A program made the position numbers and the translations under genes. The notes beneath the pieces were generated by a model. The model did no database searches. It was given only the letters and a program-made list of their open reading frames with translations, and was not told the origin of the DNA. Below, piece by piece: positions 1 through 64,000 of a DNA stretch of 64,000 nucleotides. The stretch spans positions 84,674 to 148,673 of the forward strand of contig JAVYUU010000004.1 of assembly GCA_038728085.1 (NCBI GenBank), written 5' to 3'. Position 1 is the first letter of the stretch; each line of letters starts with the position of its first letter. The DNA is from Candidatus Bathyarchaeia archaeon (GTDB lineage: Archaea > Thermoproteota > Bathyarchaeia > Bathyarchaeales > Bathycorpusculaceae).

Positions 1-65
1 CAGTTTTTCACATACTTAATACGGTTTAGAACCTCTTCACGGAGTCTTCTTCGGCTTATCTCCAA
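1..65 (-). CDS. possible 5' end of a gene running off the left edge
   Basis: A reading frame on the minus strand begins with TTG at 65 and stays open for 21 codons to the window edge. A purine-rich GGAG lies eight bases before the TTG, which is why I list it. The visible residues are mostly charged and include a run of arginines. It follows the Lhr-like helicase on the same strand. Too little is visible to name a product, and it could be chance. Confidence 0.3.
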   Translation of the reverse strand, partial: MEISRRRLREEVLNRIKYVKN

Positions 66-152
66 ACTCTTATCTCCACGCCTTTAGAGCGAGACGCTCA
101 CCCAGATTAACGTAATCTCCAATTTAAAAGTTGTTGTAAGCGTGTATCTGCT

Positions 153-3029
153 TCACCAGAATCTTTTGCTTATGGCTTTTCGTTCCACTTCTAGGATAAG
201 CTCGTAGAATTTATCGTCGAGCTTTGCGTTTCTTTCGAGAACCTCTTTGACATCTGAGGGTTGAACTTTTCTGGCACAGAGGGCTACGGCGGCGGCTTTT
301 CCATACTTTTCTATTAGGCGGGCAGTTTGTACTGCTTGCCTCCGCAGTTTCTCCTCGCTTTTCGTTAATTTTTCGCCCTTCTTTTCTATTAGAGGCAAAA
401 CTTTCTCCTCTTCCTCCTTTAGCAATCCAATGGCTTCTGATCCGCATCTTGGACATTTCGGCTTGGCCGGCAAGTCTTTGACGCGAATCATGTCAATATA
501 GCTCCAGCAGTTTGTGCAGACGAAAATGCATGTTTCGTTTAGCAGTCTTGCCTTAGCAGACTCCACGAGTACGGCGTGCATCCGCTCAGGTGGAATCAAG
601 TCTGTCTTCATGCTTACCCGTTCAATGCCCACTCGTGCAACCGGCGTGGCTCTTCCGCCTGTTTCAATTTTTTCGACCGTGATTTCGCCTTGGCGAATCT
701 TCTTCAAAACGTAAACGAGCCTTTCAACGTCCAAGTCCTTTAAGAAGACCTCCTTTAAGGCTTCCTCGAAGATCGGAGTTCCCTCAAAGCTTTTGAGAAG
801 CCTTTGGAGGCTTACGTTGCTGAAGTCCGCCCACTTTTCAAGGGCTCCGAAGCGCCTTGCCACGTGGATCATTCGCCTCTTGAAAAGCCCAGTCTTAATG
901 GTGGCTCTGGTCAAGCTGTCCCGAACCGTCTGCTCTTCCATAAGAGCCATTTCACCGAACAATTCAACAATTTGATCCGCCGTGGCCGCGCCCATTGTTT
1001 GCACGAAAATGCGGTATGGGTCATGTTGGACGACGACGCTGTAGCCTATCCTTTCGGACAAAAGTTGCCCAATAAGTTGGGCTAAAGCCCTATTCGTCAA
1101 GGAGCCGAAATGGGCGTGAACTATAACGAAGTCCTCCCAGTCCTCAACCAGTATCCGCTTGTCCGTTGGAACGGGCAGTCCCGCTGAAATCTGCTCAACA
1201 GTTTCAGCCAAGGCATCCAAAATGGTTTCTTTGTCAGCTCGATACTGCTCGCCTAGTTTGGCAGCAACCTCCTCCGGCGAAACGACCCTGCGCATCTGCT
1301 CCTCCACAAAGCCTCTTATGGCGCCAACTTCCTGCGCCACCTCAAAAGGCACCGGGATTTCCTCACCTATCCAGCTTGGGATAGCTCCTGTCGGGTCATC
1401 TACGGGCTTAACATAAACCTTGTCGCCTGAAATGTGAATGATCCGCCATGGGCTTCCGCGGATAATGAATTTTATGCCGGGCTTGCCATACTCCGCCATA
1501 AAGGCTTCATCTAAAATGCCCACCGCCGAATCTGTTGTCTCATCCACCACCAGGTACTGTTTTTCTTCCGGTATCATGGACAAATTGTCAAAGTAATATT
1601 CAAAGAGCGCTTTGGTTCTCCGCGGTTTAAGAACAACCTTGTCTTCGAATGAAACCCATGCCAGCCTCGGGAAACGGTCATGCATGTACCGCAGAATCTT
1701 CTCAATATCCTCCATGGTTAAATCCGCGTATGGATAGGCTCTTCTGAACATTTCAAGAATCTCATCGAACTCGAGCCTCTTATGCTTCAAGAGAAGCCCG
1801 GCAATCTGATGGGCCAAAGCGTCATAAGGCTTTGGCGGGATATCAACGGGCTCCAACTCCTCCCGCAAGGCGCGTCTAGCTATGGCCATAGCCTCAAGAG
1901 TGTCGTCGGAGTCCATAGTTATAATTATCCCCTGAGCTATGTGGCCTATCCTATGGCCGCTTCTGCCCACCCGTTGGATGAGCCTCGTGACTTGGCGGGG
2001 GCTCATGTACTGGATAACTAGGTCTATGCGGCCAACGTCTATGCCCAGTTCAAGGCTGCTTGTGCAAACAAGGCCTTTTAGCTCGCCGTTTTTTAAGCCT
2101 CTTTCGGCTGCTATACGGGAGGGCTTAGCCAAGGAGCCATGGTGTATAGACACCGGGAAGTCTATGTCCCAAACCTTGAAGCGGCTTGCCAAAACCTCTG
2201 AAATAGCCCTTGTGTTCGTGAAGAGCAGTACAGACTGGTGACGGTCAATATAGTCGCGGATAACCCTAAGCCTAGCCGCCACCTCCGGATGCGTGTAAAG
2301 CCTCTCAGCCAACTCAAAATCTTCCGGCTTAGGCTTTGGATAAAGGATTTTCAAGCGCATTTTTCTGGCAACTGGAACCCGCACAATCTCCACAGGTCGA
2401 CCGTTTCCGACAAGGAACTGCGCCACCTTCTCCGGGCTGCCAATGGTCGCGGACAACCCTATTATTTGGAAGTCTCTGCCGACTATGGCGCGGAGCCTTT
2501 CAAGGCTTAGGGCAAGCTGACTCCCCCTCTTGCTGTCAGCCATTTCATGTACCTCGTCAATGATCACCCAGCGCACATGCTGCAGGTGCTGCCTCATAAC
2601 CCAGCCGACCAAAATAGCCTGCAAAGTCTCCGGAGTCGTGATTAAAATATCCGGTGGACTGCGTGCCTGTCTTGCACGTTCGCGAGTTTCTGTGTCTCCA
2701 TGTCTAACCGCCAACTTGACGTCTAGGTTGTTGCACCACCATTCGAGGCGCTCCAACATGTCACGGTTCAAAGCCCTTAAAGGTGTGATGTAAAGCACTT
2801 TTATGCCCGGAGGCTGAGGCTCCTGCAAAAGCATGCTTAGAACAGGCAGAAAGGCGGCTTCAGTCTTACCCGTAGCCGTCGGCGAAATGAGCAGAACATT
2901 CTTCCCTTCAAGAACGAGGGGGATAGTCTTTTCCTGAGGCTCTGTGGGTCTAGAGAATCCCCTCTGCTCAATCAAGCGGCGAACAGGCTTAACTAGAAGG
3001 TCAAAAGCATTTTTAGGCTGCTCTTTCAA
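153..3029 (-). CDS. Lhr-like large DEAD/DEAH-box helicase
   Basis: This is a superfamily 2 ATP-dependent helicase of about 958 residues, related to Lhr, a 3'-5' helicase involved in archaeal DNA repair and recombination. The Walker A motif (TATGKT) is near residues 51-56 and the Walker B DEVH box near 158-161. A second RecA-like domain carries the motif VI-type arginines (LIQRVGRSGHR). The last fifth has a four-cysteine zinc-finger-like motif (CTNC and CPRC), which some Lhr relatives share. The frame stays open upstream, but that part overlaps the divergent nitroreductase and does not look like protein. I therefore chose the TTG at 3029, where the family-like sequence starts. Function within the Lhr group is inferred. 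Confidence 0.88.
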   Translation of the reverse strand: MKEQPKNAFDLLVKPVRRLIEQRGFSRPTEPQEKTIPLVLEGKNVLLISPTATGKTEAAFLPVLSMLLQEPQPPGIKVLYITPLRALNRDMLERLEWWCNNLDVKLAVRHGDTETRERARQARSPPDILITTPETLQAILVGWVMRQHLQHVRWVIIDEVHEMADSKRGSQLALSLERLRAIVGRDFQIIGLSATIGSPEKVAQFLVGNGRPVEIVRVPVARKMRLKILYPKPKPEDFELAERLYTHPEVAARLRVIRDYIDRHQSVLLFTNTRAISEVLASRFKVWDIDFPVSIHHGSLAKPSRIAAERGLKNGELKGLVCTSSLELGIDVGRIDLVIQYMSPRQVTRLIQRVGRSGHRIGHIAQGIIITMDSDDTLEAMAIARRALREELEPVDIPPKPYDALAHQIAGLLLKHKRLEFDEILEMFRRAYPYADLTMEDIEKILRYMHDRFPRLAWVSFEDKVVLKPRRTKALFEYYFDNLSMIPEEKQYLVVDETTDSAVGILDEAFMAEYGKPGIKFIIRGSPWRIIHISGDKVYVKPVDDPTGAIPSWIGEEIPVPFEVAQEVGAIRGFVEEQMRRVVSPEEVAAKLGEQYRADKETILDALAETVEQISAGLPVPTDKRILVEDWEDFVIVHAHFGSLTNRALAQLIGQLLSERIGYSVVVQHDPYRIFVQTMGAATADQIVELFGEMALMEEQTVRDSLTRATIKTGLFKRRMIHVARRFGALEKWADFSNVSLQRLLKSFEGTPIFEEALKEVFLKDLDVERLVYVLKKIRQGEITVEKIETGGRATPVARVGIERVSMKTDLIPPERMHAVLVESAKARLLNETCIFVCTNCWSYIDMIRVKDLPAKPKCPRCGSEAIGLLKEEEEKVLPLIEKKGEKLTKSEEKLRRQAVQTARLIEKYGKAAAVALCARKVQPSDVKEVLERNAKLDDKFYELILEVERKAISKRFW

Positions 3030-3143
3030 GACGCGGTTAACCCCAAACGCTGATAAAATAGCACGAAGCCAAAGGTAAAAGCATTTTGCACCAAAACCAA
3101 CATAAACGTGCCAGCTCCAAATTGGAAAGGAGTAGGTGCAAGC

Positions 3144-3701
3144 TTGAACGAAACCATCGAGGTTATAAAGCGCAGAAGAAGCATACGGCGATTCAAGCCA
3201 GAACAGATACCAGACGCATATCTCCAAGAAATATTGGAGTGCGCTATACTGGCGCCTAACGCGCGGAACCAGCAGAAATGGCACTTCACGGTAATCCAAA
3301 ACAGGGAAATGCTGAACAAGATGGCAAGTATCATGAAGGAAAACATGATACAATCTGGCATAGACTTTTTAGTGCAGAGGGCAAAAAACCCGAACTTTAA
3401 CCCCTTCTGGAGCGCTCCCACATTGATTCTCATCACGGCAGATAAAACAGCCCGCTTTGCCGAAATAGACTGCGCCCTAGCTGCCGAAAATATCCTAATA
3501 GCAGCTGAATCGCTGGGCTTAGGCTCAATTATAATGACTTCCACAGAACTCCTGTTCACGTCGGAAAAGGGCAACGAATTAAAAAGAGAGCTAGGTGTCC
3601 CCGAAGGCTACGAGCACGTTTGTGTAGTGGCCTTGGGATACAAGGATGAAAACCCGCCGCCGAAACCAAGGAGAAAAGACGTAATCAACTACGTAAAATA
3701 A
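3144..3701 (+). CDS. nitroreductase family flavoprotein
   Basis: The protein has about 185 residues and the nitroreductase/FMN-dependent oxidoreductase fold. The N-terminal arginine cluster (RRRSIRRF) binds FMN phosphate in this family. It is followed by the conserved APNARNQQ segment and, near the C-terminus, the EGYEHVCVVALGY region. Such enzymes transfer two electrons from NAD(P)H through FMN; the substrate cannot be told from sequence. An in-frame ATG exists at 3108, but a GGAAAGGAG lies 11 bases before the TTG at 3144, and the family homology begins there. It is transcribed divergently from the helicase with about 115 bases between them. Confidence 0.85.
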   Translation: MNETIEVIKRRRSIRRFKPEQIPDAYLQEILECAILAPNARNQQKWHFTVIQNREMLNKMASIMKENMIQSGIDFLVQRAKNPNFNPFWSAPTLILITADKTARFAEIDCALAAENILIAAESLGLGSIIMTSTELLFTSEKGNELKRELGVPEGYEHVCVVALGYKDENPPPKPRRKDVINYVK

Positions 3702-3720
3702 ATGGTAGAGCTAGGTGCTT

Positions 3721-4452
3721 TTACTCTAACAGCTTTTTTTTGGCCTTTTCATACTCCTCTCTTGTTATCGCCCCGGTGTCGAGTAGCCTCTTAAGTCTTT
3801 CAAGCTGGTCCACAATGGTTTCTGCGGGTGCAGCAGCCGTGGTAGCTACTGGAGGCTGCTGTGGAGGTGTTAGAGATGCAGTTTTTTCGGCTATTTTTTC
3901 CACTGAGGCTGCGATTCTCTGCTGTTGGAAGGCTTCACGCCACTCGGTTAGTTTACCCATTAAGATTTCTCTGGCTTTCGCTGGCTCCAGTATATCCCAG
4001 AACATGTTGCCTCCGCCCTTAACAATGGTTGGCGTGGCAGCACCGCCCCCAACCATTACGCCTCTTCCGACAGCTGCTCCTCCGCCTACATATCCAACCT
4101 CAAGCCCCGTGGCTGTTATGAACACCAGCGAGCCGCAGTTAAACATCCTCGCCAAAAGCCCCTGCATCACGTGCACGTCTCTAATTTGGTCGAAGGTTAT
4201 TTCTCTGGCGTAATTGCCGAAAAACCAAGACTTCTCTATTCGGACAGACTTGTCAGTTATGAAGTATGTGTAGGCGTTTTTGTTGAAATAGTAAAGTACG
4301 AAGAGAACGAGGCAGAAGGCAAACCAGAACGGGATAAGCGGTGGAACAAAGAAGAACAATGGGCTCAAGAGAAGGCTAACGACCGCGAAGACTATGGCAA
4401 ATTTGACAAGCGTCTTCTTCATGAAAGGCCTACCACTCCAAAGGACAGACAA
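3721..4452 (-). CDS. membrane protein with bacterial-type PH domain and C-terminal SHOCT motif
   Basis: This 243-residue protein starts with two closely spaced membrane segments (about residues 15-55). A PH-like domain of the DUF304/bPH2 type follows, with its typical ITDKSVRIEKS and FDQIRDVHVMQG stretches. A glycine-rich, low-complexity linker (GGGAAVGRGVMVGGGAA) comes next, and the protein ends in a SHOCT motif (LKRLLDTGAITREEYEKAK). PH/SHOCT proteins are membrane-anchored and probably mediate oligomerisation or protein contacts; no enzymatic role is known. It is convergent with the nitroreductase and divergent from the P-type ATPase. No function is assigned beyond the domains. Confidence 0.8.
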   Translation of the reverse strand: MSVLWSGRPFMKKTLVKFAIVFAVVSLLLSPLFFFVPPLIPFWFAFCLVLFVLYYFNKNAYTYFITDKSVRIEKSWFFGNYAREITFDQIRDVHVMQGLLARMFNCGSLVFITATGLEVGYVGGGAAVGRGVMVGGGAATPTIVKGGGNMFWDILEPAKAREILMGKLTEWREAFQQQRIAASVEKIAEKTASLTPPQQPPVATTAAAPAETIVDQLERLKRLLDTGAITREEYEKAKKKLLE

Positions 4453-4593
4453 ATAACCAGCCTCAAAAAGATAGTTTGATTCAGAAATATTTAAGGTGTT
4501 TCTTCAAGTCTGATCGACTGCACAAACATTAAATTACCCGGCGTGAAATTAACAAAACCAAATCACTATAGGAATGTTCGTTGAGGGTTGGTC

Positions 4594-7317
4594 TTGTCGA
4601 CTCCATGGTATGCAATGGGCGTAGACGAGGTTCTGCATATTCTAAATTCTAGCCGTAAAGGCTTAACCGATGAAGAGGCTTTCTCGAGGTTGCAGCGGTT
4701 TGGCTATAACGAGTTTGAAAAACGGAAAAAGGTTTCTCCCATCAAAATCTTCCTAAACCAGTTTAAAAATGTCTTTACGTTAATTCTGCTGGCGGCCATC
4801 GTTATCTCCATAGGAATCAGCTGGCTTGAAGCTGGAGCCTCGGAGCGAGGGGCAGCTATGGAAACATACGCCGACGCCATAGTGATCGGCGCCATAGTTG
4901 TTCTTAACGCTGCTGTCGGCTTTGTGCAAGAGTATCGTTCGGAAAAGGCTATGGAAGCCATGGAGAAAATGACAACTCCAAAGGCGAGGGTGCTGCGAAA
5001 TGGCAAAGAAGCCCTAATTCCAGCTAGAGAGGTCGTTCCCGGCGACATTTTAATCCTTGAAGCCGGAGACCGTGTGCCCGCCGACGCCAGAATAATCGAG
5101 GCGGTTGAGCTTAGGGTTAACGAAGCCATCTTAACGGGAGAATCCACTCCTGTAGGTAAAGATATCATGGCTTTGCCTGTGGATACACCAGTTTCTGATA
5201 GGTGGAACATGGTTTTTGCTGCAACCTACGTCACTTATGGAAGAGGAAAAGCCGTAGTTGTAGCCACGGGCATGAACACCGAGTTCGGCAAAATTGCCGA
5301 GATGGTTCAAACCGTTGAGAAGGAGGAAATCCCCCTAAAAGTCAAATTGGACAAGTTTGCCAAGAAAATTGGATTAGTGGTTGTGGCTGCAGCTTCAGCA
5401 ATCTTGGTTCTTGAGCTTCTGAGAAAAAGCGTTGTTGACATTGAAATTTTTATGACCTCTGTGGCTTTAGCCGTGTCCGCTGTTCCTGAAGGCTTACCAG
5501 CTATCATAACCGTCACGCTTGCCCTAGGCGCCAGGGAACTTGCTAGACGCAACGCCGTGATTCGACGACTTGCATCCGTGGAAACCTTAGGGTCGACAAC
5601 GGTTATATGTTCAGATAAAACTGGCACGTTGACGAAGGGCGAAATGACGGTGCGCAAAATTTTCGTTAACAACCAAACGATTGATGTTACGGGTTCAGGA
5701 TACTCGGCAAGCGGTGCATTCTACAAGGACAATGCGCAAATAAATCCTCTCCACGACCATGCGTTAGCTTTGCTCCTTGAAGCTGGCGCCTTGTGCAATA
5801 ACGCCTCCTACGATGGGTCCACTGTTCTTGGAGATCCCACCGAGGGCGCGCTCATAGTTGCCGCGGAAAAAGCTGGGATACGGAAAATTGACGTTGAAAA
5901 TGAGTATCCGAGGATGGGTGAAATTCCATTTAGCTCTGAGAGAAAACGCATGACAACAATTCATAAAGCGAAGGATGGACGCGTTGTCGCCTTTACTAAA
6001 GGCTCTCCTGAAATTGTCTTGCAGCTTTGCAAATACATTTACCTTGATGGGGTGGAAAAGAAGCTCACTAAAAAGGAAACAGAGCTTGTTCTCAGCAAAA
6101 GCGAGGAGATGGCAAGTCAAGCTCTCCGTGTTTTGGGCATAGCCTACAAGGTTTTAACAAGCCTAGAAGGGGGATACAGCGAGGAAAACGTTGAACGCGA
6201 CATGGTCTTTCTTGGACTTGTCGGCATGATCGACCCACCGAGAGAAGAAGCCAAAGAAGCCGTTAAAATGTGCCAAAAAGCCGGAATAAAAGTGGTAATG
6301 ATAACTGGAGACCACAAACTCACCGCCGTAGCCATCGCAAAAGAGATTGGCATATACAGGGAAGGTGACATTGTACTGACAGGCGCCGAGCTAAACCAGT
6401 TAAGCGACAAAGACTTTGAGGAAATTGTTGAAAAGGTAAGCGTTTATGCAAGAGTTTCTCCCTGGCACAAGCTCCGCATAATCCAAGCCCTTAAAAAGAA
6501 GGGGCACATCGTTGCAATGACTGGAGACGGTGTCAACGACGCGCCAGCGCTAAAACAGGCTGACATCGGCGTGGCCATGGGCATAACCGGAACAGATGTG
6601 GCTAAAGAGGCTTCTGACATGGTGCTTGCCGACGACAATTTTGCCACAATTGTAAAAGCTGTCGAGGGAGGACGCATAATCTACAGCAATATCCGCAAGT
6701 TCATCCGATTCCTGCTAGCCCTCAACTTTACCGAGCTAATACTTGTAGGGTCCTTCGCCTTGGCCGGCTTGCCTGTTCCCCTTTTGCCCGCGATGATTTT
6801 ATGGTTGAACCTCGTCACCGACGGCCCACCTGCGATAGCCCTAGGTAAAGACCCGCCGGCTGAAGATGTCATGGAAAAGCCGCCCCGCAGTCCAAGAGAG
6901 GGATTACTGCACGGCATGTTAATTTTCATTTTGGCATCCACTGTTATTCAGCTTGTGGCAGAAATCGTCGCGTTTTGGTGGGGATATACCGTTGCGGGTT
7001 CTGTTGAAAAAGCTCGAACCATGGTTTTTCTAGTGGCATGTTTCTATGAATTGGTGGTTGTTTGGAACTGCCGATCGGAAAGCAAAAACGCCTTCAAAGT
7101 TGGCTTTCTAAGCAATAAGTGGCTCCTCGCAGGAGTGCTTTTATCAGTGGCTTCAACCATAGCCGTGATATACATTCCAACCTTAAGCCTCCTCTTTCAC
7201 ACGGTTCAATTGAATGCAACAGAGTGGGCAGTCATCGTGTCCCTTTCGTGTCTAGGCTTCCTCGTCATGCCAGAACTATTCATGAAAAAAGAAGTTAAAC
7301 CTCAATCGCTTTCTTGA
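4594..7317 (+). CDS. type II P-type cation-transporting ATPase (Ca2+ pump-like)
   Basis: The protein has about 907 residues and the full P2-ATPase layout. There is an N-terminal cation-ATPase domain, the TGES actuator motif, PEGLP in the fourth membrane helix, the phosphorylated aspartate at DKTGT (near residue 341), a KGSPE nucleotide-binding motif and TGDGVNDAPALK in the hinge. The cation-site residues N and E of helix 5 (LNFTE) and N, T, D of helix 6 (NLVTDG) match SERCA-type Ca2+ pumps, so export of Ca2+ or a similar ion is likely. In-frame TTG codons occur at 4588 and 4594. GAGG lies seven bases before the second, so I use 4594. Confidence 0.9.
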   Translation: MSTPWYAMGVDEVLHILNSSRKGLTDEEAFSRLQRFGYNEFEKRKKVSPIKIFLNQFKNVFTLILLAAIVISIGISWLEAGASERGAAMETYADAIVIGAIVVLNAAVGFVQEYRSEKAMEAMEKMTTPKARVLRNGKEALIPAREVVPGDILILEAGDRVPADARIIEAVELRVNEAILTGESTPVGKDIMALPVDTPVSDRWNMVFAATYVTYGRGKAVVVATGMNTEFGKIAEMVQTVEKEEIPLKVKLDKFAKKIGLVVVAAASAILVLELLRKSVVDIEIFMTSVALAVSAVPEGLPAIITVTLALGARELARRNAVIRRLASVETLGSTTVICSDKTGTLTKGEMTVRKIFVNNQTIDVTGSGYSASGAFYKDNAQINPLHDHALALLLEAGALCNNASYDGSTVLGDPTEGALIVAAEKAGIRKIDVENEYPRMGEIPFSSERKRMTTIHKAKDGRVVAFTKGSPEIVLQLCKYIYLDGVEKKLTKKETELVLSKSEEMASQALRVLGIAYKVLTSLEGGYSEENVERDMVFLGLVGMIDPPREEAKEAVKMCQKAGIKVVMITGDHKLTAVAIAKEIGIYREGDIVLTGAELNQLSDKDFEEIVEKVSVYARVSPWHKLRIIQALKKKGHIVAMTGDGVNDAPALKQADIGVAMGITGTDVAKEASDMVLADDNFATIVKAVEGGRIIYSNIRKFIRFLLALNFTELILVGSFALAGLPVPLLPAMILWLNLVTDGPPAIALGKDPPAEDVMEKPPRSPREGLLHGMLIFILASTVIQLVAEIVAFWWGYTVAGSVEKARTMVFLVACFYELVVVWNCRSESKNAFKVGFLSNKWLLAGVLLSVASTIAVIYIPTLSLLFHTVQLNATEWAVIVSLSCLGFLVMPELFMKKEVKPQSLS

Positions 7318-7326
7318 TTCGCAAAC

Positions 7327-7863
7327 TCACAGCTTGTCTAAAATTTCTCGTTCTATTTCTTCCTCACCTATTTTGAAAGTGTCCGGCTCCTCCCTTCTCA
7401 ATATTGTCTTTAAGGCTGCTGGACTTAATTGTCTAACAAGCCGCAGAATTTCTCCTCTGGCATTTTCAAAATGTTTTTCAAGAATAGTTTCTTCTCGGTA
7501 CATGACTCCGGCAAGTGGGCAAATTTTCTCCATTTTTAAGTACCATTCAATTTTGCCCGTTTTGGCGTTTATGTCGAAGGTTATGGGTCCAGCTACGCAT
7601 GTTTCGGGTTTTACTGGATGCACGATGCATTTGCGTGTGGTTTTGTCGTAGAATATGCAGTAGCCGTCTGCTGTTTCTCTTGGAAAAGTGTATTCGGCGT
7701 GCACAAACGGGTTATCAATATTAATGCCATGGATCTCCAAATATTCCAGAATTAATTTTTCCCGCTCCGCTGTTATGGGTGGTCTAGCATCCCGGCAACA
7801 GTTTATCTTACATGAACCACAGATGTCAAAGAAGTTTTTCTGTCTCTCCCCTTCATTTTGCAA
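7327..7863 (-). CDS. YkgJ-family cysteine-cluster protein
   Basis: The 178-residue protein carries the CxxCxxxCC signature of the YkgJ/UPF0153 family near its N-terminus (CGSCKINCC). Further cysteines lie in CIFYDKTTRKC, the HPVKPETC motif and a later KICP. The family is thought to bind zinc or an Fe-S cluster, and its biochemical role is unknown. It lies 12 bases downstream of the GCS2-type ligase on the same strand, so the two are probably co-transcribed. That makes it a candidate partner of the amidoligase locus. The start is TTG at 7863. Confidence 0.82.
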   Translation of the reverse strand: MQNEGERQKNFFDICGSCKINCCRDARPPITAEREKLILEYLEIHGINIDNPFVHAEYTFPRETADGYCIFYDKTTRKCIVHPVKPETCVAGPITFDINAKTGKIEWYLKMEKICPLAGVMYREETILEKHFENARGEILRLVRQLSPAALKTILRREEPDTFKIGEEEIEREILDKL

Positions 7864-7875
7864 TCATGGCATCCC

Positions 7876-9072
7876 CTAGAGGAACGGCTCATTGTTTTCT
7901 AGACATTTTAAAAGTTTCGAGTAAACATCCACGATTGCCTCGTTTAAGTCGGTTTTCTGCATCCTAACAAGAACCCTCTCCCTAATAGCATCAGACAAGT
8001 TTCCATGTTCAATGCGCCTCTCTATTAATTGGAGGTACTCCTTCTCCTCGGGTGTGGCGTTCTCCCAAGCAATTTTCATAAAGTATCTGCACACATGCCT
8101 GGCTGTCGGCCCGCTTGGATGGAACACCTTCGCCTCTAACCCATATTTTATAATGGATTTAAAGTCTTCAGCTAAAACTTCCGTAGGCAAAAGGGGCGAT
8201 GATGGTGCGGTTTCCATCAAGCCTCTGAGGAGCGCCCTTATGAAACAGCTGAGAGCCACATCGGATTTTATGCATTCCTGTTCATCCATAACCCGAATTT
8301 CCAAGGCTTTTCGATCAAAACGTATCGTTACGCCTCTCGAGTTAACCCAGTCCTTATTTAGGATGCATGGGTGAGCACCCGCCTTAGCCAAGTCGCTGGA
8401 GTAGTGCCCAATAATATCCCGTTTATACTGCTCAAGGGATTGAATGTACTCTGGAACAACTTTTCCAGTTATGGATGGCACTTCCTTCTGATTTTCCATG
8501 TAAAAGTGAAGGCGATTATCTACATATTCGCCTAAACGCCCCTCATAAATTGGGGAGGAAGCCGAAACCGCCGGGAGATAGGCGCAGATGTTCGCCAGCA
8601 AATTATGCATTAAAACGGCTTTGCCTTCACTTGAGTATGGAAGGTTAAGCTGAAAGCTTTGGATGTTAAGCCATCCGTGCTGTTTAAGGTTGAAGATTCG
8701 GCTGAACGCCTCATAAATCTGCCTATGGCGGTGTGGCCAAATCGCTGTTTCCCAAAGCCTAAGCGTTGGATGCATCCCCGTTCCCAAGAGCCTTGCGCCA
8801 TAACGGCGTTTAAGCATGTCGCTAAGCCTTAAAACCGCCTCATGCATTGTCTTCTCGAAGACTCTCGGCGACCTAAAGGGCTTGTTGGACTTAACTTCCA
8901 TAACGTGGAGTTGAAGCTCCTTACCAAAAGTGAAATTGCTAAACTCCACAAAATTTACAACCCTTCCATAAACATCTCTTATGACTTTGTCAACTATGGG
9001 TAGAGGTCTCAAATTTTCATCAACAAGCGAAAACTCATGTTCTGGACCAAGAACCTCTAGGGTTCTATACGT
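7876..9072 (-). CDS. GCS2-type carboxylate-amine ligase, apparent ACG start
   Basis: This glutamate-cysteine ligase (GCS2) family protein would have about 398 residues. The family forms gamma-glutamyl or similar amide bonds using ATP. Its hallmark GPEHEF motif and the LVDENLRPLP that follows are encoded upstream of the first TTG (9012). The frame is open back to a TAG at 9105-9107, with no ATG, GTG or TTG in between. An AGAGGT lies eight bases before an ACG at 9072, which would give a protein starting YRTLEVLGPEHEF, so I place the start there. Later conserved parts include GTGMHPTLRLWE, HGWLNIQSFQLNLP and a C-terminal arginine region (RVMDEQE). It is divergent from the RLAN/ATP-grasp pair and precedes the YkgJ gene. 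Whether ACG is used or is a consensus error is unknown. Confidence 0.85.
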   Translation of the reverse strand, partial: TYRTLEVLGPEHEFSLVDENLRPLPIVDKVIRDVYGRVVNFVEFSNFTFGKELQLHVMEVKSNKPFRSPRVFEKTMHEAVLRLSDMLKRRYGARLLGTGMHPTLRLWETAIWPHRHRQIYEAFSRIFNLKQHGWLNIQSFQLNLPYSSEGKAVLMHNLLANICAYLPAVSASSPIYEGRLGEYVDNRLHFYMENQKEVPSITGKVVPEYIQSLEQYKRDIIGHYSSDLAKAGAHPCILNKDWVNSRGVTIRFDRKALEIRVMDEQECIKSDVALSCFIRALLRGLMETAPSSPLLPTEVLAEDFKSIIKYGLEAKVFHPSGPTARHVCRYFMKIAWENATPEEKEYLQLIERRIEHGNLSDAIRERVLVRMQKTDLNEAIVDVYSKLLKCLENNEPFL

Positions 9073-9110
9073 ACAGACAGACCTCTTTTGGAAAGTTTGC
9101 TATGGCCCAA

Positions 9111-9119
9111 AATATAAGC
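9111..9119 (-). promoter_or_regulatory. candidate TATA box of the GCS2-type ligase gene
   Basis: On the minus strand this reads GCTTATATT. About 26 bases downstream lies near 9089, which would give a short leader containing AGAGGT and the proposed ACG start at 9072. This spacing is the main promoter-level support for that start. Confidence 0.4.
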
Positions 9120-9164
9120 TTATAGTTTCAAGAGTCAACGAAGCCTTTCAGAGGCAACAGTTAA

Positions 9165-9173
9165 TTTTAAATA
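9165..9173 (+). promoter_or_regulatory. candidate TATA box of the RLAN/ATP-grasp genes
   Basis: The sequence TTTTAAATA lies in the space between the divergent genes. It would place transcription start near 9197, just upstream of the TTG codons at 9200 and 9218, giving a very short leader. No strong ribosome-binding site precedes either codon. Confidence 0.35.
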
Positions 9174-9217
9174 TGTTGAAGTGTTTTAGCGATTTTCTGT
9201 TGTCTGGTGTCTCCTGT

Positions 9218-9907
9218 TTGCTGGTCGTCTCAAACATAAATCTGAAAACCAACGTGCCCACAACAGAACCCTCAACATTCCTCAAGTCTTCTGTTAGGGA
9301 CTTTATTCTCAACATAAACAATGACTACCGGTACATGAGGACGGGCTACTATGTCTCGCTCCACGCCGAAATCCTAGGCAACGATGTTATTCCAACGACA
9401 GAAAACGCCGTGGACGCCTATAGGCCACCAATCCTACTGACTAGGGCAGCGAAGAATGGGATACCTATCGCGCCATTTATGGTAACGGACTCTGCAAAGC
9501 AGATAATGGCTGAATTCGCCTTTCCAGTTGCGCTTTTCCCCGTCAACCCATTCTCATTTAATGGCTTCCAGACAGCCAAAAATAGAACCGCCTTATACAA
9601 GGCTGTTAAAAGCCTAAGCATGAACTACCGCTATGTCGTCTGTGCCCAACCGCTTAAAGGCGAAATTTCATCTATTAAGTCCTTCTTTGGCGAGTGCGCT
9701 TTAGAAGATCCCAGGGTTAAAGCCGTCGCCAGAAAAGTTTATGAAGTTTTCCAGATTCCAGTGTGCAAACTGTATGTCCAACGCCTTAATGGAGAGGCTC
9801 GCCTGTGCGGGCTTCAACCTTTAAAGATGGAGGAACTTCAGCCCTCCGACATTGATTTGCTTTCTAAGATGGTTTCCCGGTTTTCCGGGAAAGGATGGTC
9901 TGATTGA
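9218..9907 (+). CDS. RLAN-domain protein (RimK-like ATP-grasp N-terminal domain), stand-alone
   Basis: The roughly 229-residue protein matches the RLAN domain, which in bacteria usually sits at the N-terminus of a RimK-like ATP-grasp ligase. The diagnostic stretch is NDYRYMRTGYYVSLHAEILG. Here the domain is a separate gene whose TGA overlaps the TTG start of the ATP-grasp gene (TTGA at 9904-9907). The two products therefore probably act as one enzyme. The frame is open far upstream, but that part overlaps the GCS2 gene. I chose TTG 9218 because the domain homology starts there and a TATA-like box sits about 45-50 bases ahead; TTG 9200 or ATG 9173 are alternatives. The biochemical role of RLAN is not established. 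Confidence 0.75.
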   Translation: MLVVSNINLKTNVPTTEPSTFLKSSVRDFILNINNDYRYMRTGYYVSLHAEILGNDVIPTTENAVDAYRPPILLTRAAKNGIPIAPFMVTDSAKQIMAEFAFPVALFPVNPFSFNGFQTAKNRTALYKAVKSLSMNYRYVVCAQPLKGEISSIKSFFGECALEDPRVKAVARKVYEVFQIPVCKLYVQRLNGEARLCGLQPLKMEELQPSDIDLLSKMVSRFSGKGWSD

Positions 9908-10782
9908 CGCGGATAGCATGTTTTGTTGAAAAATACAATTTCTCCAATTCAAGGGAAGCGGAAGCCTTGCAAAGCTTCAGGCAAACAGCTGAAAAGCTGG
10001 GACACGAGTTTCACTTCATATTTAGGAATGGGCTTTCCGAAATTCCAGAGTATGACGCCGTCTTCATTAGGGCGACTACGGATCCCCTCTACACGGCTTA
10101 CGTGGTCTCGAAAACGGCTTGGGAGCTTGGCTTAAGGGTTGTTGATGACCCTATTTCGATTAAGATTTGCGCCAACAAGATCCACCAGTATCGCCTTTTC
10201 GAAAAATATGGTGTGCCCTATATCCCCACAGTCTTCCTCAGCAGGGAGGAATTTCATCATAAACAGATTGCCGAGATCTTCGAACTTTTTGGAAAGCCTG
10301 TCGTGATAAAGGCGCCCTACACGAGTTTCTCGAGGTACGTGGAGAAAGCCTCTTGTGAGACAAGTTTCCGCGATATTGCCAAACGCTTCTTCAGGCGGTC
10401 AGACTACATTGTTGTGCAGAAGTTTATGCCATCCCGCTTTGACTGGCGTGTAGGCGTATTAAATGGCGAAGTCCTGTATGTGTGCAAGTACATGATGCCA
10501 AAGGGTAAATGGAAACACGGCGTAAAAAGACGTGGAAAACCAAGCTTCATATGGGGAAGAACCGTCACCCTAAAACGGGACAACGCACCCCAAAGGCTTA
10601 AGGAGACAGCTCTAAAAGCCTGCAGCATTATTGGGAAGGGATTGTATGGTGTTGATATTAAGGAGGTTAATGGCGACTATGTGGTGGTTGAAGTCAATGA
10701 CAACCCAAGCATATACAAGGGGCAGGAAGACCTCCGCGACAAGGACATATACGAGAAAATCTTAAGATTTTTGGCAGAATGA
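9904..10782 (+). CDS. RimK-like ATP-grasp ligase
   Basis: The 292-residue protein has the ATP-grasp fold: a preATP-grasp N-terminal domain, the nucleotide-binding lysine segment (GKPVVIKAPYTSFSRYVEKA) and the metal-binding glutamate/asparagine motif (VVVEVNDNPS) near the end. RimK-like enzymes ligate amino acids to a carboxylate through an acyl-phosphate. It starts with a TTG that overlaps the stop of the RLAN gene, after a GGAAAGGA site, so translation is coupled. Together with the divergent GCS2-type ligase it forms a two-ligase locus like those predicted in bacteria to make small peptides or peptide tags. The substrate is unknown. Confidence 0.85.
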   Translation: MTRIACFVEKYNFSNSREAEALQSFRQTAEKLGHEFHFIFRNGLSEIPEYDAVFIRATTDPLYTAYVVSKTAWELGLRVVDDPISIKICANKIHQYRLFEKYGVPYIPTVFLSREEFHHKQIAEIFELFGKPVVIKAPYTSFSRYVEKASCETSFRDIAKRFFRRSDYIVVQKFMPSRFDWRVGVLNGEVLYVCKYMMPKGKWKHGVKRRGKPSFIWGRTVTLKRDNAPQRLKETALKACSIIGKGLYGVDIKEVNGDYVVVEVNDNPSIYKGQEDLRDKDIYEKILRFLAE

Positions 10783-10784
10783 CT

Positions 10785-11141
10785 CTATGAGAAAATAGCA
10801 CAGTATATTAGGAACAGCGTCAAGCCCGCTATCCCAAGAATTACTCCCATCCTCTTTGATTCTCTACCAGTCCTTATGTGCCTCATTCCCTCCCTTGCAA
10901 TAACCGGATTAATCCCTGCTCCCCTTATATACCGATACTCAGACAATGGGAGGACGCTTACAAAACCTATGCCAATCAGAATGAGCGTTCCAATTATAAA
11001 AGCCCAGCGGAGGGCCTCTAGAAAAGGCTTTGCTGCAAAAATAGCGTATAATAGCGCCACAGAAGTTATAATCGCTAAAGCACCAATCAAAGCCAGTAGG
11101 TAAAATCTGCAGAGCTCCTTCAGCTGCTCCTTAGAAATCAT
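10785..11141 (-). CDS. small three-helix membrane protein, unknown function
   Basis: The 118-residue protein has three clear hydrophobic segments, at about residues 12-35, 43-63 and 97-117. A soluble loop between the second and third contains an arginine-rich stretch (GREGMRHIRTGRESKR-like). I do not recognise a family. It is convergent with the ATP-grasp gene (two bases apart) and lies downstream of the Cys-rich HTH regulator on the same strand, with 37 bases between them, so they may share a transcript. Confidence 0.6.
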   Translation of the reverse strand: MISKEQLKELCRFYLLALIGALAIITSVALLYAIFAAKPFLEALRWAFIIGTLILIGIGFVSVLPLSEYRYIRGAGINPVIAREGMRHIRTGRESKRMGVILGIAGLTLFLIYCAIFS

Positions 11142-11178
11142 ATCTCCAACTTCATTTGAGCCTATGTCCCATGGGCAT

Positions 11179-11586
11179 TTAAGTTTTGGGGTTTTGACAT
11201 TTTAGCCCCATGGACGTGCACAGCTGACATTTCTCAGTGTCAAATTCCGGGTCCAATGTTTTATGCATGTTGCATAGCAAGCCCTTGGCACGGGAGACCA
11301 TACAGATTTCGCAAAACTTTATTGTGAAGTCTTTGTGGGATAACCCCCCCTTTGCTAAGGCTTCCGCTAACTCCTTAATCAACTTTTCAATTTCTTTGTC
11401 CCTTTCTAGGTTTAGGGCTTTTCCTCGCATTCTTCTATTATAGAGGCTTATGGCTGGCTGGCTTAAACCCAGCAGTTTGGCAGCTTCCACCTGTTTTAGG
11501 CCATATCTTGTCGTCAATTGTTTAGCTAAGGCTGCCCTCACTGGTGGAAGGAGGCCCTTCACGGCGACTTCGCAAGGCAACAGCAT
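11179..11586 (-). CDS. HTH transcriptional regulator with C-terminal cysteine-rich domain
   Basis: This protein of about 135 residues has an N-terminal helix-turn-helix (TRYGLKQVEAAKLLGLSQPAIS). Its C-terminal half carries ordered cysteines: CEIC, then C and H eight to eleven residues later, then CQLC and a final C. Such a Cys-rich tail could hold a metal or Fe-S cluster and sense redox state; this is inference. The sequence resembles archaeal predicted regulators of the COG2522 type. ATG codons occur at 11595 and 11586, and the GAGG spacing favours 11586. It is divergent from the flavodiiron protein gene, and an 18-bp perfect palindrome sits between them. Confidence 0.78.
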   Translation of the reverse strand: MLLPCEVAVKGLLPPVRAALAKQLTTRYGLKQVEAAKLLGLSQPAISLYNRRMRGKALNLERDKEIEKLIKELAEALAKGGLSHKDFTIKFCEICMVSRAKGLLCNMHKTLDPEFDTEKCQLCTSMGLKCQNPKT

Positions 11587-11624
11587 TTTGTTCATTCCTC
11601 TTTGTAGTATTTTTGGGGAAAGGC

Positions 11625-11633
11625 ATAAATATA
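11625..11633 (+). promoter_or_regulatory. candidate TATA box of the flavodiiron operon
   Basis: The sequence ATAAATATA predicts a transcription start near 11655, giving a leader of about nine bases before the ATG at 11664. The 18-bp palindrome lies between this box and the predicted start, so a bound protein would block initiation. Confidence 0.45.
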
Positions 11634-11635
11634 CT

Positions 11636-11653
11636 TTATTACAATTGTAATAA
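11636..11653. promoter_or_regulatory. 18-bp perfect palindrome, probable operator
   Basis: TTATTACAATTGTAATAA is a perfect inverted repeat between the divergent HTH regulator and the flavodiiron gene. It lies just downstream of the TATA-like box of the flavodiiron operon and next to the regulator's own promoter region. This is where an autoregulating repressor of both units would bind. Binding by the neighbouring regulator is inferred from position only. Confidence 0.6.
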
Positions 11654-11663
11654 TGTGAATGGC

Positions 11664-12854
11664 ATGATTGAAAGAAACATTTTAAAACTGGCCGAAAACG
11701 TTTACTGGATTGGCGTAAGAGACTGGAACCGCAGGCTCTTCGACGCTTTAATACCACTTCCAAAAGGAACATCCTACAATGCTTATCTCGTAATTGGCGA
11801 AACTGGTAAAGCCCTAATAGACACGGTTAACCCCGGTTTTGAAAACGAACTTGAAGAGAAAATCCATGGTTTAGCGAGTCCAGAGGAGCTGGATTATGTT
11901 GTTATGAATCATGCAGAGCCAGATCACGCTGGCACAATACCATATGTGCTGAGGATTGCGCCGAAAGTAAAGCTTGTAGCCACAAGTAGAGGGGCAAAGA
12001 TGGCTCAAATCTACTATCATGTTCCACAGGAAAGAATCAAAATAGTGGCTGACAACGACACCATAAGCCTGGGCGACAAAACCCTACGCTTTATCGAGGC
12101 GCCCATGCTTCATTGGCCAGAAACCATGTTCACCTACCTCGAAGAGGATAGGATACTGTTTCCATGCGATTTTTTCGGCGCCCATTTGGCTAGCGGTGTC
12201 TACAGCGATGAAGTCGAGGACTATTTGGTGCATGCTCAGCGATACTGGGGTGAAATAATGATGCCTTTTAGGGCTATGGCGCAGAAAGCCCTAGAAAAAG
12301 TTGCTGGTCTTGGTATTCGCGTCATAGCGCCAAGCCACGGTCCCATCCACAGGAAGCCAGAGCTCATCCTAAGCGCCTATAAGCGATGGGCTGCCGGTGA
12401 AACCCGCCCAAAGGCTGTTATAGCCTACGTTAGCATGTGGAACAGCACCGACACCATGGTGAAGCAGATGGCTGAAACATTAGTTTCAGAGGGTATAGAA
12501 TTGGCTTTTCACGATTTGACAGTTGCTGATGTTGGCGATTTAGCCAAAGACCTTGTGGATTCAAGAGCCATTGTGTTGGGCGCCCCAACAGTTCTGGGCG
12601 GAGCCCACCCATTAGCTGTTTACGCCACATACCTCTTCAGGGCGCTGCGTCCACCAACAAAATTCGCCGTAATCCTTAGCTCCTACGGTTGGGGTGGAGG
12701 CGCAATAAAGCAAATTCAGGAACTGCTTAAAGACTTCAATATTGAGATTGTAGGCGCATTGGAGGTCAACGGTCCACCAACAGAGGAGAATTTGCGTCAG
12801 ATTGTTGAATTGGGCAGATTTCTAGCCAAAAAAGTTAAGGAGGAAGGAGCCTAA
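11664..12854 (+). CDS. fprA: A-type flavoprotein (flavodiiron protein, FprA/FDP)
   Basis: This protein of about 396 residues joins an N-terminal metallo-beta-lactamase-like diiron domain to a C-terminal flavodoxin domain. The diiron ligands appear as NHAEPDHAG (the HxExD motif), followed by later histidines (HWPET, SHGPIH). The FMN-binding loop is VSMWNSTDTM. Flavodiiron proteins reduce O2 to water or NO to N2O and protect anaerobes; in methanogens F420H2 is the donor. The ATG at 11664 has no ribosome-binding site but fits a nearly leaderless mRNA. It is the first gene of a tight three-gene operon with the DUF438 and ArsC-like genes. Confidence 0.93.
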   Translation: MIERNILKLAENVYWIGVRDWNRRLFDALIPLPKGTSYNAYLVIGETGKALIDTVNPGFENELEEKIHGLASPEELDYVVMNHAEPDHAGTIPYVLRIAPKVKLVATSRGAKMAQIYYHVPQERIKIVADNDTISLGDKTLRFIEAPMLHWPETMFTYLEEDRILFPCDFFGAHLASGVYSDEVEDYLVHAQRYWGEIMMPFRAMAQKALEKVAGLGIRVIAPSHGPIHRKPELILSAYKRWAAGETRPKAVIAYVSMWNSTDTMVKQMAETLVSEGIELAFHDLTVADVGDLAKDLVDSRAIVLGAPTVLGGAHPLAVYATYLFRALRPPTKFAVILSSYGWGGGAIKQIQELLKDFNIEIVGALEVNGPPTEENLRQIVELGRFLAKKVKEEGA

Positions 12855-12855
12855 A

Positions 12856-14082
12856 ATGGGTGGAATAACAGAGGAAGATCGCAAAAAAGCCCTCAAAGAG
12901 ATTCTCAGACAATTACATGCCGGCGTTCCTCCGGAACAAGTTAAAGAGCAGTTTAGGCAGTTCCTTGAAGGTGTAAGCTCGCTGGAAATCGCCAAAATCG
13001 AACAGGAACTTATAAGCGAAGGCATAACCCGCGAAGAAATTCAAAGGCTCTGCGACGTGCACTTAGCCATATTTAGGGAACAATTGGAGAAGCAGAAGCT
13101 TGAAGAAGCGCCAACAAGCCCTCTTGGCATTCTCTTTGAAGAGCACAGGATGTTCCAGCAGATAGTTCAAAAACTGGTTATGCTGACTGAAAAGGTACGG
13201 GCTGCTGAGAGCCTTGAAGCTGCAAAAGAGGCGCTAGGACAGCTTAAGCACATTGCTCAAGAGTTTCTGGACGCTGAAAAACACTATTTGCGGGAGGAAA
13301 ACGTTCTCTTCCCCGTCTTGGAGAAGCATGGAATAACCGAACCACCAGCCATAATGTGGATGGAACACAACCAGCTTAGGGAAAAGAAAAAGCAGCTCAG
13401 AAGCCTACTGGAAAACGCTGTAAACATGGGCTTCCAAGACTTTAAAAGGCAACTTGGCGAACTAGCCAACGCCATAAACAGCGCCCTAAACAGCCACATT
13501 TTCAAGGAAAACAACATACTATTCCCGGCAGCCCAACGCGTCGTCACGGAAAAAGAGTGGATAGAGATGCGAGCGGACTTCGACGAAATTGGCTACTGCT
13601 GCTTCACTCCAGAACACTTAATAAAAAAGCCAACCGAAAAACCAGAGGTTGAAGCTAAACTCACGGCTGAAGGTGCATTGCAGTTTGAAACTGGAACATT
13701 GACAAGGGAAGAGGTTGAAGCCATTTTAAACACTTTGCCGGTAGATATAACCTTCGTGGATAAAGACGACGCCGTCAAATTCTTCAATAAAGCTGAAAAA
13801 CGCATATTCGTGAGAACAAAAGCCATTCTGGGCAGAAAAGTGCAGCTTTGCCATCCACAGAAAAGCATTCACGTAGTCAACCGAATTCTAGAAGCCTTCA
13901 AGAAAGGCGAAAAGGATGTGGCGGAGTTCTGGATACAAAAGGAAGGACGCATAATCCACATAAGGTATTTCGCCGTAAGGGACAAGGACGGCAAATATTT
14001 GGGCACGATGGAGGTAACCCAAGACATAACCGACCTAAAGAAAATCGAGGGCGAAAAACGCCTTTTAGACTGGGAAGGCTAA
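12856..14082 (+). CDS. DUF438-hemerythrin-PAS protein
   Basis: The 408-residue protein has three parts. An N-terminal DUF438 domain spans about 1-80. A hemerythrin/HHE four-helix domain spans about 90-240, with the iron-ligand pattern EEH, HYLREE, MEHN and HIFKEN. A PAS domain spans about 275-405 (DITFVDKDDAVKFFNK). Hemerythrin-like domains bind O2 or handle NO and iron, and PAS domains sense ligands or redox state. The protein begins one base after the flavodiiron stop with a GGAGG site, so it almost certainly acts with that enzyme in O2/NO sensing or iron-centre repair. The exact role is inferred. Confidence 0.88.
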   Translation: MGGITEEDRKKALKEILRQLHAGVPPEQVKEQFRQFLEGVSSLEIAKIEQELISEGITREEIQRLCDVHLAIFREQLEKQKLEEAPTSPLGILFEEHRMFQQIVQKLVMLTEKVRAAESLEAAKEALGQLKHIAQEFLDAEKHYLREENVLFPVLEKHGITEPPAIMWMEHNQLREKKKQLRSLLENAVNMGFQDFKRQLGELANAINSALNSHIFKENNILFPAAQRVVTEKEWIEMRADFDEIGYCCFTPEHLIKKPTEKPEVEAKLTAEGALQFETGTLTREEVEAILNTLPVDITFVDKDDAVKFFNKAEKRIFVRTKAILGRKVQLCHPQKSIHVVNRILEAFKKGEKDVAEFWIQKEGRIIHIRYFAVRDKDGKYLGTMEVTQDITDLKKIEGEKRLLDWEG

Positions 14083-14085
14083 AAG

Positions 14086-14490
14086 TTGAAGACAGCCCTA
14101 TTCATTTGCGTGGAGAACAGTTTCAGAAGCCAAATTGCCGAAGCTTACTTCAACAAATATGCGCCTGAAGGCTGGACTGCCACAAGCGCTGGCATAAAAC
14201 CAGCCGAAAGAGTTCATCCTAATGCTGTTAGGCTTATGCTTGAGGAGGGCATAGACATAAGCCACAAAAAACCCAAGATGCTTAGGAGGGAGCTTCAGGA
14301 AAAGGCTGAAATAGCCATAATCGTCTGTAGCGGCAGCCTCTGCCCAGTGGTCTACACGAAGCATGTAGAAGAATGGAATATGCCTGATCCAGCCAAAATG
14401 CCGCTTGAAGAGGCAAGGAAGATTAGGGATGCCATAAAAGCCAAGGTTCTAGATCTAATTGAAAGGCTGAAAACTCAGCAGAAAACCTAA
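14086..14490 (+). CDS. low-molecular-weight phosphatase / ArsC-like arsenate reductase
   Basis: The 134-residue protein has the LMW protein-tyrosine-phosphatase fold. Its N-terminal active-site loop is CVENSFRSQ (CX5R), and the acid residue lies in WNMPDP. Family members are either protein phosphatases or thioredoxin-coupled arsenate reductases. A second cysteine pair (CSGSLCP) at about residues 84-90 resembles the extra cysteines of the reductases. The start is TTG at 14086, three bases after the DUF438 gene, so it is the third gene of the redox operon. Substrate is undecided. Confidence 0.8.
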   Translation: MKTALFICVENSFRSQIAEAYFNKYAPEGWTATSAGIKPAERVHPNAVRLMLEEGIDISHKKPKMLRRELQEKAEIAIIVCSGSLCPVVYTKHVEEWNMPDPAKMPLEEARKIRDAIKAKVLDLIERLKTQQKT

Positions 14491-14498
14491 ACAATCTC

Positions 14499-15269
14499 TC
14501 ATTTTTCCTTTAAAGCTCTTTCCACTTCCTCCCTTATAATGTAGCCAGCTATATGCAGGATAGGTTCTTTTGCTTCTGGGTCAACGTTCATGGTGGCAGT
14601 GCACGGATAACTATGATGCGCCTTCGCAATGGCATCGTGCAAGCTCTCCCTTTTTGTTTCGATACCAATGAGTTTTCTCGCCACATACCATGTGGAACCG
14701 CATGGGGCACTTCGCCTAACAACAACAGCTTCAATTACTTCGCGTCCACCCCTCTTAGCTGTGGAAACCTCCAGCTTTGGGCGGCCCACACTGAGCTCTA
14801 AGACGAAACGTGAGATCAGCGGCTTGTCTCTGGATGGCTTCAGCGAACAGAAAGGTTTCGGAAACGCATATTCCAAGCCCAGTTCCATGCAGCGCTCTTC
14901 CATCTGCCTTCTTAAGCCAGAAGGGACCTCATTGAAGTCCTCGATGGGCACGATTAAGCCTTTAACACCCGCCCTTTCAAGACGAACGGGCAGTTCAAGA
15001 AGCAAATCCTTATGTAGGCCAGAGGCCACACACAAATCCACCTTTGGAATGGTTTTTGGCATATAATTCTCCGGCTTTTCGATGAAGGCTGGCAAATCTG
15101 AGGGTTTTGGAAGCTCTATGGCCGCGCGGATGTTGCGCACATGACTGTAAACGCCATACTTGCATGAGTCGCAGTATAGGCCACAAGCCTTGCAGAAGCT
15201 CGGGTCGTTTATTAGATTCCTTATTACGCGTTCGGCGAACTCGCCGCTGTAAACGAAAACTAACGTCAA
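14499..15269 (-). CDS. DUF166 family protein
   Basis: The 256-residue protein matches archaeal DUF166, sometimes mislabelled thymidylate synthase. It shows an N-terminal VFVYSGEFAERVI and cysteines in CKACGLYCDSCKYG, which could bind a metal or Fe-S cluster. Conserved stretches near the C-terminus include APCGSTWYVA and HHSYPCTATM. The function is not known. It is convergent with the ArsC-like gene and lies about 50 bases downstream of the protein disulfide oxidoreductase on the same strand. Confidence 0.82.
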   Translation of the reverse strand: MTLVFVYSGEFAERVIRNLINDPSFCKACGLYCDSCKYGVYSHVRNIRAAIELPKPSDLPAFIEKPENYMPKTIPKVDLCVASGLHKDLLLELPVRLERAGVKGLIVPIEDFNEVPSGLRRQMEERCMELGLEYAFPKPFCSLKPSRDKPLISRFVLELSVGRPKLEVSTAKRGGREVIEAVVVRRSAPCGSTWYVARKLIGIETKRESLHDAIAKAHHSYPCTATMNVDPEAKEPILHIAGYIIREEVERALKEK

Positions 15270-15317
15270 AAGCTCTTTTTTGCCAGCCAGACTTCACACC
15301 CTAAAACGCTGGAGCGG

Positions 15318-15974
15318 CTAGAGCACATATTCCGGGCGGCGGGCAGCCAGCAAAATATGCTCTAAGAAAACTTCCTCTGGAACAGCTCCAAGAAACTCCA
15401 CTTTCTCATTTATGACAGTTTTCGGGACGCCCATAACCCCGTATTTGTGTCCAATGTGGGGAAACTCGCTCACATCAATCACATCAGCCCTAACCATGTC
15501 GCTTTCAACGGCAAATTTGAAGGCTAAACTCGCCACGGAAGGACAGTATGGACAAGTCAACGTCACAAAAACTTGAATGTGCACGGGCGCCTTCACGCCC
15601 TTAAGTTTCTCCCTAGTTTCCTCAGAAAGGTCCGCCCTGCCCCGTGAAACGCTTGTTATGCCCTCCAAGAAGGTTCCAAATTCGTAGCCATAGGGCAAAC
15701 CGTAAAACCTCAAACCATAATCCTTAACGCCCACAATAGCAATAGCTGGAACCTTATCCACGCCATAAGCCCTAGCCTTATCCACGTCAGCCGCAAAATC
15801 ATAAACCTCAACGCTTATCTTGTCGCTTAAACCAGCCAACTCCTCCACAAGGCTCCGTGTCTGCGCGCAATAGGGACACTCGAACTTCTGCGTGAAAACA
15901 ACAAGCTTAACGGGATTCACAAGCCTATGAGCCAGCTCCTCCCTCAAATGTTCCCTATGCTCCTCAGAAATCAT
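15318..15974 (-). CDS. protein disulfide oxidoreductase (glutaredoxin-like PDO)
   Basis: This protein of about 218 residues contains two thioredoxin-fold units, each with a CPYC active site (ECPYCAQ in the first half, TCPYCPS in the second) and a following cis-proline (KVPAI and GVPKT). This is the thermophile/archaeal PDO architecture, which forms, reduces or isomerises cytoplasmic disulfides. A GTG lies at 15983 and an ATG at 15974; a GGTGG just ahead of the ATG favours 15974. A 52-residue gene ends 13 bases upstream on the same strand, so the two probably form an operon. Confidence 0.9.
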   Translation of the reverse strand: MISEEHREHLREELAHRLVNPVKLVVFTQKFECPYCAQTRSLVEELAGLSDKISVEVYDFAADVDKARAYGVDKVPAIAIVGVKDYGLRFYGLPYGYEFGTFLEGITSVSRGRADLSEETREKLKGVKAPVHIQVFVTLTCPYCPSVASLAFKFAVESDMVRADVIDVSEFPHIGHKYGVMGVPKTVINEKVEFLGAVPEEVFLEHILLAARRPEYVL

Positions 15975-15987
15975 GCCAACCACCCAC

Positions 15988-16146
15988 CTAACGCCTCACC
16001 TCAATCTTAATCTCCTTCCAATCTTCCCTAACACCCCGCAGGGCACTAACAGCCCCAACAACAGTACCACCCAAAATCTTAACAACAAACTTGTTGAGGC
16101 TGATCTCCTCTCCATCAACAAAAAGCTTCACATCCACCACAACCAC
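15988..16146 (-). CDS. small conserved-looking protein of about 52 residues
   Basis: Reading the minus strand from GTG at 16146 gives a regular short protein: an N-terminal beta-like VVVDVKLFVDGEE segment, a glycine-containing middle (KILGGTVVGAVSALRG) and a charged end (DWKEIKIEVRR). It looks like small proteins seen in several archaea, with no known function. Its TAG lies 13 bases before the PDO start. The GGGG-rich sequence just upstream can serve as a ribosome-binding site; nearby GTG codons make the exact start uncertain. Confidence 0.6.
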   Translation of the reverse strand: MVVVDVKLFVDGEEISLNKFVVKILGGTVVGAVSALRGVREDWKEIKIEVRR

Positions 16147-16337
16147 CACCCCAAAATAGCCCACACAACGTAAAAAGCTTTTGCAAAATCATTACACAAA
16201 AACAAAAATAACCTCAACCACCTCTTATCTCCCGCAAACCCTTACTTTTTCTGCATGCAGCATTGCCAAGTTGTTATTCTTTAACTTTGGATGTTACATT
16301 ACGTATTTGTCTTGGTGAGTCTTTTGTTTTGTGTGAA

Positions 16338-17015
16338 TTATGCTTTGATTTTAAATCTTTTGAAAATTTGTTCCACAAAACGCGACATCCTTTTTATGCT
16401 TGGTAGATCATCGAAAGAATCTGCTATACAATCAATCTGAAGTGTCCAAAGTTCTTCTCCCTCAATTATTTCAATGTTGAATTCTTCAAGATATTCTTCA
16501 AAGTATTCAAGTTCTTCTGGCAGTTGATCGACATCCCACGGTATTGTCTGAATATATCTCTTCAAACTATCTAACGCGCTCTTTCTATTTTCTTCTGCTT
16601 CTATGTATGTGAAGGTTGTGAGGCGCTTACTCCCATTTTGTATAGTAATGTCAAACGCGTCAATCTTGAAGTTGCAACCTGCTAAGGCGCTATAAAAAAG
16701 CCGCATATAATTTTCGTCTAAGTTAACCTCAAAATCCTCAAGTATATACAGTCCCTTAGCGTCCATTTTCTCAAGAACTTTGTTAAAAAGGCTTAAGGAG
16801 TGAAAAGCAGCATCAATTATATGTGCCAGAACATTCTTGAGGTTCACAGGTGCTTTATAACCGTCCTTTAGATTTGTAATCCATCGGCTATTCATGCTGA
16901 TTATTTCCAGTATATCTTTAATCGCGTCTTGCACACCCTTGTCATAATAATTGCTTAAAGCCGCTAAATTTTCATAAGCGTCGTCAGCAACCGTTAAGGA
17001 AATTCTTTTGACCAT
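16338..17015 (-). CDS. uncharacterised protein, 225 residues
   Basis: I do not recognise a family. The first 40 residues (KRISLTVADDAYENLAALSNYYDKG) resemble the beginning of ribbon-helix-helix-like or antitoxin-like proteins. The remainder is mixed alpha/beta and acidic, with several aspartate/glutamate-rich segments (EELEYFEEYLEEFNIEIIEGEE). There is no signal peptide or membrane helix. The gene is AT-richer than its neighbours. It sits alone between the PDO unit and the tRNA genes, with an AT-rich upstream region. Confidence 0.7.
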   Translation of the reverse strand: MVKRISLTVADDAYENLAALSNYYDKGVQDAIKDILEIISMNSRWITNLKDGYKAPVNLKNVLAHIIDAAFHSLSLFNKVLEKMDAKGLYILEDFEVNLDENYMRLFYSALAGCNFKIDAFDITIQNGSKRLTTFTYIEAEENRKSALDSLKRYIQTIPWDVDQLPEELEYFEEYLEEFNIEIIEGEELWTLQIDCIADSFDDLPSIKRMSRFVEQIFKRFKIKA

Positions 17016-17187
17016 AGCATCATCAAAAAATTAAAAATGTTTGGTGTAAGATTATTAAGTTTTTGAACATATATGGAACAGACGATTCATACGAATAAGA
17101 ATCTAGGTTATTTAACCCCTTTTTATCTGAGGAATCTTAAATGTAAAGTGAGAGCAATATTCGGCGAATATCACTATGGAGAGTTTC

Positions 17188-17295
17188 ATGTTAAAGTGGC
17201 CTTTACATTCAGAGGAAATCAAAAGCCTAATAGCGGAAGGCTTTGAATATGTATGTGAAAAAGATGGCTTACTATACTTCAGGAAGCGCAAATGA
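17188..17295 (+). CDS. small protein of 35 residues upstream of tRNA-Ser
   Basis: A short open frame starts at ATG 17188, preceded by GGAGAG five bases earlier, and ends at TGA 17293-17295. The product (MLKWPLHSEEIKSLIAEGF onward) has an amphipathic helix and a basic tail and looks like a real small protein. An in-frame ATG at 17176 is an alternative start without a site ahead of it. It is the only protein-like content in the 17016-17328 gap; the rest is AT-rich sequence. Function is unknown. Confidence 0.5.
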   Translation: MLKWPLHSEEIKSLIAEGFEYVCEKDGLLYFRKRK

Positions 17296-17328
17296 AAGTT
17301 TAAAAATGTGCTGGATTAGGAAAAATGT

Positions 17329-17417
17329 GCGGGGTTGCCCTAGCCTGGTAGGGGGCAGGCCTGCTAAGCCTGTGGCCGATTTCGGCCGCGCGGGTTCAAA
17401 TCCCGCACCCCGCGCCA
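17329..17417 (+). tRNA. tRNA-Ser (GCT)
   Basis: The cloverleaf is complete: acceptor stem GCGGGGT/ACCCCGC, anticodon stem CAGGC/GCCTG around the loop CTGCTAA (anticodon GCT), a long variable arm (GGCCG/CGGCC) typical of serine tRNAs, and the T-arm GCGGG-TTCAAAT-CCCGC. The 3' CCA is encoded at 17415-17417. No intron is seen. A TATA-like TTTAAAAAT lies about 25 bases upstream. Confidence 0.96.
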
Positions 17418-17471
17418 CCGAGAAAACTTAATTAGCTCTAATGATTTCTTTTCTTTTGGTGTTTACAACCA

Positions 17472-17549
17472 GCCCTGGTAGTATAGCCCGGTCTAGTATA
17501 GGCGGCTGTCGCCCGCCCGACCCGGGTTCAAATCCCGGCCAGGGCGCCA
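17472..17549 (+). tRNA. tRNA-Asp (GTC)
   Basis: The acceptor stem GCCCTGG pairs with CCAGGGC, and the anticodon stem GGCGG/CCGCC holds the loop CTGTCGC (anticodon GTC). The T-arm reads CCGGG-TTCAAAT-CCCGG, and CCA is encoded at 17547-17549. No intron is seen. Confidence 0.96.
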
Positions 17550-17613
17550 CACTTTTCATTTTTAGAGTGATTTTGAAAAAAGATATGAGTGTGAAATGTT
17601 TTCATAGTTTTTG

Positions 17614-19002
17614 ATGGCTTTGAGCTTTTCATATAGGCGTAAGGACAATGCTTCGCCTAATGTTTGGTTATTTGAGGTTCTGAAGGATTCTGGTTTGGCT
17701 GCCGACATATATTATGATGAAAGTCAGGTTGTTGTGAAGGCTTCTCGGAGTGGTTTATGTGTTGCATGTAAGGGTTCGCGTTTTCTATGTGGTAAGACGC
17801 GTTGTCCAATTATTGTTAGGGCAAACTATTTTCTGAAGAGTGTTCCGTTAATGCAAAGTGAAGATATTGCCGGGGCTTCTCCGCCAAGCGTTTTCGTAGG
17901 CAGGATTGGCTACCCGTATGTTTATGCTGGGCCTCTTGTTCCACCAATTCAGGAGGATACGAGCCTTTATGATTTGCCGGAATTCTGGTTTGGAAAGTCT
18001 ATAGATGAAATTGTCGGTTTTCGCTCCATGCTTATTCGTGGAAAGCATCGCGTTCACGTGCAAAAATTTGAAGAAGCTGGAAAAATCATTGAAAAAACGC
18101 GGGAACTCGCACTGGCCGTCAAACCCGTTGATGTAGAGCTTCTCTTGAAGAAAAAGCCTAGAGGCTTCATAGTTTTGGATGATGAGGTTCAGCCCTTTGG
18201 TCCTTCCGCACCCATCCGCGACCTGCGGGTTGGAAACACCCGCTGGGACCATCAAATTGAAAAAGCCTACTACGACACTGATTTGAAGGCTGCCGAAGCC
18301 GTCTTAGAACTATACCAGAAGGGTGTGTTGGTCACCAAGATTCAGCGAGCCTTCAGCGTTGGCGCCTTTGGCCTGGAGCGGAACCGTCGCCTTGTGCCCA
18401 CCCGTTGGAGCATAACCGCCGTGGACAGCATAATCTCGAAGGCGTTAATGGATAAGGTGAAAACTTTTCCAGAGATAAGCGAATATCGCGTTTATGAGTC
18501 CCGCTATTTGGATAACATCTTCGAGGTTTTGATGATTCCGAGCAAATGGAGTTATGAATCCATAGAAGCCTGGTATCCCGGCACTGTCTGGAACCCGCAT
18601 GGACGAAATATTGTGATGTATTCGGATTGGGAGGGCTATGAGGGACGAACAACTTATGCGGAGATAGGCGGCTGCTATTACGCGGCGCGGTTAGCCGTCT
18701 GCGAACAACTTGTCAAAGAACAGCGTCAAGCCACCGTCATAGTGCTTCGGGAGGCGCATCCGGGCTACATAATGCCAATCGGCGTCTGGCAGGTTCGTGA
18801 AAACGTTAGAAATGCTATGCGCCAGAAACCCTACACCTTCAGAACACTGGAGGAAGCCCTGCAGTTCATTGCGGGACGTTTCCAGATTCCAATCCAGCGG
18901 TGGATTATGCGTAGCGTTCTCTTGAAGAACGCTTTATTCCAGAAAAGGATAACGGATTACCTAGAGAAGATTGAGGGGCGCTTCAGAAGTGTCGAGGGTT
19001 AG
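17614..19002 (+). CDS. nreA: DNA repair protein NreA
   Basis: This protein of about 462 residues matches archaeal NreA (DUF650/DUF651), which takes part in repair of DNA damage together with PCNA. An N-terminal zinc-finger-like motif is visible (CVACKGSRFLCGKTRCP). The central and C-terminal domains contain the conserved RWDHQIEKAYYD-like and NPHGRNIVMYSDWEGYEGR stretches. The tail has a PCNA-interacting box (QKRITDYL), as described for NreA. A TTG precedes the ATG; I use the ATG at 17614. The 3' end overlaps the next gene by 14 bases. Confidence 0.92.
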   Translation: MALSFSYRRKDNASPNVWLFEVLKDSGLAADIYYDESQVVVKASRSGLCVACKGSRFLCGKTRCPIIVRANYFLKSVPLMQSEDIAGASPPSVFVGRIGYPYVYAGPLVPPIQEDTSLYDLPEFWFGKSIDEIVGFRSMLIRGKHRVHVQKFEEAGKIIEKTRELALAVKPVDVELLLKKKPRGFIVLDDEVQPFGPSAPIRDLRVGNTRWDHQIEKAYYDTDLKAAEAVLELYQKGVLVTKIQRAFSVGAFGLERNRRLVPTRWSITAVDSIISKALMDKVKTFPEISEYRVYESRYLDNIFEVLMIPSKWSYESIEAWYPGTVWNPHGRNIVMYSDWEGYEGRTTYAEIGGCYYAARLAVCEQLVKEQRQATVIVLREAHPGYIMPIGVWQVRENVRNAMRQKPYTFRTLEEALQFIAGRFQIPIQRWIMRSVLLKNALFQKRITDYLEKIEGRFRSVEG

Positions 19003-19591
19003 AAGGTTTCTGTCGACGCTTTATCACGTCTTTTTCAATTTTGTGCTCTACTCGTTTAGGAACATAAATCAGAAGATAATGTCGAAGTTTCCCGTTTGGC
19101 GTATGAGGGAGGAAACCACGGAGCATGTGCAATCCTGCATCAAGATTTTCAAGTGGCTAATTTTGCCCGCAAGCGTCCTCTACATGCTTTTGATGTTCTT
19201 CCTCTTCAACGTGAATGTTTTAGGCTCTGTGCTCTGGGGTTTAGCCGTCTTCTTCTACAGCAATTTTCTGCCAGACTTATCCTCCATTTATAGAGGAAAA
19301 ACCAGCGATGGCGGTGCTGTTCTTCCATGGTATAAACGTTACGCCATACTGCTTTTTGCTCCACTGCTTGTTTGGATTCTGTTTTCCGGAATACGCCTAA
19401 ACTGGAGAACCACTGAAACGTTCCACAACTTTAAATCCCTAATAGTATATGGCGTTTTCCTTTTTGCTGTTGGATTTTTCGCCTTTGCGAAGTTTCCAAT
19501 TCAAACGGGGAACATTATTGAAATCCTTGTTTTCCCACTTTATGGCCTGGCGGGATACTTAACCCACCTTAAAGTAGATAAAACATGGTAA
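18989..19591 (+). CDS. polytopic membrane protein, unknown
   Basis: This protein of about 200 residues has four or five hydrophobic segments (around 40-62, 66-86, 105-125, 138-158 and near 165-185 of the mature frame). A loop contains FLPDLSSIYRGK, reminiscent of membrane-bound metal-dependent hydrolase-like proteins, but the metal ligands of that family are not evident. The GTG start at 18989 overlaps the nreA stop by 14 bases, suggesting coupling. Function is unknown. Confidence 0.65.
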   Translation: MSRVRRFLSTLYHVFFNFVLYSFRNINQKIMSKFPVWRMREETTEHVQSCIKIFKWLILPASVLYMLLMFFLFNVNVLGSVLWGLAVFFYSNFLPDLSSIYRGKTSDGGAVLPWYKRYAILLFAPLLVWILFSGIRLNWRTTETFHNFKSLIVYGVFLFAVGFFAFAKFPIQTGNIIEILVFPLYGLAGYLTHLKVDKTW

Positions 19592-19671
19592 ATATGCCTT
19601 AGTTGCTGTTTTGGTTTCTGAACAAAAGCTTTTAAGCACCGTGCTGCCAAACTGATTGAAAGGTTCAAGTC

Positions 19672-20895
19672 ATGGACCCAATTACACTTGCGTTGATATT
19701 GGCTGGCTCAATAATTGTTGTTGGCTTTTTGGGCAACTACCTTTTTGAGCGGACTGGTTTTCCGGACATGATTTTACTAGTGGTTCTTGGAATCATCATT
19801 GGCCCTTTATCTGGCTTAGTGAATGCGGGAGTCATTATGCCTCTAACCCCCTATTTTGCAGCTTTAGCCCTCGTCTTCATATTGTTCGACGGCGGCATGG
19901 CTATGAATATTTACCGGGTTTTCGCCGAAAGCCCGAGGGCTGCAGTTTTGGCCTTTGTTGGCTTTGGGTTAAACGTTGCCCTCATAACCTTGTTTATGCA
20001 TTACATTGTCCTTTCAGACTTGCCCATCCTCTATTCCATGCTCTTTGGAACCATTTTGGGTGGAAGCAGCAGTGCCATTGTGATTTCGCTTTCTTCAAGG
20101 ATTGGAGTTAGCGAGAAATGCTCAACGATCTTAAGCCTAGAGTCAGTTCTTACCGATATTCTCTGCATAGTTTTCTCGCTGGTGATTATAGAGATAATCC
20201 TCAAGGGCTCCGTTAACCCCGTCATGATTGGACAGGCAATAGCCAGCCGCTTCTCCACCGGTATAGTACTCGGCCTCATTTTTGGGCTTGTTTGGCTTAG
20301 CATATTAAAAAGAGTTGTGAAGTCGCCCTACTCCTACATGTTGACTTTGGCTGTTGTGCTTTTAGCCTACGCCTTTTCGGAGGTTCTCGGCGGGAGCGGC
20401 TCGCTTTGCTCTCTTCTTTTCGGCATAGTGCTGGGCAACGAAAAGGAAATCTATCGCATACTTAGGATGGAAAGGCCTTCTACAACCGTGGTGGACGCTG
20501 GCTTGAAAAGGTTTGAGTCTGAAATCGCCTTCCTCCTAAGAACTTTTTTCCTCGTGTATATCGGCATAATAGTTTCAATAGGCGACGTCAAAACAATCTT
20601 GGTTGGCGTGATCCTCTCGTTGATACTGCTGCTATCAAGGGTTGCAGCTGTAAGAGTCGCCACAGCTCGCTGCAGCGAACTCGCCGAAGAACGCCCAGTA
20701 ATGAGTGTGTTGCTCACTCGCGGGCTGGCAGCAGCGGTGCTTGCAACCCTGCCAATGCAGTATGCCGCCCAAAATCCGGTTTTCAGTCAAATTGCACATC
20801 TTTTCGTTAACATCACGGCTATGGTTATTTTGGCAACAGCCATAATAGCCTCTGTTAGCATTCCGCTGCTGAGGCGAAAGGTTCAGAGGGTTTAA
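19672..20895 (+). CDS. cation:proton antiporter (CPA family)
   Basis: The 407-residue protein has about twelve transmembrane segments and the monovalent cation:proton antiporter fold. Typical parts are ERTGFPDMILLVVLGIIIGP near the start, the FDGG segment (LVFILFDGGM) and the LESVLTDI region in the middle that carries the ion-site aspartate. It probably exchanges Na+ or K+ for H+ at the cytoplasmic membrane. No separate regulatory TrkA domain is fused. The ATG at 19672 follows GAAAGG at a suitable distance. Confidence 0.87.
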   Translation: MDPITLALILAGSIIVVGFLGNYLFERTGFPDMILLVVLGIIIGPLSGLVNAGVIMPLTPYFAALALVFILFDGGMAMNIYRVFAESPRAAVLAFVGFGLNVALITLFMHYIVLSDLPILYSMLFGTILGGSSSAIVISLSSRIGVSEKCSTILSLESVLTDILCIVFSLVIIEIILKGSVNPVMIGQAIASRFSTGIVLGLIFGLVWLSILKRVVKSPYSYMLTLAVVLLAYAFSEVLGGSGSLCSLLFGIVLGNEKEIYRILRMERPSTTVVDAGLKRFESEIAFLLRTFFLVYIGIIVSIGDVKTILVGVILSLILLLSRVAAVRVATARCSELAEERPVMSVLLTRGLAAAVLATLPMQYAAQNPVFSQIAHLFVNITAMVILATAIIASVSIPLLRRKVQRV

Positions 20896-20944
20896 CAAGA
20901 ATTTTAATAAATTCGTTAAGAGATAATTTTACAATGGTGAATAT

Positions 20945-22567
20945 TTGTCCAACAAGGTTGATAGGCTGAAGCTGCCTTTCACGGTTCTGGCTGAAAACCG
21001 CAAGGAACCTTTCACGGAGAAAATGGAGAAAGCCGCAATACATTGTTTCGCTGAGCTTGAGAGGGCGAAGGGCGGCTTAATCCTAAAAAAGCCTGAAGAG
21101 AAAACTGTTTTCCTAGCCGAGTTCCATTATCCCTTTTGGGTTGCGCCTTGGGACGGGTTGAACTTAGTTTTTGATGGACTTAGGCAAGTGTCCCATACCA
21201 TCACATACAAGAGTATTCCAAGCACCAGAGAGTTTTTCGAAAATGCCTCCAGAAGCTCCAAGTCCATTGAGGCTTACATGGCTTTCCTATCTGACCACGT
21301 GAACTTTTTCCAAGCACCCGTCGAAGAGAAAACACTAACCCTAGACGCTTTGGCGGCAGACCCAGCTTTTCTAGGTGAATTTGCCCAGTGCTTAGCGGAT
21401 GCAAAACCCCTAGAAGCCAAAGAAGCCGAAGGAGCTTTTATATCACCTCACGTGGACGAGTTGGCAGTTTTGTCCGCTGCAGAAGAGCTTGAAAGGCTTA
21501 AGGCAGACTTTAAAGCGGAAGTTGCAACCCTCAATAGTTGCATAAAACTCTTGAACAAGACAACGAGGGGTTTTGTCAAGGATATCCGTGGGAAGATAAA
21601 AGCCGTCATGGAGGAGTTTGAGGCGGAAATCCGAAAGCAGGAGGAGGCTGTAGCCCAGAAAATCAGCCGTCTAAACGAAGACTACGAGGAGCAGCGGGTG
21701 AAGCTAATGAAAGACTTTGAAAAACAGCTGATGCCGCTGCAGAAGGAAAAACTCAAACTGGAAAAACTGCGAGATCAAACCGTCAGGAAAATAGAGCAAT
21801 ACAATTTAGAGGCGAAGTCATGCGCAGCTAGTGGTAATTCCGCAGGCGAGAAGCGGTGGAAGGAGAAAGCCAACGAAGTCAAAAAAGAACTTTCGGAGAT
21901 AGAGCGTAAAATTGAGGAAGCAGAAGATCGAATCAAAGAGCTGGAGGAAAACTGTGAAGCCGAAACTTTTAGGCTTAGGTCTGAATGGGAAACCCGAATA
22001 AAGGAGGCTAGAAAAAGCCTCCTTGAGCTTGAGGCTTCAAGGGATGCAAAAATCCAAATTTACCAAGATGAGATGGCGCGACTAGAAAGTCTAACATCGA
22101 AAATAATTCAGCAAGTAAATAGTTTTGTGAAAATGCGGGAGGCAGATCTAGCCGGATTCAACAACCTTGGGGTTCCGCAAAAATGCAAGACCTTAAGCCT
22201 CGTATATGTGCCGTTTTACATGGCCTGCTTTGAAGCCGAACTCAAGAAGCGCTATGTGGTTTTTCCGCCTTCAGCCGTTAACAGCATAGGCTTCACAGCG
22301 AAGCTTAAGGGCGTCCTCGGCAAGGCGAAGGTTAAGCACCTTTTAGTCCCAAGGTTTAGAGCGGTAAGTTCGCTTCTCGAAGAACTTCCGGCGTTGATGG
22401 AGAAGGATGCAGCCTTTGCCAGGGAAATCCACGAAGCCGGAGAAAAGGCGAACCTATTGAAAAGCGAGGCTATGCGGAAGGCTGTTGGTGAGGGTTTAAA
22501 GAAGCTTAGGGATGAGGGCTGGCTTTCCGATAAGGAGTTTGAAGCTTTCAACCAAAAGCTTTCCTAA
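20945..22567 (+). CDS. large coiled-coil protein, unknown function
   Basis: The protein has 540 residues. A globular N-terminal domain (about 1-150) includes FLAEFHYPFWVAPWDGLN. A long charged coiled coil (about 175-420) follows with repeating E/K/L heptads, and a C-terminal globular part (about 430-540) includes LSLVYVPFYMACFEAEL and ends in a helical SHOCT-like segment (LSDKEFEAFNQKL). There is no membrane segment or nucleotide-binding motif. I do not recognise a characterised family. The TTG start follows GGTGA. It lies downstream of the antiporter but may be a separate unit. Confidence 0.75.
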   Translation: MSNKVDRLKLPFTVLAENRKEPFTEKMEKAAIHCFAELERAKGGLILKKPEEKTVFLAEFHYPFWVAPWDGLNLVFDGLRQVSHTITYKSIPSTREFFENASRSSKSIEAYMAFLSDHVNFFQAPVEEKTLTLDALAADPAFLGEFAQCLADAKPLEAKEAEGAFISPHVDELAVLSAAEELERLKADFKAEVATLNSCIKLLNKTTRGFVKDIRGKIKAVMEEFEAEIRKQEEAVAQKISRLNEDYEEQRVKLMKDFEKQLMPLQKEKLKLEKLRDQTVRKIEQYNLEAKSCAASGNSAGEKRWKEKANEVKKELSEIERKIEEAEDRIKELEENCEAETFRLRSEWETRIKEARKSLLELEASRDAKIQIYQDEMARLESLTSKIIQQVNSFVKMREADLAGFNNLGVPQKCKTLSLVYVPFYMACFEAELKKRYVVFPPSAVNSIGFTAKLKGVLGKAKVKHLLVPRFRAVSSLLEELPALMEKDAAFAREIHEAGEKANLLKSEAMRKAVGEGLKKLRDEGWLSDKEFEAFNQKLS

Positions 22568-22572
22568 TCGCC

Positions 22573-23103
22573 CTATTTCTCTGATTCCTGGAACCTTTTA
22601 ATGGCGTATTCCACGATTTTCATGGCTTCTTTTGCATTCTTCCATTCCCTAAATTTGACCCACTTGTGGGGTTCCAGGCGCTTGTAGGTTTCAAAAAATT
22701 CCTGGATTTCCCTCAGCTTGTGGGGATGCACGTCGCTTATATCCTTGTAGCCGTCAAACCTCGCGTCGTTCACAAGCACTGACAATATTTTTGGGTCTAT
22801 GCCCTTCTCGTCCTCGATTATTAATGCGCCTATAACCCTAACCTTCACGAGGCAGCCGACTTCGAGGGGTTCATAGCTGAGCGCCATGATATCCAATGGA
22901 TCTTCGTCGTCAAACCATGTCTGCGGAACAAAACCATACTCGACTGGAAAAACCACCGAAGATGGTATTATGCGGTCTAGGACGAAGGCTTCCCATTTAA
23001 TATTGTATTCGTATTTGTCTCTTGAGCCGCTTACAACCTCTACAACCATGTTTAGGATTTCGGGAGGCTTCTCACCGCATGGTATGTCCTTCCACAGATT
23101 CAT
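22573..23103 (-). CDS. ppa: inorganic pyrophosphatase (family I)
   Basis: This soluble family I pyrophosphatase of about 176 residues hydrolyses PPi to two phosphates and drives biosynthetic reactions. The signature aspartates lie in DDEDPLDIMAL, and the substrate-site motifs EVVSGSRDKYEY, FPVEYGFVP and HKWVKFREWKN are present. An ATG at 23127 exists, but a TATA-like box at 23137-23146 predicts transcription from about 23115, and the usual protein begins MNLWKDIPCG. I therefore use ATG 23103. It is convergent with the coiled-coil gene and divergent from the DUF1614 gene. Confidence 0.94.
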   Translation of the reverse strand: MNLWKDIPCGEKPPEILNMVVEVVSGSRDKYEYNIKWEAFVLDRIIPSSVVFPVEYGFVPQTWFDDEDPLDIMALSYEPLEVGCLVKVRVIGALIIEDEKGIDPKILSVLVNDARFDGYKDISDVHPHKLREIQEFFETYKRLEPHKWVKFREWKNAKEAMKIVEYAIKRFQESEK

Positions 23104-23136
23104 ACGAGACGCCCTAAGCCAAACCATTCACCATTC

Positions 23137-23146
23137 TATTTAATTT
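23137..23146 (-). promoter_or_regulatory. candidate TATA box of the pyrophosphatase gene
   Basis: The minus-strand sequence AAATTAAATA lies about 26 bases upstream of 23115, giving a leader of about 12 bases before ATG 23103. It argues against the upstream ATG at 23127. Confidence 0.4.
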
Positions 23147-23175
23147 TTCCGTTCACCCTTAAAATTTGGCAAGAC

Positions 23176-23184
23176 TTTTATAAG
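23176..23184 (+). promoter_or_regulatory. candidate TATA box of the DUF1614 gene
   Basis: TTTTATAAG is a good archaeal TATA-like element. It predicts a start near 23206, about 20 bases ahead of the TTG at 23228. Confidence 0.4.
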
Positions 23185-23227
23185 CAACCGCGCCTACAAG
23201 GCAGCGTCGGTCTTGTGGTGTTGACGT

Positions 23228-23917
23228 TTGAGCAGAAGAACCATATATTGCCCCCATAGCTACACAATCTTTGCAATCCTCTTTTTGATCCTCATTATTA
23301 TTGTAAGCTTGCTCTTTGTGGGTGTGGTAGGGCTTGCCTTCAGAAGAGTTGGCTTTAACTCTCAATTAACAGCGCTTATTCTTGTGGCAACTTTTGTGGG
23401 AAGTTACATTAACATTCCATTGTTCAGGCTTAAGGCTTTGATTCCAATAGTTAGGGAGGAGTACATAAGCTTCTTCGGCATAGTTTTTAGGGTTCCCCAG
23501 CTCGACCTCGAAGAGTTTACAACCATTGTCGCCATAAACGTCGGCGGCGCCCTAATTCCAACAGCAACATCCCTATACCTTCTTTTTAAATTGCCGTTGG
23601 TTTTGCCCTATGCCATGATTGGAATTTTCATTGTGGCGGCAATCACACACCTTGTTGCAAAACCCGTGAAAGGTTTAGGAATAGTTACGCCCGCCTTTAT
23701 TCCGCCCTTAACAGCAGCCTTTGTGGCTTATCTTTTGCCCTCAGGTGCACCAGCAGTCATAGCTTATACTTCTGGGGTGCTTGGCACATTGATAGGTGCA
23801 GACTTAACCAACCTTCATGCCATTCCTAGGCTTGGAGCTAGAATAGCAAGCATAGGTGGGGCCGGAACCTTCGACGGCGTTTTCCTAAGCGGAATAATAG
23901 CCGCCCTTCTCGTCTAG
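23228..23917 (+). CDS. DUF1614 family membrane protein
   Basis: The 229-residue protein matches DUF1614/COG4089, a family of membrane proteins common in archaea and of unknown function. Six or seven hydrophobic segments are visible. Conserved loops include INIPLFRLK, VAINVGGALIPT and the C-terminal GADLTNL, ASIGGAGTFDGVFLSGI. The start codon is TTG. It is tail-to-tail with the UPF0282 gene, four bases apart. Confidence 0.85.
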   Translation: MSRRTIYCPHSYTIFAILFLILIIIVSLLFVGVVGLAFRRVGFNSQLTALILVATFVGSYINIPLFRLKALIPIVREEYISFFGIVFRVPQLDLEEFTTIVAINVGGALIPTATSLYLLFKLPLVLPYAMIGIFIVAAITHLVAKPVKGLGIVTPAFIPPLTAAFVAYLLPSGAPAVIAYTSGVLGTLIGADLTNLHAIPRLGARIASIGGAGTFDGVFLSGIIAALLV

Positions 23918-23921
23918 ACGG

Positions 23922-24833
23922 CTATTCCTCCCTTAAAGGTCGCCTTTTAACTTCGAACTTTTCCACGCCATATTTTGCGTAAAGCTCCTTCCTCAAGGCT
24001 TCCAGCATCTCGATTTTTCTCCCAGCGAACTCCGCCGCCGTAACAACTTTCACACCATGCCTTTGAGCTTCCTCATAGACAGGCTTTACCCGCATTTTAT
24101 AGTTTAAGTCGCGTAGGAAATGATGATCCAAAACCAGCGTGTGCAATCCTCCCTCTTTGATGGCTCTGATTAGGTTGGCGTTAGATGCTTCCAGGCTTTG
24201 GAAGGAGTAGCGGTATCCAAGCATGTATGTCATTGGCCCATCCACGAAGAGCACGTTGGGCTTTTGCTCCAAGATAAAAGCGATCTGGTCTCCAAGTGAG
24301 GGGCCCTCCACGTCGGATGTGTGAAGAAATTTTTCGCCGCCACATGTTATACAGGTTTCCGTTACATAGCCAAGTTTTGGGTTTGTGCCGTGGCAAACCG
24401 CCCTCGAAAAGGTTATGGTGGTTTCGCCAAGCTGAAAGCTTTTTCCGTCTGCAATCTCCAGCTTGCTTGGTAAGCCTTTTATGGCTTCGAGAAAATAGGC
24501 GGCGCGACCTTTCTGGCTCAAGTTAATGTTCTGAGTTGGATGTTTGATAAAGACCGTTTTGCCACGGTAAAGCTCCGGATAGTCTGGGTCGTGGTGGTCG
24601 TAGTGGTAATGTGTAACGACAAGCACGTCGGATTCTTCAGCATACTGTTTTATAACCTCCCATGTTTCGTCAAGTCTCTGCCACTCAAGGGGGTGTGGCT
24701 CCAAACCATAACGCAACGGCGCCAAAGAAACACCGGGATCTATTAGAATTTTCAAGTTGTCTGTTTCTACAAAAGTCGCCATGGAACGCACGCCAAAACT
24801 ATCAAAACCTAATGGGACGATTCTCTTAATCAT
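23922..24833 (-). CDS. UPF0282 metallo-beta-lactamase-fold hydrolase
   Basis: The 303-residue protein belongs to UPF0282 (COG2248), an archaeal metallo-beta-lactamase-fold family. Its metal-binding signature is THYHYDHHD near residue 75, with later ligands in CHGTNPKLGY, HTSDVEGP and the C-terminal LDHHFLRD. The substrate is unknown; related folds include nucleases and other hydrolases. The ATG overlaps the nucS stop by four bases (ATGA), so the two genes are translationally coupled. Confidence 0.88.
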   Translation of the reverse strand: MIKRIVPLGFDSFGVRSMATFVETDNLKILIDPGVSLAPLRYGLEPHPLEWQRLDETWEVIKQYAEESDVLVVTHYHYDHHDPDYPELYRGKTVFIKHPTQNINLSQKGRAAYFLEAIKGLPSKLEIADGKSFQLGETTITFSRAVCHGTNPKLGYVTETCITCGGEKFLHTSDVEGPSLGDQIAFILEQKPNVLFVDGPMTYMLGYRYSFQSLEASNANLIRAIKEGGLHTLVLDHHFLRDLNYKMRVKPVYEEAQRHGVKVVTAAEFAGRKIEMLEALRKELYAKYGVEKFEVKRRPLREE

Positions 24834-25639
24834 GACGGGTTTTCCTCCCTAAAATAGGCTTCAAGCCCCCTTGTTTCCGCCCTCTTCAGGATTTCGGCAC
24901 ACTTTTTCGGGTTTAAAGCCTTGAATTCGAGCCCCAATGTTTCCAGCAGCCTCTGCGTGTCTTTAGCTATGTTTGGCGCCACGAGGATCCCGCGCACTTC
25001 ACGGTTTGTGCGGGTTTTAACAGCCCAAATGTATTTGGCAAGCTGCAAGACTGCCTCTTTCCCGGCTGTTCTGCGTTTAATCTCCACAACCACGAGCCGC
25101 CCATTTTTGTCTATGCCGTAAACGTCCACGAAGCCCGGCTCCACCTTCTTCTCGAAGCTTATGGGCTTAAAGTCCTCTTCTAAAAGCGAGGGCTCAGCGA
25201 GGATGGCTTTCTGCATGTCCTCTTCGCTGGCGTATAGGGCGAATTCACCTGTATCCCTTAGGTTCAGGGCTGAAGCCATGTAGACTTTGTCAAAGAAGAC
25301 TTGAACAGTTTCAGGAGGCTTCTGCCTAACAGCGTGAATCTCCAAGACCTTGTTGCTTGTCTTTGTGTGGAATATGCAGCCGGGCGGTTGCCAGTTGACG
25401 GGCTCATAGCCTACGGAACGGTGGACAAGAAGCGACCCATCCTCCTTTATGATGAGGACGCGTTCGCCCGGCTCAAGTTTTGAGGAGGCTCTCCCATGGT
25501 AGTGAACCCAGCAGTTCCCAATTACAAGCAGCATTTTGCGTTGGGATAGGGCTTCCCTAACAATCTTCTCTGCTTCTTCAATGTTTGGGTTAACTGAAAC
25601 CACTAGGGGCTTGGAGTTTGACAATTCCACGTCAAACAA
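24830..25639 (-). CDS. nucS: endonuclease NucS (EndoMS)
   Basis: The 269-residue protein is NucS/EndoMS, a nuclease that cuts branched DNA and, in several archaea and actinobacteria, DNA at mismatches. The N-terminal half is a DNA-binding beta-barrel domain. The C-terminal RecB-like nuclease domain holds the catalytic residues in EPGFVDVYGID, VVVEIKRR and the helix QLAKYIWAVK. It overlaps the UPF0282 gene by four bases. I see no PCNA-interacting box at its C-terminus. Confidence 0.94.
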   Translation of the reverse strand: MFDVELSNSKPLVVSVNPNIEEAEKIVREALSQRKMLLVIGNCWVHYHGRASSKLEPGERVLIIKEDGSLLVHRSVGYEPVNWQPPGCIFHTKTSNKVLEIHAVRQKPPETVQVFFDKVYMASALNLRDTGEFALYASEEDMQKAILAEPSLLEEDFKPISFEKKVEPGFVDVYGIDKNGRLVVVEIKRRTAGKEAVLQLAKYIWAVKTRTNREVRGILVAPNIAKDTQRLLETLGLEFKALNPKKCAEILKRAETRGLEAYFREENPS

Positions 25640-25679
25640 TTTTAGAGGCTTTTGCTAGATAAGAGTTCTGAAGATCCGC

Positions 25680-26240
25680 ATGGACGGTTGGAGCCAGAAA
25701 CGCAGTATCATGCGACGCTATAATGTAACGGCGAAATCTTATGATGAACTGTATGCTGCTGAGCAGAAGATGAAGATTGAGGCTGCCCTTGAAAAGGTTA
25801 GGGTGAACGGCGACAGCTTAGTCCTGGACTGCGGTTGTGGAACGGGTTTGCTGTTTGAGTATGTGGCAGATAAAGCCCAAGCAGTTGTGGGGTTAGACTT
25901 TTCTAGGGGCGTTTTAGATGGGGCTAAGAAGCGGGCTAAAAAGTTCCGTAATGTGCATCTGGTTTTGGCTGATGCGGACTATACACCCTTCAAAAGTCAT
26001 GTTTTCAGCCACGTTTTCGCTGTGACTTTGCTTCAGAACATGCCGAATCCGGAGGAAACCCTTGCTGAGCTTAGGAGGGTTTCACGTGAAAATGCTGTCA
26101 TGGTGATTACCGGTTTGAAGAAGAAATTTTCCATGGAATCTTTTGAGGACTTATTGCGTAAGCTTAAGTTAAACATAGTTGAAATTGTGGGCAGGGACGA
26201 AGCGCTCAAATGTTATGTAGCCGTCTGCATGAGGGGTTAA
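25680..26240 (+). CDS. class I SAM-dependent methyltransferase
   Basis: The 186-residue protein is a small Rossmann-fold methyltransferase. The SAM-binding motif I is VLDCGCGTGLLFEYV. An acidic residue ends the second strand (VGLDFSRG), motif II-like LVLADADYTPFKS follows, and motif IV-like TLLQNMPNPEE comes after. It resembles the UbiE/Methyltransf_11 group. The substrate is not predictable. It precedes the FwdF/HdrA operon by about 90 bases and may be independent, because a TATA-like CTATATATG lies in the gap at about 26271-26279. Confidence 0.85.
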   Translation: MDGWSQKRSIMRRYNVTAKSYDELYAAEQKMKIEAALEKVRVNGDSLVLDCGCGTGLLFEYVADKAQAVVGLDFSRGVLDGAKKRAKKFRNVHLVLADADYTPFKSHVFSHVFAVTLLQNMPNPEETLAELRRVSRENAVMVITGLKKKFSMESFEDLLRKLKLNIVEIVGRDEALKCYVAVCMRG

Positions 26241-26331
26241 ACATTAAAACTGGCGTGGGCGCCTACCTAAACTATATATGAAGGTGGAATAAGTAGGCTA
26301 TAATCTCCGTGATGCTTAAGCCTAGTCTCTG

Positions 26332-27273
26332 GTGGTGCGTTTGCCTCTAAAAACCTTGAAGAGGGAGAATGCGGAAACCCTAACGTTGGAGTGGATTTTA
26401 CACGTAAAAAATTATCGGCTGACCCTTAACCGGAAGCTCTGTGTTGGATGTGAAATCTGCAGTCTCGCATGTCCAAAGGAAGCCATAAAACTTGTGAAGC
26501 AACCCAAAGGCGTGGATGGCAAAGCTCAGAGAGCGAGGGTTGACATAACCCTTGAAAAATGCAATTTCTGTGGAGTATGTGATGTCCTCTGCCCCTATGG
26601 CGCCATAAAAGTGACTGTCAACGGGGAACACTTGCTAAATGTTGTGGAGAAGGGAAGCTTTCCAACTCTTATCCGCGACATCCAAGTGAACGCTGCCAAA
26701 TGCCCTGTGGGATGTGTGGAATGCGAGAAAGCTTGCCCGCTCAACCTTATCAAGGTGTCATGGCAAACACCGGACGGCAAAACCATCATTGACATCGGTA
26801 GTTTATCCGAGAGGGAACGTGGGGGATTGAAAGTTAACGTAGAAGTGGATAGGGAGAAGTGTCCATGCTGTCGAGTTTGCGAGTTCAAATGTCCTGAAGG
26901 ATTACTCCGTGTACGCAAAGCCTTCTATGGTGTGATTCGCATTCACCAGGAAAAGTGTCCAGAAGGCTGTAGGGACTGCTTGGATGTTTGCCCGATAACC
27001 GGGGCGCTTTACCTCTCCGAAAGCGACAAGAAGGTATATGTGAATGAAGCTTTCTGCGTTTATTGCGGAGCATGTAAAATTGTTTGCCCTGTGAGTGGGG
27101 CTATTGAATTGATGAGAACGAAGATTATGCATACGCCTGTCCGCTCTGGGGCTTGGAACAAAGCCTTGGAGCGCTTAACATCCCCCCTTGAAATGACGAA
27201 GGAGTTGAAGGCTAGGGGACTTCGGAGGGCTTTAGATTCTGTGGAGCGAAGGTTCGGTTGGAGGGTGCCATGA
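26332..27273 (+). CDS. polyferredoxin, FwdF-like (formylmethanofuran dehydrogenase subunit F)
   Basis: The 313-residue protein carries at least six four-cysteine 4Fe-4S motifs: CVGCEICSLACP, CNFCGVCDVLCP, CPVGCVECEKACP, CPCCRVCEFKCP, CPEGCRDCLDVCP and CVYCGACKIVCP. This pattern and length match FwdF, which wires electrons into the formylmethanofuran dehydrogenase complex. The fwdDBAC genes are about 16 kb away in the window. The stop overlaps the ATG of the hdrA-like gene, so here it is coupled to a heterodisulfide-reductase-type flavoprotein. GTG codons at 26332 and 26335 are both possible starts. Confidence 0.88.
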   Translation: MVRLPLKTLKRENAETLTLEWILHVKNYRLTLNRKLCVGCEICSLACPKEAIKLVKQPKGVDGKAQRARVDITLEKCNFCGVCDVLCPYGAIKVTVNGEHLLNVVEKGSFPTLIRDIQVNAAKCPVGCVECEKACPLNLIKVSWQTPDGKTIIDIGSLSERERGGLKVNVEVDREKCPCCRVCEFKCPEGLLRVRKAFYGVIRIHQEKCPEGCRDCLDVCPITGALYLSESDKKVYVNEAFCVYCGACKIVCPVSGAIELMRTKIMHTPVRSGAWNKALERLTSPLEMTKELKARGLRRALDSVERRFGWRVP

Positions 27274-29735
27274 AAATGGCGGAGAAAAGTGAAAATCAAA
27301 CCCAGCAGAAGCCCGAAGAGCTTCGCATAGGCGTTTTTATTTGCCACTGCGGCTTGAACATTGCCGGTGTATTGGACATTAAAGAGCTTGTTGAGTTTGC
27401 CAAAACACTTCCAGATGTTGTTTTCGTGAAGGACAACCGCTATACATGCGCTGACCCGGGGCAGGAGGAGATTCGCAAAGCCATTAAGGAGCATAGGCTT
27501 AACCGTGTTGTGGTGGCTGCTTGTTCGCCGCGCATGCATGAGGTGACTTTTAGGCGGACTGTTTCGGAGGCTGGTTTAAATCCCTACCTGTTTGAGATGG
27601 CGAACATCCGCGAGTTCTCTTCATGGTGTCATCCCAGCACGCCGAAGGAAGCCACGGAAAAAGCTAAAGATCTCATCAAGATGGCTGTTGCGAAGGCTAG
27701 GCTGCTCATGCCACTGCAAACCATTGAAGTGCCCGTCACCAACAAGGCGCTGGTTATCGGCGGAGGCATAGCTGGCATAAACGCGGCTTTAGACTTGGCT
27801 GAAATGGGCTTCAAGGTCTACCTCCTAGAAAAGAGCGAAAGCATAGGCGGGCACATGGCGCAGTTGGACAAAACCTTTCCAACATTAGACTGTTCCATAT
27901 GCATTGAAGGTCCAAGGATGGTGGATGTGGGGCGGCATCCCAACATCGAAATCATTTCATATGCCGATTTACTCAGCGTTAGCGGCTTCATAGGCAACTT
28001 TAAGGTTCGCATCAGGAAGAACCCACGCTACGTTATTGCCGAAAAATGCACTGGCTGCGGCGAATGCAAGGACGTCTGCCCCATAGAGTATCCAAATGAG
28101 TGGGATATGGGGCTTGGCACTAGAAAGGCTATATCCGTGCCCTTTGACCAGGCTGTGCCCCTTGTTTACACGATTAACCGCGACTACTGCATCGAATGTT
28201 ATAAGTGTGTGGATGCGTGTGGCGCTAGGCAAGCCATAAACTTTGACCAGAAGCCCGAGGAAATAGAGCTTGAGGTGGGCGCCATAATTGTGGCAACCGG
28301 CTACGACATTTACCTGCCCTACGACAACCCGCTATATGGCTATGGAAAATATGCAAACGTTATAACCTCCCTAGAATTTGAGAGGCTTATTTTAGCGGCT
28401 GGTCCAACGGGCGGAAAGGTTGTGCGAGCCTCCGACGGACAGAAGCCCCACAGTGTGGCGTTCATTCAATGCGTTGGCTCCCGGGACACCAACAAGTATC
28501 CATACTGCTCAAACTTCTGCTGTATGTACACTCTTAAGCATGTCGTCCAGCTTAAGGAGAAGTACAAGGAGGACATTGAGGTCTACGTTTTCTACATGGA
28601 CATGCGCACCAACTTCAAGGGCTTTGAAGAGTTTTACCAGCGTGCCCGCGAGCTTGGCGTAAACTTCATTCGCGGCAGAGTTAGCCGCATATTCGAGGAT
28701 CCGAAAACAAAGAACCTGATAATCCATGCGGAAGACGCGAATTTAGGCATGCCCATTGAAGTGGAGGCGGAAATGGTTGTTTTGGCGACAGCTGCCATTC
28801 CCAAGAAGGGCAGCGATGAAATAGCCCGCATCCTAAACTTGACGCGTGGCGCGGACGGCTTCTTTATGGAGAGCCACCCGAAGCTCAAGCCTCTAGACTC
28901 GCCGACGGACGGCATATTCTTGGCTGGGGCATGCCAGGGACCTAAGGACATTCCCTATAGTGTTTCGCAAGGCTGTGGTGCAGCAGCTAGAGCCGCCACC
29001 ATCCTCTCAAAGAAGACTTGGAAGATTGAACCTATTATCGCTGTTGTGGATGCAAGCCGATGCAGAAACGTCACGGCGAAATGCGGCATTTGTGCTGAGC
29101 GTTGTCCTTACGGCGCCATAAAAATCGAGGAGAAGAAGCCAGCCCAGGTAATCACTGCCATGTGCCATGGCTGCGGTACATGCGCCGCCGAATGCCCAGC
29201 CGACGCAATCCAGCAAATGCACTTCACCGACGCGCAGATACTGGCGCAGCTCCGCGCAGCCTTAGAGAAAGACCCAGAAGACAAGATTCTGGCTTTCCTC
29301 TGCAATTGGTGCAGCTATGCAGGCGCCGACCTAGCTGGAACAAGCCGCTTCGAGTATCCGCCCACCATCCGCCCAATCCGCGTCATGTGCTCCGGCAGGG
29401 TGGACCGCGACTTCGTCCTAGAAGCGTTCAGGCTTGGAGCTGGCATGGTGCTTGTGGCGGCATGCCACCTACCCTACGACTGCCACTACATCAGCGGAAA
29501 CTGGAAAATGAAAGCCCGCATGGACGCCCTAGCGCCAATGCTCCACAAGCTAGGCTTAAGCCCAGAACGCTTCCGCGTAGAATACATCTCAGCGGCGGAA
29601 GGCGTAAAATTTGCAGAGCTAATCCGCGAAATGACGGAACAAATGCGAGCCCTAGGAAAAGAACGCATAAAAGCAGAAAATGAAAAGCTCCGTCCCATCC
29701 TAGAAAACATGCTCAAACGCAAAGAAAAACGCTAA
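27270..29735 (+). CDS. hdrA: HdrA-like FAD/Fe-S subunit fused to MvhD
   Basis: The protein has about 821 residues. The N-terminal region (about 20-155) has cysteines CHCG, C and C typical of HdrA. A FAD-binding domain starts near 165 (GGGIAGINAALDLA). Inserted 4Fe-4S motifs follow (CTGCGECKDVCP, CIECYKCVDACG) and the conserved CSNFCCMYTLKH. A ferredoxin domain then has CGICAERCP and CHGCGTCAAECP. The last 130 residues are MvhD/FlpD-like (CNWCSYAGADLAG, CHLPYDCHYISG) with a 2Fe-2S site. The fusion makes this the electron-bifurcating flavoprotein plus its electron-input subunit. No HdrB/HdrC or hydrogenase genes are nearby. The ATG at 27270 follows GGAGG and overlaps the FwdF stop. Confidence 0.93.
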   Translation: MKMAEKSENQTQQKPEELRIGVFICHCGLNIAGVLDIKELVEFAKTLPDVVFVKDNRYTCADPGQEEIRKAIKEHRLNRVVVAACSPRMHEVTFRRTVSEAGLNPYLFEMANIREFSSWCHPSTPKEATEKAKDLIKMAVAKARLLMPLQTIEVPVTNKALVIGGGIAGINAALDLAEMGFKVYLLEKSESIGGHMAQLDKTFPTLDCSICIEGPRMVDVGRHPNIEIISYADLLSVSGFIGNFKVRIRKNPRYVIAEKCTGCGECKDVCPIEYPNEWDMGLGTRKAISVPFDQAVPLVYTINRDYCIECYKCVDACGARQAINFDQKPEEIELEVGAIIVATGYDIYLPYDNPLYGYGKYANVITSLEFERLILAAGPTGGKVVRASDGQKPHSVAFIQCVGSRDTNKYPYCSNFCCMYTLKHVVQLKEKYKEDIEVYVFYMDMRTNFKGFEEFYQRARELGVNFIRGRVSRIFEDPKTKNLIIHAEDANLGMPIEVEAEMVVLATAAIPKKGSDEIARILNLTRGADGFFMESHPKLKPLDSPTDGIFLAGACQGPKDIPYSVSQGCGAAARAATILSKKTWKIEPIIAVVDASRCRNVTAKCGICAERCPYGAIKIEEKKPAQVITAMCHGCGTCAAECPADAIQQMHFTDAQILAQLRAALEKDPEDKILAFLCNWCSYAGADLAGTSRFEYPPTIRPIRVMCSGRVDRDFVLEAFRLGAGMVLVAACHLPYDCHYISGNWKMKARMDALAPMLHKLGLSPERFRVEYISAAEGVKFAELIREMTEQMRALGKERIKAENEKLRPILENMLKRKEKR

Positions 29736-29749
29736 ACCACTGCCGTCTG

Positions 29750-30150
29750 CTATTTAGCTTTCTGCTTATGATGCTTGCAATAATCTCGTATTATACGTTC
29801 TACCCCATCTAAAGTTCTCGCTCTATCTATTTTTTTCCGGTATTTCTCATCTGAATAAACATCAACAAACATCAACTGGAACATCAAAATGATACCCGTA
29901 AATATTACCGTAAGTTTTAGTCTCTTTCTTTTTGGTTACCATTACAGGACTAGGAGCGGTCTTAATTTCCCTTTCCATAGCGGATGCAAGCAACGCCATT
30001 TTAGTCTGATAGCTTCCTAAGGGGGTTCTAGGAGGAGCAGGGCAATTGTGGTTTTCAGGAAGCCTATGCTTCAGGCAAAAAGTAACGTTCACAGAATTTA
30101 CATTTAAAAGGGAAGTCTATTTCTTCGCCACATCGCTCACATTTATGCAT
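29750..30150 (-). pseudogene. AN1-type zinc-finger protein gene with two frameshifts
   Basis: On the minus strand, ATG at 30150 opens MHKCERCGEEIDFPFKCKFC, a typical AN1 finger. A run of five T where four would keep frame (about 30073-30077) shifts the frame, and the finger continues in a second frame as FCLKHRLPENHNC. That frame stops at TGA 29862-29864, just after a tandem 10-bp duplication (GTTGATGTTT twice). Removing one copy restores a third frame (VDVYSDEKYRKKIDRARTL) to the TAG at 29750-29752. The rebuilt protein has about 129 residues. This gap of about 420 bases would otherwise look empty. Real decay or consensus error remain possible; the 10-bp duplication favours real decay. Confidence 0.75.
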
Positions 30151-30156
30151 AAGCTC

Positions 30157-31512
30157 TTATGTTAAATTACTCCATGGTGCTCTTGTAAGTTTTATGTTCC
30201 CTTTCCCATATTTTCTAATTTCATTCTTAACCCAGTAATAGAGGGCGCCTAGAGCTAGGGTTGCTGTTCCTGTTATCCATGCCTCTGGTTTTATTGGTAG
30301 TGTTGTTGTTAGGAATGTTAGGCATGTGGCCGCTCCAAGAGCAGAAAGGGCTTTTGGATAGTATCTCTTGTGGTTTTTTATTTTTAGGGCTGCAATGTTG
30401 GCTAGTGTGTAGTAGAATAGTAGGGCGAAGGTGCTTACTGCTACAACTCTTGTTAAATCCACGAATAAAACCAGCATGGTCATGGCGGCTCCAGTGATCC
30501 AGACCGCATAGTGGGGCGTGTTGAAGGCGGGGTGAAGCCTACTAAGGCTCTGGGGCAAGTCGCGTCTCCTAGCCATGGCATACATCACCCTCGAAACGCC
30601 CAGTATGGCGGTTAATAAGACACTAGCAGTGGCGATTAATCCGCCCGCAGACACGGTGTAGGCTGCCAAAGCGTTGCCCGTAGCTTTTATGGCTTCTGTT
30701 AAGGGCGAATTTGACCCAGCAAGCCTAGACGCGCCCACAAGTCCCACGGCTACAATACCCACAAGCACGTAAACCGCCGTGGAGATTAAAAGAGACAACA
30801 GAATCGCCCTTGGCACGTTTTTCTTCGCGTCTTTAACTTCTTCGGCGACGACTGCCACTCGGGCAAAGCCGCCGTAAGCAAAGAAAATGTAGAAGGCTGC
30901 ATACAAAACTCCAAGCTGGAAAGGATTGAACCCCGCGAAGTTTGAAAGTTCTATGTGAAAGGCTCCGTAAACAGCGAAAAACCCCAGAATGCCAAGTTTA
31001 GCCGCCACAAGAATGTTATTCAATAGGGCGGACTGGCGGATCCCCACAAAATTGAGCACCGTGAAGACTAGGCAAAGCAGTGCAGCAGTCCAGCTTGGCG
31101 GAAAAACCGGAAACAACGCGTGCAAATAGCTGGCGAAACCCAAGGCTACCGCTGCGCCCGCAAACGTGTTAGAGATCATCCACATCCAACCCGTCAGGAA
31201 GCCAGCCAAAGGCGAAATCAGTTGGTAGGCATACTCGTAAATGCTGCCCTCCAATGGCTGCCAAGCCGTTAACTCACAGAAGCTTAAAGCCGTAAAAACC
31301 GAAACCAAAGCCGCCAGAACCATGGAAACAGCCAAAGCCGAACCCGCATAGCCGGCGGCAATCCCAACCACAACATAGATACCAGCCCCTATCACGGCGC
31401 CAACACTTATAGCAGTGGCATCCCACAAACCCAGAGAGGGCTTAAGTGCGACACGCTGTTGAGGAACCTTTTCATCAATCAAGCTTTCACCATCTTTTCG
31501 CCAATAACTCAC
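30157..31512 (-). CDS. APC-family amino acid permease
   Basis: The 451-residue protein has about twelve transmembrane helices and the APC superfamily signature GAVIGAGIYVVVG in helix 1, followed by GGFARVAVVAEEVKDAKKNVPRA between helices 5 and 6. These transporters usually import amino acids with H+ or Na+. The GTG start overlaps the stop of the upstream class II glutamine amidotransferase, so the two are translated together. That hints at glutamine or a related amino acid as substrate; this is inference. Confidence 0.88.
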   Translation of the reverse strand: MSYWRKDGESLIDEKVPQQRVALKPSLGLWDATAISVGAVIGAGIYVVVGIAAGYAGSALAVSMVLAALVSVFTALSFCELTAWQPLEGSIYEYAYQLISPLAGFLTGWMWMISNTFAGAAVALGFASYLHALFPVFPPSWTAALLCLVFTVLNFVGIRQSALLNNILVAAKLGILGFFAVYGAFHIELSNFAGFNPFQLGVLYAAFYIFFAYGGFARVAVVAEEVKDAKKNVPRAILLSLLISTAVYVLVGIVAVGLVGASRLAGSNSPLTEAIKATGNALAAYTVSAGGLIATASVLLTAILGVSRVMYAMARRRDLPQSLSRLHPAFNTPHYAVWITGAAMTMLVLFVDLTRVVAVSTFALLFYYTLANIAALKIKNHKRYYPKALSALGAATCLTFLTTTLPIKPEAWITGTATLALGALYYWVKNEIRKYGKGNIKLTRAPWSNLT

Positions 31513-32294
31513 AAATTAAAAACGAAGGTTTCCTTATAACTTCCCTCTAGACCCCATGGAATTGCAACATGCTCCGTAAACCCACCCTCATTTAGAATGC
31601 GGCTGAAACATTGGTTTAACGGCTCCCTCCTAGAACAGTAGACCACCTCGCCCTTGTCGTTTTTCCAGACATGCAGCCCCCTTGTCTTCCCCTTATGAAT
31701 GATATGCAAAAGCAACAGTTGCCCATTAACTTGGAGGAGGCTTATGGTGTTGGATCCCTCTATGGCTGAGGAAAGCCTTTCTAATGCTAAGCTATGGTTT
31801 TTCTCGACGGCCAGTAGCTCCTCAAAAAGGTGGGGTATAACCTCCGAATCTATAAGTGTGGCTTTCCCCTCAGACTCGAAAAAGTGTCCGCTTCCAAGCC
31901 CTCCTCTGATAGCCTTATAATTGGCTACATAACCATTATGCGCCGAAACAATCACAGGCTTGGAAAAACAACACGCCACATAGGGCTGGGCTGTCTCCCT
32001 AAAGTGGGCTGTATCCATAAACTCTGGACTCGGCAAACGTACATGCCCAACAAAAATCGAAGCCTGTTTTATCCTACAAACCCTCGACAGGTACTCGGCT
32101 GGAGAACCATTAACCCGCCCAACCTTCTCCAACAAAACATCACCAGAATCTGTAATGATGGCTACTCCGGCACCATACCCGCCAACGGGTTTTCTCTCAC
32201 CCGAATACTGATGCCTCTCAAGCCTTTGCAAAACTCCAAAGACAACATCCATTTCAACGGGCTGATTCAACACAAAACCGAAAATACCACACAA
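31509..32294 (-). CDS. class II glutamine amidotransferase domain protein
   Basis: The 261-residue protein starts MCGIFGFV, so Cys2 becomes the N-terminal nucleophile after methionine removal. It has the other class II glutaminase motifs (FVGHVRLPS, SAHNGYVANY). It is a stand-alone glutaminase domain without a synthase partner in the same chain, like GlxB-type or GATase_6 proteins. The acceptor reaction is unknown. It overlaps the APC permease gene and is probably in one operon with it. A TATA-like AATTATTTATG lies upstream near 32330. Confidence 0.85.
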   Translation of the reverse strand: MCGIFGFVLNQPVEMDVVFGVLQRLERHQYSGERKPVGGYGAGVAIITDSGDVLLEKVGRVNGSPAEYLSRVCRIKQASIFVGHVRLPSPEFMDTAHFRETAQPYVACCFSKPVIVSAHNGYVANYKAIRGGLGSGHFFESEGKATLIDSEVIPHLFEELLAVEKNHSLALERLSSAIEGSNTISLLQVNGQLLLLHIIHKGKTRGLHVWKNDKGEVVYCSRREPLNQCFSRILNEGGFTEHVAIPWGLEGSYKETFVFNL

Positions 32295-32478
32295 GCTCTC
32301 TCGCCCTTATCCAGAAATTGCCTTGTAAAACATAAATAATTTCACATACGCTAATTCTATTGGACGATGAAGAAATCGAGGTACGCTGAATGGTGATTGG
32401 TTTTTCCGCTTCTGAGTCCACTTAAAAGGGGCTACGCTATGAAACCTTTGTCGAGAAGAAGGTAAAAAGGTGGATGGC

Positions 32479-32700
32479 TTAAGTTTCCGATGGTCCAGTG
32501 ACATACGCCCATATGCTGACTAGGACTAGGGTTAGGAAGGCGCCTGCAATCCCTGAGAGCATGTACCTCGTTATTACGCCCAGCGATGGAAGCAATGCAA
32601 TCAGTGCTGGGATCACGTAGGTGGCTGTTATGTCGGCTATTATGCCTGCGAAGAATCCTAGAAGCCCAACGAAGAGGAAAACCTTTAACCTTTCACCCAT
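32479..32700 (-). CDS. small two-helix membrane protein
   Basis: The roughly 73-residue protein has two hydrophobic helices (about 8-30 and 45-68) and short polar ends. I do not recognise a family. A GTG at 32709 overlaps the ribosome-binding site GGTGG, and the ATG at 32700 is five bases after it, so I use the ATG. It lies just upstream of, and divergent from, the Cdv operon, but no link to it is shown. Confidence 0.6.
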   Translation of the reverse strand: MGERLKVFLFVGLLGFFAGIIADITATYVIPALIALLPSLGVITRYMLSGIAGAFLTLVLVSIWAYVTGPSET

Positions 32701-32830
32701 TAGTTCCACCTAGCCTAAACTTGGTTTATAAGCCTCTTTTTAGTCTAACTTACAAGTTTCTGTCTATTCCGGCGAAAACAGCAAGGAGTTCTTTTCACTG
32801 GAAAATTAAAGCTCAAAAAGGTTTGAGTTC

Positions 32831-32858
32831 CCACGTATATCTCTACGTATATACGTGG
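32831..32858. promoter_or_regulatory. inverted repeat upstream of the Cdv operon
   Basis: CCACGTATAT and ATATACGTGG form perfect 10-base arms eight bases apart. Within them ACGTATATACGT (32845-32856) is itself a 12-base palindrome. The element lies about 70-100 bases before the first Cdv gene, next to the AT-rich promoter region. It is a candidate operator for cell-cycle control of the division genes; the binding protein is unknown. Confidence 0.5.
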
Positions 32859-32927
32859 ATATTTTTGGCATATTAACAACGTATAAGATTGATGCAAGCC
32901 CCTATGCCCCTTTTGGAGGAATCCAAA

Positions 32928-33590
32928 TTGTCAGAAAGGTTTAGTAAACGATGGGATGAGAGACGCGATGAGCAACCACTGACAGAACGCATAAAGGAAG
33001 CTGTTAGGCCGCCGGGCCCATTGAAGCCAAGGCTTGACATGGCTATCCGCCGCATAGAACTCCAGATCCAGAAGCTGGATCAGGCCAGTGAGAGGTTTAG
33101 CCAGAGAGACAAGTCCATATTTGCTAGAATCGTTGACGCCTATACAAAGCATGACATGGCGCGGGCCAACGTTTTCGCCAACGAACTCGCCGAAATAAGG
33201 AAAATGGAAAAGATGATAATGCAGGCTAGACTTGCCCTTGAACAAATTGTCTTAAGGTTACGAACTGTATCAGAGCTTGGAGATGTTGTTTCAACTCTCG
33301 GTCCAGCGGTCAGCGTGCTCAGAGCCGTAAAAACTGGAATGGCTAACATTTTCCCAGAAGCCGAGAGGGAGCTGGGGCTTATAGGCAACTTGCTCAGCGG
33401 AATAATAGTGGAAGCTGGGCAAAGCACAGGATTATCCATAAACTTTGAGGCAGCCAATGAGGACGCCCAGAAAATCCTCACAGAGGCAGCTGCTGTTGCC
33501 GAACAGAGGATCAAGGAGAAGTTCCCAGAGCTTCCAGCAGGGATACCGCAAATGCCTCTGCCAGAGAAATCCTCAACAGAAACATCCTAG
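32928..33590 (+). CDS. ESCRT-III (Snf7) domain protein, CdvB paralog without winged helix
   Basis: This protein of about 220 residues has an ESCRT-III core. A basic first helix (about 30-65, RIELQIQKLDQASERFSQRDK) is followed by the helix 2 region with the conserved NELAEIRKMEKMI, and by helices 3-4. It ends in a proline-rich tail (PELPAGIPQMPLPEK) that could bind the MIT domain of CdvC. It lacks the winged-helix tail of the second CdvB in the operon, so it resembles the CdvB1/B2-type filament subunits. In-frame TTG/ATG codons exist at 32889/32892, but GGAGGA lies seven bases before TTG 32928, which I use. It is the first gene of the operon. Confidence 0.9.
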   Translation: MSERFSKRWDERRDEQPLTERIKEAVRPPGPLKPRLDMAIRRIELQIQKLDQASERFSQRDKSIFARIVDAYTKHDMARANVFANELAEIRKMEKMIMQARLALEQIVLRLRTVSELGDVVSTLGPAVSVLRAVKTGMANIFPEAERELGLIGNLLSGIIVEAGQSTGLSINFEAANEDAQKILTEAAAVAEQRIKEKFPELPAGIPQMPLPEKSSTETS

Positions 33591-33608
33591 CATAATGGAG
33601 GAATGCCT

Positions 33609-34316
33609 ATGGCCCATGACTCCAATATTTTTTTATCCCTTGGGAAACCAGTCAGAGATGAGTACGGACGCTTAATTGGAGAAGTTGTCTCCTTCGCTGT
33701 AAAGCCAAACGGCGAAGTTGAACATGTCTATCTGAGACGAAGCGACGGAAACTTCGCCAAGTACCCAGCTGCAAATATAACCTTCAATGGCTCAGATGTC
33801 ATATACATTTCCAACATAAAAACTGAAACAAACATATTTTGCAATCAAATCCCGCTGCTGTGGCGTAAAGATCAGGCCCTAAAAGAGCTTTACGAGAAAA
33901 AGAAGATATCGCCAGAGGTCTACGAAGACCTGCACAACAGCTTTGAAGGCGCCCTAAACCAGCTGAAAACAGAAGCCCAAGCTCTCCTGGAAAGAATCGA
34001 TAGGGAGATTGAAAGATGCAACAAAGAGATCAAGGAGCTTAACTACGCCCTAGTCCATTTGGAAGTGGAGCATGAAATAGGAGAGATAGACGAGCCCTCT
34101 TATCACACCGCATTTGTATCCCTTCAAGAATGCCTAAAGCGGGTTAGCCTGGAGAAGACAGACCTTGAAGGTTTAAGGAGCAAGCTCTCCAACATCCTCT
34201 TGGGCGAAACTGTCTCGGCAAAAGAAACCATTGAAGCTCCGACTCCTGTCCCCACAAGCCTTCCAGAGCCCCCTGTCATAGTTTACGTGAAGGAAGCGGG
34301 CGAATCAAGCCTCTAA
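33609..34316 (+). CDS. cdvA: cell division protein CdvA
   Basis: This protein of about 235 residues has a PRC-barrel-like N-terminal domain (LGKPVRDEYGRLIGEVVSF, residues about 10-70) and a long coiled coil (about 90-200). A flexible proline-rich stretch leads to a conserved C-terminal peptide (VIVYVKEAGE) that can bind the CdvB winged helix. CdvA marks the division site on the membrane and recruits CdvB. GGAGGA is six bases before ATG 33609; the ATG at 33603 is too close to it. It sits between two ESCRT-III genes. Confidence 0.92.
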   Translation: MAHDSNIFLSLGKPVRDEYGRLIGEVVSFAVKPNGEVEHVYLRRSDGNFAKYPAANITFNGSDVIYISNIKTETNIFCNQIPLLWRKDQALKELYEKKKISPEVYEDLHNSFEGALNQLKTEAQALLERIDREIERCNKEIKELNYALVHLEVEHEIGEIDEPSYHTAFVSLQECLKRVSLEKTDLEGLRSKLSNILLGETVSAKETIEAPTPVPTSLPEPPVIVYVKEAGESSL

Positions 34317-34350
34317 ATTTTGAAGAGCGTAGCGGGCGGAGGGAGCTGAA

Positions 34351-35247
34351 ATCAAAAACCCTTTCGCGTCACCCCTTCCACCACTACGGGAAGTAATCAC
34401 GCAATCAGTGTATAAGCTCAGAATTCAACAGCAGAAAGTTGTTCAGGCATCATTAAGGCTCAAGGAAAGGGACAAAATTCTCTTTCAGACCTGTGTAAAC
34501 GCCTTAAGGGCTAACAACCGTGAAAGGGCCGCTATATGTGCCAACGAGCTGGCTGAAGTCCGCAAACTGATAAACTTTCTACAGCAGGTGGAGCTCGCCC
34601 TTGAAAGGGTTATCCTCCGCCTCGAAACGGTTAGGGAGCTAAGCGACATAATCATAGATTTAAAACCCGTCCTAAGAACCCTCAAGAGCGTTTCAAGACA
34701 GCTTTCCGAAATACTACCCGAAGTCTCCTCCGAGATAAATGAAATCAACAATGTTATAGGCGAAACAATCTATTCAACAAAGATATCCTCCGACGAAGTC
34801 ATAATCCCCGTGGACAAGGTTACACCCGCCGGAGAGCAAATACTAAACGAGGTTACAAGTTTCCTCGAAAGCAAAATTGCGGAGAGGCTTCCCGAACCGC
34901 CTGCTACGCAGGAAACACCCCAGATTGAACAGGCTAGAGCTGAAATCAAACAAATGGTGGCTTTGGCCGCCTCCTGCTCTCAGACGGTTGGCGGCGAAAC
35001 CGTTGAGGGAGATGGTTGCCGCTCTGAAAACCTAATCTCCTTTAGGAAGGCTGAGATTCAGGAGATCAGCCTTAGGGTTGGAAAGCCCTCGCTTGAAGAG
35101 GCTCTGCTGGAGTATGTCAGGCGGAGCGGCGGCGAAATAGATTTGATCCGCTGCTCCCACGACTTGGGCGCCTCTTATGAAGAAGTTGAGAAGGCCCTGC
35201 AGAGTTTGGGGGCTAAGGGTAAAGTGAAGATTGAGGTTAGAAGGTGA
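34351..35247 (+). CDS. cdvB: CdvB (ESCRT-III with C-terminal winged helix), apparent ATC start
   Basis: This protein of about 298 residues has the ESCRT-III core (KLRIQQQKVVQASLRLKERDK, NELAEVRKLINFL), a linker with a proline-rich LPEPPATQ likely to be MIT-binding, and a winged helix in the last 70 residues (SLEEALLEYVRRSGGEID onward). It polymerises at the division site under CdvA. The first canonical codon is GTG at 34408, but this would cut the conserved PPLREVITQSVYKLR helix. The frame is open upstream to a TAG at 34330. GGAGGG lies seven bases before an ATC at 34351, which would give a protein beginning KNPFASPLPPL. I use that as the likely start; it is not canonical. Confidence 0.85.
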   Translation: MKNPFASPLPPLREVITQSVYKLRIQQQKVVQASLRLKERDKILFQTCVNALRANNRERAAICANELAEVRKLINFLQQVELALERVILRLETVRELSDIIIDLKPVLRTLKSVSRQLSEILPEVSSEINEINNVIGETIYSTKISSDEVIIPVDKVTPAGEQILNEVTSFLESKIAERLPEPPATQETPQIEQARAEIKQMVALAASCSQTVGGETVEGDGCRSENLISFRKAEIQEISLRVGKPSLEEALLEYVRRSGGEIDLIRCSHDLGASYEEVEKALQSLGAKGKVKIEVRR

Positions 35248-35253
35248 GCTGCC

Positions 35254-36420
35254 ATGGAAGCCTCCCAGGAACTTGAAAGGGCGGCCACCAACTATGCCCT
35301 AGAGGCTGTTCGCCTTGACAAGCAAGGCGCCAAGGGCATGGCTATAACCATGTATCAGAAGGCTATAGAAACGCTGTTGAAGCTTGTCCAACTCTACCCA
35401 GACTACAGCCTAAACAAGGTTTACATTCAAAGGGCCATCGCCTACCAGGAAAGAATTAAAGTGCTGCAGGGAGCTGTTGCTCCTGTAGAGCCGCAGGCGG
35501 AACCTAAAGGCGTTGAGGGTGCCAAACAGGGTGAAGCCAAAAAGGCAAGCTATGAAGACCTAATCATAAAGGAGAAGCCGAACGTCCGCTGGGATGAAGT
35601 TATAGGCTTAGATGCTGCAAAAAGGGCAATCAAGGAGGCAATAATCTACCCGGTTCAGAGGCCAGACCTATTTCCTCTGGGCTGGCCTAGGGGTATACTC
35701 CTTTTCGGCCCACCGGGCTGTGGGAAAACCCTATTGGCAGCCGCGGCTGCCACGGAGATTGACGCCGTTTTCATTTCTGTGGACGCGGCTTCTATAATGT
35801 CTAAGTGGCTGGGTGAGGCGGAGCAGAATGTTGCTAGGCTTTTCGAGTCTGCACGGAAATATGCTTTAGAAGACAAGAAGCCAGCCATCATTTTCATTGA
35901 TGAGCTGGATTCCCTCATGGGGAAGCATTCCAACGAGGTTGGCGGTGAAGTTCGAGTGCGAAACCAGTTCTTGAAGGAGATGGACGGCATAATTGATAAG
36001 GGCAAGAACCTCCACGTCTATGTTATCGGTGCCACTAACAAGCCATGGGACTTAGACTGGCCATTCATTCGACGTTTCCAAAAGCGAATCCTCGTGCCAC
36101 TGCCGGATTTCCATGCCCGCTTAATGATGTTTAAGCATTACACGAGCCACTTAACTCTAGCACCGGACGTAGATTTACATGAGTTGGCAAGGCTTTCTGA
36201 GGGCTTCTCCGGGAGCGACATAAAAGATGTCTGCCAGGCAGCTCACCTAAAGGTTATAGGGGAGTTCTTCGAGTCTGGACAAGCCGCCAACAAGCTTGCC
36301 AAGCCGAGACCCTTAACGATGAATGATTTTAGGCAAATCTTGGAAGAGCGGAAGCCCAGTGTCTCCCTTGACATGCTTGCCCTCTATAACCGTTGGTTCG
36401 AAGCCTTCAAAGCCCTCTAG
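35254..36420 (+). CDS. cdvC: CdvC, Vps4-like AAA ATPase
   Basis: This 388-residue ATPase remodels ESCRT-III filaments during cell division. An N-terminal MIT domain (about 1-75, with a helical hairpin) is followed by a linker. The AAA domain carries Walker A GPPGCGKT near residue 152, Walker B IIFIDELDSL, the sensor-like GATNKPWDLD and the arginine finger region FIRRFQKR. The C-terminal helices match Vps4. It starts six bases after the CdvB stop with a GGTGA site and ends the operon. Confidence 0.95.
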   Translation: MEASQELERAATNYALEAVRLDKQGAKGMAITMYQKAIETLLKLVQLYPDYSLNKVYIQRAIAYQERIKVLQGAVAPVEPQAEPKGVEGAKQGEAKKASYEDLIIKEKPNVRWDEVIGLDAAKRAIKEAIIYPVQRPDLFPLGWPRGILLFGPPGCGKTLLAAAAATEIDAVFISVDAASIMSKWLGEAEQNVARLFESARKYALEDKKPAIIFIDELDSLMGKHSNEVGGEVRVRNQFLKEMDGIIDKGKNLHVYVIGATNKPWDLDWPFIRRFQKRILVPLPDFHARLMMFKHYTSHLTLAPDVDLHELARLSEGFSGSDIKDVCQAAHLKVIGEFFESGQAANKLAKPRPLTMNDFRQILEERKPSVSLDMLALYNRWFEAFKAL

Positions 36421-36456
36421 GGGCGTCCATGGTGGAGAGGCTTGGAGAAATCCGGC

Positions 36457-36467
36457 TTTTCTTTTTT
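36457..36467 (+). terminator. T-rich terminator-like run after the Cdv operon
   Basis: TTTTCTTTTTT lies about 40 bases after the cdvC stop. Archaeal polymerase stops at such runs. The rest of the 36421-36553 gap shows no gene. Confidence 0.35.
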
Positions 36468-36553
36468 GGCAAACTCTCCTTTCTCCCCTTCTCCCCCTAC
36501 GGAAATCTCCAAGCCCCACAATATGGGCTGCCCCAGTTGGAGGGCAACTTAGC

Positions 36554-37099
36554 CTAAACTTTCCCTCTTTTTCTCATGAAATCCTCAACTAAGTCTGCAA
36601 GTTTGTCGCCGTTTTCCAAAATGTATATGTAAGGCGCATCTAGCGGCACCTTGTCCATTTGTTGAAGTCCTGCAAAAGCCATAATAGGCTTGAAGGTTTT
36701 CGAGGCTTCAAGGGCTTCCTCAACCGTTTTCACGGTAACAATTTTCGGGACATCCATGTTTTCTCCCAAAAGTTTCCTGAATCCCTCAATTATGATTACA
36801 TCGTTTTCCAGACACTTCTCCATGATCTCTCCTAGAGTTAGCTCATCCGTTTTCCTCTTCTCCATTGTGGCTATTTCTGTCGGTGATATGGCCACAACTG
36901 TTTTGGCACCCGCCTTTGCAAAACGCCAAGTGTCCTTGCCCTCCGCGTCTATCGTGAAGCCTCTTTCTGGAATGTGTTTTACAGCCGCCACCCTGTAGCC
37001 CCTCTTGGTTAATTCCAGCGTCAAAATTTCTATAACCCTTGTTTTTCCAGATTTTTTGCTTCCGATGACGGCTATGACCGGAGGTTTGCGGGTCTTCAT
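36554..37099 (-). CDS. mobB: molybdopterin-guanine dinucleotide biosynthesis protein MobB
   Basis: The 181-residue GTP-binding protein has a P-loop GSKKSGKT near the N-terminus, and VAAVKHIPERGFTIDAEGKDTWRFAKAGA and VIIIEGFRK as in MobB. It helps attach GMP to the Mo/W pterin cofactor. That cofactor is needed by FwdB and FwdD in this window. The ATG overlaps the stop of an HTH regulator by four bases, so both are in one unit. Confidence 0.92.
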   Translation of the reverse strand: MKTRKPPVIAVIGSKKSGKTRVIEILTLELTKRGYRVAAVKHIPERGFTIDAEGKDTWRFAKAGAKTVVAISPTEIATMEKRKTDELTLGEIMEKCLENDVIIIEGFRKLLGENMDVPKIVTVKTVEEALEASKTFKPIMAFAGLQQMDKVPLDAPYIYILENGDKLADLVEDFMRKRGKV

Positions 37100-37593
37100 T
37101 CCTTCATCTCTTCATCAAATATCCTCTTGAGGTTTTCCTTGTCCACGTGGAGTTTCTCCGAGAGGTTTTTAACCCACTTAATGTAGCTTCTGAAAATGTT
37201 TTGAAGTATTTCAGCTTTCTCCCCGTCGGAGAGCTCCTTTTCTTCGGCTATCAGGAGGGCAAACCACTTGCCAACATCCGATAGCCTATAGGCTTTAACC
37301 CAAACCCTCCGCCTCTCATGTTCGGTTTTCTCCATAACTTCTGTTAAGACGCCAAGCTCCGTCAATGTTTTAAGGTTTTCAATTATCGTCTTGTTGGAGT
37401 AGGCAAGCCTCCTAACGAGGTCTTTCTGGTAAATTTTGTTGGCTACCCCATGCTTTAGAAAGAACCTTAAAATTTCAAGAGAAGCCTTAGACCCAAAAAT
37501 AGCGCTTAAGATTTTATCCTTCTGTTCTGCTGGAAGAAAAACGACATAGGGATGAAGCTCTTTGGGAAGGCTCAAACCGACACCCTTTTTCAA
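37096..37593 (-). CDS. winged-helix transcriptional regulator (ArsR-like)
   Basis: The 165-residue protein has a winged-helix domain (about 28-110) with the segment SLEILRFFLKHG, KDLVRRLAYSNKTIIENLKTLTELGVL, and a helical C-terminal part of about 50 residues with no known motif. It probably binds DNA, and the effector is unknown. It is co-transcribed with mobB, so regulation of cofactor synthesis is possible. It is divergent from the nucleotidyltransferase cluster. Confidence 0.8.
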   Translation of the reverse strand: MKKGVGLSLPKELHPYVVFLPAEQKDKILSAIFGSKASLEILRFFLKHGVANKIYQKDLVRRLAYSNKTIIENLKTLTELGVLTEVMEKTEHERRRVWVKAYRLSDVGKWFALLIAEEKELSDGEKAEILQNIFRSYIKWVKNLSEKLHVDKENLKRIFDEEMKE

Positions 37594-37669
37594 ACCCTCT
37601 TAGAGCCGGGTCTAATATTTTGTTTTTGCGTCGTTAGACTTTTAAACAGCCAACCAAAAGTCTATCGAG

Positions 37670-38704
37670 GTGTCCCAAACGATTGAATGGAAACCCCTAG
37701 ACGGCGACACTTTCATAACACAGGAAGGTTTCATCCTAAACGTTTTCGGATATGAGCATCCAAAGGATCGCGTATTCGCCTTCTTAAAATACATTCCATC
37801 CCACTTCAGAGAGCTCTTTAAGATTCGCCTGCTAGAGAGAACCTGGCGTTTCGGCGAGCTGGAGCTTTTCCGGGCTGAAAAACTCTACACGGCCAAAAAT
37901 TATCAGATTTTTCTCCAGGTTTTTAAAAGAAGTTTTCCTGAATACGTTTACTTTTGTCCTTTTAGGCGAAAAGAGGTTGTTAGTGCTCCTCTCGATCGCA
38001 TTGTTGAGGTTTTTGTTCCGAGGGAACGTCTAAAAGCCCTAATGGAGGCTGAGAGAAGAGATGAGTTGCAGGAGCTTGCCTTGGAATTTGTTCGGCTTGT
38101 TTCAGACGAGGCTAAAGTGCCACTGGAGGATTTTGGGGTTCACGGCTCCATAGCCTTAAACATGCATTCAGCCGAATCTGACATAGACATCGTTGTCTAT
38201 GGAAGCCAAAACTTCCGCCGTGTTGAAGCCGCCGTCGAAAAACTTGTCCAAGAAGGCATCTTAACCTACATTTTCAACAACCGTTTGGATGCTGCTAGGC
38301 GATTTAAAGGGCGCTTCAAAAACAAGGTTTTCATGTACAACGCTGTCCGCAAGCCAGAGGAAGTTAACGTCAATTACGGTGAACGCCAATACACGCCTCT
38401 AGCTCCCGTCAAGTTTAGATGCGTGGTCAAGGATGATAGTGAAGCCATGTTCCGCCCAGCCATATACAGAATCGAAGGCTACAAGCCGCTTAGTGACTTG
38501 CCGCTTCCCAAAGATATGATTCCAGACACCGTTGTCTCAATGATTGGATGCTACAGAAACGTTGCAAAAAAAGGGCAGCTGATAGAGGTCTCCGGAATAC
38601 TTGAACGTGTGGAAAACACCGTAACAGGAAAAATCACATATCAAGTTGTCGTCGGTTCTGCGGAAAGCGAGGAAGAATACATTTGGCCAGTTCAGACAAC
38701 CTAA
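37670..38704 (+). CDS. predicted nucleotidyltransferase, paralog 1
   Basis: The 344-residue protein contains a polymerase-beta-type nucleotidyltransferase core, [23 protein letters not shown] (residues about 160-185), with the G-S and DxD metal-binding motifs intact. A unique N-terminal domain ([23 protein letters not shown]) and C-terminal domain ([38 protein letters not shown]) flank it. The arrangement fits COG1665, an archaeal family of unknown substrate. It is the first of three related genes and ends inside the next by 22 bases. Confidence 0.82.
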
Positions 38705-39771
38705 AGCTCAGAGACCGCGACGCTATAGTCACGCGGGAAAGCTTAATCTTTCGGGTTTTTGGCTACACCCATCCACCAGAAGGCTATATCTGCGACCTAG
38801 AATACGCACCCCAGATCCTATTTCAGTCAGCTAATCCAAAAGCTTACAGAACCAATGGCAAACATGTTTTCTACAAGTTTTATGAAGATGAAGGTTGGCG
38901 CTTCATCAGTAAGCATTTTCCACGGTACATGATTCTCCACAAGCCCCTCGGCAGAAAAGTCGTGGGTGTCCATAAAGAGGACATCGCAGAAATCCGCAGG
39001 CCAGAGCAGGCCCTAAAAAGGATATTGGAAACAAAACCGAAGGATGAACTGCTTAAAGCCGTGGAGAAAGTTCTAGAAGCAACAGTGCTCTCCCTTGGAC
39101 TCAAAATAGACCATTTCGGGGTTTTCGGCTCACTTCTCCACGGTTTTTACCATCCGAAATTCTCAGACATAGACCTAATAGTCTACGGCAGAGAAAACCT
39201 GGAAAAAATTCGCAATCTCCTCCAAGAACTGTACAAAGATGGCTGTTCAGCCTTCTCCAATGAATTTGCCGACGCTTCGCCCATTCAAGGGAAGGTTTGG
39301 CGCTACAAGAACCTAACGCCACAAGAGTTTGTTTGGCATCAAAGGCGCAAACTGATATACGGAGTTTACCGCGACGAGACGTCCGGACGCACCATAAAAG
39401 TTGAATTTGAACCGGTGAAAAGCTGGAACGAAATTCGGGAGGACTATGGTGAAATTGAGAGGATCACGTGGATAGGCTGGATTAAAGCCATCCTAGAAGT
39501 AAGAGATGACTCAGAGGCTCCATACATGCCCTCAGTCTATCAAGTTGAGCCACTGCAAATCCTTGAGGGACCGCGCGTTAACGACTTGGGAATGATTGTT
39601 TCCTACCTTGAAGAGTTTAGGATGCAAGCGTGGAGGGACGAAATAATCTACGTGGAGGGGAACCTCGAAAAAGTTGAAACATCCAACGGCAGCTTCTGCC
39701 AGATAACTTTAACCTATGGACCCCGCTACTACGAGCAGGTTTTGAAGGTTATGAAGCCAATTGAAATCTAG
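38683..39771 (+). CDS. predicted nucleotidyltransferase, paralog 2
   Basis: The 362-residue protein has the same three-part plan as paralog 1: N-terminal [22 protein letters not shown], catalytic [24 protein letters not shown] with DID, and the C-terminal [20 protein letters not shown] and [27 protein letters not shown] parts. The TTG start at 38683 overlaps the first gene by 22 bases, and its stop overlaps the third by four bases from the other strand. The genes are too different to be a recent duplication. Function is unknown. Confidence 0.82.
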
Positions 39772-40790
39772 TGTTTCAAAATCATATAGTCCTCAGGTCT
39801 GTTTCCAAGAATCAGCCTAAAATATTCGGAGCCACTCCTATTGTCCATTACGTGTTCAATTTTGCCCTGTGCCACAATAGTTTCGCCTTTTCTGGCTTGT
39901 TCGCAGAACCTCCCACGAAAGGACACGATTTCCTTTATTGGCTGGAGTTTTGGGCCTTCAATAACCTTAACGTTCTCGATTTTGTAGGTGCATGGTGTGA
40001 AAATAGCCTCCAAATCGTCCACCACGTCGGCCTCAATCTTTGCATAGCCACAGTTTCTGTAATGGATGCCGCCATATCTTTCACCTATTTCGTTGAAGTC
40101 CTTCACGAAACGGATGAAGTAGTCCCTTTCCCCGAATTTGCCTTGCAAAAGTTTCCGCGATTCGGTTTTAACAAAGTCCTCGAAGCTCATAATAGTGTCT
40201 TTCAAACGGAAATCGAAAAGCCTCCGCAGATCAGCTGGAGAGTAAGGCTTTAATGGACAAGAATTATCCTCGAATAAGGCTTCAATTGCATGATAAACTC
40301 TCCAACAATTCTTAGATCCGTAGACAACTAAGTCAATGTCCGAGCTTGTAGTGTGCAATCCAACCATAACAGAGCCTGAAGCCCCAATAGCGTTCCATGG
40401 AATGGATGCCGAGGACTTAAGCAGACTGGCCACCTCAACAATCATGCGTTCCAAGGCGTCCGGATTGCGGGTTTTTCGAAGGCGTCTAAGCGTTTCAATA
40501 GGCTTGTAGTGCTTTTTAATGTGGCTTATTGGGACTTCACATAAAACTTCGTCGAAAATAGGATCATAAACAAGGTATTCAGGCGCGTTTTCCCTAAGCC
40601 ATTCATATCGCTTAGAAAGAGAGTAAACCTTATCGTATAGGTGTTTTCCGCTTCGCCTTTCACCCGCTCTGCTTGGATAATATCTTATGAAGGCTATAAC
40701 CCTACCTAGGGGATGAACCAAGCCTTTAACGTCGAATATTAGGCCTTGCCATGTTTCTATGAAATCTCCTTCGCGGAACTTTTTCTCCAT
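39768..40790 (-). CDS. predicted nucleotidyltransferase, paralog 3
   Basis: The 340-residue protein is the third relative, on the opposite strand. It has LIFDVKGLVHPLGRVIAFIRYYP, the catalytic GASGSVMVGLHTTSSDIDLVVYG with DID, and the C-terminal EIVSFRGRFCEQARKGETIVAQGKIEHV, which aligns with the same part of the other two. It is convergent with paralog 2, overlapping by four bases. All three keep the metal ligands, so all are likely active. The target (tRNA, protein or small molecule) is not known. Confidence 0.82.
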   Translation of the reverse strand: MEKKFREGDFIETWQGLIFDVKGLVHPLGRVIAFIRYYPSRAGERRSGKHLYDKVYSLSKRYEWLRENAPEYLVYDPIFDEVLCEVPISHIKKHYKPIETLRRLRKTRNPDALERMIVEVASLLKSSASIPWNAIGASGSVMVGLHTTSSDIDLVVYGSKNCWRVYHAIEALFEDNSCPLKPYSPADLRRLFDFRLKDTIMSFEDFVKTESRKLLQGKFGERDYFIRFVKDFNEIGERYGGIHYRNCGYAKIEADVVDDLEAIFTPCTYKIENVKVIEGPKLQPIKEIVSFRGRFCEQARKGETIVAQGKIEHVMDNRSGSEYFRLILGNRPEDYMILKH

Positions 40791-40818
40791 CGAGCTTAGA
40801 TGGTTTCCTTGCGTGTAT

Positions 40819-41778
40819 TTATTGCTTCTTGAAGATGAGGCCTGCCTTGTATAGTCCGGAGATTAGGCCGACCCCAACTATCGTCGCCACAACAGTCATT
40901 AGTACTCTTTCAATGGCTGAGACTGGAACCATGTACATGAATAGGGATGGTATGTCCGGCAGTCCTAGCGGTTTTAGAAAATAGTTTTCCACGACGCTGA
41001 GGGGGATGAAGATGTCTATCGCTCCTATGAATATTAGGTTTCCAAGCATGTGGTCAGCTATTATTCCGCAATAGCTTGCTAGGAAAACCGAGGCGATGAA
41101 GGTGTAGCGTCCTGCTCCGAATGCTCCATAGAGGATGAGGATTGCCGCCAATATGTAAAGTGGAAGTGAAAGATAGCTTAGCTGAATCACCTCGTTTAGG
41201 TAGGGCTTCGTGAACATGTATCCGGCGACAAACAAGATTACGCCGCAAAGTATAGAGGCCGGTTTAACCTGCCACCCCTCCCTTGGCATTCCAATCTCTT
41301 TGAAGGAGTTCGCAGCCCAGTCTCGAGTGACGAGAATGGCGAACAATCCTGCAAAGTGTAGAACCGGATAGAATATGGCTTTTTGCCCAACCCATGTGGC
41401 ATACCAGCCCGCTATCAGCGCTGCGAGGATTATGGCTGATGCTTGCCATCCTTGAATCCTGCTGTTTTTTGAGACTATTTCAAGGGTCAGGAAGCCGGCC
41501 ACCATGGCTGAAACCGCTGTGCAGAAGCTTGTTAAAACGGTGAAGGGGCTGCCCGCAGCAATTAATCCGCCTATTAGAGCGGCTAGAAACCCTAGGTATG
41601 GACCGATGATCATTCCGTAGAGGGGTGCAACGGCTGCGTCAAACTTTATTTGAGCATCTGGGACACCTACTATGGGTATTCCGGGTATGAATTTGCAGAT
41701 TATGAAGGAGAGGGCGGTGAAGACAGTCATTAACGCCACGTTCTTTGCGGAGAACTCCAAACTTGCCAAACTCTTCAC
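40819..41778 (-). CDS. ECF-transporter S-component-like membrane protein
   Basis: The 319-residue protein has about nine hydrophobic helices. Its first 130 residues resemble ECF S-components (ALMTVFTALSFIICKFIPGIPI, PDAQIKFDAAVAPLYGMIIGP), which bind vitamins or metals. It is longer than the usual 180-200 residues because of extra C-terminal helices. No energising EcfA/EcfT genes are in the window. It is divergent from the CitG-like gene, with a palindromic TGTGTAA element between them. The substrate is unknown. Confidence 0.7.
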   Translation of the reverse strand: MKSLASLEFSAKNVALMTVFTALSFIICKFIPGIPIVGVPDAQIKFDAAVAPLYGMIIGPYLGFLAALIGGLIAAGSPFTVLTSFCTAVSAMVAGFLTLEIVSKNSRIQGWQASAIILAALIAGWYATWVGQKAIFYPVLHFAGLFAILVTRDWAANSFKEIGMPREGWQVKPASILCGVILFVAGYMFTKPYLNEVIQLSYLSLPLYILAAILILYGAFGAGRYTFIASVFLASYCGIIADHMLGNLIFIGAIDIFIPLSVVENYFLKPLGLPDIPSLFMYMVPVSAIERVLMTVVATIVGVGLISGLYKAGLIFKKQ

Positions 41779-41780
41779 CT

Positions 41781-41818
41781 TGTGTAATTTTGGTAATTGC
41801 TGTGTAATTTTTTACACA
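41781..41818. promoter_or_regulatory. TGTGTAA operator-like repeats between S-component and CitG-like genes
   Basis: TGTGTAA-TTTT-TTACACA at 41801-41818 is an inverted repeat with perfect 7-base arms. A further TGTGTAA half-site starts at 41781, exactly 20 bases (about two helical turns) upstream. The position between divergent genes fits an operator controlling both. The regulator is not identified. Confidence 0.55.
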
Positions 41819-41869
41819 ACATTAATAAGCCTTTCCGTGCAACTCTACATGTAAAAAGGGGGATATTCC

Positions 41870-42820
41870 TTGCAAACAAGCTTGGACAAAGCCGCCCACG
41901 TTGCCCAGTGCCTAGAGCTAGCCATTCTCTTGGAAGTCAGCGCCGACAAACCCGGAAACGTGAACTTGGTTGTAGGCTTTGAAGGCACCAACCACATGCA
42001 CTTTTTAGCTTCAGCCGTAGCGGCAGCCCCCTACTTCAGGATTGCCGCCGAAAGAGGCATAGCCACCTCCAGAGGCGAAATGAAATTGGAGCATGTGGGT
42101 GTTGGACAGATAATCCGTGACTGTGTCGCCGAGATAAGTCGCTGGCAAAGGGGAGGCAACACACTGCTTGGCACAATTCTCTTGTTTGCGCCGCTTGCAG
42201 TGGCCGCGGGCATGACACCGATGGAGAAGGGAGTTTTTGAACTTTCAGAGTTAAGGCGGAACCTTAAACGTGTTGTGGAGGCAACAACACCCGAGGATGC
42301 CGTTGCAGTATATGAGGCCGTTAGGATTGCTAAACCCAGCGGACTTGGGAAGGCTCCAGACTTAGACATGAACGATCCAACATCCACCGAGAAAATTCTC
42401 CGTGAAAGAATCACACTTCACAGGGTTTTCCAGATAGCTTCAGCCTACGATATGATTTGCTCAGAATGGGTTAACAATTTCCCAGTAACCTTCGACTTCG
42501 CCTATCCAAGCCTTATGAAACACCTCAACGGAGGCGAAGACTTAAACACGGCTATAGTCCAAACTTTCTTAGAGGTTCTGGCAGCCTACCCAGACACCTT
42601 CATCGCCAGAAAAGTTGGCATGGAGAAAGCCCGTCAAGTTTCAGCCATGGCCAAAGAGGTCTTGGAAAATGGCGGCTTGAAGACGTCCTTTGGAAGGGAG
42701 AAGCTCCGCCTCTTCGACGCCCTTTTGAGGCTGGATGGCAACAACCTAAATCCAGGCACAACAGCCGATATAATCGCGGCAGCCATCGCCCTAGCGATCC
42801 TTAACGGCTACAGACCATGA
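41870..42820 (+). CDS. triphosphoribosyl-dephospho-CoA synthase family protein (CitG-like)
   Basis: The 316-residue protein matches the CitG/MdcB family, which in bacteria makes the prosthetic-group precursor of citrate or malonate lyase from ATP and dephospho-CoA. The conserved stretches are LEVSADKPGNVN, GVGQIIRDCV, GGNTLLGTILLFAPLA and NNLNPGTTADIIAAAI. No citrate lyase subunits are seen here, so an archaeal role in another ribosylated cofactor is possible. The TTG start at 41870 follows a GGGGG stretch. It is divergent from the S-component-like gene. Confidence 0.85.
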   Translation: MQTSLDKAAHVAQCLELAILLEVSADKPGNVNLVVGFEGTNHMHFLASAVAAAPYFRIAAERGIATSRGEMKLEHVGVGQIIRDCVAEISRWQRGGNTLLGTILLFAPLAVAAGMTPMEKGVFELSELRRNLKRVVEATTPEDAVAVYEAVRIAKPSGLGKAPDLDMNDPTSTEKILRERITLHRVFQIASAYDMICSEWVNNFPVTFDFAYPSLMKHLNGGEDLNTAIVQTFLEVLAAYPDTFIARKVGMEKARQVSAMAKEVLENGGLKTSFGREKLRLFDALLRLDGNNLNPGTTADIIAAAIALAILNGYRP

Positions 42821-42892
42821 ATGCTTATGGGAAAGGCATAAAAGTTTAAATTCGTTTCATGGTTTCGCATATTTGTTCCAAGGGTGATTGAT

Positions 42893-43171
42893 GTGGCAGG
42901 ACTTTTGTACATGATTCTGCTTGCCCTTTCATTAGCCTTAGGCTTAGCTATGGGCTACTGTTTGAGGGGAAGGAGGCTTCTTAAAGTTGAGAGGCTTGTT
43001 TTGGGCGTTATCTTGGTGTTGATTTTTTCTTTGGGCTTCTCGATTGGTTCAAACTCTGAGTTTTTAACGGTTATGCCAAGCATCTGGCTCAACGCCGTGG
43101 TGCTTCTTGCTTTAGCCCTGCTCTTCAGTGTGGTATTTGCAAAAGCGGCTGTGAAGCTGGTGAAAATATGA
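42893..43171 (+). CDS. LysO-family transporter, small N-terminal half
   Basis: The roughly 92-residue membrane protein has three hydrophobic helices (about 3-23, 33-50 and 60-85) and corresponds to the N-terminal half of the lysine exporter LysO (DUF340). Its stop overlaps the start of the larger half by four bases. GTG at 42893 is five bases after a GGGTGA, better placed than GTG 42884. The two halves probably assemble into one exporter in the membrane. Confidence 0.75.
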   Translation: MAGLLYMILLALSLALGLAMGYCLRGRRLLKVERLVLGVILVLIFSLGFSIGSNSEFLTVMPSIWLNAVVLLALALLFSVVFAKAAVKLVKI

Positions 43172-43779
43172 TAAAGTATGTTTTGCCAGTCCTCGTCATA
43201 GGCGTTTTAGCGGGCTACATAAACAATCAGTTTGGTGTTTCACTGTTGAATATTGTTTTTTCAGAGTACATCTTCACATTCTCGCTGTTTTTGCTGTTGT
43301 TTCTGATGGGATTGCAATTCGCAGCGGATAGGCAGGCAACTGCAAAAATGAGGATGGCTGGGCTTAAGATGCTCGTCTTCCCTTTCGCCGTCGCCCTTGG
43401 AAGTATTTTAGGTGGATTTGTCGGCGGCTTAATCCTTGGAATAGATGTTTTCGCTTCCATGGGGGTTTGCGCTGGCTTCGGCTGGTATACGTTGGCTGGA
43501 CCCTTGGCTGGTCAGCTTTTCGGGCTTAAATGGGGTGCCTTAGGCTTGGCGGTGAACCTCTTAAGGGAGTTGGTCACCATAGCCACGGCATGGCTTGCTG
43601 CGAAACTGGACAGGTATGCGCCGATAGCCATGGGGGGAGCAACAGCAATGGACACAACCCTTCCCATAATAGTACAGTATAGTGGACAGGACACTCTCAT
43701 AACTGCTTTTTCCAGCGGCTTTATCCTAACAGCGGCGGCGCCTTTCACCATAACCGCCATTGCCGCCCTAGCCCACTAG
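43168..43779 (+). CDS. lysO: LysO-family lysine exporter, large C-terminal half
   Basis: The 203-residue protein has about six transmembrane helices and the DUF340/LysO signature. Recognisable stretches are LFLLLFLMGLQFAAD, GVCAGFGWYTLAGPLAGQLFG, NLLRELVTI and GGATAMDTTLPIIVQYSG. LysO exports L-lysine and analogues in bacteria, and the substrate here is inferred. The ATG overlaps the small half by four bases. The gene is followed by the fwd operon after about 110 bases. Confidence 0.82.
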   Translation: MIKYVLPVLVIGVLAGYINNQFGVSLLNIVFSEYIFTFSLFLLLFLMGLQFAADRQATAKMRMAGLKMLVFPFAVALGSILGGFVGGLILGIDVFASMGVCAGFGWYTLAGPLAGQLFGLKWGALGLAVNLLRELVTIATAWLAAKLDRYAPIAMGGATAMDTTLPIIVQYSGQDTLITAFSSGFILTAAAPFTITAIAALAH

Positions 43780-43890
43780 CCCTTGCAAGGTTAGCCCTCA
43801 GAAGTTTTGAGGAAAAATTAATTAGGGCTTAGATGATTGTATGTAGCTTTCAAGAATTAAGCATCACAGCGAACTGTTTGAGGTTAATAG

Positions 43891-44298
43891 ATGACTGAAA
43901 AACCTAAACTGAGGGTTACGCTGCTAACCGGGCGCACCATAGAGCAGGGTGTTGGAAAAGAGCTTGGAAAAAGCACGCGGGAATATGTGGAAAGCGTCTC
44001 CGTATGCTACATGGATCCAGAAGACATGAAGAGGCTTGGCGTAAAGGACGGGACAAATGTTCAGGTTTCCACAGCTTTCGGCTCAGTTGTGGTTAAGGCC
44101 AAAAAATCTTTGAGGGCACCCCACCCTGGTGTAATATACATACCCTATGGTCCTTGGGCAAATGTAGTTGTGGATCCTGAAACCCATGGGATTGGCATGC
44201 CCACTTTTAAAGGTGTGCCGGCCACCGTGGAGCCCGCTCCAGACAAGCCTGTTTTGGGCTTAACGGAACTCCTTAAACAACAGTTTGGGAAGGGTTAA
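43891..44298 (+). CDS. fwdD: formylmethanofuran dehydrogenase subunit D
   Basis: The 135-residue protein is the molybdopterin-dinucleotide-binding subunit of formylmethanofuran dehydrogenase. The fold's LTGRTIEQGVGKE, MDPEDMKRLGVKDG and VIYIPYGPWANVV segments are present. It works with FwdB to hold the Mo/W cofactor where CO2 is reduced to formate. The ATG is preceded by GAGGT. It begins the fwdDBAC-mch operon; a TATA-like AAAATTAATTAGG lies near 43814. Confidence 0.93.
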   Translation: MTEKPKLRVTLLTGRTIEQGVGKELGKSTREYVESVSVCYMDPEDMKRLGVKDGTNVQVSTAFGSVVVKAKKSLRAPHPGVIYIPYGPWANVVVDPETHGIGMPTFKGVPATVEPAPDKPVLGLTELLKQQFGKG

Positions 44299-44300
44299 AT

Positions 44301-45755
44301 GTGCCAGTTGTTAAAGCCGTAACGTGTCCGGTTTGTGGGAGCCTCTGCGACGACATAGAACTAACCATAGAAAACGGCCAGATTGTTAAGGTTAAGAATG
44401 GCTGCGCCATGTGCGAAGCCAAGTTCCTAAGTCACCGCAGCGAACACCGCATCCTTAAGCCCTTGATTCGGAAAAATGGCGAACTCGTCAAAACAACGCT
44501 TAAAGAGGCCATCCGACGAGCTGCGGAAATCCTCGCAGAAGCCAATTATCCAGTACTTTACGGTTGGAGCAGCACAAGCTGCGAAGCCATAAGCGTCGGC
44601 ATCGAACTCGCCGAAGAAGTTGGAGGCATTATAGACAACACGGCAGTTGTATGTCACGGCCCATCCCTCTTAAGCGTTCAAGACATTGGCATACCGTCAT
44701 GCACTTTGGGTCAAATCCGCCACAGAGCCGACTTAATCATTTATTGGGGATGCGACCCGTGGAGCGCCCATCCAAGGCATATAGAGCGCTACACGGCCTT
44801 TTCTGAGGGACGGTTCGAGAAAAGCGCTTGGAGAAGCTACGTGGCGAAAGTTAAAGCCCTTATTGGACGTAAAAAGATTCAAAGCGCCGTTAGAAGACTT
44901 ATCCTCAAAAAGCCTCCAGAAGTCAAAGCCCAACTGGAACCAACTTTCCTTCCATCCATAACTCGGGAAGGCAGAAAACTTATAGTTGTTGATGTTAGGC
45001 GGACAAAGACTGCGGAAATGGCTGACTACTTCATTCAAGTGGAGCCCGGCAAAGACTACGAGCTCCTGCAAGCCTTAAGGGCGTTGATCCGCGACCAAGA
45101 ACTTGAAGTGGACAGGGTTGCCGGAGTTCCAGTTGAATATTTGGAGGAAGTTGCGGACGTCATGGTGGGCTGCGACTTCGGGGCGCTTTTCTTCGGGCTT
45201 GGCCTAACCATGAGCGGAGCCAAACTACGCAACATTGACGCAGCTCTCTCGTTGGTCAGAGACCTAAACATGCGGACAAAGTTTGTGATAATGCCCATGC
45301 GGGGGCACTTCAACGTGACGGGCGCTAACACTGTGTTTACTTGGCAGACGGGCTATCCTTACGCTGTGGACTTCTCGTTGGGCTACCCAAGGTATAATCC
45401 GGGTGAAACTTCGGTTGTGGATGTGCTGCTGCGAGGAGAGTCAGATGCCGCCTTGATTGTGGCTTCGGATCCCGTTTCTAATTTTCCACGAAAAGCGGCT
45501 GAGCACCTCGTTAAGAACCCGCTTATCTATGTTGGTCCCCACATGGATGTCACGGCGCAGATGGCTGACGTGGTTATTCCATCCGCTTTTGTTGGCATTG
45601 AGGCTTCTGGAACAGCCTACCGCATGGACCACGTGCCCATACCCCTAAAGAAGGTTGTGGACCCGCCTAAAGGCGTTCTACCAGACGAGGAGATTTTGAG
45701 GAGACTCCTCACTGAAGTTAGAAAAATAAAACGTGAACGGGCGGAGGCTGCCTAA
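44301..45755 (+). CDS. fwdB: formylmethanofuran dehydrogenase subunit B (catalytic, Cys type)
   Basis: The 484-residue catalytic subunit reduces CO2 to formate at a Mo/W-bis-pterin centre. The N-terminal 4Fe-4S cluster ligands are TCPVCGSLC and GCAMC. The metal ligand is Cys118 in AVVCHGP, so this is the cysteine rather than the selenocysteine form. Further conserved parts are YWGCDPWSAHPRH, MPMRGHFNVTGAN and the C-terminal IPSAFVGIEASGTAYRMD. The GTG start lies two bases after fwdD. Confidence 0.96.
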   Translation: MPVVKAVTCPVCGSLCDDIELTIENGQIVKVKNGCAMCEAKFLSHRSEHRILKPLIRKNGELVKTTLKEAIRRAAEILAEANYPVLYGWSSTSCEAISVGIELAEEVGGIIDNTAVVCHGPSLLSVQDIGIPSCTLGQIRHRADLIIYWGCDPWSAHPRHIERYTAFSEGRFEKSAWRSYVAKVKALIGRKKIQSAVRRLILKKPPEVKAQLEPTFLPSITREGRKLIVVDVRRTKTAEMADYFIQVEPGKDYELLQALRALIRDQELEVDRVAGVPVEYLEEVADVMVGCDFGALFFGLGLTMSGAKLRNIDAALSLVRDLNMRTKFVIMPMRGHFNVTGANTVFTWQTGYPYAVDFSLGYPRYNPGETSVVDVLLRGESDAALIVASDPVSNFPRKAAEHLVKNPLIYVGPHMDVTAQMADVVIPSAFVGIEASGTAYRMDHVPIPLKKVVDPPKGVLPDEEILRRLLTEVRKIKRERAEAA

Positions 45756-47453
45756 ATGGAGCTTTTAATAAAGAATGGATTCGTTTACGACCCGATTAAC
45801 GGCGTTAACGGCGAAAAAATGGACATAGCCATAAAAGACGGCAAAATAGTGGAGAAAGTAAATGAACGTAGAGCCAAGAAGATAGACGCCTCCGGCATGA
45901 TAGTGATGCCCGGCGGCATAGACATTCACAGCCACATAGCCGGCGGCAAAGTTAATGCTGGAAGGCTGCTTCGCCCAGAAGATCACTTTAAAGATGTTGA
46001 GCCAAAAACCGCCGTCACACGGTCTGGTGTGGGCTATTCGATTCCATCCACATTTACAACGGGCTACCGCTATGCAAGGATGGGCTGGACAACAGTTATG
46101 GATCCGGCTATGCCACCTCTAGAGGCGAAACACACCCATGAGGAGCTTAGCGACACGCCAATAATTGATAAGGCTAGTTACCCGCTTCTGGGCGACTGGT
46201 GGTTTATGCTTGAATACCTGCGAGATGGCAAAATTGAGGAGTGCGCCCGCCACGTGGCTTGGATGATTAAGGCGACGAAGGGCTACGCCATAAAACTTGT
46301 GAATCCAGGTGGGCTTGAAGCTTGGGGTTTCGGCCGCAACGTGGAAAGCATAGATGATCAAGTCCCATATTTTGGGATTACGCCCCGCGAAATTATCCGC
46401 GGCTTGTGCAAGGTTAACAAGCTTCTGCACTTGCCACACACTATCCATGTGCACACCAACAATTTGGGCAAACCCGGCAACTACATAACCGCCCTAGAAA
46501 CGATGCGTTGTGTTGAAGATTTGGCAGATGACGGAAAACCAGTTATCCACATAACTCACTGCCAGTTCTCCGCCTTCAAGGGTGATGATTGGCGAACCTT
46601 CGAATCCGGAGCCGAGGAAATAGCCAACTACGTTAACGTCCACTCTCACGTAACGTTAGACATGGGTCAAGTTATTTTCACGGACACCACAACTATGACG
46701 GCTGACGGCCCCTTCCAGTACACGCTTTACACGCTTAGCGGGAACAAGTGGACAAACCATGACGTGGAAACCGAAACAAGCGCTGGAATAGTGCCCTTCC
46801 ACTACAAACGGAAAAGCTATGTTCACGCAACCCAATGGTCCATAGGCCTTGAACTCGCCCTACTCATAAAAGACCCGTGGAAAATCTTAATGACAACAGA
46901 CCACCCCAACGGCGGGCCTTTCATCGCTTATCCGCGGATTATAGCCTGGCTTATGAGCCGAAAAGCCAGAGAAGCCACCCTCAAAAAGATTAACCCGAAA
47001 GCTCGAAGCCGAAGTCTTCTTCCATCCATAGATCGCGAGCTAGACTTTTACGAGATAGCCATAGTGACCCGCGCTGGGCAAGCCAAGGCCCTAGGCCTAA
47101 AGCACAAAGGCCATCTTGGCGTGGGGGCGGACGCTGACATCGCCATATACAATTTTAACCCGGAAACTATGGATCCCTCCAAGAAGTATAGGGCTGTTAG
47201 GCGCGCTTTTAAGCGGGCTACCTACACCATTAAGGGTGGACAAGTGGTTGTAAAGGACGGCGAAGTGTTGAAGCACGTGGATGGAGTAACCATGTGGGTT
47301 AACATCCAGCTATGCGAGCCATGCGAAATAGAGGTAAACGAAAACCTGAGGAGACGCTTCAAAGAATATTGGACCGTCGAGTTTGAGAATTATCCGGTTT
47401 CAGAGGATTATTTGGCTGTTTCCCATCCAATACCCGTGAAGGCTGATGTGTGA
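45756..47453 (+). CDS. fwdA: formylmethanofuran dehydrogenase subunit A
   Basis: The 565-residue amidohydrolase-fold subunit transfers the formate made by FwdB to methanofuran at a dinuclear zinc site. The metal ligands are seen in GGIDIHSHIAGG (HxH) and the carbamylated-lysine region AIKLVNPGG, with further ligands in THCQFSAF and the aspartate in TTDHPNGGP. It directly follows the fwdB stop and its TGA overlaps the start of fwdC. Confidence 0.96.
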   Translation: MELLIKNGFVYDPINGVNGEKMDIAIKDGKIVEKVNERRAKKIDASGMIVMPGGIDIHSHIAGGKVNAGRLLRPEDHFKDVEPKTAVTRSGVGYSIPSTFTTGYRYARMGWTTVMDPAMPPLEAKHTHEELSDTPIIDKASYPLLGDWWFMLEYLRDGKIEECARHVAWMIKATKGYAIKLVNPGGLEAWGFGRNVESIDDQVPYFGITPREIIRGLCKVNKLLHLPHTIHVHTNNLGKPGNYITALETMRCVEDLADDGKPVIHITHCQFSAFKGDDWRTFESGAEEIANYVNVHSHVTLDMGQVIFTDTTTMTADGPFQYTLYTLSGNKWTNHDVETETSAGIVPFHYKRKSYVHATQWSIGLELALLIKDPWKILMTTDHPNGGPFIAYPRIIAWLMSRKAREATLKKINPKARSRSLLPSIDRELDFYEIAIVTRAGQAKALGLKHKGHLGVGADADIAIYNFNPETMDPSKKYRAVRRAFKRATYTIKGGQVVVKDGEVLKHVDGVTMWVNIQLCEPCEIEVNENLRRRFKEYWTVEFENYPVSEDYLAVSHPIPVKADV

Positions 47454-48280
47454 TGATGGTGAATCTTTATCCCCTAAAAGAGTTTAGGCTGCCAGTAGTG
47501 GCGGAATGCATAAACCCAGACATTTTCCATGGAAAAAGCCTCAAGGAAATCGAAGCCCTAGAAGCATGGGAAGGCAACAAAAAGAAGAGGCTAGGCGACC
47601 TTTTCAAAGTTGAGGTGGAAAACACCGGAAGCGACCAGGAGGCCACGGTGATAAAAATTAATGGCGACGTCAGCCGTGTTAGGCGTATAGGCGCTAGCAT
47701 GAAGAGCGGCGAAATAATTGTTAAGGGTGATGCTGGCATGCACTTGGGCGAGGAAATGCGGGGTGGAAAAATAACGGTTTACGGCAACGTCCTAGGCTGG
47801 GCTGGTTCCATGATGAAGGGCGGCACAATAGAAGTTCACGGCAATACCGGCGACTATTTAGGCGCGCCGTACAGAGGCAGCACAGAAGGCATGAAAGGCG
47901 GAAAAATAATCGTGCATGGAAACGTTGGCCGCGAAGCCGGAGCCCACATGAAAAAGGGCATAATAAAGATCTACGGTTGCGCTGGACAGTTTGTGGGCTT
48001 TCGCATGAAGGGCGGCACAATTTATGTGCAGAAGGACTGCGAGGCAAGGGCTGGCGCATGTATGGTGGACGGCACCATAATAATCGGCGGTCGCATAGAG
48101 TCTGTGATGCCCACCTTCACTATAGAAGGATTAAGAAAGAAGGTTAAAGTTGAGGAGGGCGAAGTTATCGAGGCCCCCTTCTATCTGTTCATTGGCGATT
48201 TGACGGAAAACGGTCGCGGAAGACTCTTCGTCGCCAAGGAGCCAAACCCCCACCTAAGTCACTATGAAAAATTCCTTTAG
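47453..48280 (+). CDS. fwdC: formylmethanofuran dehydrogenase subunit C
   Basis: The protein has about 275 residues and consists mainly of a right-handed beta-helix of repeating GxxxxGxxG-type turns (GGKITVYGNV, GGTIEVHGNTG, GGKIIVHGNVG), the FwdC fold shared with the glutamate synthase GXGXG domain. It is a structural subunit at the core of the Fwd complex. ATG 47453 overlaps the fwdA stop; GTG 47450 and ATG 47456 are alternatives. Confidence 0.94.
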   Translation: MMVNLYPLKEFRLPVVAECINPDIFHGKSLKEIEALEAWEGNKKKRLGDLFKVEVENTGSDQEATVIKINGDVSRVRRIGASMKSGEIIVKGDAGMHLGEEMRGGKITVYGNVLGWAGSMMKGGTIEVHGNTGDYLGAPYRGSTEGMKGGKIIVHGNVGREAGAHMKKGIIKIYGCAGQFVGFRMKGGTIYVQKDCEARAGACMVDGTIIIGGRIESVMPTFTIEGLRKKVKVEEGEVIEAPFYLFIGDLTENGRGRLFVAKEPNPHLSHYEKFL

Positions 48281-48299
48281 TCAGGGAGGACCACACGCT

Positions 48300-49262
48300 T
48301 TGAAGACGGATTTAAGTGTAAATCGTTTGGCTTGGAGACTTCTGGAAAAATTATGCGAAAATCCAGATTATTATGGCGTGAAGGTTGAAAGGGCAAAAAA
48401 CGGCGCTCTGCTGGTGGACGCCGGCATAAGCGCCAGAGGCGGCTTCCAAGCGGGCAAGATAATAACGGAGATCTGCATGGGCGGCTGCGGAAAAGCCCGC
48501 ATAACTTGTAGGCAGTATGGCGAACTAGAGCTTCCAACAATATTCGTTTACACGGATCATCCGGCCATAGCCACTTTGGGCTCGCAGTTTGCAGGCTGGA
48601 ACATTAAGGAAGGCGACTACTTTGCTATTGGCTCGGGGCCCGCCAGAGCCTTAGCCCAGAAACCGAGGGAAATCTATGAACGTTTGGGCTATAAGGACGA
48701 GTGCGACAAAACTATTGTGGTTTTGGAAACCGATAAGCATCCGCCAGAAACACTGATAGCGCGTCTGGCCCGCGACTGCAAGGTGGAAGAGGCCAATCTT
48801 GCCATAATCTTGACGCCGACGGCTAGTGTTGCCGGAGCCACGCAGGTTGCTGGCCGCATCGTTGAAACTGGAATCCATAAGCTTAACGAGCTTGGGCTTG
48901 ACCCGAAAACGATTCTCTACGCCTGGGGGTGTGCTCCCATACCACCCGTCCACCCAAAATTCGTTAAGGCTATGGCAAGAACAAACGACGCCATATTATA
49001 TGGCGGAATCACCTACTACATGGTAAACTATGAAAACGAGGAGGAACTGGCGAAAATCGTGGAAAAAGCCCCCTCTAAAGCTTCAAAGGACTATGGAAGA
49101 CCCTTCCTCGAGATCTTCAGGGCAGCTGGCTACGACTTCTATAAAATAGATCCGAACATTTTTGCGCCAGCCGTCGTAATCATAAACAATCTGAAGACAG
49201 GAAATACGTTTAGGGCCGGAGAGATAAACATTAACGCCTTAAAGGAGTCTTTTGGTTTATAA
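48300..49262 (+). CDS. mch: methenyl-tetrahydromethanopterin cyclohydrolase
   Basis: This enzyme of about 320 residues interconverts formyl-H4MPT and methenyl-H4MPT, the step after formyl transfer in the archaeal C1 branch. Family stretches are VNRLAWRLLEKL, ARGGFQAGKIITEICMGGCG, SQFAGW, GSGPARALA and LTPTASVAGATQVAGRIVE. An ATG at 48264 overlaps fwdC, but GGGAGGA lies nine bases before TTG 48300, matching the usual N-terminus, so I use TTG. Ftr, Mtd and Mer are not in this window. Confidence 0.95.
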   Translation: MKTDLSVNRLAWRLLEKLCENPDYYGVKVERAKNGALLVDAGISARGGFQAGKIITEICMGGCGKARITCRQYGELELPTIFVYTDHPAIATLGSQFAGWNIKEGDYFAIGSGPARALAQKPREIYERLGYKDECDKTIVVLETDKHPPETLIARLARDCKVEEANLAIILTPTASVAGATQVAGRIVETGIHKLNELGLDPKTILYAWGCAPIPPVHPKFVKAMARTNDAILYGGITYYMVNYENEEELAKIVEKAPSKASKDYGRPFLEIFRAAGYDFYKIDPNIFAPAVVIINNLKTGNTFRAGEININALKESFGL

Positions 49263-49269
49263 TTGCTTT

Positions 49270-49875
49270 TCATGCTTTTTTCGGTAACGCTGGCAGCTTT
49301 TGTGTTCCAAGAAATCTTATGATGAAATCTCTAAAGCCACTGTTTCCGTTAAGGGCTCCCATGAGAAGGCTCATGACAAAAATTTCCACCCAAGCCTTTG
49401 AAATCACTATAGGTATCATAAACTCCATCACACGGCCATAGAAGAATGGAACCAGAAAGCGGAAATACGCTATAGTGAAGAGGCATTCCGGAACATAAGA
49501 GATGAGCACCACGAGAACCGTGAGCAGGGAAGGCTTTGGACGGCTGTTTATCCGCAACGTCCTGTACAAGAGGCCCGCAGTTAAGCCCGTTAAAGCCTTT
49601 CCAGAAGGCACCCCTACAAGCGACAAAAGTCCAAGGGAACCCATGACATAGCCGAAATAGTAGCCGGCATAAACACCGCTTAAAAATCCAACAACTCCCC
49701 CAAAAATGGAACCGCCAAAAATGGCTGCGATAAAGGTTGCGGTGTGAGAGAGATCCAAAGCGGCGCCGCCTTGCCCCACCGCAGTGAAGATGGGCGCTAT
49801 GTTTAGGGATATGGCTGAAAGAAGCAAGCCTAGAGCACTCATTAGGGCTGTGAAGGCAACTTGTCGGCTTTTCAT
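49270..49875 (-). CDS. ECF-transporter S-component-like membrane protein (second)
   Basis: The 201-residue protein has about six helices with an N-terminal VAFTALMSALGLLLSAISLNIAP, a pattern common in ECF S-components and related permeases. A loop includes GQGGAALDLSHTATFIAAIFGG. It is convergent with mch and stands alone. The substrate cannot be told. Confidence in membrane location is high, and that in the S-component assignment is moderate. Confidence 0.65.
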   Translation of the reverse strand: MKSRQVAFTALMSALGLLLSAISLNIAPIFTAVGQGGAALDLSHTATFIAAIFGGSIFGGVVGFLSGVYAGYYFGYVMGSLGLLSLVGVPSGKALTGLTAGLLYRTLRINSRPKPSLLTVLVVLISYVPECLFTIAYFRFLVPFFYGRVMEFMIPIVISKAWVEIFVMSLLMGALNGNSGFRDFIIRFLGTQKLPALPKKA

Positions 49876-49994
49876 GTTTTCGCCTTTCGCTGTTCACTTT
49901 GTTTGCTAATTATTTAAGAGTAGCTACCCAAAAATGAGTAAAAACGTCTGAAAATTAAATATTGGGCTTGCGTACCAATTATTGGGAAATCCTG

Positions 49995-51251
49995 TTGTCC
50001 ACACGTTTAGAAACATCCTTATCGGAGCTTAAAAGCTGGCTTGAAGGGCAAACAGAACATCTCCTAGCCCCCATTCAAGTGAAGGCTGAAAAACTTCTTG
50101 GGGAGATGCGCAAAGCCCACGGAGAGTTAATAGAGGCTTGCAAGATGCTTGTGGAGAGCAGCCGGAGGGAAATCGAGAGACGCAACATGCGCACCTTTAA
50201 AAGGGCTCAAGCCCTCAATAAGTTGGCTAAACTTTTTTTAGAGCGACTGCAACCGCTCAAGGTTCCCAAGAAGCCATCCTTTAGGGACATCACAAGTTTT
50301 TTGAGCATAGCCCAGAAAGCTTACACCGTCACAGAGGTGGATGTGCGGAACTGGTTTCCGAGAATTTCTCCCTTCTTCATAATGGATCGTGGAAAATTCC
50401 TGCGGGCTTTTGAAGGTGCAAAGGCCTCGCTTAAGGAGTTAAGCGCATTCCTACTCAAGGAATATGGGAAAGCCAAGATTTTAGAGGAGACATTTCAACT
50501 GATTGATGAAACCATGGTGTTGAAGGGTCAACTGGTGAATCTGGAAAACGAGTATAGGAAGGCTGAGAGCGAAAAAGCCAGGTTAGAGGTGGAGCTGACC
50601 CAAGTACAGGGCCGGAGGGTTGAGCTGGAAAAAGGCGGGGAACTTGCCCAGCTAGCCCAAGTAAACGCGCTTGTAGAGTCCTTGAGGAGGGAAGTTGTGC
50701 ATAGCCTTAGGCATTTGCAGAAACCTTTGATGAAGCTTCAGTCACTTGTCTTGCATGGTGCTGGAAGTGGTTTAACACCAGAGGAAACTAAAAAGCTTGA
50801 GGAGTATTTAGCCGATCCCTTCGAGGCTTTGGCAACGGAAAATGTAAATTATCCGCTTTTAACGCAGATCCTCCAAAAAACTGCGAGGGCAATGGCTGAG
50901 GGAAAACTTAAACTCAAGGAGGATAAGGAGCGTAAGGCAAAACAAGCAATAACAGAAATTGTGGAAAGGGGTTCGCTTGGGGACTTGCATAAGAGATGCA
51001 TGGAGGCAAAAATGCAGAAGACTTGGATTTCAACATCAACAGCCGTCGCCGAAATCATGGTTGAAATATCGCAGCTGAGGGAGCATGCCGAAAGTTTACA
51101 CAGAAAACTAGAGAGGCTGGAGTCCGAGGCAGCATCCCTAAAAGGGGCAATCCGAGAAACCATGGAAAAAATAAACAGCCACAAGAATCTCATGGAGAAG
51201 AACATTCAAGCCTTAAGCGGGCACGAGATAACCCTCAAAGTTTGGGGCTGA
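49995..51251 (+). CDS. coiled-coil protein upstream of a PPP phosphatase
   Basis: The roughly 418-residue protein is mostly helical. Regions near 45-110, 175-240 and 365-415 are charged heptad stretches (LVNLENEYRKAESEKARLEVEL), separated by a globular part with SFLSIAQKAYTVTEVDVRNWF. There are no membrane or nucleotide motifs, and I recognise no family. A TATA-like AAATTAAATA (49951-49960) predicts transcription from about 49982, so I use TTG 49995; the frame is open to a TTG at 49962. Five bases separate it from the phosphatase gene, so the two probably function together. Confidence 0.72.
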   Translation: MSTRLETSLSELKSWLEGQTEHLLAPIQVKAEKLLGEMRKAHGELIEACKMLVESSRREIERRNMRTFKRAQALNKLAKLFLERLQPLKVPKKPSFRDITSFLSIAQKAYTVTEVDVRNWFPRISPFFIMDRGKFLRAFEGAKASLKELSAFLLKEYGKAKILEETFQLIDETMVLKGQLVNLENEYRKAESEKARLEVELTQVQGRRVELEKGGELAQLAQVNALVESLRREVVHSLRHLQKPLMKLQSLVLHGAGSGLTPEETKKLEEYLADPFEALATENVNYPLLTQILQKTARAMAEGKLKLKEDKERKAKQAITEIVERGSLGDLHKRCMEAKMQKTWISTSTAVAEIMVEISQLREHAESLHRKLERLESEAASLKGAIRETMEKINSHKNLMEKNIQALSGHEITLKVWG

Positions 51252-51255
51252 AGGT

Positions 51256-52179
51256 TTGCAACTCCCAAAAATAGTGAAGGAAGCCCTAGAAGCCTCGTGT
51301 CGAGAATTCTGTCGACTCATAGAAGAAGCCATCGAACTCATCAGAAACGAAAATGGAAAGATCGGCAACCTCGAAGTTGTTGGGCGGCTTGTAAAGCTTC
51401 AACCCATCGGCGAGGCGCTGGTTGTAGGCGACCTGCATGGAGACCTCGAAAGCCTCATCGAAATTTTAAATGAAAGTCAATTCATCGAAAAAATGGATAG
51501 AAACCCGGACGCCTTTGCCATTTTTCTAGGCGATTATGGAGACAGAGGCCCATTATCGGCTGAAATTTACTATACACTCTTGAGGCTTAAACTTCAATTT
51601 CCAAGGCAAGTAATTCTGTTGCGGGGCAACCACGAGGGACCAGAAGACCTTACAGTTTCACCTCATGACTTGCCGTGGCAGTTTGAAGCGCGCTTTGGTG
51701 CAGAATTGAGGGAAGCCTACACGAGAATCCGTAGACTATTCAACTACTTGTATAATGCCGTCATTGTTGAAGGCCGTTATCTTCTGGTGCATGGCGGACC
51801 GCCACCCCAAGCCAGAACATTGGAGGATTTAGCCTATGCCCATATAAGGCATCCAAAGGAAAGCCTGCTGGAGGATCTGCTTTGGAGCGACCCCACTGAT
51901 GCCATAAGCGAGACATGTGCTTCTCATCGTGGTGCGGGGAAACTTTTTGGACAGAAGGTTACGGATGCTGCCCTACAATGTTTCGGCGTAAAAGTCATTG
52001 TTCGGGGGCATGAGCCATGCATGGAGGGTTATAAAATAGACCACAACGGGAAAATCCTCACATTATTTTCGAGGAGGGGGTCGCCATACTTTAATGAGCA
52101 CGGCGCATATTTGCTTGTGAATCTCTCTCAAAAACCGCAAAACGCCTTTGAGCTAGCACCGTTTATCCACAAATTTTAA
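51256..52179 (+). CDS. PPP-family serine/threonine protein phosphatase
   Basis: The 307-residue phosphatase has the metal-site motifs of the PP1/PP2A-like PPP family: GDLHGD, GDYGDRG, LLRGNHE, a histidine in VHGG and RGHEP. An N-terminal extension of about 55 residues precedes the catalytic domain. It should remove phosphate from Ser/Thr in the cytoplasm. It follows the coiled-coil gene by five bases, an arrangement suggesting that the coiled-coil protein is its anchor or substrate; this is inference. No matching kinase is in the window. Confidence 0.92.
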   Translation: MQLPKIVKEALEASCREFCRLIEEAIELIRNENGKIGNLEVVGRLVKLQPIGEALVVGDLHGDLESLIEILNESQFIEKMDRNPDAFAIFLGDYGDRGPLSAEIYYTLLRLKLQFPRQVILLRGNHEGPEDLTVSPHDLPWQFEARFGAELREAYTRIRRLFNYLYNAVIVEGRYLLVHGGPPPQARTLEDLAYAHIRHPKESLLEDLLWSDPTDAISETCASHRGAGKLFGQKVTDAALQCFGVKVIVRGHEPCMEGYKIDHNGKILTLFSRRGSPYFNEHGAYLLVNLSQKPQNAFELAPFIHKF

Positions 52180-52298
52180 ACTCTTTCCGTGTCATTTTCT
52201 GTGTATTTTGAAATTTCTGCCGTGGATGTTGCACGGAAACTTTAAGAGTTTAGCTAAACACCGTTTTTACGGTTAAACGTTGGCAAGGCGGTTAAACC

Positions 52299-53177
52299 TT
52301 GAGGTTTGGAATAGTCACACGGAACCCGAATGCCTACAGTTCGGCTCAGCTTCGCATGGCGATGGAGAGGCGTGGAATCCCTTACATGTGCTTTAGTTTT
52401 CCATGGCTTGTTGCCCGCGTGGGGTATAAGCCCTACCTAAACGTGCGGAATGTGGATGTTCTAAAGGATTTAGACGCCTTGATTATCCGGCCCATTGGGC
52501 GGGGCTCGCTGGAGGAGATTGTTTTCCGTATGGATGTGCTTTACCGGCTTGAACGTTTAGGCTTTTATGTGGTTAATCCGCCCGAAGCTATTGAACACTG
52601 CGTGGACAAATATGACTTGCTGGCGATATTGGAGGATGCAGGTATACCCGTGCCCCGCACCGCCGTTACTGAGGATGCAGATGAAGCCTTGAAGGCTTTC
52701 CATGAGCTTGGCGGAGACGTCGTCGTAAAGCCCATATTCGGCTCGAGGGGGATTGGCTCCACCCGCATAAATGATCCAGAGATAGCCTCCACGGTTTTTA
52801 GGGCTATTGCCTTCTATCATGGTGTAATCTACCTTCAAGAATTTGTGCCTCATGGATGCTCGGACATCCGCGCCTTCGTCATAGGCGACCGTGTGGCTGC
52901 AGCCATGCGTCGCGTCGCCACAAGCTGGAAAACCAACTACAGCCAAGGTGCCCGCCCAGAGCCGCTGAAGCTCAGCGGCGAACTTGAGGAGCTGGCTGTG
53001 AAATCTGCCAAACTGATAAAATGCAAGGTTGCGGGTGTGGATATCCTTGAAAGCTCAAAGGGTCCCGTGGTGGTTGAGGTTAACAGTCAACCTGGCTGGC
53101 GAGGCTTGCAGTCCGTAACCAGCGTCAACATTGCCGATGAAATAGTTAGTTTTGTGCTTTCGGAGCTGAAAAAGTAG
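52299..53177 (+). CDS. RimK/MptN-like ATP-grasp alpha-glutamate ligase
   Basis: The 292-residue ATP-grasp protein belongs to the RimK/LysX/MptN group. It shows IIRPIGRGSLEEI, the nucleotide-binding GGDVVVKPIFGSRGIGSTRI, and the metal-binding VVEVNSQPGWRGLQSVT. In methanogens a close relative (MptN) adds glutamate to tetrahydromethanopterin. The nearby fwd-mch operon makes that role plausible, but RimK-type protein modification is an alternative. The TTG start at 52299 is immediately upstream of the family's N-terminal MRFGIVTRNP. Confidence 0.85.
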   Translation: MRFGIVTRNPNAYSSAQLRMAMERRGIPYMCFSFPWLVARVGYKPYLNVRNVDVLKDLDALIIRPIGRGSLEEIVFRMDVLYRLERLGFYVVNPPEAIEHCVDKYDLLAILEDAGIPVPRTAVTEDADEALKAFHELGGDVVVKPIFGSRGIGSTRINDPEIASTVFRAIAFYHGVIYLQEFVPHGCSDIRAFVIGDRVAAAMRRVATSWKTNYSQGARPEPLKLSGELEELAVKSAKLIKCKVAGVDILESSKGPVVVEVNSQPGWRGLQSVTSVNIADEIVSFVLSELKK

Positions 53178-53184
53178 AGAGGGG

Positions 53185-53976
53185 GTGTCCAATTTAATCA
53201 GGGTGGAAGTTGTTAGAGTTGACAGTGCCGCTGGAACTGCCCAGAAAATCGAGGATTTTGTGGCTGTGGAAAGGCCCATCCACATTTTTCTAGACAAAAA
53301 GCCCTACGCAACCATATTCTGCACGCCTACGGATCTCAAGGAGCTGGTTGTAGGCCACCTGCTATCCGAGGGCATAATCAAAGCTTCTGGTGAAATTCAA
53401 GGCATAGATTTCAAGGAGGAAGGCGTGTGCCACGTTGGCTTGAAACCAATCATAAACATTGAAAGTCGCTTGAGGCGTTCGAGAAGCTTTCACCGCGTAC
53501 TGCCGTCGGCCTGTGGAGGCCCCTATCTACCTCAAGTTTTGAGGAGGCTTAAGCCTGTTAAGTCGGCTGTTAGGGTTAGGGCTGAGATAATTCAGAGGTG
53601 TGTGGCAAACCTGAACAGTATCGCTGAAACTTTTAGAAAAACTGGTGGGGTGCATGTTGCCGCCGTTTATGGGGCGGATGGAGCCTTTCTAGCTTTCGCT
53701 GAGGATGTTGGACGCCACAATGCTGTTGACAAGGCTATTGGGAAATGCGCCCTGAGAGGTGTCTCTTTTGATGAATGTTTCCTAACCCTAAGTGGAAGGC
53801 TTTCCGCTGATATAGTGCTTAAAGCTGCGAGGGTTGGCATACCAATAGTCGCCTCCATTGCGGCGGCTTTGGATTCTGGGATAGAGGTTGCCCGGAAGGC
53901 GAACCTAACGCTTGTGGGTTTTGTCCGTGGAAGACGCATGAACATTTACAATGCAGCTGAAAGAATTCTCTCGTAG
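53185..53976 (+). CDS. fdhD: FdhD-like sulfurtransferase for Mo/W enzymes
   Basis: The 263-residue protein matches FdhD, which delivers sulfur to the Mo/W centre of formate dehydrogenases and related enzymes. The N-terminal VERPIHIFLDKKPYATIFCTP, ELVVGHLLSEGII and the C-terminal EDVGRHNAVDKAIG, SGRLSADIVLKAARVGIP and VGFVRGRRMNIY are diagnostic. The usual CxxC of the sulfur-transfer loop is reduced to SACGGPYLP, so one of the two cysteines is missing. FwdB is a plausible target. It follows the MptN-like gene by seven bases and overlaps the convergent PurM-like gene by 31 bases at the 3' end. Confidence 0.9.
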   Translation: MSNLIRVEVVRVDSAAGTAQKIEDFVAVERPIHIFLDKKPYATIFCTPTDLKELVVGHLLSEGIIKASGEIQGIDFKEEGVCHVGLKPIINIESRLRRSRSFHRVLPSACGGPYLPQVLRRLKPVKSAVRVRAEIIQRCVANLNSIAETFRKTGGVHVAAVYGADGAFLAFAEDVGRHNAVDKAIGKCALRGVSFDECFLTLSGRLSADIVLKAARVGIPIVASIAAALDSGIEVARKANLTLVGFVRGRRMNIYNAAERILS

Positions 53977-54947
53977 GGGTCTTCAGCCCTTTCTGGGAAC
54001 GCCTCCGCCCTTCCACCCTTTAAAAGGGTGCGTTTCTGCTCTTTCGTGAAAGAGCCCAAGCAGCAAGCCTCCAAGCCAAAGTTCTTCAATATGGCTTCAA
54101 CCTCGCCTTTGGCTTGAGGATTGACAGCCGCCAAAATGGTTCCTGTTGAGGACATGGAGAGAAGTTGTCTCTCCGAAAGCTCGAAGGCTTCTGCAAGTTT
54201 CTTGGCTTCTGGGCTTACTGGAATTTTCTCAAACTCTATTTTGAACCCCAATTTTGAGGCTTCAGCCATCTCATTTAACGAGGCCACTAACCCGCCCTCT
54301 GTTAAGTCGTGCATGGCGTGGACACCATTGACGTCGGCTAGAGCAAGGGCCTCTTTGACACAGCTCTGGAGTACCACAAGCCTTGACAATTGGCGGGTTC
54401 GCTTCGCCCCGAAAAGCCTTTCAGCTAAGGCCTTATTCATTAGGGCAAGATTAACGGCGATTTCCAAGCCCAGCGGCTTTGTGCACACGATTAAGTCGTC
54501 TGGCCTAGCGTTTCCAGGCGTTTTAAGCTTGTCTCTTTCAACGACGCCGTAGACTGTGCAAACTCCCAAAAGCGTTGATAACCCTTCATAGGTTCCCGTA
54601 TGACCCGACACTATGGCCATGTTTAGGTCTTCAGTTGCTCCACATGCTTGCCGCATAATCCGCTGGAATGTTTGGGGCTTTGTGCCCGGCGGCCCCAAGA
54701 GGTTTATGGTGCAGAATTGGGGTTTAGCCCCGAAAAGAGCTACGTCTGAAGCCGCGTAGTGGATTAGAAGCCATCCGAACCATTTTTCTGGGACGCCTAT
54801 GCATGGATCCGTGGAGACTACAAGCCACTTGTCGTCTATCCAATGCACTCCGGAGTCATAGCCAGCCATGGGTGGAACAATGACACGGCTATCCACCTTG
54901 ATGCATCTCAACAGTTTTTTGAAGCTTTCTGGGCTAAGCTTCCCCAT
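53946..54947 (-). CDS. PurM/HypE-like AIR synthase-related protein
   Basis: The 333-residue protein has the AIR synthase/PurM fold (a dimeric ATP-binding family also holding HypE, SelD and ThiL). Visible are GYDSGVHWIDDKWLVVSTDPC, the DVALFGAKPQ segment, VSGHTGTYEG and the C-terminal MHDLTEGGLVASLNEMAEAS. These resemble HypE-type proteins more than ThiL. It is the third gene after a TPP riboswitch, three bases behind a KaiC-like gene, so a thiamine-related role is possible but unproved. No hydrogenase maturation genes are near. Confidence 0.8.
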   Translation of the reverse strand: MGKLSPESFKKLLRCIKVDSRVIVPPMAGYDSGVHWIDDKWLVVSTDPCIGVPEKWFGWLLIHYAASDVALFGAKPQFCTINLLGPPGTKPQTFQRIMRQACGATEDLNMAIVSGHTGTYEGLSTLLGVCTVYGVVERDKLKTPGNARPDDLIVCTKPLGLEIAVNLALMNKALAERLFGAKRTRQLSRLVVLQSCVKEALALADVNGVHAMHDLTEGGLVASLNEMAEASKLGFKIEFEKIPVSPEAKKLAEAFELSERQLLSMSSTGTILAAVNPQAKGEVEAILKNFGLEACCLGSFTKEQKRTLLKGGRAEAFPERAEDPYERILSAAL

Positions 54948-54950
54948 AAA

Positions 54951-55664
54951 CTATTTTTCCTTTATGAGCTCTATGCCGCGGCTTGTTATTCGGAAGGGAA
55001 TCCATTCCAGCGGGTGCTCGCACCCCTCCATTTTGACTATGCGGAGTTCACGGCGAAACTTCTCCTCGTTGAAACGGAAAAGGAAAATGTTGTGCGCCTT
55101 GTTTAGGTCTAAATCCACCGCCCGCTGCACAGTCATGTCTCTCTGGGCTGCCGCCGTCATGATGTCAATGTTTACAATGTTGTCGTAGTGGCACCAGTTA
55201 ATAGTCCAATCCTCAACGGGCTCCATGTACCGTAAATCGTAGAGGGCGAAAAGCTGCTCGCTGAAGTCTCCGGCGGCGAACCTTGTCACACCCTTCTCGG
55301 AAAGCATTCTATCAATGCGTTTCATCTCCTCAAAGTCTTGGAGGTTAAAGTAGATTACCCGCGGATCCTTTGGGTATGGCTCAAAATGGGGAAACGCCTG
55401 AATAGCAATAAACTTGCCCTTCTCGATGTAGGGTTCAATGTTCCAGCCGAAGGACTTGAAGTAGGCTATAAGCCTCGGAAAAGGCTTGTCCATGACATCG
55501 TAGGCTACGGTTTCGCCTTCCAGCAACCCCTGCCACAGGAACTGCATGGCGAAAACGGTTTTGCCGGTTCCCGGTGGACCGTAAAGGATGTTTCGTGAAC
55601 CGGATTCTATGCCTCCGCCTATAAGCTCGTCGAAGCCCTTTATCCCTGTTTTCAGTTTAGCCAT
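54951..55664 (-). CDS. KaiC-like RecA-fold ATPase
   Basis: The 237-residue protein is a single KaiC-like RecA domain. It has GIKGFDELIGGGIESGSRNIL, Walker A GPPGTGKT and the segment TVAYDVMDKPFPRLIAYFKSFGW. The Walker B region is less standard (FAAGDFSEQLF). Such single-domain KaiC-like ATPases are common in archaea and mostly of unknown function. It is the middle gene of the ThiT operon, 15 bases after ThiT. Confidence 0.82.
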   Translation of the reverse strand: MAKLKTGIKGFDELIGGGIESGSRNILYGPPGTGKTVFAMQFLWQGLLEGETVAYDVMDKPFPRLIAYFKSFGWNIEPYIEKGKFIAIQAFPHFEPYPKDPRVIYFNLQDFEEMKRIDRMLSEKGVTRFAAGDFSEQLFALYDLRYMEPVEDWTINWCHYDNIVNIDIMTAAAQRDMTVQRAVDLDLNKAHNIFLFRFNEEKFRRELRIVKMEGCEHPLEWIPFRITSRGIELIKEK

Positions 55665-55679
55665 TCTTCGCTTCTCCTT

Positions 55680-56216
55680 CTAGAGGAATATTTTAAGCAG
55701 TTTGGTTTCCTGTAGGAGGAATATTATGTAGATGCTTATGGCGAGTTCTGGCAGTATGTAGCTTCCATTGTATATGGCTGAATAAACAATGGGACTCATG
55801 CCTTCAGGGGCGTAGCTGGCGAAGAAAATCACTCCCGAAATGAAGTGGGCCATGAAGCGTCCCCAGATGCCAACGTTCACGCCTACGAAAGGGCGATTCT
55901 GGAAAAACCCTGCCAAGCCAAGGGCTCCAAAAGCCAGAGGATAGTCCAAAAGCACCTGCAATGGATGGACTATAAAGGGTTCAACGGCTAACTGCACAAG
56001 CCCATAAACAGCGGCGGCGAACAAGCCGATTTTTGGTCCCCTCCGAAGCGCCAGCCAGAGGATTGGCACCATGGAGCCAGCCGTCACCGACCCGCCCTGG
56101 GGAAGACTGAAAACCTTTATGTAGCTGAGGGCTGTCGCCAAGGCCACAAAAGTGACAACTTCAGCGATTATTTTCGTGGGAGAACTAATTTTGGATTCTA
56201 ACTTTTTCTCACTCAA
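55680..56216 (-). CDS. thiT: thiamine ECF transporter S-component ThiT
   Basis: The roughly 178-residue membrane protein has six helices and the ThiT/YuaJ signature: VALATALSYIKVFSLPQGGSV, SMVPILWLALRRGPK, QVLLDYPLAFGALGLAG. ThiT binds thiamine and delivers it through the ECF module, whose other parts are not in the window. An ATG at 56237 lies inside the riboswitch core and would be a poor start. GGAGGG lies seven bases before TTG 56216, which I use. It is the first gene after the TPP riboswitch and leads a three-gene operon. Confidence 0.92.
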   Translation of the reverse strand: MSEKKLESKISSPTKIIAEVVTFVALATALSYIKVFSLPQGGSVTAGSMVPILWLALRRGPKIGLFAAAVYGLVQLAVEPFIVHPLQVLLDYPLAFGALGLAGFFQNRPFVGVNVGIWGRFMAHFISGVIFFASYAPEGMSPIVYSAIYNGSYILPELAISIYIIFLLQETKLLKIFL

Positions 56217-56315
56217 GGTCTTTCCCTCCGCCGGCATTACCCGGATCAGGTTCTAGGGGTCGACCGCGCTCAGCGGTCCTCTCAGCCGGGTCACCGCCCA
56301 GCTCCCCCAGACCTT
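56215..56315 (-). promoter_or_regulatory. TPP riboswitch (THI element) upstream of thiT
   Basis: On the minus strand the thi-box core is clear: GGGGGAGC, GGCTGAGAGGACC and GAACCTGATCCGGGTAATG, followed by CCGGCGGAGGG. The closing P1 helix is AAGGTCT (56309-56315) with AGACCTT (56215-56221). The 3' strand of P1 runs into the TTG start (56216) and covers the spacer after GGAGGG. TPP binding would therefore hide the start region and reduce translation of thiT. No T-rich terminator is evident, which fits translational control. Confidence 0.94.
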
Positions 56316-56339
56316 TAAGCGAAGGTATACCATTCAATT

Positions 56340-56348
56340 AGTATAAAT
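56340..56348 (-). promoter_or_regulatory. TATA box of the TPP-riboswitch operon
   Basis: On the minus strand this reads ATTTATACT. It predicts transcription from about 56318, just ahead of the riboswitch P1 helix, so the RNA would start with the aptamer. Confidence 0.55.
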
Positions 56349-56380
56349 GCTTTTTGGCGAACAGATTGAGAAAAAGGAGA

Positions 56381-57163
56381 CTATTTGGGGCGGAATTTCC
56401 GTCCATAACAGACAATGGTGGCAGTTGCGGCTAACGTCAACACTGCAAGCGGCCACTTGGGATATTCAGGGATCACCGCTCCCCAATTGTAGTTTGAATC
56501 TATCAACTCAAAAGTTGCAATGTATCTGTAGTCACCTAAACGTTCAAACGTATTTGGGTCATAGGCCGTTGAATTTTCTCGAACTTCATATCTGACTTGG
56601 ATGCCCGTCGCATTGTCCCACCAGTAAATCTGCCTAGTATAGCTTCCAGGAATAAAGGCAGGAAGTACCCAGTCCAAAACTTTGACTGGCCTAGGCGATC
56701 CGCCAATGTAATCAACTGTTATCGTGTTGTTTAGATATCTTGGCGGCCACGAGTATCCGAATCCCCAGTCGTATGCTGGGCGTACCATGTCTCCGGGCCC
56801 TAGGTCAGCATCGATGATCATCATGGTGAAGCTTGTGTCCATGTTATCCGTGAGATTATAGTAGGTCTCGGTTCCGTTTTTCCAGTGGTTCGTAACTCGG
56901 AAGGTTACGTTGCGTGCCTCTGCCTTTATCTCTATGACTTCATATTTGATCCATTCAGTTTCGTTGTATACTTGTAGAATGAACGCATACATGTGGGGTG
57001 GGAATGGTACGTCTGGTTCAGCCCATCAGTAGACGATGGTGCCTTTGTATTTGAACCAGTCGCCGACCTGGACTCCTATTCTGAAGGCTTGTGTTCGCGG
57101 CGTGTAGGCTGAAGCAATCAAAAGTAGCGCCAAAATCATGGAGAGAGCAACTGCCCTTTTCAT
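56381..57163 (-). pseudogene. secreted surface protein with C-terminal anchor, interrupted by in-frame TGA
   Basis: Reading from ATG 57163 gives an N-terminal signal peptide (RAVALSMILALLLIASAY) and a mature start (FRIGVQVGDWFKYKG). A TGA follows at 57026-57028 (codon 46), and the same frame then continues for more than 200 codons: asparagine-rich predicted glycosylation sites (NHWKNGTETYYNLT, NNT, DNAT), a domain rich in W/Y, and a C-terminal IPEYPKWPLAVLTLAATATI with basic residues after it, like archaeal CTERM-type sorting signals. The gene is probably an outer-surface protein, now broken. An internal start at ATG 56992 would lose the signal peptide. The TGA may be real or a consensus error. 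Confidence 0.72.
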
Positions 57164-57246
57164 TCTACTTTCACAAGTGTCTTCTCTACCTTTAAATATT
57201 TAAAACTTTAATTTTCAGAAAGTCGAAGGCTGTTGGGCTGTTTGAC

Positions 57247-59709
57247 ATGAAGCCTCTACCAAAAGAGTTTGATGTATTGGCTGTTGAACGCAAGTGGCAG
57301 CGGCTTTGGGAAGAGTGGGGAATATATCGCTTTGACTGGAACGACCATATGAGGCCAACTTTCAGCATAGATACGCCTCCACCCTATCCGTCCGGCGAGT
57401 TCCACATGGGCAACGTTCTGAATTGGACTTACTTTGACATTGTAGCCCGCTACAAGCGTATGAGGGGCTATAACGTTTTTTTCCCGCAGGGCTGGGACTG
57501 CCACGGCTTAGGCATAGAAGTCCAAGTTGAGAGGGAGCATAACATTCGCAAACGCGACGTTCCCCTCGACAAGTTTCGAAGCCTCTGCATGCAGCTTGTG
57601 GAAAAATACATCGCCATGATGAAGGAGGGCATCATACGCCTAGGCTGCAGCGTGGATTGGACAACCGAGTACCGCACCATGGATCCGGATTATTGGCGCA
57701 AAACCCAGCTGAGCTTCATAATTCTCTACAAGAAGGGCTACATTTACCAGGGCACGCATCCCGTCAACTGGTGTCCAAGATGTGAAACCGCCATTGCGGA
57801 TGCTGAGGTGGAGTATGAGGAGCGGGAGGGCCGACTCCATTACATACGCTTTCCATTAGCTGACGGCGACGGATACTTGACAATAGCCACAACCCGCCCA
57901 GAGTTTATTCCCGCCTGTGTAGCTGTAGCCGTGAACCCCACAGACACCCGATACAACAGGTATATTGGAAAACGCATAACAGTGCCCATTGTAAACCGCA
58001 CCGTGGAAATAATCCCTGACGATGCTGTAGACCCATCCTTTGGCACGGGCGTCGTTATGATCTGCACTTATGGCGACAAGGAGGACGTCCGCACAGTTAA
58101 AAGGCACGGTTTGCCCGTAATCACGATTCTAACGGAAAACGGACTCATAAACGAGAACGGCGGAAAATATAGGGGCTTAACGGTTGAGGAAGCAAGAAAA
58201 GCCATAGTTGAAGACTTGAAGGCTGAGGGGCTTCTGGAAAAAATCGAGCCAATAAGGCAGGAGATAGGCTTATGCCAAAGATGCGACACACCCATTGAAA
58301 TTCTGGAACGTAAACAGTGGTTTATGCGAACCCGCATTCTAACAGACCGTGTGGAAAAGGCAGCCCACGAGGTGATATGGTATCCGGATCACATGAAGTA
58401 CCGCCTCATAGATTGGGCGCGCTCGCTGGACTGGGATTGGGTGATAAGCCGCCAGCGGGTTTTCGCTACCCCCATCCCAATATGGTATTGCAAGAACTGT
58501 GGCGAAACCATATTGGCTGATGAAAGCTGGGTTCCCATAGATCCCAAACTTGAAAAACCAAGGATAGAGGCATGTCCAAAATGCGGATGCCGCGAATTCA
58601 CGCCGGAAACCGACGTGCTTGACACGTGGATGGACTCATCAATAACATGTGCGGTGCATGCAGGCTGGCCTGACCGTCCAGACTGGAGGAGGCTTTTCCC
58701 GGCGGATCTGCATCCCTCAGGCGTGGACATTATCCGAACATGGGCATACTATCTAATGGTTAGGCATCTAGCCCTCTTCGACGAGAAGCCCTACAAAAGC
58801 TGCCTCATAAACGGCATGGTGCTCGGCTCCGACGGCAGAAAAATGAGCAAATCCCTCAAAAACTACGTGGCAACACCCGAAGTTCTAAACAGGTATGGCG
58901 CAGACGCGGCTCGCCAATGGGCAGCGGCGGGCGGAGCCACGGGTTCAGATATTCCCTTCCGCTGGCCCGACGTGGAGTATGGCAGGCGCTTTCTAACCAA
59001 GCTTTGGAATGCAGCCCGCTTCGTAAGCAGCCAGCTAGCCGATTATGAGCCGGGCAGCGGCGGCTACGAACTTCAGCTCTTAGACAGGTGGATTCTAAGC
59101 AAGATGGAAAAGCTGACACAGCGGGTAACTGAAGCCCTTGAAAAGTGCCAGTTTAATGTGGCTGTTGAGGAAGTCCGCAACTTCACTTGGCACGTCTTCT
59201 GCGACCAGTATATTGAGGCTGTTAAAGATCGCCTATACAAGCCAGAATTATATGGCGAAGCCAAACGAAGGGCGGCTCAGCACACACTCTATACGGTTTT
59301 GTATCGCATACTCCAGCTGCTGGCGCCGGTGACACCTCACATAACGGAGGAAATCTACCAGCACATGTACGCCGAACACATTGGCGCAAAAAGCATACAC
59401 ATAACCCGATGGCCAGAAGTGGACATGAGCCGAATAGACGAGAAAGCTGAGAGGGGAGGCGACTTGTTGATTGCGCTTATATCCGAAATTAGGCGGGACA
59501 AGGCTGAAAGGCGTAAGCCTCTAAACGCGCCCATAAAACTGGTTAGGGTTTACGCCGGAAACGCCGAATACGCCAGAATCATCATGGAAAACAAGGAAGA
59601 TCTCGTTGGAACATGCAAGATAATGAAGCTTGAGGTTCTACCACAAAAGGGCGAAGGCAGACAGGTACCCACGTATCCGGAGCTAAGCTTTACAAGCGAA
59701 CATGACTAA
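57247..59709 (+). CDS. valS: valyl-tRNA synthetase
   Basis: The 820-residue class I enzyme charges tRNA-Val. The HIGH-type motif is in PPPYPSGEFHMGN, the editing domain carries TIATTRPEFIPACVAVAVNP, and the KMSKS loop is DGRKMSKSLKN. Zinc-type cysteines (CPRC, CQRC, CKNC, CPKC) are present. The length and N-terminus match archaeal ValS. It has its own promoter region of about 80 bases and is followed by stem-loops. Confidence 0.95.
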   Translation: MKPLPKEFDVLAVERKWQRLWEEWGIYRFDWNDHMRPTFSIDTPPPYPSGEFHMGNVLNWTYFDIVARYKRMRGYNVFFPQGWDCHGLGIEVQVEREHNIRKRDVPLDKFRSLCMQLVEKYIAMMKEGIIRLGCSVDWTTEYRTMDPDYWRKTQLSFIILYKKGYIYQGTHPVNWCPRCETAIADAEVEYEEREGRLHYIRFPLADGDGYLTIATTRPEFIPACVAVAVNPTDTRYNRYIGKRITVPIVNRTVEIIPDDAVDPSFGTGVVMICTYGDKEDVRTVKRHGLPVITILTENGLINENGGKYRGLTVEEARKAIVEDLKAEGLLEKIEPIRQEIGLCQRCDTPIEILERKQWFMRTRILTDRVEKAAHEVIWYPDHMKYRLIDWARSLDWDWVISRQRVFATPIPIWYCKNCGETILADESWVPIDPKLEKPRIEACPKCGCREFTPETDVLDTWMDSSITCAVHAGWPDRPDWRRLFPADLHPSGVDIIRTWAYYLMVRHLALFDEKPYKSCLINGMVLGSDGRKMSKSLKNYVATPEVLNRYGADAARQWAAAGGATGSDIPFRWPDVEYGRRFLTKLWNAARFVSSQLADYEPGSGGYELQLLDRWILSKMEKLTQRVTEALEKCQFNVAVEEVRNFTWHVFCDQYIEAVKDRLYKPELYGEAKRRAAQHTLYTVLYRILQLLAPVTPHITEEIYQHMYAEHIGAKSIHITRWPEVDMSRIDEKAERGGDLLIALISEIRRDKAERRKPLNAPIKLVRVYAGNAEYARIIMENKEDLVGTCKIMKLEVLPQKGEGRQVPTYPELSFTSEHD

Positions 59710-59716
59710 CTCCAAG

Positions 59717-59751
59717 TCAATTTTGTGCTTGTTTTCTACCAACAAAATTGA
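59717..59751. terminator. hairpin after valS
   Basis: TCAATTTTGT (59717-59726) pairs perfectly with ACAAAATTGA (59742-59751) around a 15-base loop containing TTGTTTTCT. It lies eight bases after the valS stop and may mark the 3' end of its transcript. Confidence 0.4.
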
Positions 59752-59840
59752 TACCCCTCTCTAGATTTTGCGGTGATTGAAAATAGACTATTTCCAGAAG
59801 CTATTTTCGACCCCTCCCCTCTAGTTTTCGCTTGGATTGA
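59752..59840. repeat. two imperfect direct repeats flanking a hairpin
   Basis: A roughly 30-base unit occurs twice, at 59752-59780 and 59810-59840. Both share CCCCTC, TCTAG, TTTT and GATTGA in order. Between and overlapping them, GAAAATAG (59779-59786) can pair with CTATTTTC (59801-59808). The repeats fall between valS and the convergent PLP-enzyme gene. No further copies were noticed in the window, and there is no CRISPR-like array. Confidence 0.4.
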
Positions 59841-59843
59841 TGC

Positions 59844-60992
59844 TCAACTTTTGCACTTTTTGACTTCTTCTACAAGTCGGTCTATTTCTGCCTCCGTATT
59901 GTAGAAGTGGGGTGAAACTCTTATGCCATGGGCTCTGGCGGAAACAACAATGTTATTATGTTTCAATTGATCTGCAACTTCCTTTGGCTTGTCAATTTTG
60001 AAGTTGACTATTCCGGAGCGGTGCTGCGGTTCTTCTGGAGTTTGAAGCCCTAGTCCAAGCGCCTTAGCCATCTCAATGAGATAGTCTGTTAGCTTCAGCA
60101 CCCTTCTCTCGACGTTTTCTATTCCGAAGTTTAGTAGCATTTTCATGGCTTCGGCGGCGCCCACAAAGCTTACAGTGCTCGGCGTGCCAACCTCGAAGCG
60201 GCTCGCTGTCTCCGAAAGCCTCAAACTCCAAATGTCCCAAAAATCAACGGTTTCGAAGATCTCCTTTTTTACGCTTGCCCACCCCACATAAGGAGGCTCC
60301 AAATTTTCGATTAAGTCCCCTCGCACATACAAGTATGCGGCGCCAGCTGGACCCAAAAGCCACTTGTAGCATGCACACGCCAAAAAGTCCACTCCGTCCC
60401 TTTTCACGTCTATTGGGATTACACCCGCCGATTGGATGGCATCCACAATGAGGACTGCGCCGTGGCTGTGGGCGATTTCACTTAAAGCCCGTAGGTCATT
60501 CCGGAAACCATTAACGTATTCAACATGGCTAATCACAACCGCCACGGTTTTGTCGTCTACAGCCTTCTCAAAATCCTCCAGCAGAACCTTGCCGCCAACA
60601 TTCCGCACATAATCAACCTTAACATTCAAGCTTCCTTTTAGCCATGGATAAACCACCGAGGGATACTCCAAATCCGTGGTGACAATCTTTGAGCCACGCG
60701 GATAATTAAGCACATTGGCAGCGATGTTCAAGCCCACAGAGGTGTTCTCCACGAGGGCAATTTCTTCCGGCTTTGCGCCTACAAGCCTCGCAAACAAAGA
60801 CTTGCCAAGATCCGAGGATTCCAGTGGCGAAGCCCCAAAATTCGCATAGTCCTCCACATATTGATGCATGGCGTCCGCCACGGGCTTGGGAAGCGGAGAC
60901 TGCGCAGCATGATTCAAGAAAATCTTGTTTCTAACCACTGGAAAAAGGCTGCGAATTCTCTCCAAATCCAAGAGACCACCACTTGCTGCCAA
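59844..60992 (-). CDS. class V aminotransferase / cysteine desulfurase-like PLP enzyme
   Basis: The 382-residue PLP protein has the class V fold: an N-terminal IFLNHAAQSPLPKPV, the cofactor-contacting LIVDAIQSAG, and the Schiff-base lysine in CACYKWLLGPAG. It may be a cysteine desulfurase, but the usual active-site cysteine loop is not obvious, so other activities (selenocysteine lyase-like, isopenicillin epimerase-like) remain. It stands alone between convergent valS and the divergent YbjQ gene. Confidence 0.85.
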   Translation of the reverse strand: MAASGGLLDLERIRSLFPVVRNKIFLNHAAQSPLPKPVADAMHQYVEDYANFGASPLESSDLGKSLFARLVGAKPEEIALVENTSVGLNIAANVLNYPRGSKIVTTDLEYPSVVYPWLKGSLNVKVDYVRNVGGKVLLEDFEKAVDDKTVAVVISHVEYVNGFRNDLRALSEIAHSHGAVLIVDAIQSAGVIPIDVKRDGVDFLACACYKWLLGPAGAAYLYVRGDLIENLEPPYVGWASVKKEIFETVDFWDIWSLRLSETASRFEVGTPSTVSFVGAAEAMKMLLNFGIENVERRVLKLTDYLIEMAKALGLGLQTPEEPQHRSGIVNFKIDKPKEVADQLKHNNIVVSARAHGIRVSPHFYNTEAEIDRLVEEVKKCKS

Positions 60993-61032
60993 CCTTAATT
61001 AGAACATCTAACTATAAAAGTGTGGGAGCCAA

Positions 61033-61377
61033 ATGAGCGAAATAATAGTTGTCACGACACCAGAAATCCCAGGCTACGAAATCTTAAAAGTGCTTGGACC
61101 AGTGCATGGCATAACCGTGCGAACCAGGGGGGTTGGTGGAAAAATAGTTGCAAGTATTGAGGGACTATTCGGCGGGGAGGTATCCTCCTACACATCTGAA
61201 TGTGAAAAGGCGAGAATAGAATCGCTGAATAGGCTCATTGAGAATGCCCGGAGGATGGGCGCCAACGCCGTTATAGGCGCAGACTTCGAGACAAGTGATA
61301 TTCTCCAAGGAACAGCCACCGTGTTCGCAGCCTACGGCACAGCCGTCATAGCGAAGCCCAAAGAGAAAAAAGAGTAG
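61033..61377 (+). CDS. YbjQ/UPF0145 family protein
   Basis: The 114-residue protein matches the YbjQ (UPF0145) family of small putative heavy-metal-binding proteins, which assemble into a pentamer. It has TPEIPGYEILKVLGPVHGITVRTRG, the acidic SYTSECEKARIESLNRLIENA and GANAVIGADFETSDI. The function is unproved. The ATG follows GGGAG at a good distance. It is divergent from the PLP enzyme and convergent with the HDAC gene. Confidence 0.87.
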   Translation: MSEIIVVTTPEIPGYEILKVLGPVHGITVRTRGVGGKIVASIEGLFGGEVSSYTSECEKARIESLNRLIENARRMGANAVIGADFETSDILQGTATVFAAYGTAVIAKPKEKKE

Positions 61378-61397
61378 CCTTCGAGGCTCTTTCTCCC

Positions 61398-62471
61398 CTA
61401 CCTGAAGCAAGTCCACCATTCCCTAAGCAGACTCTTCAGCTCTCCAATAACCCCTTCAACCTTTTTCCGAACAAAGGGCGGCTCAACAGGCGGGGTGTAA
61501 GGCTCCTTCAATTCAAAGCTCTGGAGTCCTATGGCTCCAGCTGCAAGGGCATACCAGCAGAGGGGCAAAACCTTCGGATTGTAGCCGCTTCCGACAAGCA
61601 TGACAAGCCTTCCACCGCAGACCCTATGGGCTGTCTCCCTTATCAAACTGGATAATGCAAAAAAGCCTCGGGCTGTGAGGCTCAAATCTCCAAGCATGTC
61701 GGCGAAATGCGAGTCGCTTCCCCCATTAGCAATTATAATGTCCGGCTTAAACTCCTCAGCCAATGGAGCAAAAATCTCCCTTAGGGCATATAGGTATGAA
61801 GCATCTCCTGTTCCCGGCGGAAGCGGCACATTAACATTGTAGCCTTTTCCCTCACCCTCACCTATTTGCCACGTGAATCCTGTGCCCGGATAAAGCGTCC
61901 TCGGATCCTGATGGATGGATATAAAAAGCACCGTGGGATCGCGGTAGTAAATGTCGCTGGTGCCATTTCCAGCGTGAACATCATAATCCAACACGAGGAA
62001 CCTTTTCACACCCTTTTCAGCCCTCAAGTATTCAATGAGAACCGCTATGTCGTTGAAGAGGCAGAAGCCCCCACCATAACCCCTCCCAGCATGATGGAAG
62101 CCCCCTCCAAGTGAAATACCCCTCTTCGCCTCTCCGCCGTAAATGGCTCTGCCGCACTCCAAAGCGCCACCCACGATGAGCAGGGCTGCCTCAAGAATCT
62201 GCGGCGAAACGGGAGTTTCAATGTCATAGGGTTTACCCTCAGATGCCAGGCGGAAAATTAAATCCACATATCCTTCGTCATGAACCCTAAGCAAATCTTC
62301 CTTGGACGCTGGCTTAGACTCAACAATCGTCAAGTTGGGGAGGCTTAGGAGACCATGCTCCCTGAAAAAGTTAATGGCGTTCACGAAGCGATCTCCCCGA
62401 AAGGGGTGCCCCTCCCCGAGATCGTACTGCTTAAACTTTTCATGGGAAGTCATAACAACCCTTTCACTCAA
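61398..62471 (-). CDS. histone deacetylase / acetylpolyamine amidohydrolase family protein
   Basis: The 357-residue enzyme has the class II-like HDAC fold. The catalytic pair is GGFHHAG, zinc ligands are in DYDVHAGNG and NGGSDSH, and HQDPRTLYPGTGF and GSGYNP are also conserved. Substrates in archaea could be acetylated polyamines or proteins such as Alba-like chromatin proteins. The TTG at 62471 follows a GGGGAGAG. It is a single gene unit. Confidence 0.9.
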   Translation of the reverse strand: MSERVVMTSHEKFKQYDLGEGHPFRGDRFVNAINFFREHGLLSLPNLTIVESKPASKEDLLRVHDEGYVDLIFRLASEGKPYDIETPVSPQILEAALLIVGGALECGRAIYGGEAKRGISLGGGFHHAGRGYGGGFCLFNDIAVLIEYLRAEKGVKRFLVLDYDVHAGNGTSDIYYRDPTVLFISIHQDPRTLYPGTGFTWQIGEGEGKGYNVNVPLPPGTGDASYLYALREIFAPLAEEFKPDIIIANGGSDSHFADMLGDLSLTARGFFALSSLIRETAHRVCGGRLVMLVGSGYNPKVLPLCWYALAAGAIGLQSFELKEPYTPPVEPPFVRKKVEGVIGELKSLLREWWTCFR

Positions 62472-62556
62472 AATGCACTCTCCCCTTCAAAGCAAAGTTT
62501 ACATAGTCAATATACTACAAAGCCTAAGTATAAAAATAAAAGAGGGAGAGATTAGC

Positions 62557-63156
62557 CTATCCCGAGCTTTCCACGTTTCCCTTTTCGGCCTCTTCACCTG
62601 TCGGCGTTTCAACTTTGGACGTCTCTGACACGTTTACGTCCCCAGCCATGGTCTGCGTTTCCGTCTTTAGTTCCGCTGAAGCCTCAACTCCACCTACCTC
62701 TAACACCTCAGCGGTCTTTATTTCAGTGGTCTGCTGCACAACGGGCTCCACCTTTTTCGGGATGCTTGCCCCTGCAAGCTTGTCCATGGTCTCCTTGATC
62801 GCGTTCAACTCTCGCCTTGCATTTTCAAGGCCTATGGAGAGGAGGGCGATTTCCCTCTGATAGGTTTCCTCGTCTACCTCCCCGCTGACATGTTGAATCT
62901 CATAATTCGCCAGCAACTTCTCAAGAATCCTAATCTGCTCCTCAACCTCCCTCACCTTAGAAGCCATCCGCTCCAGCAAAACCCTCTTCTGTTTTTCAAC
63001 CTCCGCTAAGGCTTCCTCTATCTCTCTGTCGAAGAGCTCAAAGGTGGACTGGGATATCTTGCCACTATTAAATAAGCTGCTCAGCGCCTGCCTCTTTTTC
63101 AAAATGGTTTCGTACTCGCTGCTTATTCTTTCAAAGGAGTGTCTCCACGAAAACAA
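62557..63156 (-). CDS. CdvA-like coiled-coil protein without PRC barrel
   Basis: The protein has about 199 residues. A helical coiled-coil core (about 10-130) shows the CdvA pattern of a charged helix, a short turn (FNSGKISQSTFELFDREIEEAL) and a second helix (NYEIQHVSGEVDEETYQREI). This parallels the ELYEKKKISPEVYEDL and EVEHEIGEIDEPSYHTAF helices of the CdvA at 33609-34316. The N-terminal PRC barrel is missing. The last 70 residues are a disordered, acidic, Thr/Glu-rich tail. TTG at 63156 with GGTG eight bases ahead is the likely start. It may be a second CdvA-type scaffold. Confidence 0.72.
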   Translation of the reverse strand: MFSWRHSFERISSEYETILKKRQALSSLFNSGKISQSTFELFDREIEEALAEVEKQKRVLLERMASKVREVEEQIRILEKLLANYEIQHVSGEVDEETYQREIALLSIGLENARRELNAIKETMDKLAGASIPKKVEPVVQQTTEIKTAEVLEVGGVEASAELKTETQTMAGDVNVSETSKVETPTGEEAEKGNVESSG

Positions 63157-63537
63157 TTTTACAACACCGGCTCTAATGAACCACCAGCCAAAAATAACAT
63201 TTGTTAATATGCAGAGATATTGCTGGCTGTTAAAACCTAACATTTTCATAGCAATTAGGTGCAAAGCAGCCTTCAAAACGGAAACTCCAAAACATGGATT
63301 TTTGTCAAAATGCTGAAACTTCAACAATCACGTAAACATGATATAAGCCAATATAGCCAAAGCATACGCGAGTGTTTATACTTGTTTTATTCAGTTTCAA
63401 TTTCGAATTCAGAGTTTAGAATAAAATTTAAATATTTATATCTAAACCAAACCAAAAATGTTAACAATGTAAATAAATATGACCGCGTTAACAATCATCG
63501 TCGGCGGTGAAAAGTTGGAAGGAAAATTCTCAAGAAA
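63157..63537. other. AT-rich intergenic region with divergent promoters
   Basis: No gene is seen here. The reading frame of the CdvA-like gene is open upstream but is not protein-like. A strongly AT-rich stretch at 63421-63445, including AATATTTATAT, is a good promoter for the PadR-type gene to the right. Confidence 0.4.
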
Positions 63538-63856
63538 ATGCATGAACGCATAATCAAAACTTCATGGACATATAATTCTGGCGGAACTGCGAAAAGGCCC
63601 CATGAGCGGCTACGACGTCATATCCTTCATTCACAACAAATTCAACCTACTCGTGAGCTCAGGCACAGTTTACTCGCTCCTATACTCGCTTGAAAGAAAC
63701 GGTCTCATCGAAGGCTCGTGGGATGAGCGCAAACGCGTTTACCGGCTAACGGAGAAAGGCGCAAAAACAATAGAGACGATACTAAACGCCAACGATAAAA
63801 TCAAAAACTTCATAACAAACCTCCTAACCTTCATACCCCTATTCTTCTTAGCCTAA
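63538..63856 (+). pseudogene. PadR-type regulator with frame-disrupted N-terminus
   Basis: The frame from ATG 63602 gives a PadR winged helix (SGYDVISFIHNKF, SSGTVYSLLYSLERNGLIEG, RVYRLTEKGAKTIETIL) but lacks the first helix. Upstream sequence encodes that helix in two other frames: MHERIIKT from ATG 63538, then MDI from ATG 63564, and IILAELRKGP just before 63602. One base missing near 63561 and one near 63569 would join all three into a normal PadR. Either the gene is broken, or translation starts at 63602 and the protein is truncated, or there are consensus errors. Confidence 0.65.
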
Positions 63857-63910
63857 TCGAAACCCTAAAATGTATCCTCAAAACCCTTTTCTAACCGAAC
63901 ATAAATCGAG

Positions 63911-63988
63911 GGGCCCGTAGCTCAGCAAGGATAGAGCACCGGGCTTTTAACCCGGGGGTCCCGGGTTCAATTCCCGGCGGGCCCGCCA
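63911..63988 (+). tRNA. tRNA-Lys (TTT)
   Basis: The acceptor stem GGGCCCG pairs with CGGGCCC, the anticodon stem CCGGG/CCCGG holds loop CTTTTAA (anticodon TTT), and the T-arm is CCGGG-TTCAATT-CCCGG. The 3' CCA is encoded at 63986-63988. No intron is seen. Confidence 0.96.
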
Positions 63989-64000
63989 AGACCTGCAAAC

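Follow-up and report, generated by a model that had tools for sequence, protein, structure and literature searches.

The four genes considered here lie between positions 7327 and 10,782 of the window, by which we mean the whole stretch of 64,000 nucleotides that was analysed from a contig of a Candidatus Bathyarchaeia archaeon (JAVYUU010000004.1). A Pfam search places all four domains above the cut-offs. The genes and the elements between them are:

7327–7863, minus strand: YkgJ-like CxxCxxCC metalloprotein, 178 aa (Pfam PF03692, 3e-8; 49 aligned orthologues)
7876–9072, minus strand: GCS2-type amide ligase, 398 aa, with an ACG start and a plant-GCL/YbdK-like fold (PF04107, 2e-33)
9070–9072, minus strand: ACG, the proposed non-canonical start of GCS2 (alignment of the collected sequences)
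9082–9085, minus strand: Shine-Dalgarno-like GAGG, 10–13 nt 5′ of the GCS2 ACG (SD-like motif in 40/42)
9110–9124, minus strand: TATA-like, AT-rich element that may serve as promoter of GCS2-YkgJ (conserved AAATATAAGNTTATA in the close relatives of the window)
9158–9175, plus strand: putative BRE/TATA-like promoter CAGTTAATTTTAAATATG upstream of RLAN (core conserved)
9218–9907, plus strand: RLAN protein, 229 aa, predicted pseudo-ATP-grasp (PF14401, 6e-19)
9904–10,782, plus strand: RimK-like ATP-grasp ligase, 292 aa (PF08443, 4e-10)

The first-pass annotation had described GCS2 and YkgJ as divergent from an RLAN gene which is translationally coupled to a RimK-like ATP-grasp, and domains, strands and order are indeed as claimed. 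The RLAN and ATP-grasp genes share 4 bp (TTGA, 9904–9907). They are separate open reading frames in the archaeal loci read, where no fused form was found; a broken fusion gene was rejected because the two are split in every one of these loci. For RLAN we take TTG 9218 as the start and rejected the start of the open reading frame at 8981. The core of its putative promoter, [CT]AGTTA[AG]TYTTAAATA, is kept throughout the aligned Bathyarchaeial divergent loci.

GCS2 has no ATG, GTG or TTG start. The conserved coding reaches 9072, and the sole plausible start there is ACG; TTG 9012 was rejected because the conserved GPEHE motif would be cut off. Judged from the aligned sequences, translation appears to begin at ACG instead of ATG. 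Exactly at the onset of coding constraint, the ACG is found in 42/42 Bathyarchaeal and Asgard GCS2 sequences, collected by their TY[KR]xLEVxGP N-terminus, and 40 of these 42 carry the Shine-Dalgarno-like motif 5′ to it. An unconditioned scan of the Bathyarchaeal/Asgard GCS2 clade gave ACG in 41 and non-ACG in three cases. We did not find an archaeal ACG start in the open literature, an absence which weighs little. If confirmed, the conserved ACG start would be unusual among archaea and a hint of translational control, and gene callers would truncate GCS2. Conserved non-AUG starts occur in infC (AUU) and other genes, and an unusual conserved start codon is a frequent mark of translational feedback control. 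GCS2 shares the conserved unusual start with these genes but differs from infC in that the codon is ACG and the gene archaeal and metabolic, and feedback control is suggested by analogy only. It is possible, although we consider it doubtful, that the ACG was kept from Bathyarchaeia to Asgard as a feedback device on GCS2 translation, in a previously undescribed cofactor or peptide pathway with the pseudo-ATP-grasp RLAN.

The AlphaFold model of GCS2 (pLDDT 84) was compared with solved structures by Foldseek. Closest are plant glutamate-cysteine ligase and YbdK (2gwc, TM 0.71; YbdK, 0.68), at 14–17% identity to known ligases. GCS2 has the fold and the catalytic motifs of glutamate-cysteine ligase (GshA), as GPEHE, Q/H-x-N and E-I-R-x-x-D are retained, and also shows the plant-type Q-x-N-L motif and an SPxxEG block. 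Its score stays under the NCBIfam equivalog cut-off for GshA (best 33.9 vs 176.4 bits). The ATP-grasp is about 70–90% identical among its relatives and retains the D...ExN residues (D251, E263 and N265, the ExN pair aligned to ArgX). The best solved relatives are ArgX (3vpb) and RimK (7qys), and MptN, CofF and LysX are also among its kin. The match to TIGR00768 (3e-20) is under the equivalog cut-offs, and the same holds for the NCBIfam models of RimK (72.8 vs 143.4 bits), LysX (60.8 vs 275.6), MptN (60 vs 350) and CofF (24.8 vs 300).

RLAN is predicted to adopt an ATP-grasp fold. The model (pLDDT 78, with low confidence for the first ~65 residues) matches LysX, ArgX and Ddl (Foldseek probability 1.00, E 1e-7), VIA-align gives Z 10–12 (maximum 11.9) over about 160–180 residues, and the RLAN profile aligns by hhalign to its own ATP-grasp neighbour. 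By these comparisons the predicted structure has the pre-ATP-grasp plus ATP-grasp topology. As to the catalytic Lys and the D/E-x-N metal ligands of an ATP-grasp, the RLAN segments VFAVNP and GLQPL align to VVIKAP and VEVNDNP of the active partner, the C-terminal correspondence resting on a low-depth model. Read off this alignment, the E-x-N metal ligands seem to be lost and RLAN seems to be a pseudo-enzyme partner. Reading RLAN as a probably inactive ATP-grasp would give this family of 'unknown' proteins a structural role.

The genes occur together far beyond chance. Among 121 relatives, GCS2 and RLAN are both present in 35 genomes, RLAN only in two and GCS2 only in one (Fisher 7e-27), that is, both are found in 35 of the 38 genomes with either gene. 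This coupling holds also in genomes which carry the two gene pairs at separate sites. In the Archaeoglobi/methanogen phylum both genes are present in 34 of 295 genomes (29/41 by HMM and five by direct inspection); these five had been candidates for GCS2 without RLAN, which was rejected, as all four genes are there and RLAN is slightly under Pfam detection. The ATP-grasp is adjacent and coupled to RLAN at 37/37 RLAN loci. Exceptions to the complete set, which count against a single pathway, are the RLAN-ATP-grasp loci L153–L156 without GCS2, the Planctomycetota locus L117 with RLAN-ATP-grasp in a genome which lacks GCS2, and the well-complete genome G108, in which GCS2-YkgJ is present and RLAN was not detected.

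The divergent layout is a feature of the window and of most Bathyarchaeial loci but does not extend further: in Asgard, Archaeoglobi and MCR-bearing genomes all four genes form straight operons of varying order (RLAN>GRASP>GCS2>YkgJ and RLAN>GRASP>YkgJ>GCS2). YkgJ had been regarded as an unexpected member of the set. Since all four genes share straight operons in several archaeal groups, it is instead a regular partner; its eight invariant cysteines (15, 18, 22, 23, 69, 79, 89, 115) are common to 49/49 aligned orthologues, and it carries the motif KPETCxAGPxTFD. The four genes are thus found together elsewhere, in at least three archaeal groups which are only distantly related, and with the bacterial RLAN-RimK>GCS2 operon described below the first-pass view of a coherent archaeal counterpart of the bacterial RLAN-RimK/GCS2 loci holds.

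We think it rather probable that the four genes make up one amide-ligase pathway, which would link amino-acid-like building blocks. The RimK-like ATP-grasp would be the active ligase. RLAN, a putative catalytically dead paralogue, would be its partner, possibly in a complex, the two being one polypeptide in bacteria. GCS2, with its glutamate-cysteine-ligase fold, would be another ligase, probably forming a gamma-glutamyl or similar amide bond, and YkgJ would serve the same pathway as a metal protein (Fe-S or Zn). Most likely, such a two-ligase pathway of anaerobic archaea would yield a small molecule with an amide link, probably a gamma-glutamyl one, or would lengthen a cofactor side chain. 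Recurrent neighbours fit with such a role: MFS transporters lie near the module in three lineages, and at locus L115 CofE and a weakly MfnD-like ATP-grasp are found upstream of RLAN. Shared by methanogens, Bathyarchaeia, Archaeoglobi and some few Asgard, the pathway would bring a so far undescribed metabolite or cofactor into the metabolism of anaerobic archaea, and the coupling of the four genes makes it directly testable.

Alternatively, the module could lengthen the glutamate side chain of a cofactor of C1 metabolism, be it methanofuran, F420 or a variant of methanopterin. The residues attached by GCS2 would then be gamma-linked, and those attached by the RimK-like enzyme either alpha- or gamma-linked. 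In archaeal methanofurans the glutamates form linear gamma-linked chains, which lack assigned extending enzymes, and the side chain of bacterial methylofuran is lengthened by two ATP-grasp enzymes (PMC8141765). The kinship to MptN, CofF and LysX and the genes ahead of the module in L115 point the same way, as does MCR, which is present in 21/25 of the genomes with RLAN that were tested from the Archaeoglobi/methanogen phylum. However, MCR is absent from four module-bearing Archaeoglobi-type genomes, from both Asgard genomes and from the genome of the window, and the controls M. jannaschii and M. acetivorans have no RLAN. Ftr is found in 116/121 relatives, does not separate carriers from non-carriers and is uninformative as a discriminator for methanofuran; being near-universal irrespective of the module, it argues that the module is dispensable for core cofactors. 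In addition, bacterial carriers such as Legionella are not known to use methanofuran, methanopterin or F420. We regard a C1 cofactor as unlikely.

The product could also be a low-molecular-weight thiol. In that case GCS2 would make gamma-glutamylcysteine, which the ATP-grasp would extend by one more residue to give anaerobic archaea an analogue of glutathione. The nearest structures and the plant-type motifs of GCS2 argue for a thiol, and glutathione synthesis pairs the same folds, a GCS2-type ligase (GshA) and an ATP-grasp ligase (GshB). Yet the archaeal ATP-grasp is RimK/LysX-like and not GshB-like, RLAN and YkgJ have no counterpart there, and GCS2 is only remotely identical to known ligases; we judge such a thiol rather improbable. 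Protein modification or peptide tagging, as by RimK on ribosomal protein S6 or by the Pup ligase, appears similarly improbable and less likely than a small-molecule product or a lengthened cofactor. In its favour, RimK acts as a ligase on protein, GCS2 has distant fold kinship to PafA/Dop, and deoxyhypusine synthase repeatedly lies near the module (at L115 and L158, in Bathyarchaeia and in Asgard). But no recurrent tag protein, LysW-like carrier or protease was found beside the module in the neighbourhoods read, and DHS-family matches occur in 116/121 relatives, module or not, for which reason deoxyhypusine synthase was rejected as a fifth member and is a lead only. That GCS2 with its intact fold and motifs is an ordinary stand-alone glutamate-cysteine ligase among incidental neighbours is already disfavoured, and very much so, by a phyletic coupling with RLAN which is near-perfect and holds also for unlinked genes, and by operons in differing gene orders.

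Among known enzymes, MyfA/MyfB (methylofuran side chain), MptN, CofF and LysX/ArgX are RimK-related ATP-grasp ligases, adding glutamate onto small molecules or a carrier, and resemble the archaeal enzyme, which differs in scoring far under the cut-offs of MptN, CofF and LysX. We know of no RLAN, GCS2 or YkgJ partners for them. RLAN together with RimK and GCS2 was not found in the open literature, which weighs little. In bacteria RLAN is fused to RimK, and the RLAN-RimK/GCS2 loci, which Iyer and co-workers are said to have predicted in 2009 to be amidoligase systems, share RLAN, a RimK-like ATP-grasp and GCS2 with the archaeal set. A plasmid of Legionella adelaidensis carries the operon RLAN-RimK>GCS2>N-formylglutamate amidohydrolase, and its GCS2 is 33% identical over the full length to that of the window. 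No such amidohydrolase was recognised near the archaeal module among the open reading frames read and selected neighbours scanned with Pfam. The archaeal set has YkgJ in its place, with RLAN and RimK encoded by two genes that are coupled in translation. In the light of the bacterial fusion and the Legionella operon, the archaeal set is therefore a split, YkgJ-bearing variant.

The four genes that the first-pass annotation had named (YkgJ, GCS2, RLAN and a RimK-like ATP-grasp) are all matched by Pfam models. Together with two sequence elements they are arranged in the window as follows:

7327-7863, minus strand, CxxCxxCC/YkgJ protein
minus strand, GCS2 ligase
9070-9072, minus strand, proposed ACG start of GCS2, also found at Bathyarchaeial/Asgard loci such as L110, L112 and L102
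9158-9175, BRE/TATA-like element preceding RLAN, with strong conservation among the divergent loci of Bathyarchaeia
plus strand, RLAN protein
9904-10782, plus strand, RimK-like ATP-grasp

The end of RLAN overlaps the start of the ATP-grasp gene by 4 bases, and the genome (1.43 Mb, 98% complete), identified by its named relatives as that of a Bathyarchaeon, holds a single GCS2 copy.

The set recurs elsewhere. Among 121 relatives RLAN is present in 37, GCS2 in 36 and both in 35 (Fisher p 7e-27, a value which overstates independence as the genomes are related to one another). The ATP-grasp accompanies RLAN at 37/37 loci, some interrupted by a contig end. Whenever a contig holds both GCS2 and a close YkgJ orthologue, YkgJ lies immediately behind GCS2, even in genomes with the RLAN-ATP-grasp pair located elsewhere. 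A scan of named genomes retrieved the module from Archaeoglobales, Njordarchaeum guaymaensis and a further Asgard MAG; one Planctomycetota MAG (L117) yielded the RLAN-ATP-grasp pair. Most of the sequences in the analysis come from metagenome assemblies. In Asgard genomes the four genes run as one operon, RLAN>ATP-grasp>GCS2>YkgJ. Of 295 genomes from the Archaeoglobi/methanogen phylum, 34 have RLAN, 36 a GCS2 orthologue and 29 both; the Pfam RLAN model overlooks diverged members, and five apparent exceptions are complete operons with a diverged RLAN. Loci L153-L156 and L117 carry RLAN-ATP-grasp pairs with neither GCS2 nor YkgJ nearby. No GCS2 orthologue was found in the genomes of L153-L156, and the L117 genome has no match to the GCS2 family.

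Several other genes adjoin the module. Deoxyhypusine synthase (DHS) genes are recurrent (L032-L067, L110, L112, L115, L158), in Bathyarchaeia often directly behind the ATP-grasp and in Asgard convergent to YkgJ; DHS is near-universal irrespective of this neighbourhood. Several lineages have MFS transporters next to the module (L043, L044, L046, L048, L057; L115; L158), and CitMHS/ArsB-like permeases adjoin GCS2 in L157, L158 and L160. An Auto_anti-p27 zinc-ribbon gene neighbours RLAN in Archaeoglobi (L114, L116, L118) and in L153 and L154, which bear methyl-CoM reductase (MCR) and have rps19e nearby.

GCS2 appears to have a conserved ACG start preceded by a Shine-Dalgarno-like motif. Its N-terminus TY[KR]xLEVxGPEHE is conserved, and in the window no ATG, GTG or TTG is found there. 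In all 42 distinct sequences from Bathyarchaeia and Asgard archaea the first codon is ACG; the pattern used to gather them itself contained ACGTAY. Amino-acid conservation starts precisely at this codon, and all other conserved codons, unlike the ACG, vary synonymously; the other conserved Thr residues use all four codons. A canonical in-frame start upstream is absent in 28/42, and 17/42 have none either upstream or within the first eight codons. The Shine-Dalgarno-like motif begins 9-15 nt upstream in 40/42. A scan unconditioned on ACGTAY gave 41 ACG and three exceptions in the clade: in genome G108 an ATG stands in its place; in the sisters L043 and L048 the ACG is replaced and an ATG lies two codons upstream, the constraint relaxing where a nearby ATG was gained. 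In the tree Asgard GCS2 stands beside Bathyarchaeia with full support, and the ACG is therefore old within this clade. In Archaeoglobi, GCS2 starts at an ATG six codons further downstream. Most RLAN and ATP-grasp genes start with GTG/TTG, most YkgJ and DHS genes with ATG.

The GCS2 model (pLDDT 84) has plant glutamate-cysteine ligase and YbdK as its nearest structures, and the plant-type Q-x-N-L motif is retained. Eight YkgJ cysteines are invariant in 49/49 aligned sequences. The ATP-grasp, 70-90% identical across relatives, retains the metal-binding residues of ArgX (D251, E263, N265) and scores under every NCBIfam equivalog cut-off. Foldseek relates the RLAN AlphaFold model (pLDDT 78, low over the first ~65 residues) to LysX, ArgX, Ddl and RimK with probability 1.00, structural alignment gives Z of about 10-12, and the RLAN profile aligns with that of the adjoining ATP-grasp. 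Since it has this predicted fold and, by the alignment, seems to lack the E-x-N pair, RLAN is best read as a putative pseudo-ATP-grasp subunit.

A common biosynthetic pathway for the four genes is supported by their conserved coupling and by the proteins they encode: two with ligase folds, one putative pseudo-subunit and one metalloprotein. A serious candidate for its product is a C1-cofactor side chain: CofE and an MfnD-like ATP-grasp lie near the module in L115, and enzymes of methanofuran chain extension are still to be assigned (PMC8141765). MCR is present in many module carriers, 21/25 of the RLAN-bearing genomes tested in the Archaeoglobi/methanogen phylum, whose 'methanogen' label is itself inferred from MCR; the two Asgard genomes and the genome of the window lack it. 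The Ftr test, however, failed to discriminate between genomes with the module and those without, and the genes may instead serve a thiol pathway or protein modification.

In bacteria, compared here through plasmid records only, RLAN-RimK fusions occur in Legionella, Pseudomonas, Azospirillum, Tistrella and Aeromonas. The operon on a Legionella adelaidensis plasmid begins with the fusion and includes an N-formylglutamate amidohydrolase and a GCS2 with 33% identity to the window GCS2 over the full length. The archaeal set is thus a split variant of this bacterial system, with RLAN and RimK as separate proteins and YkgJ in place of the hydrolase.
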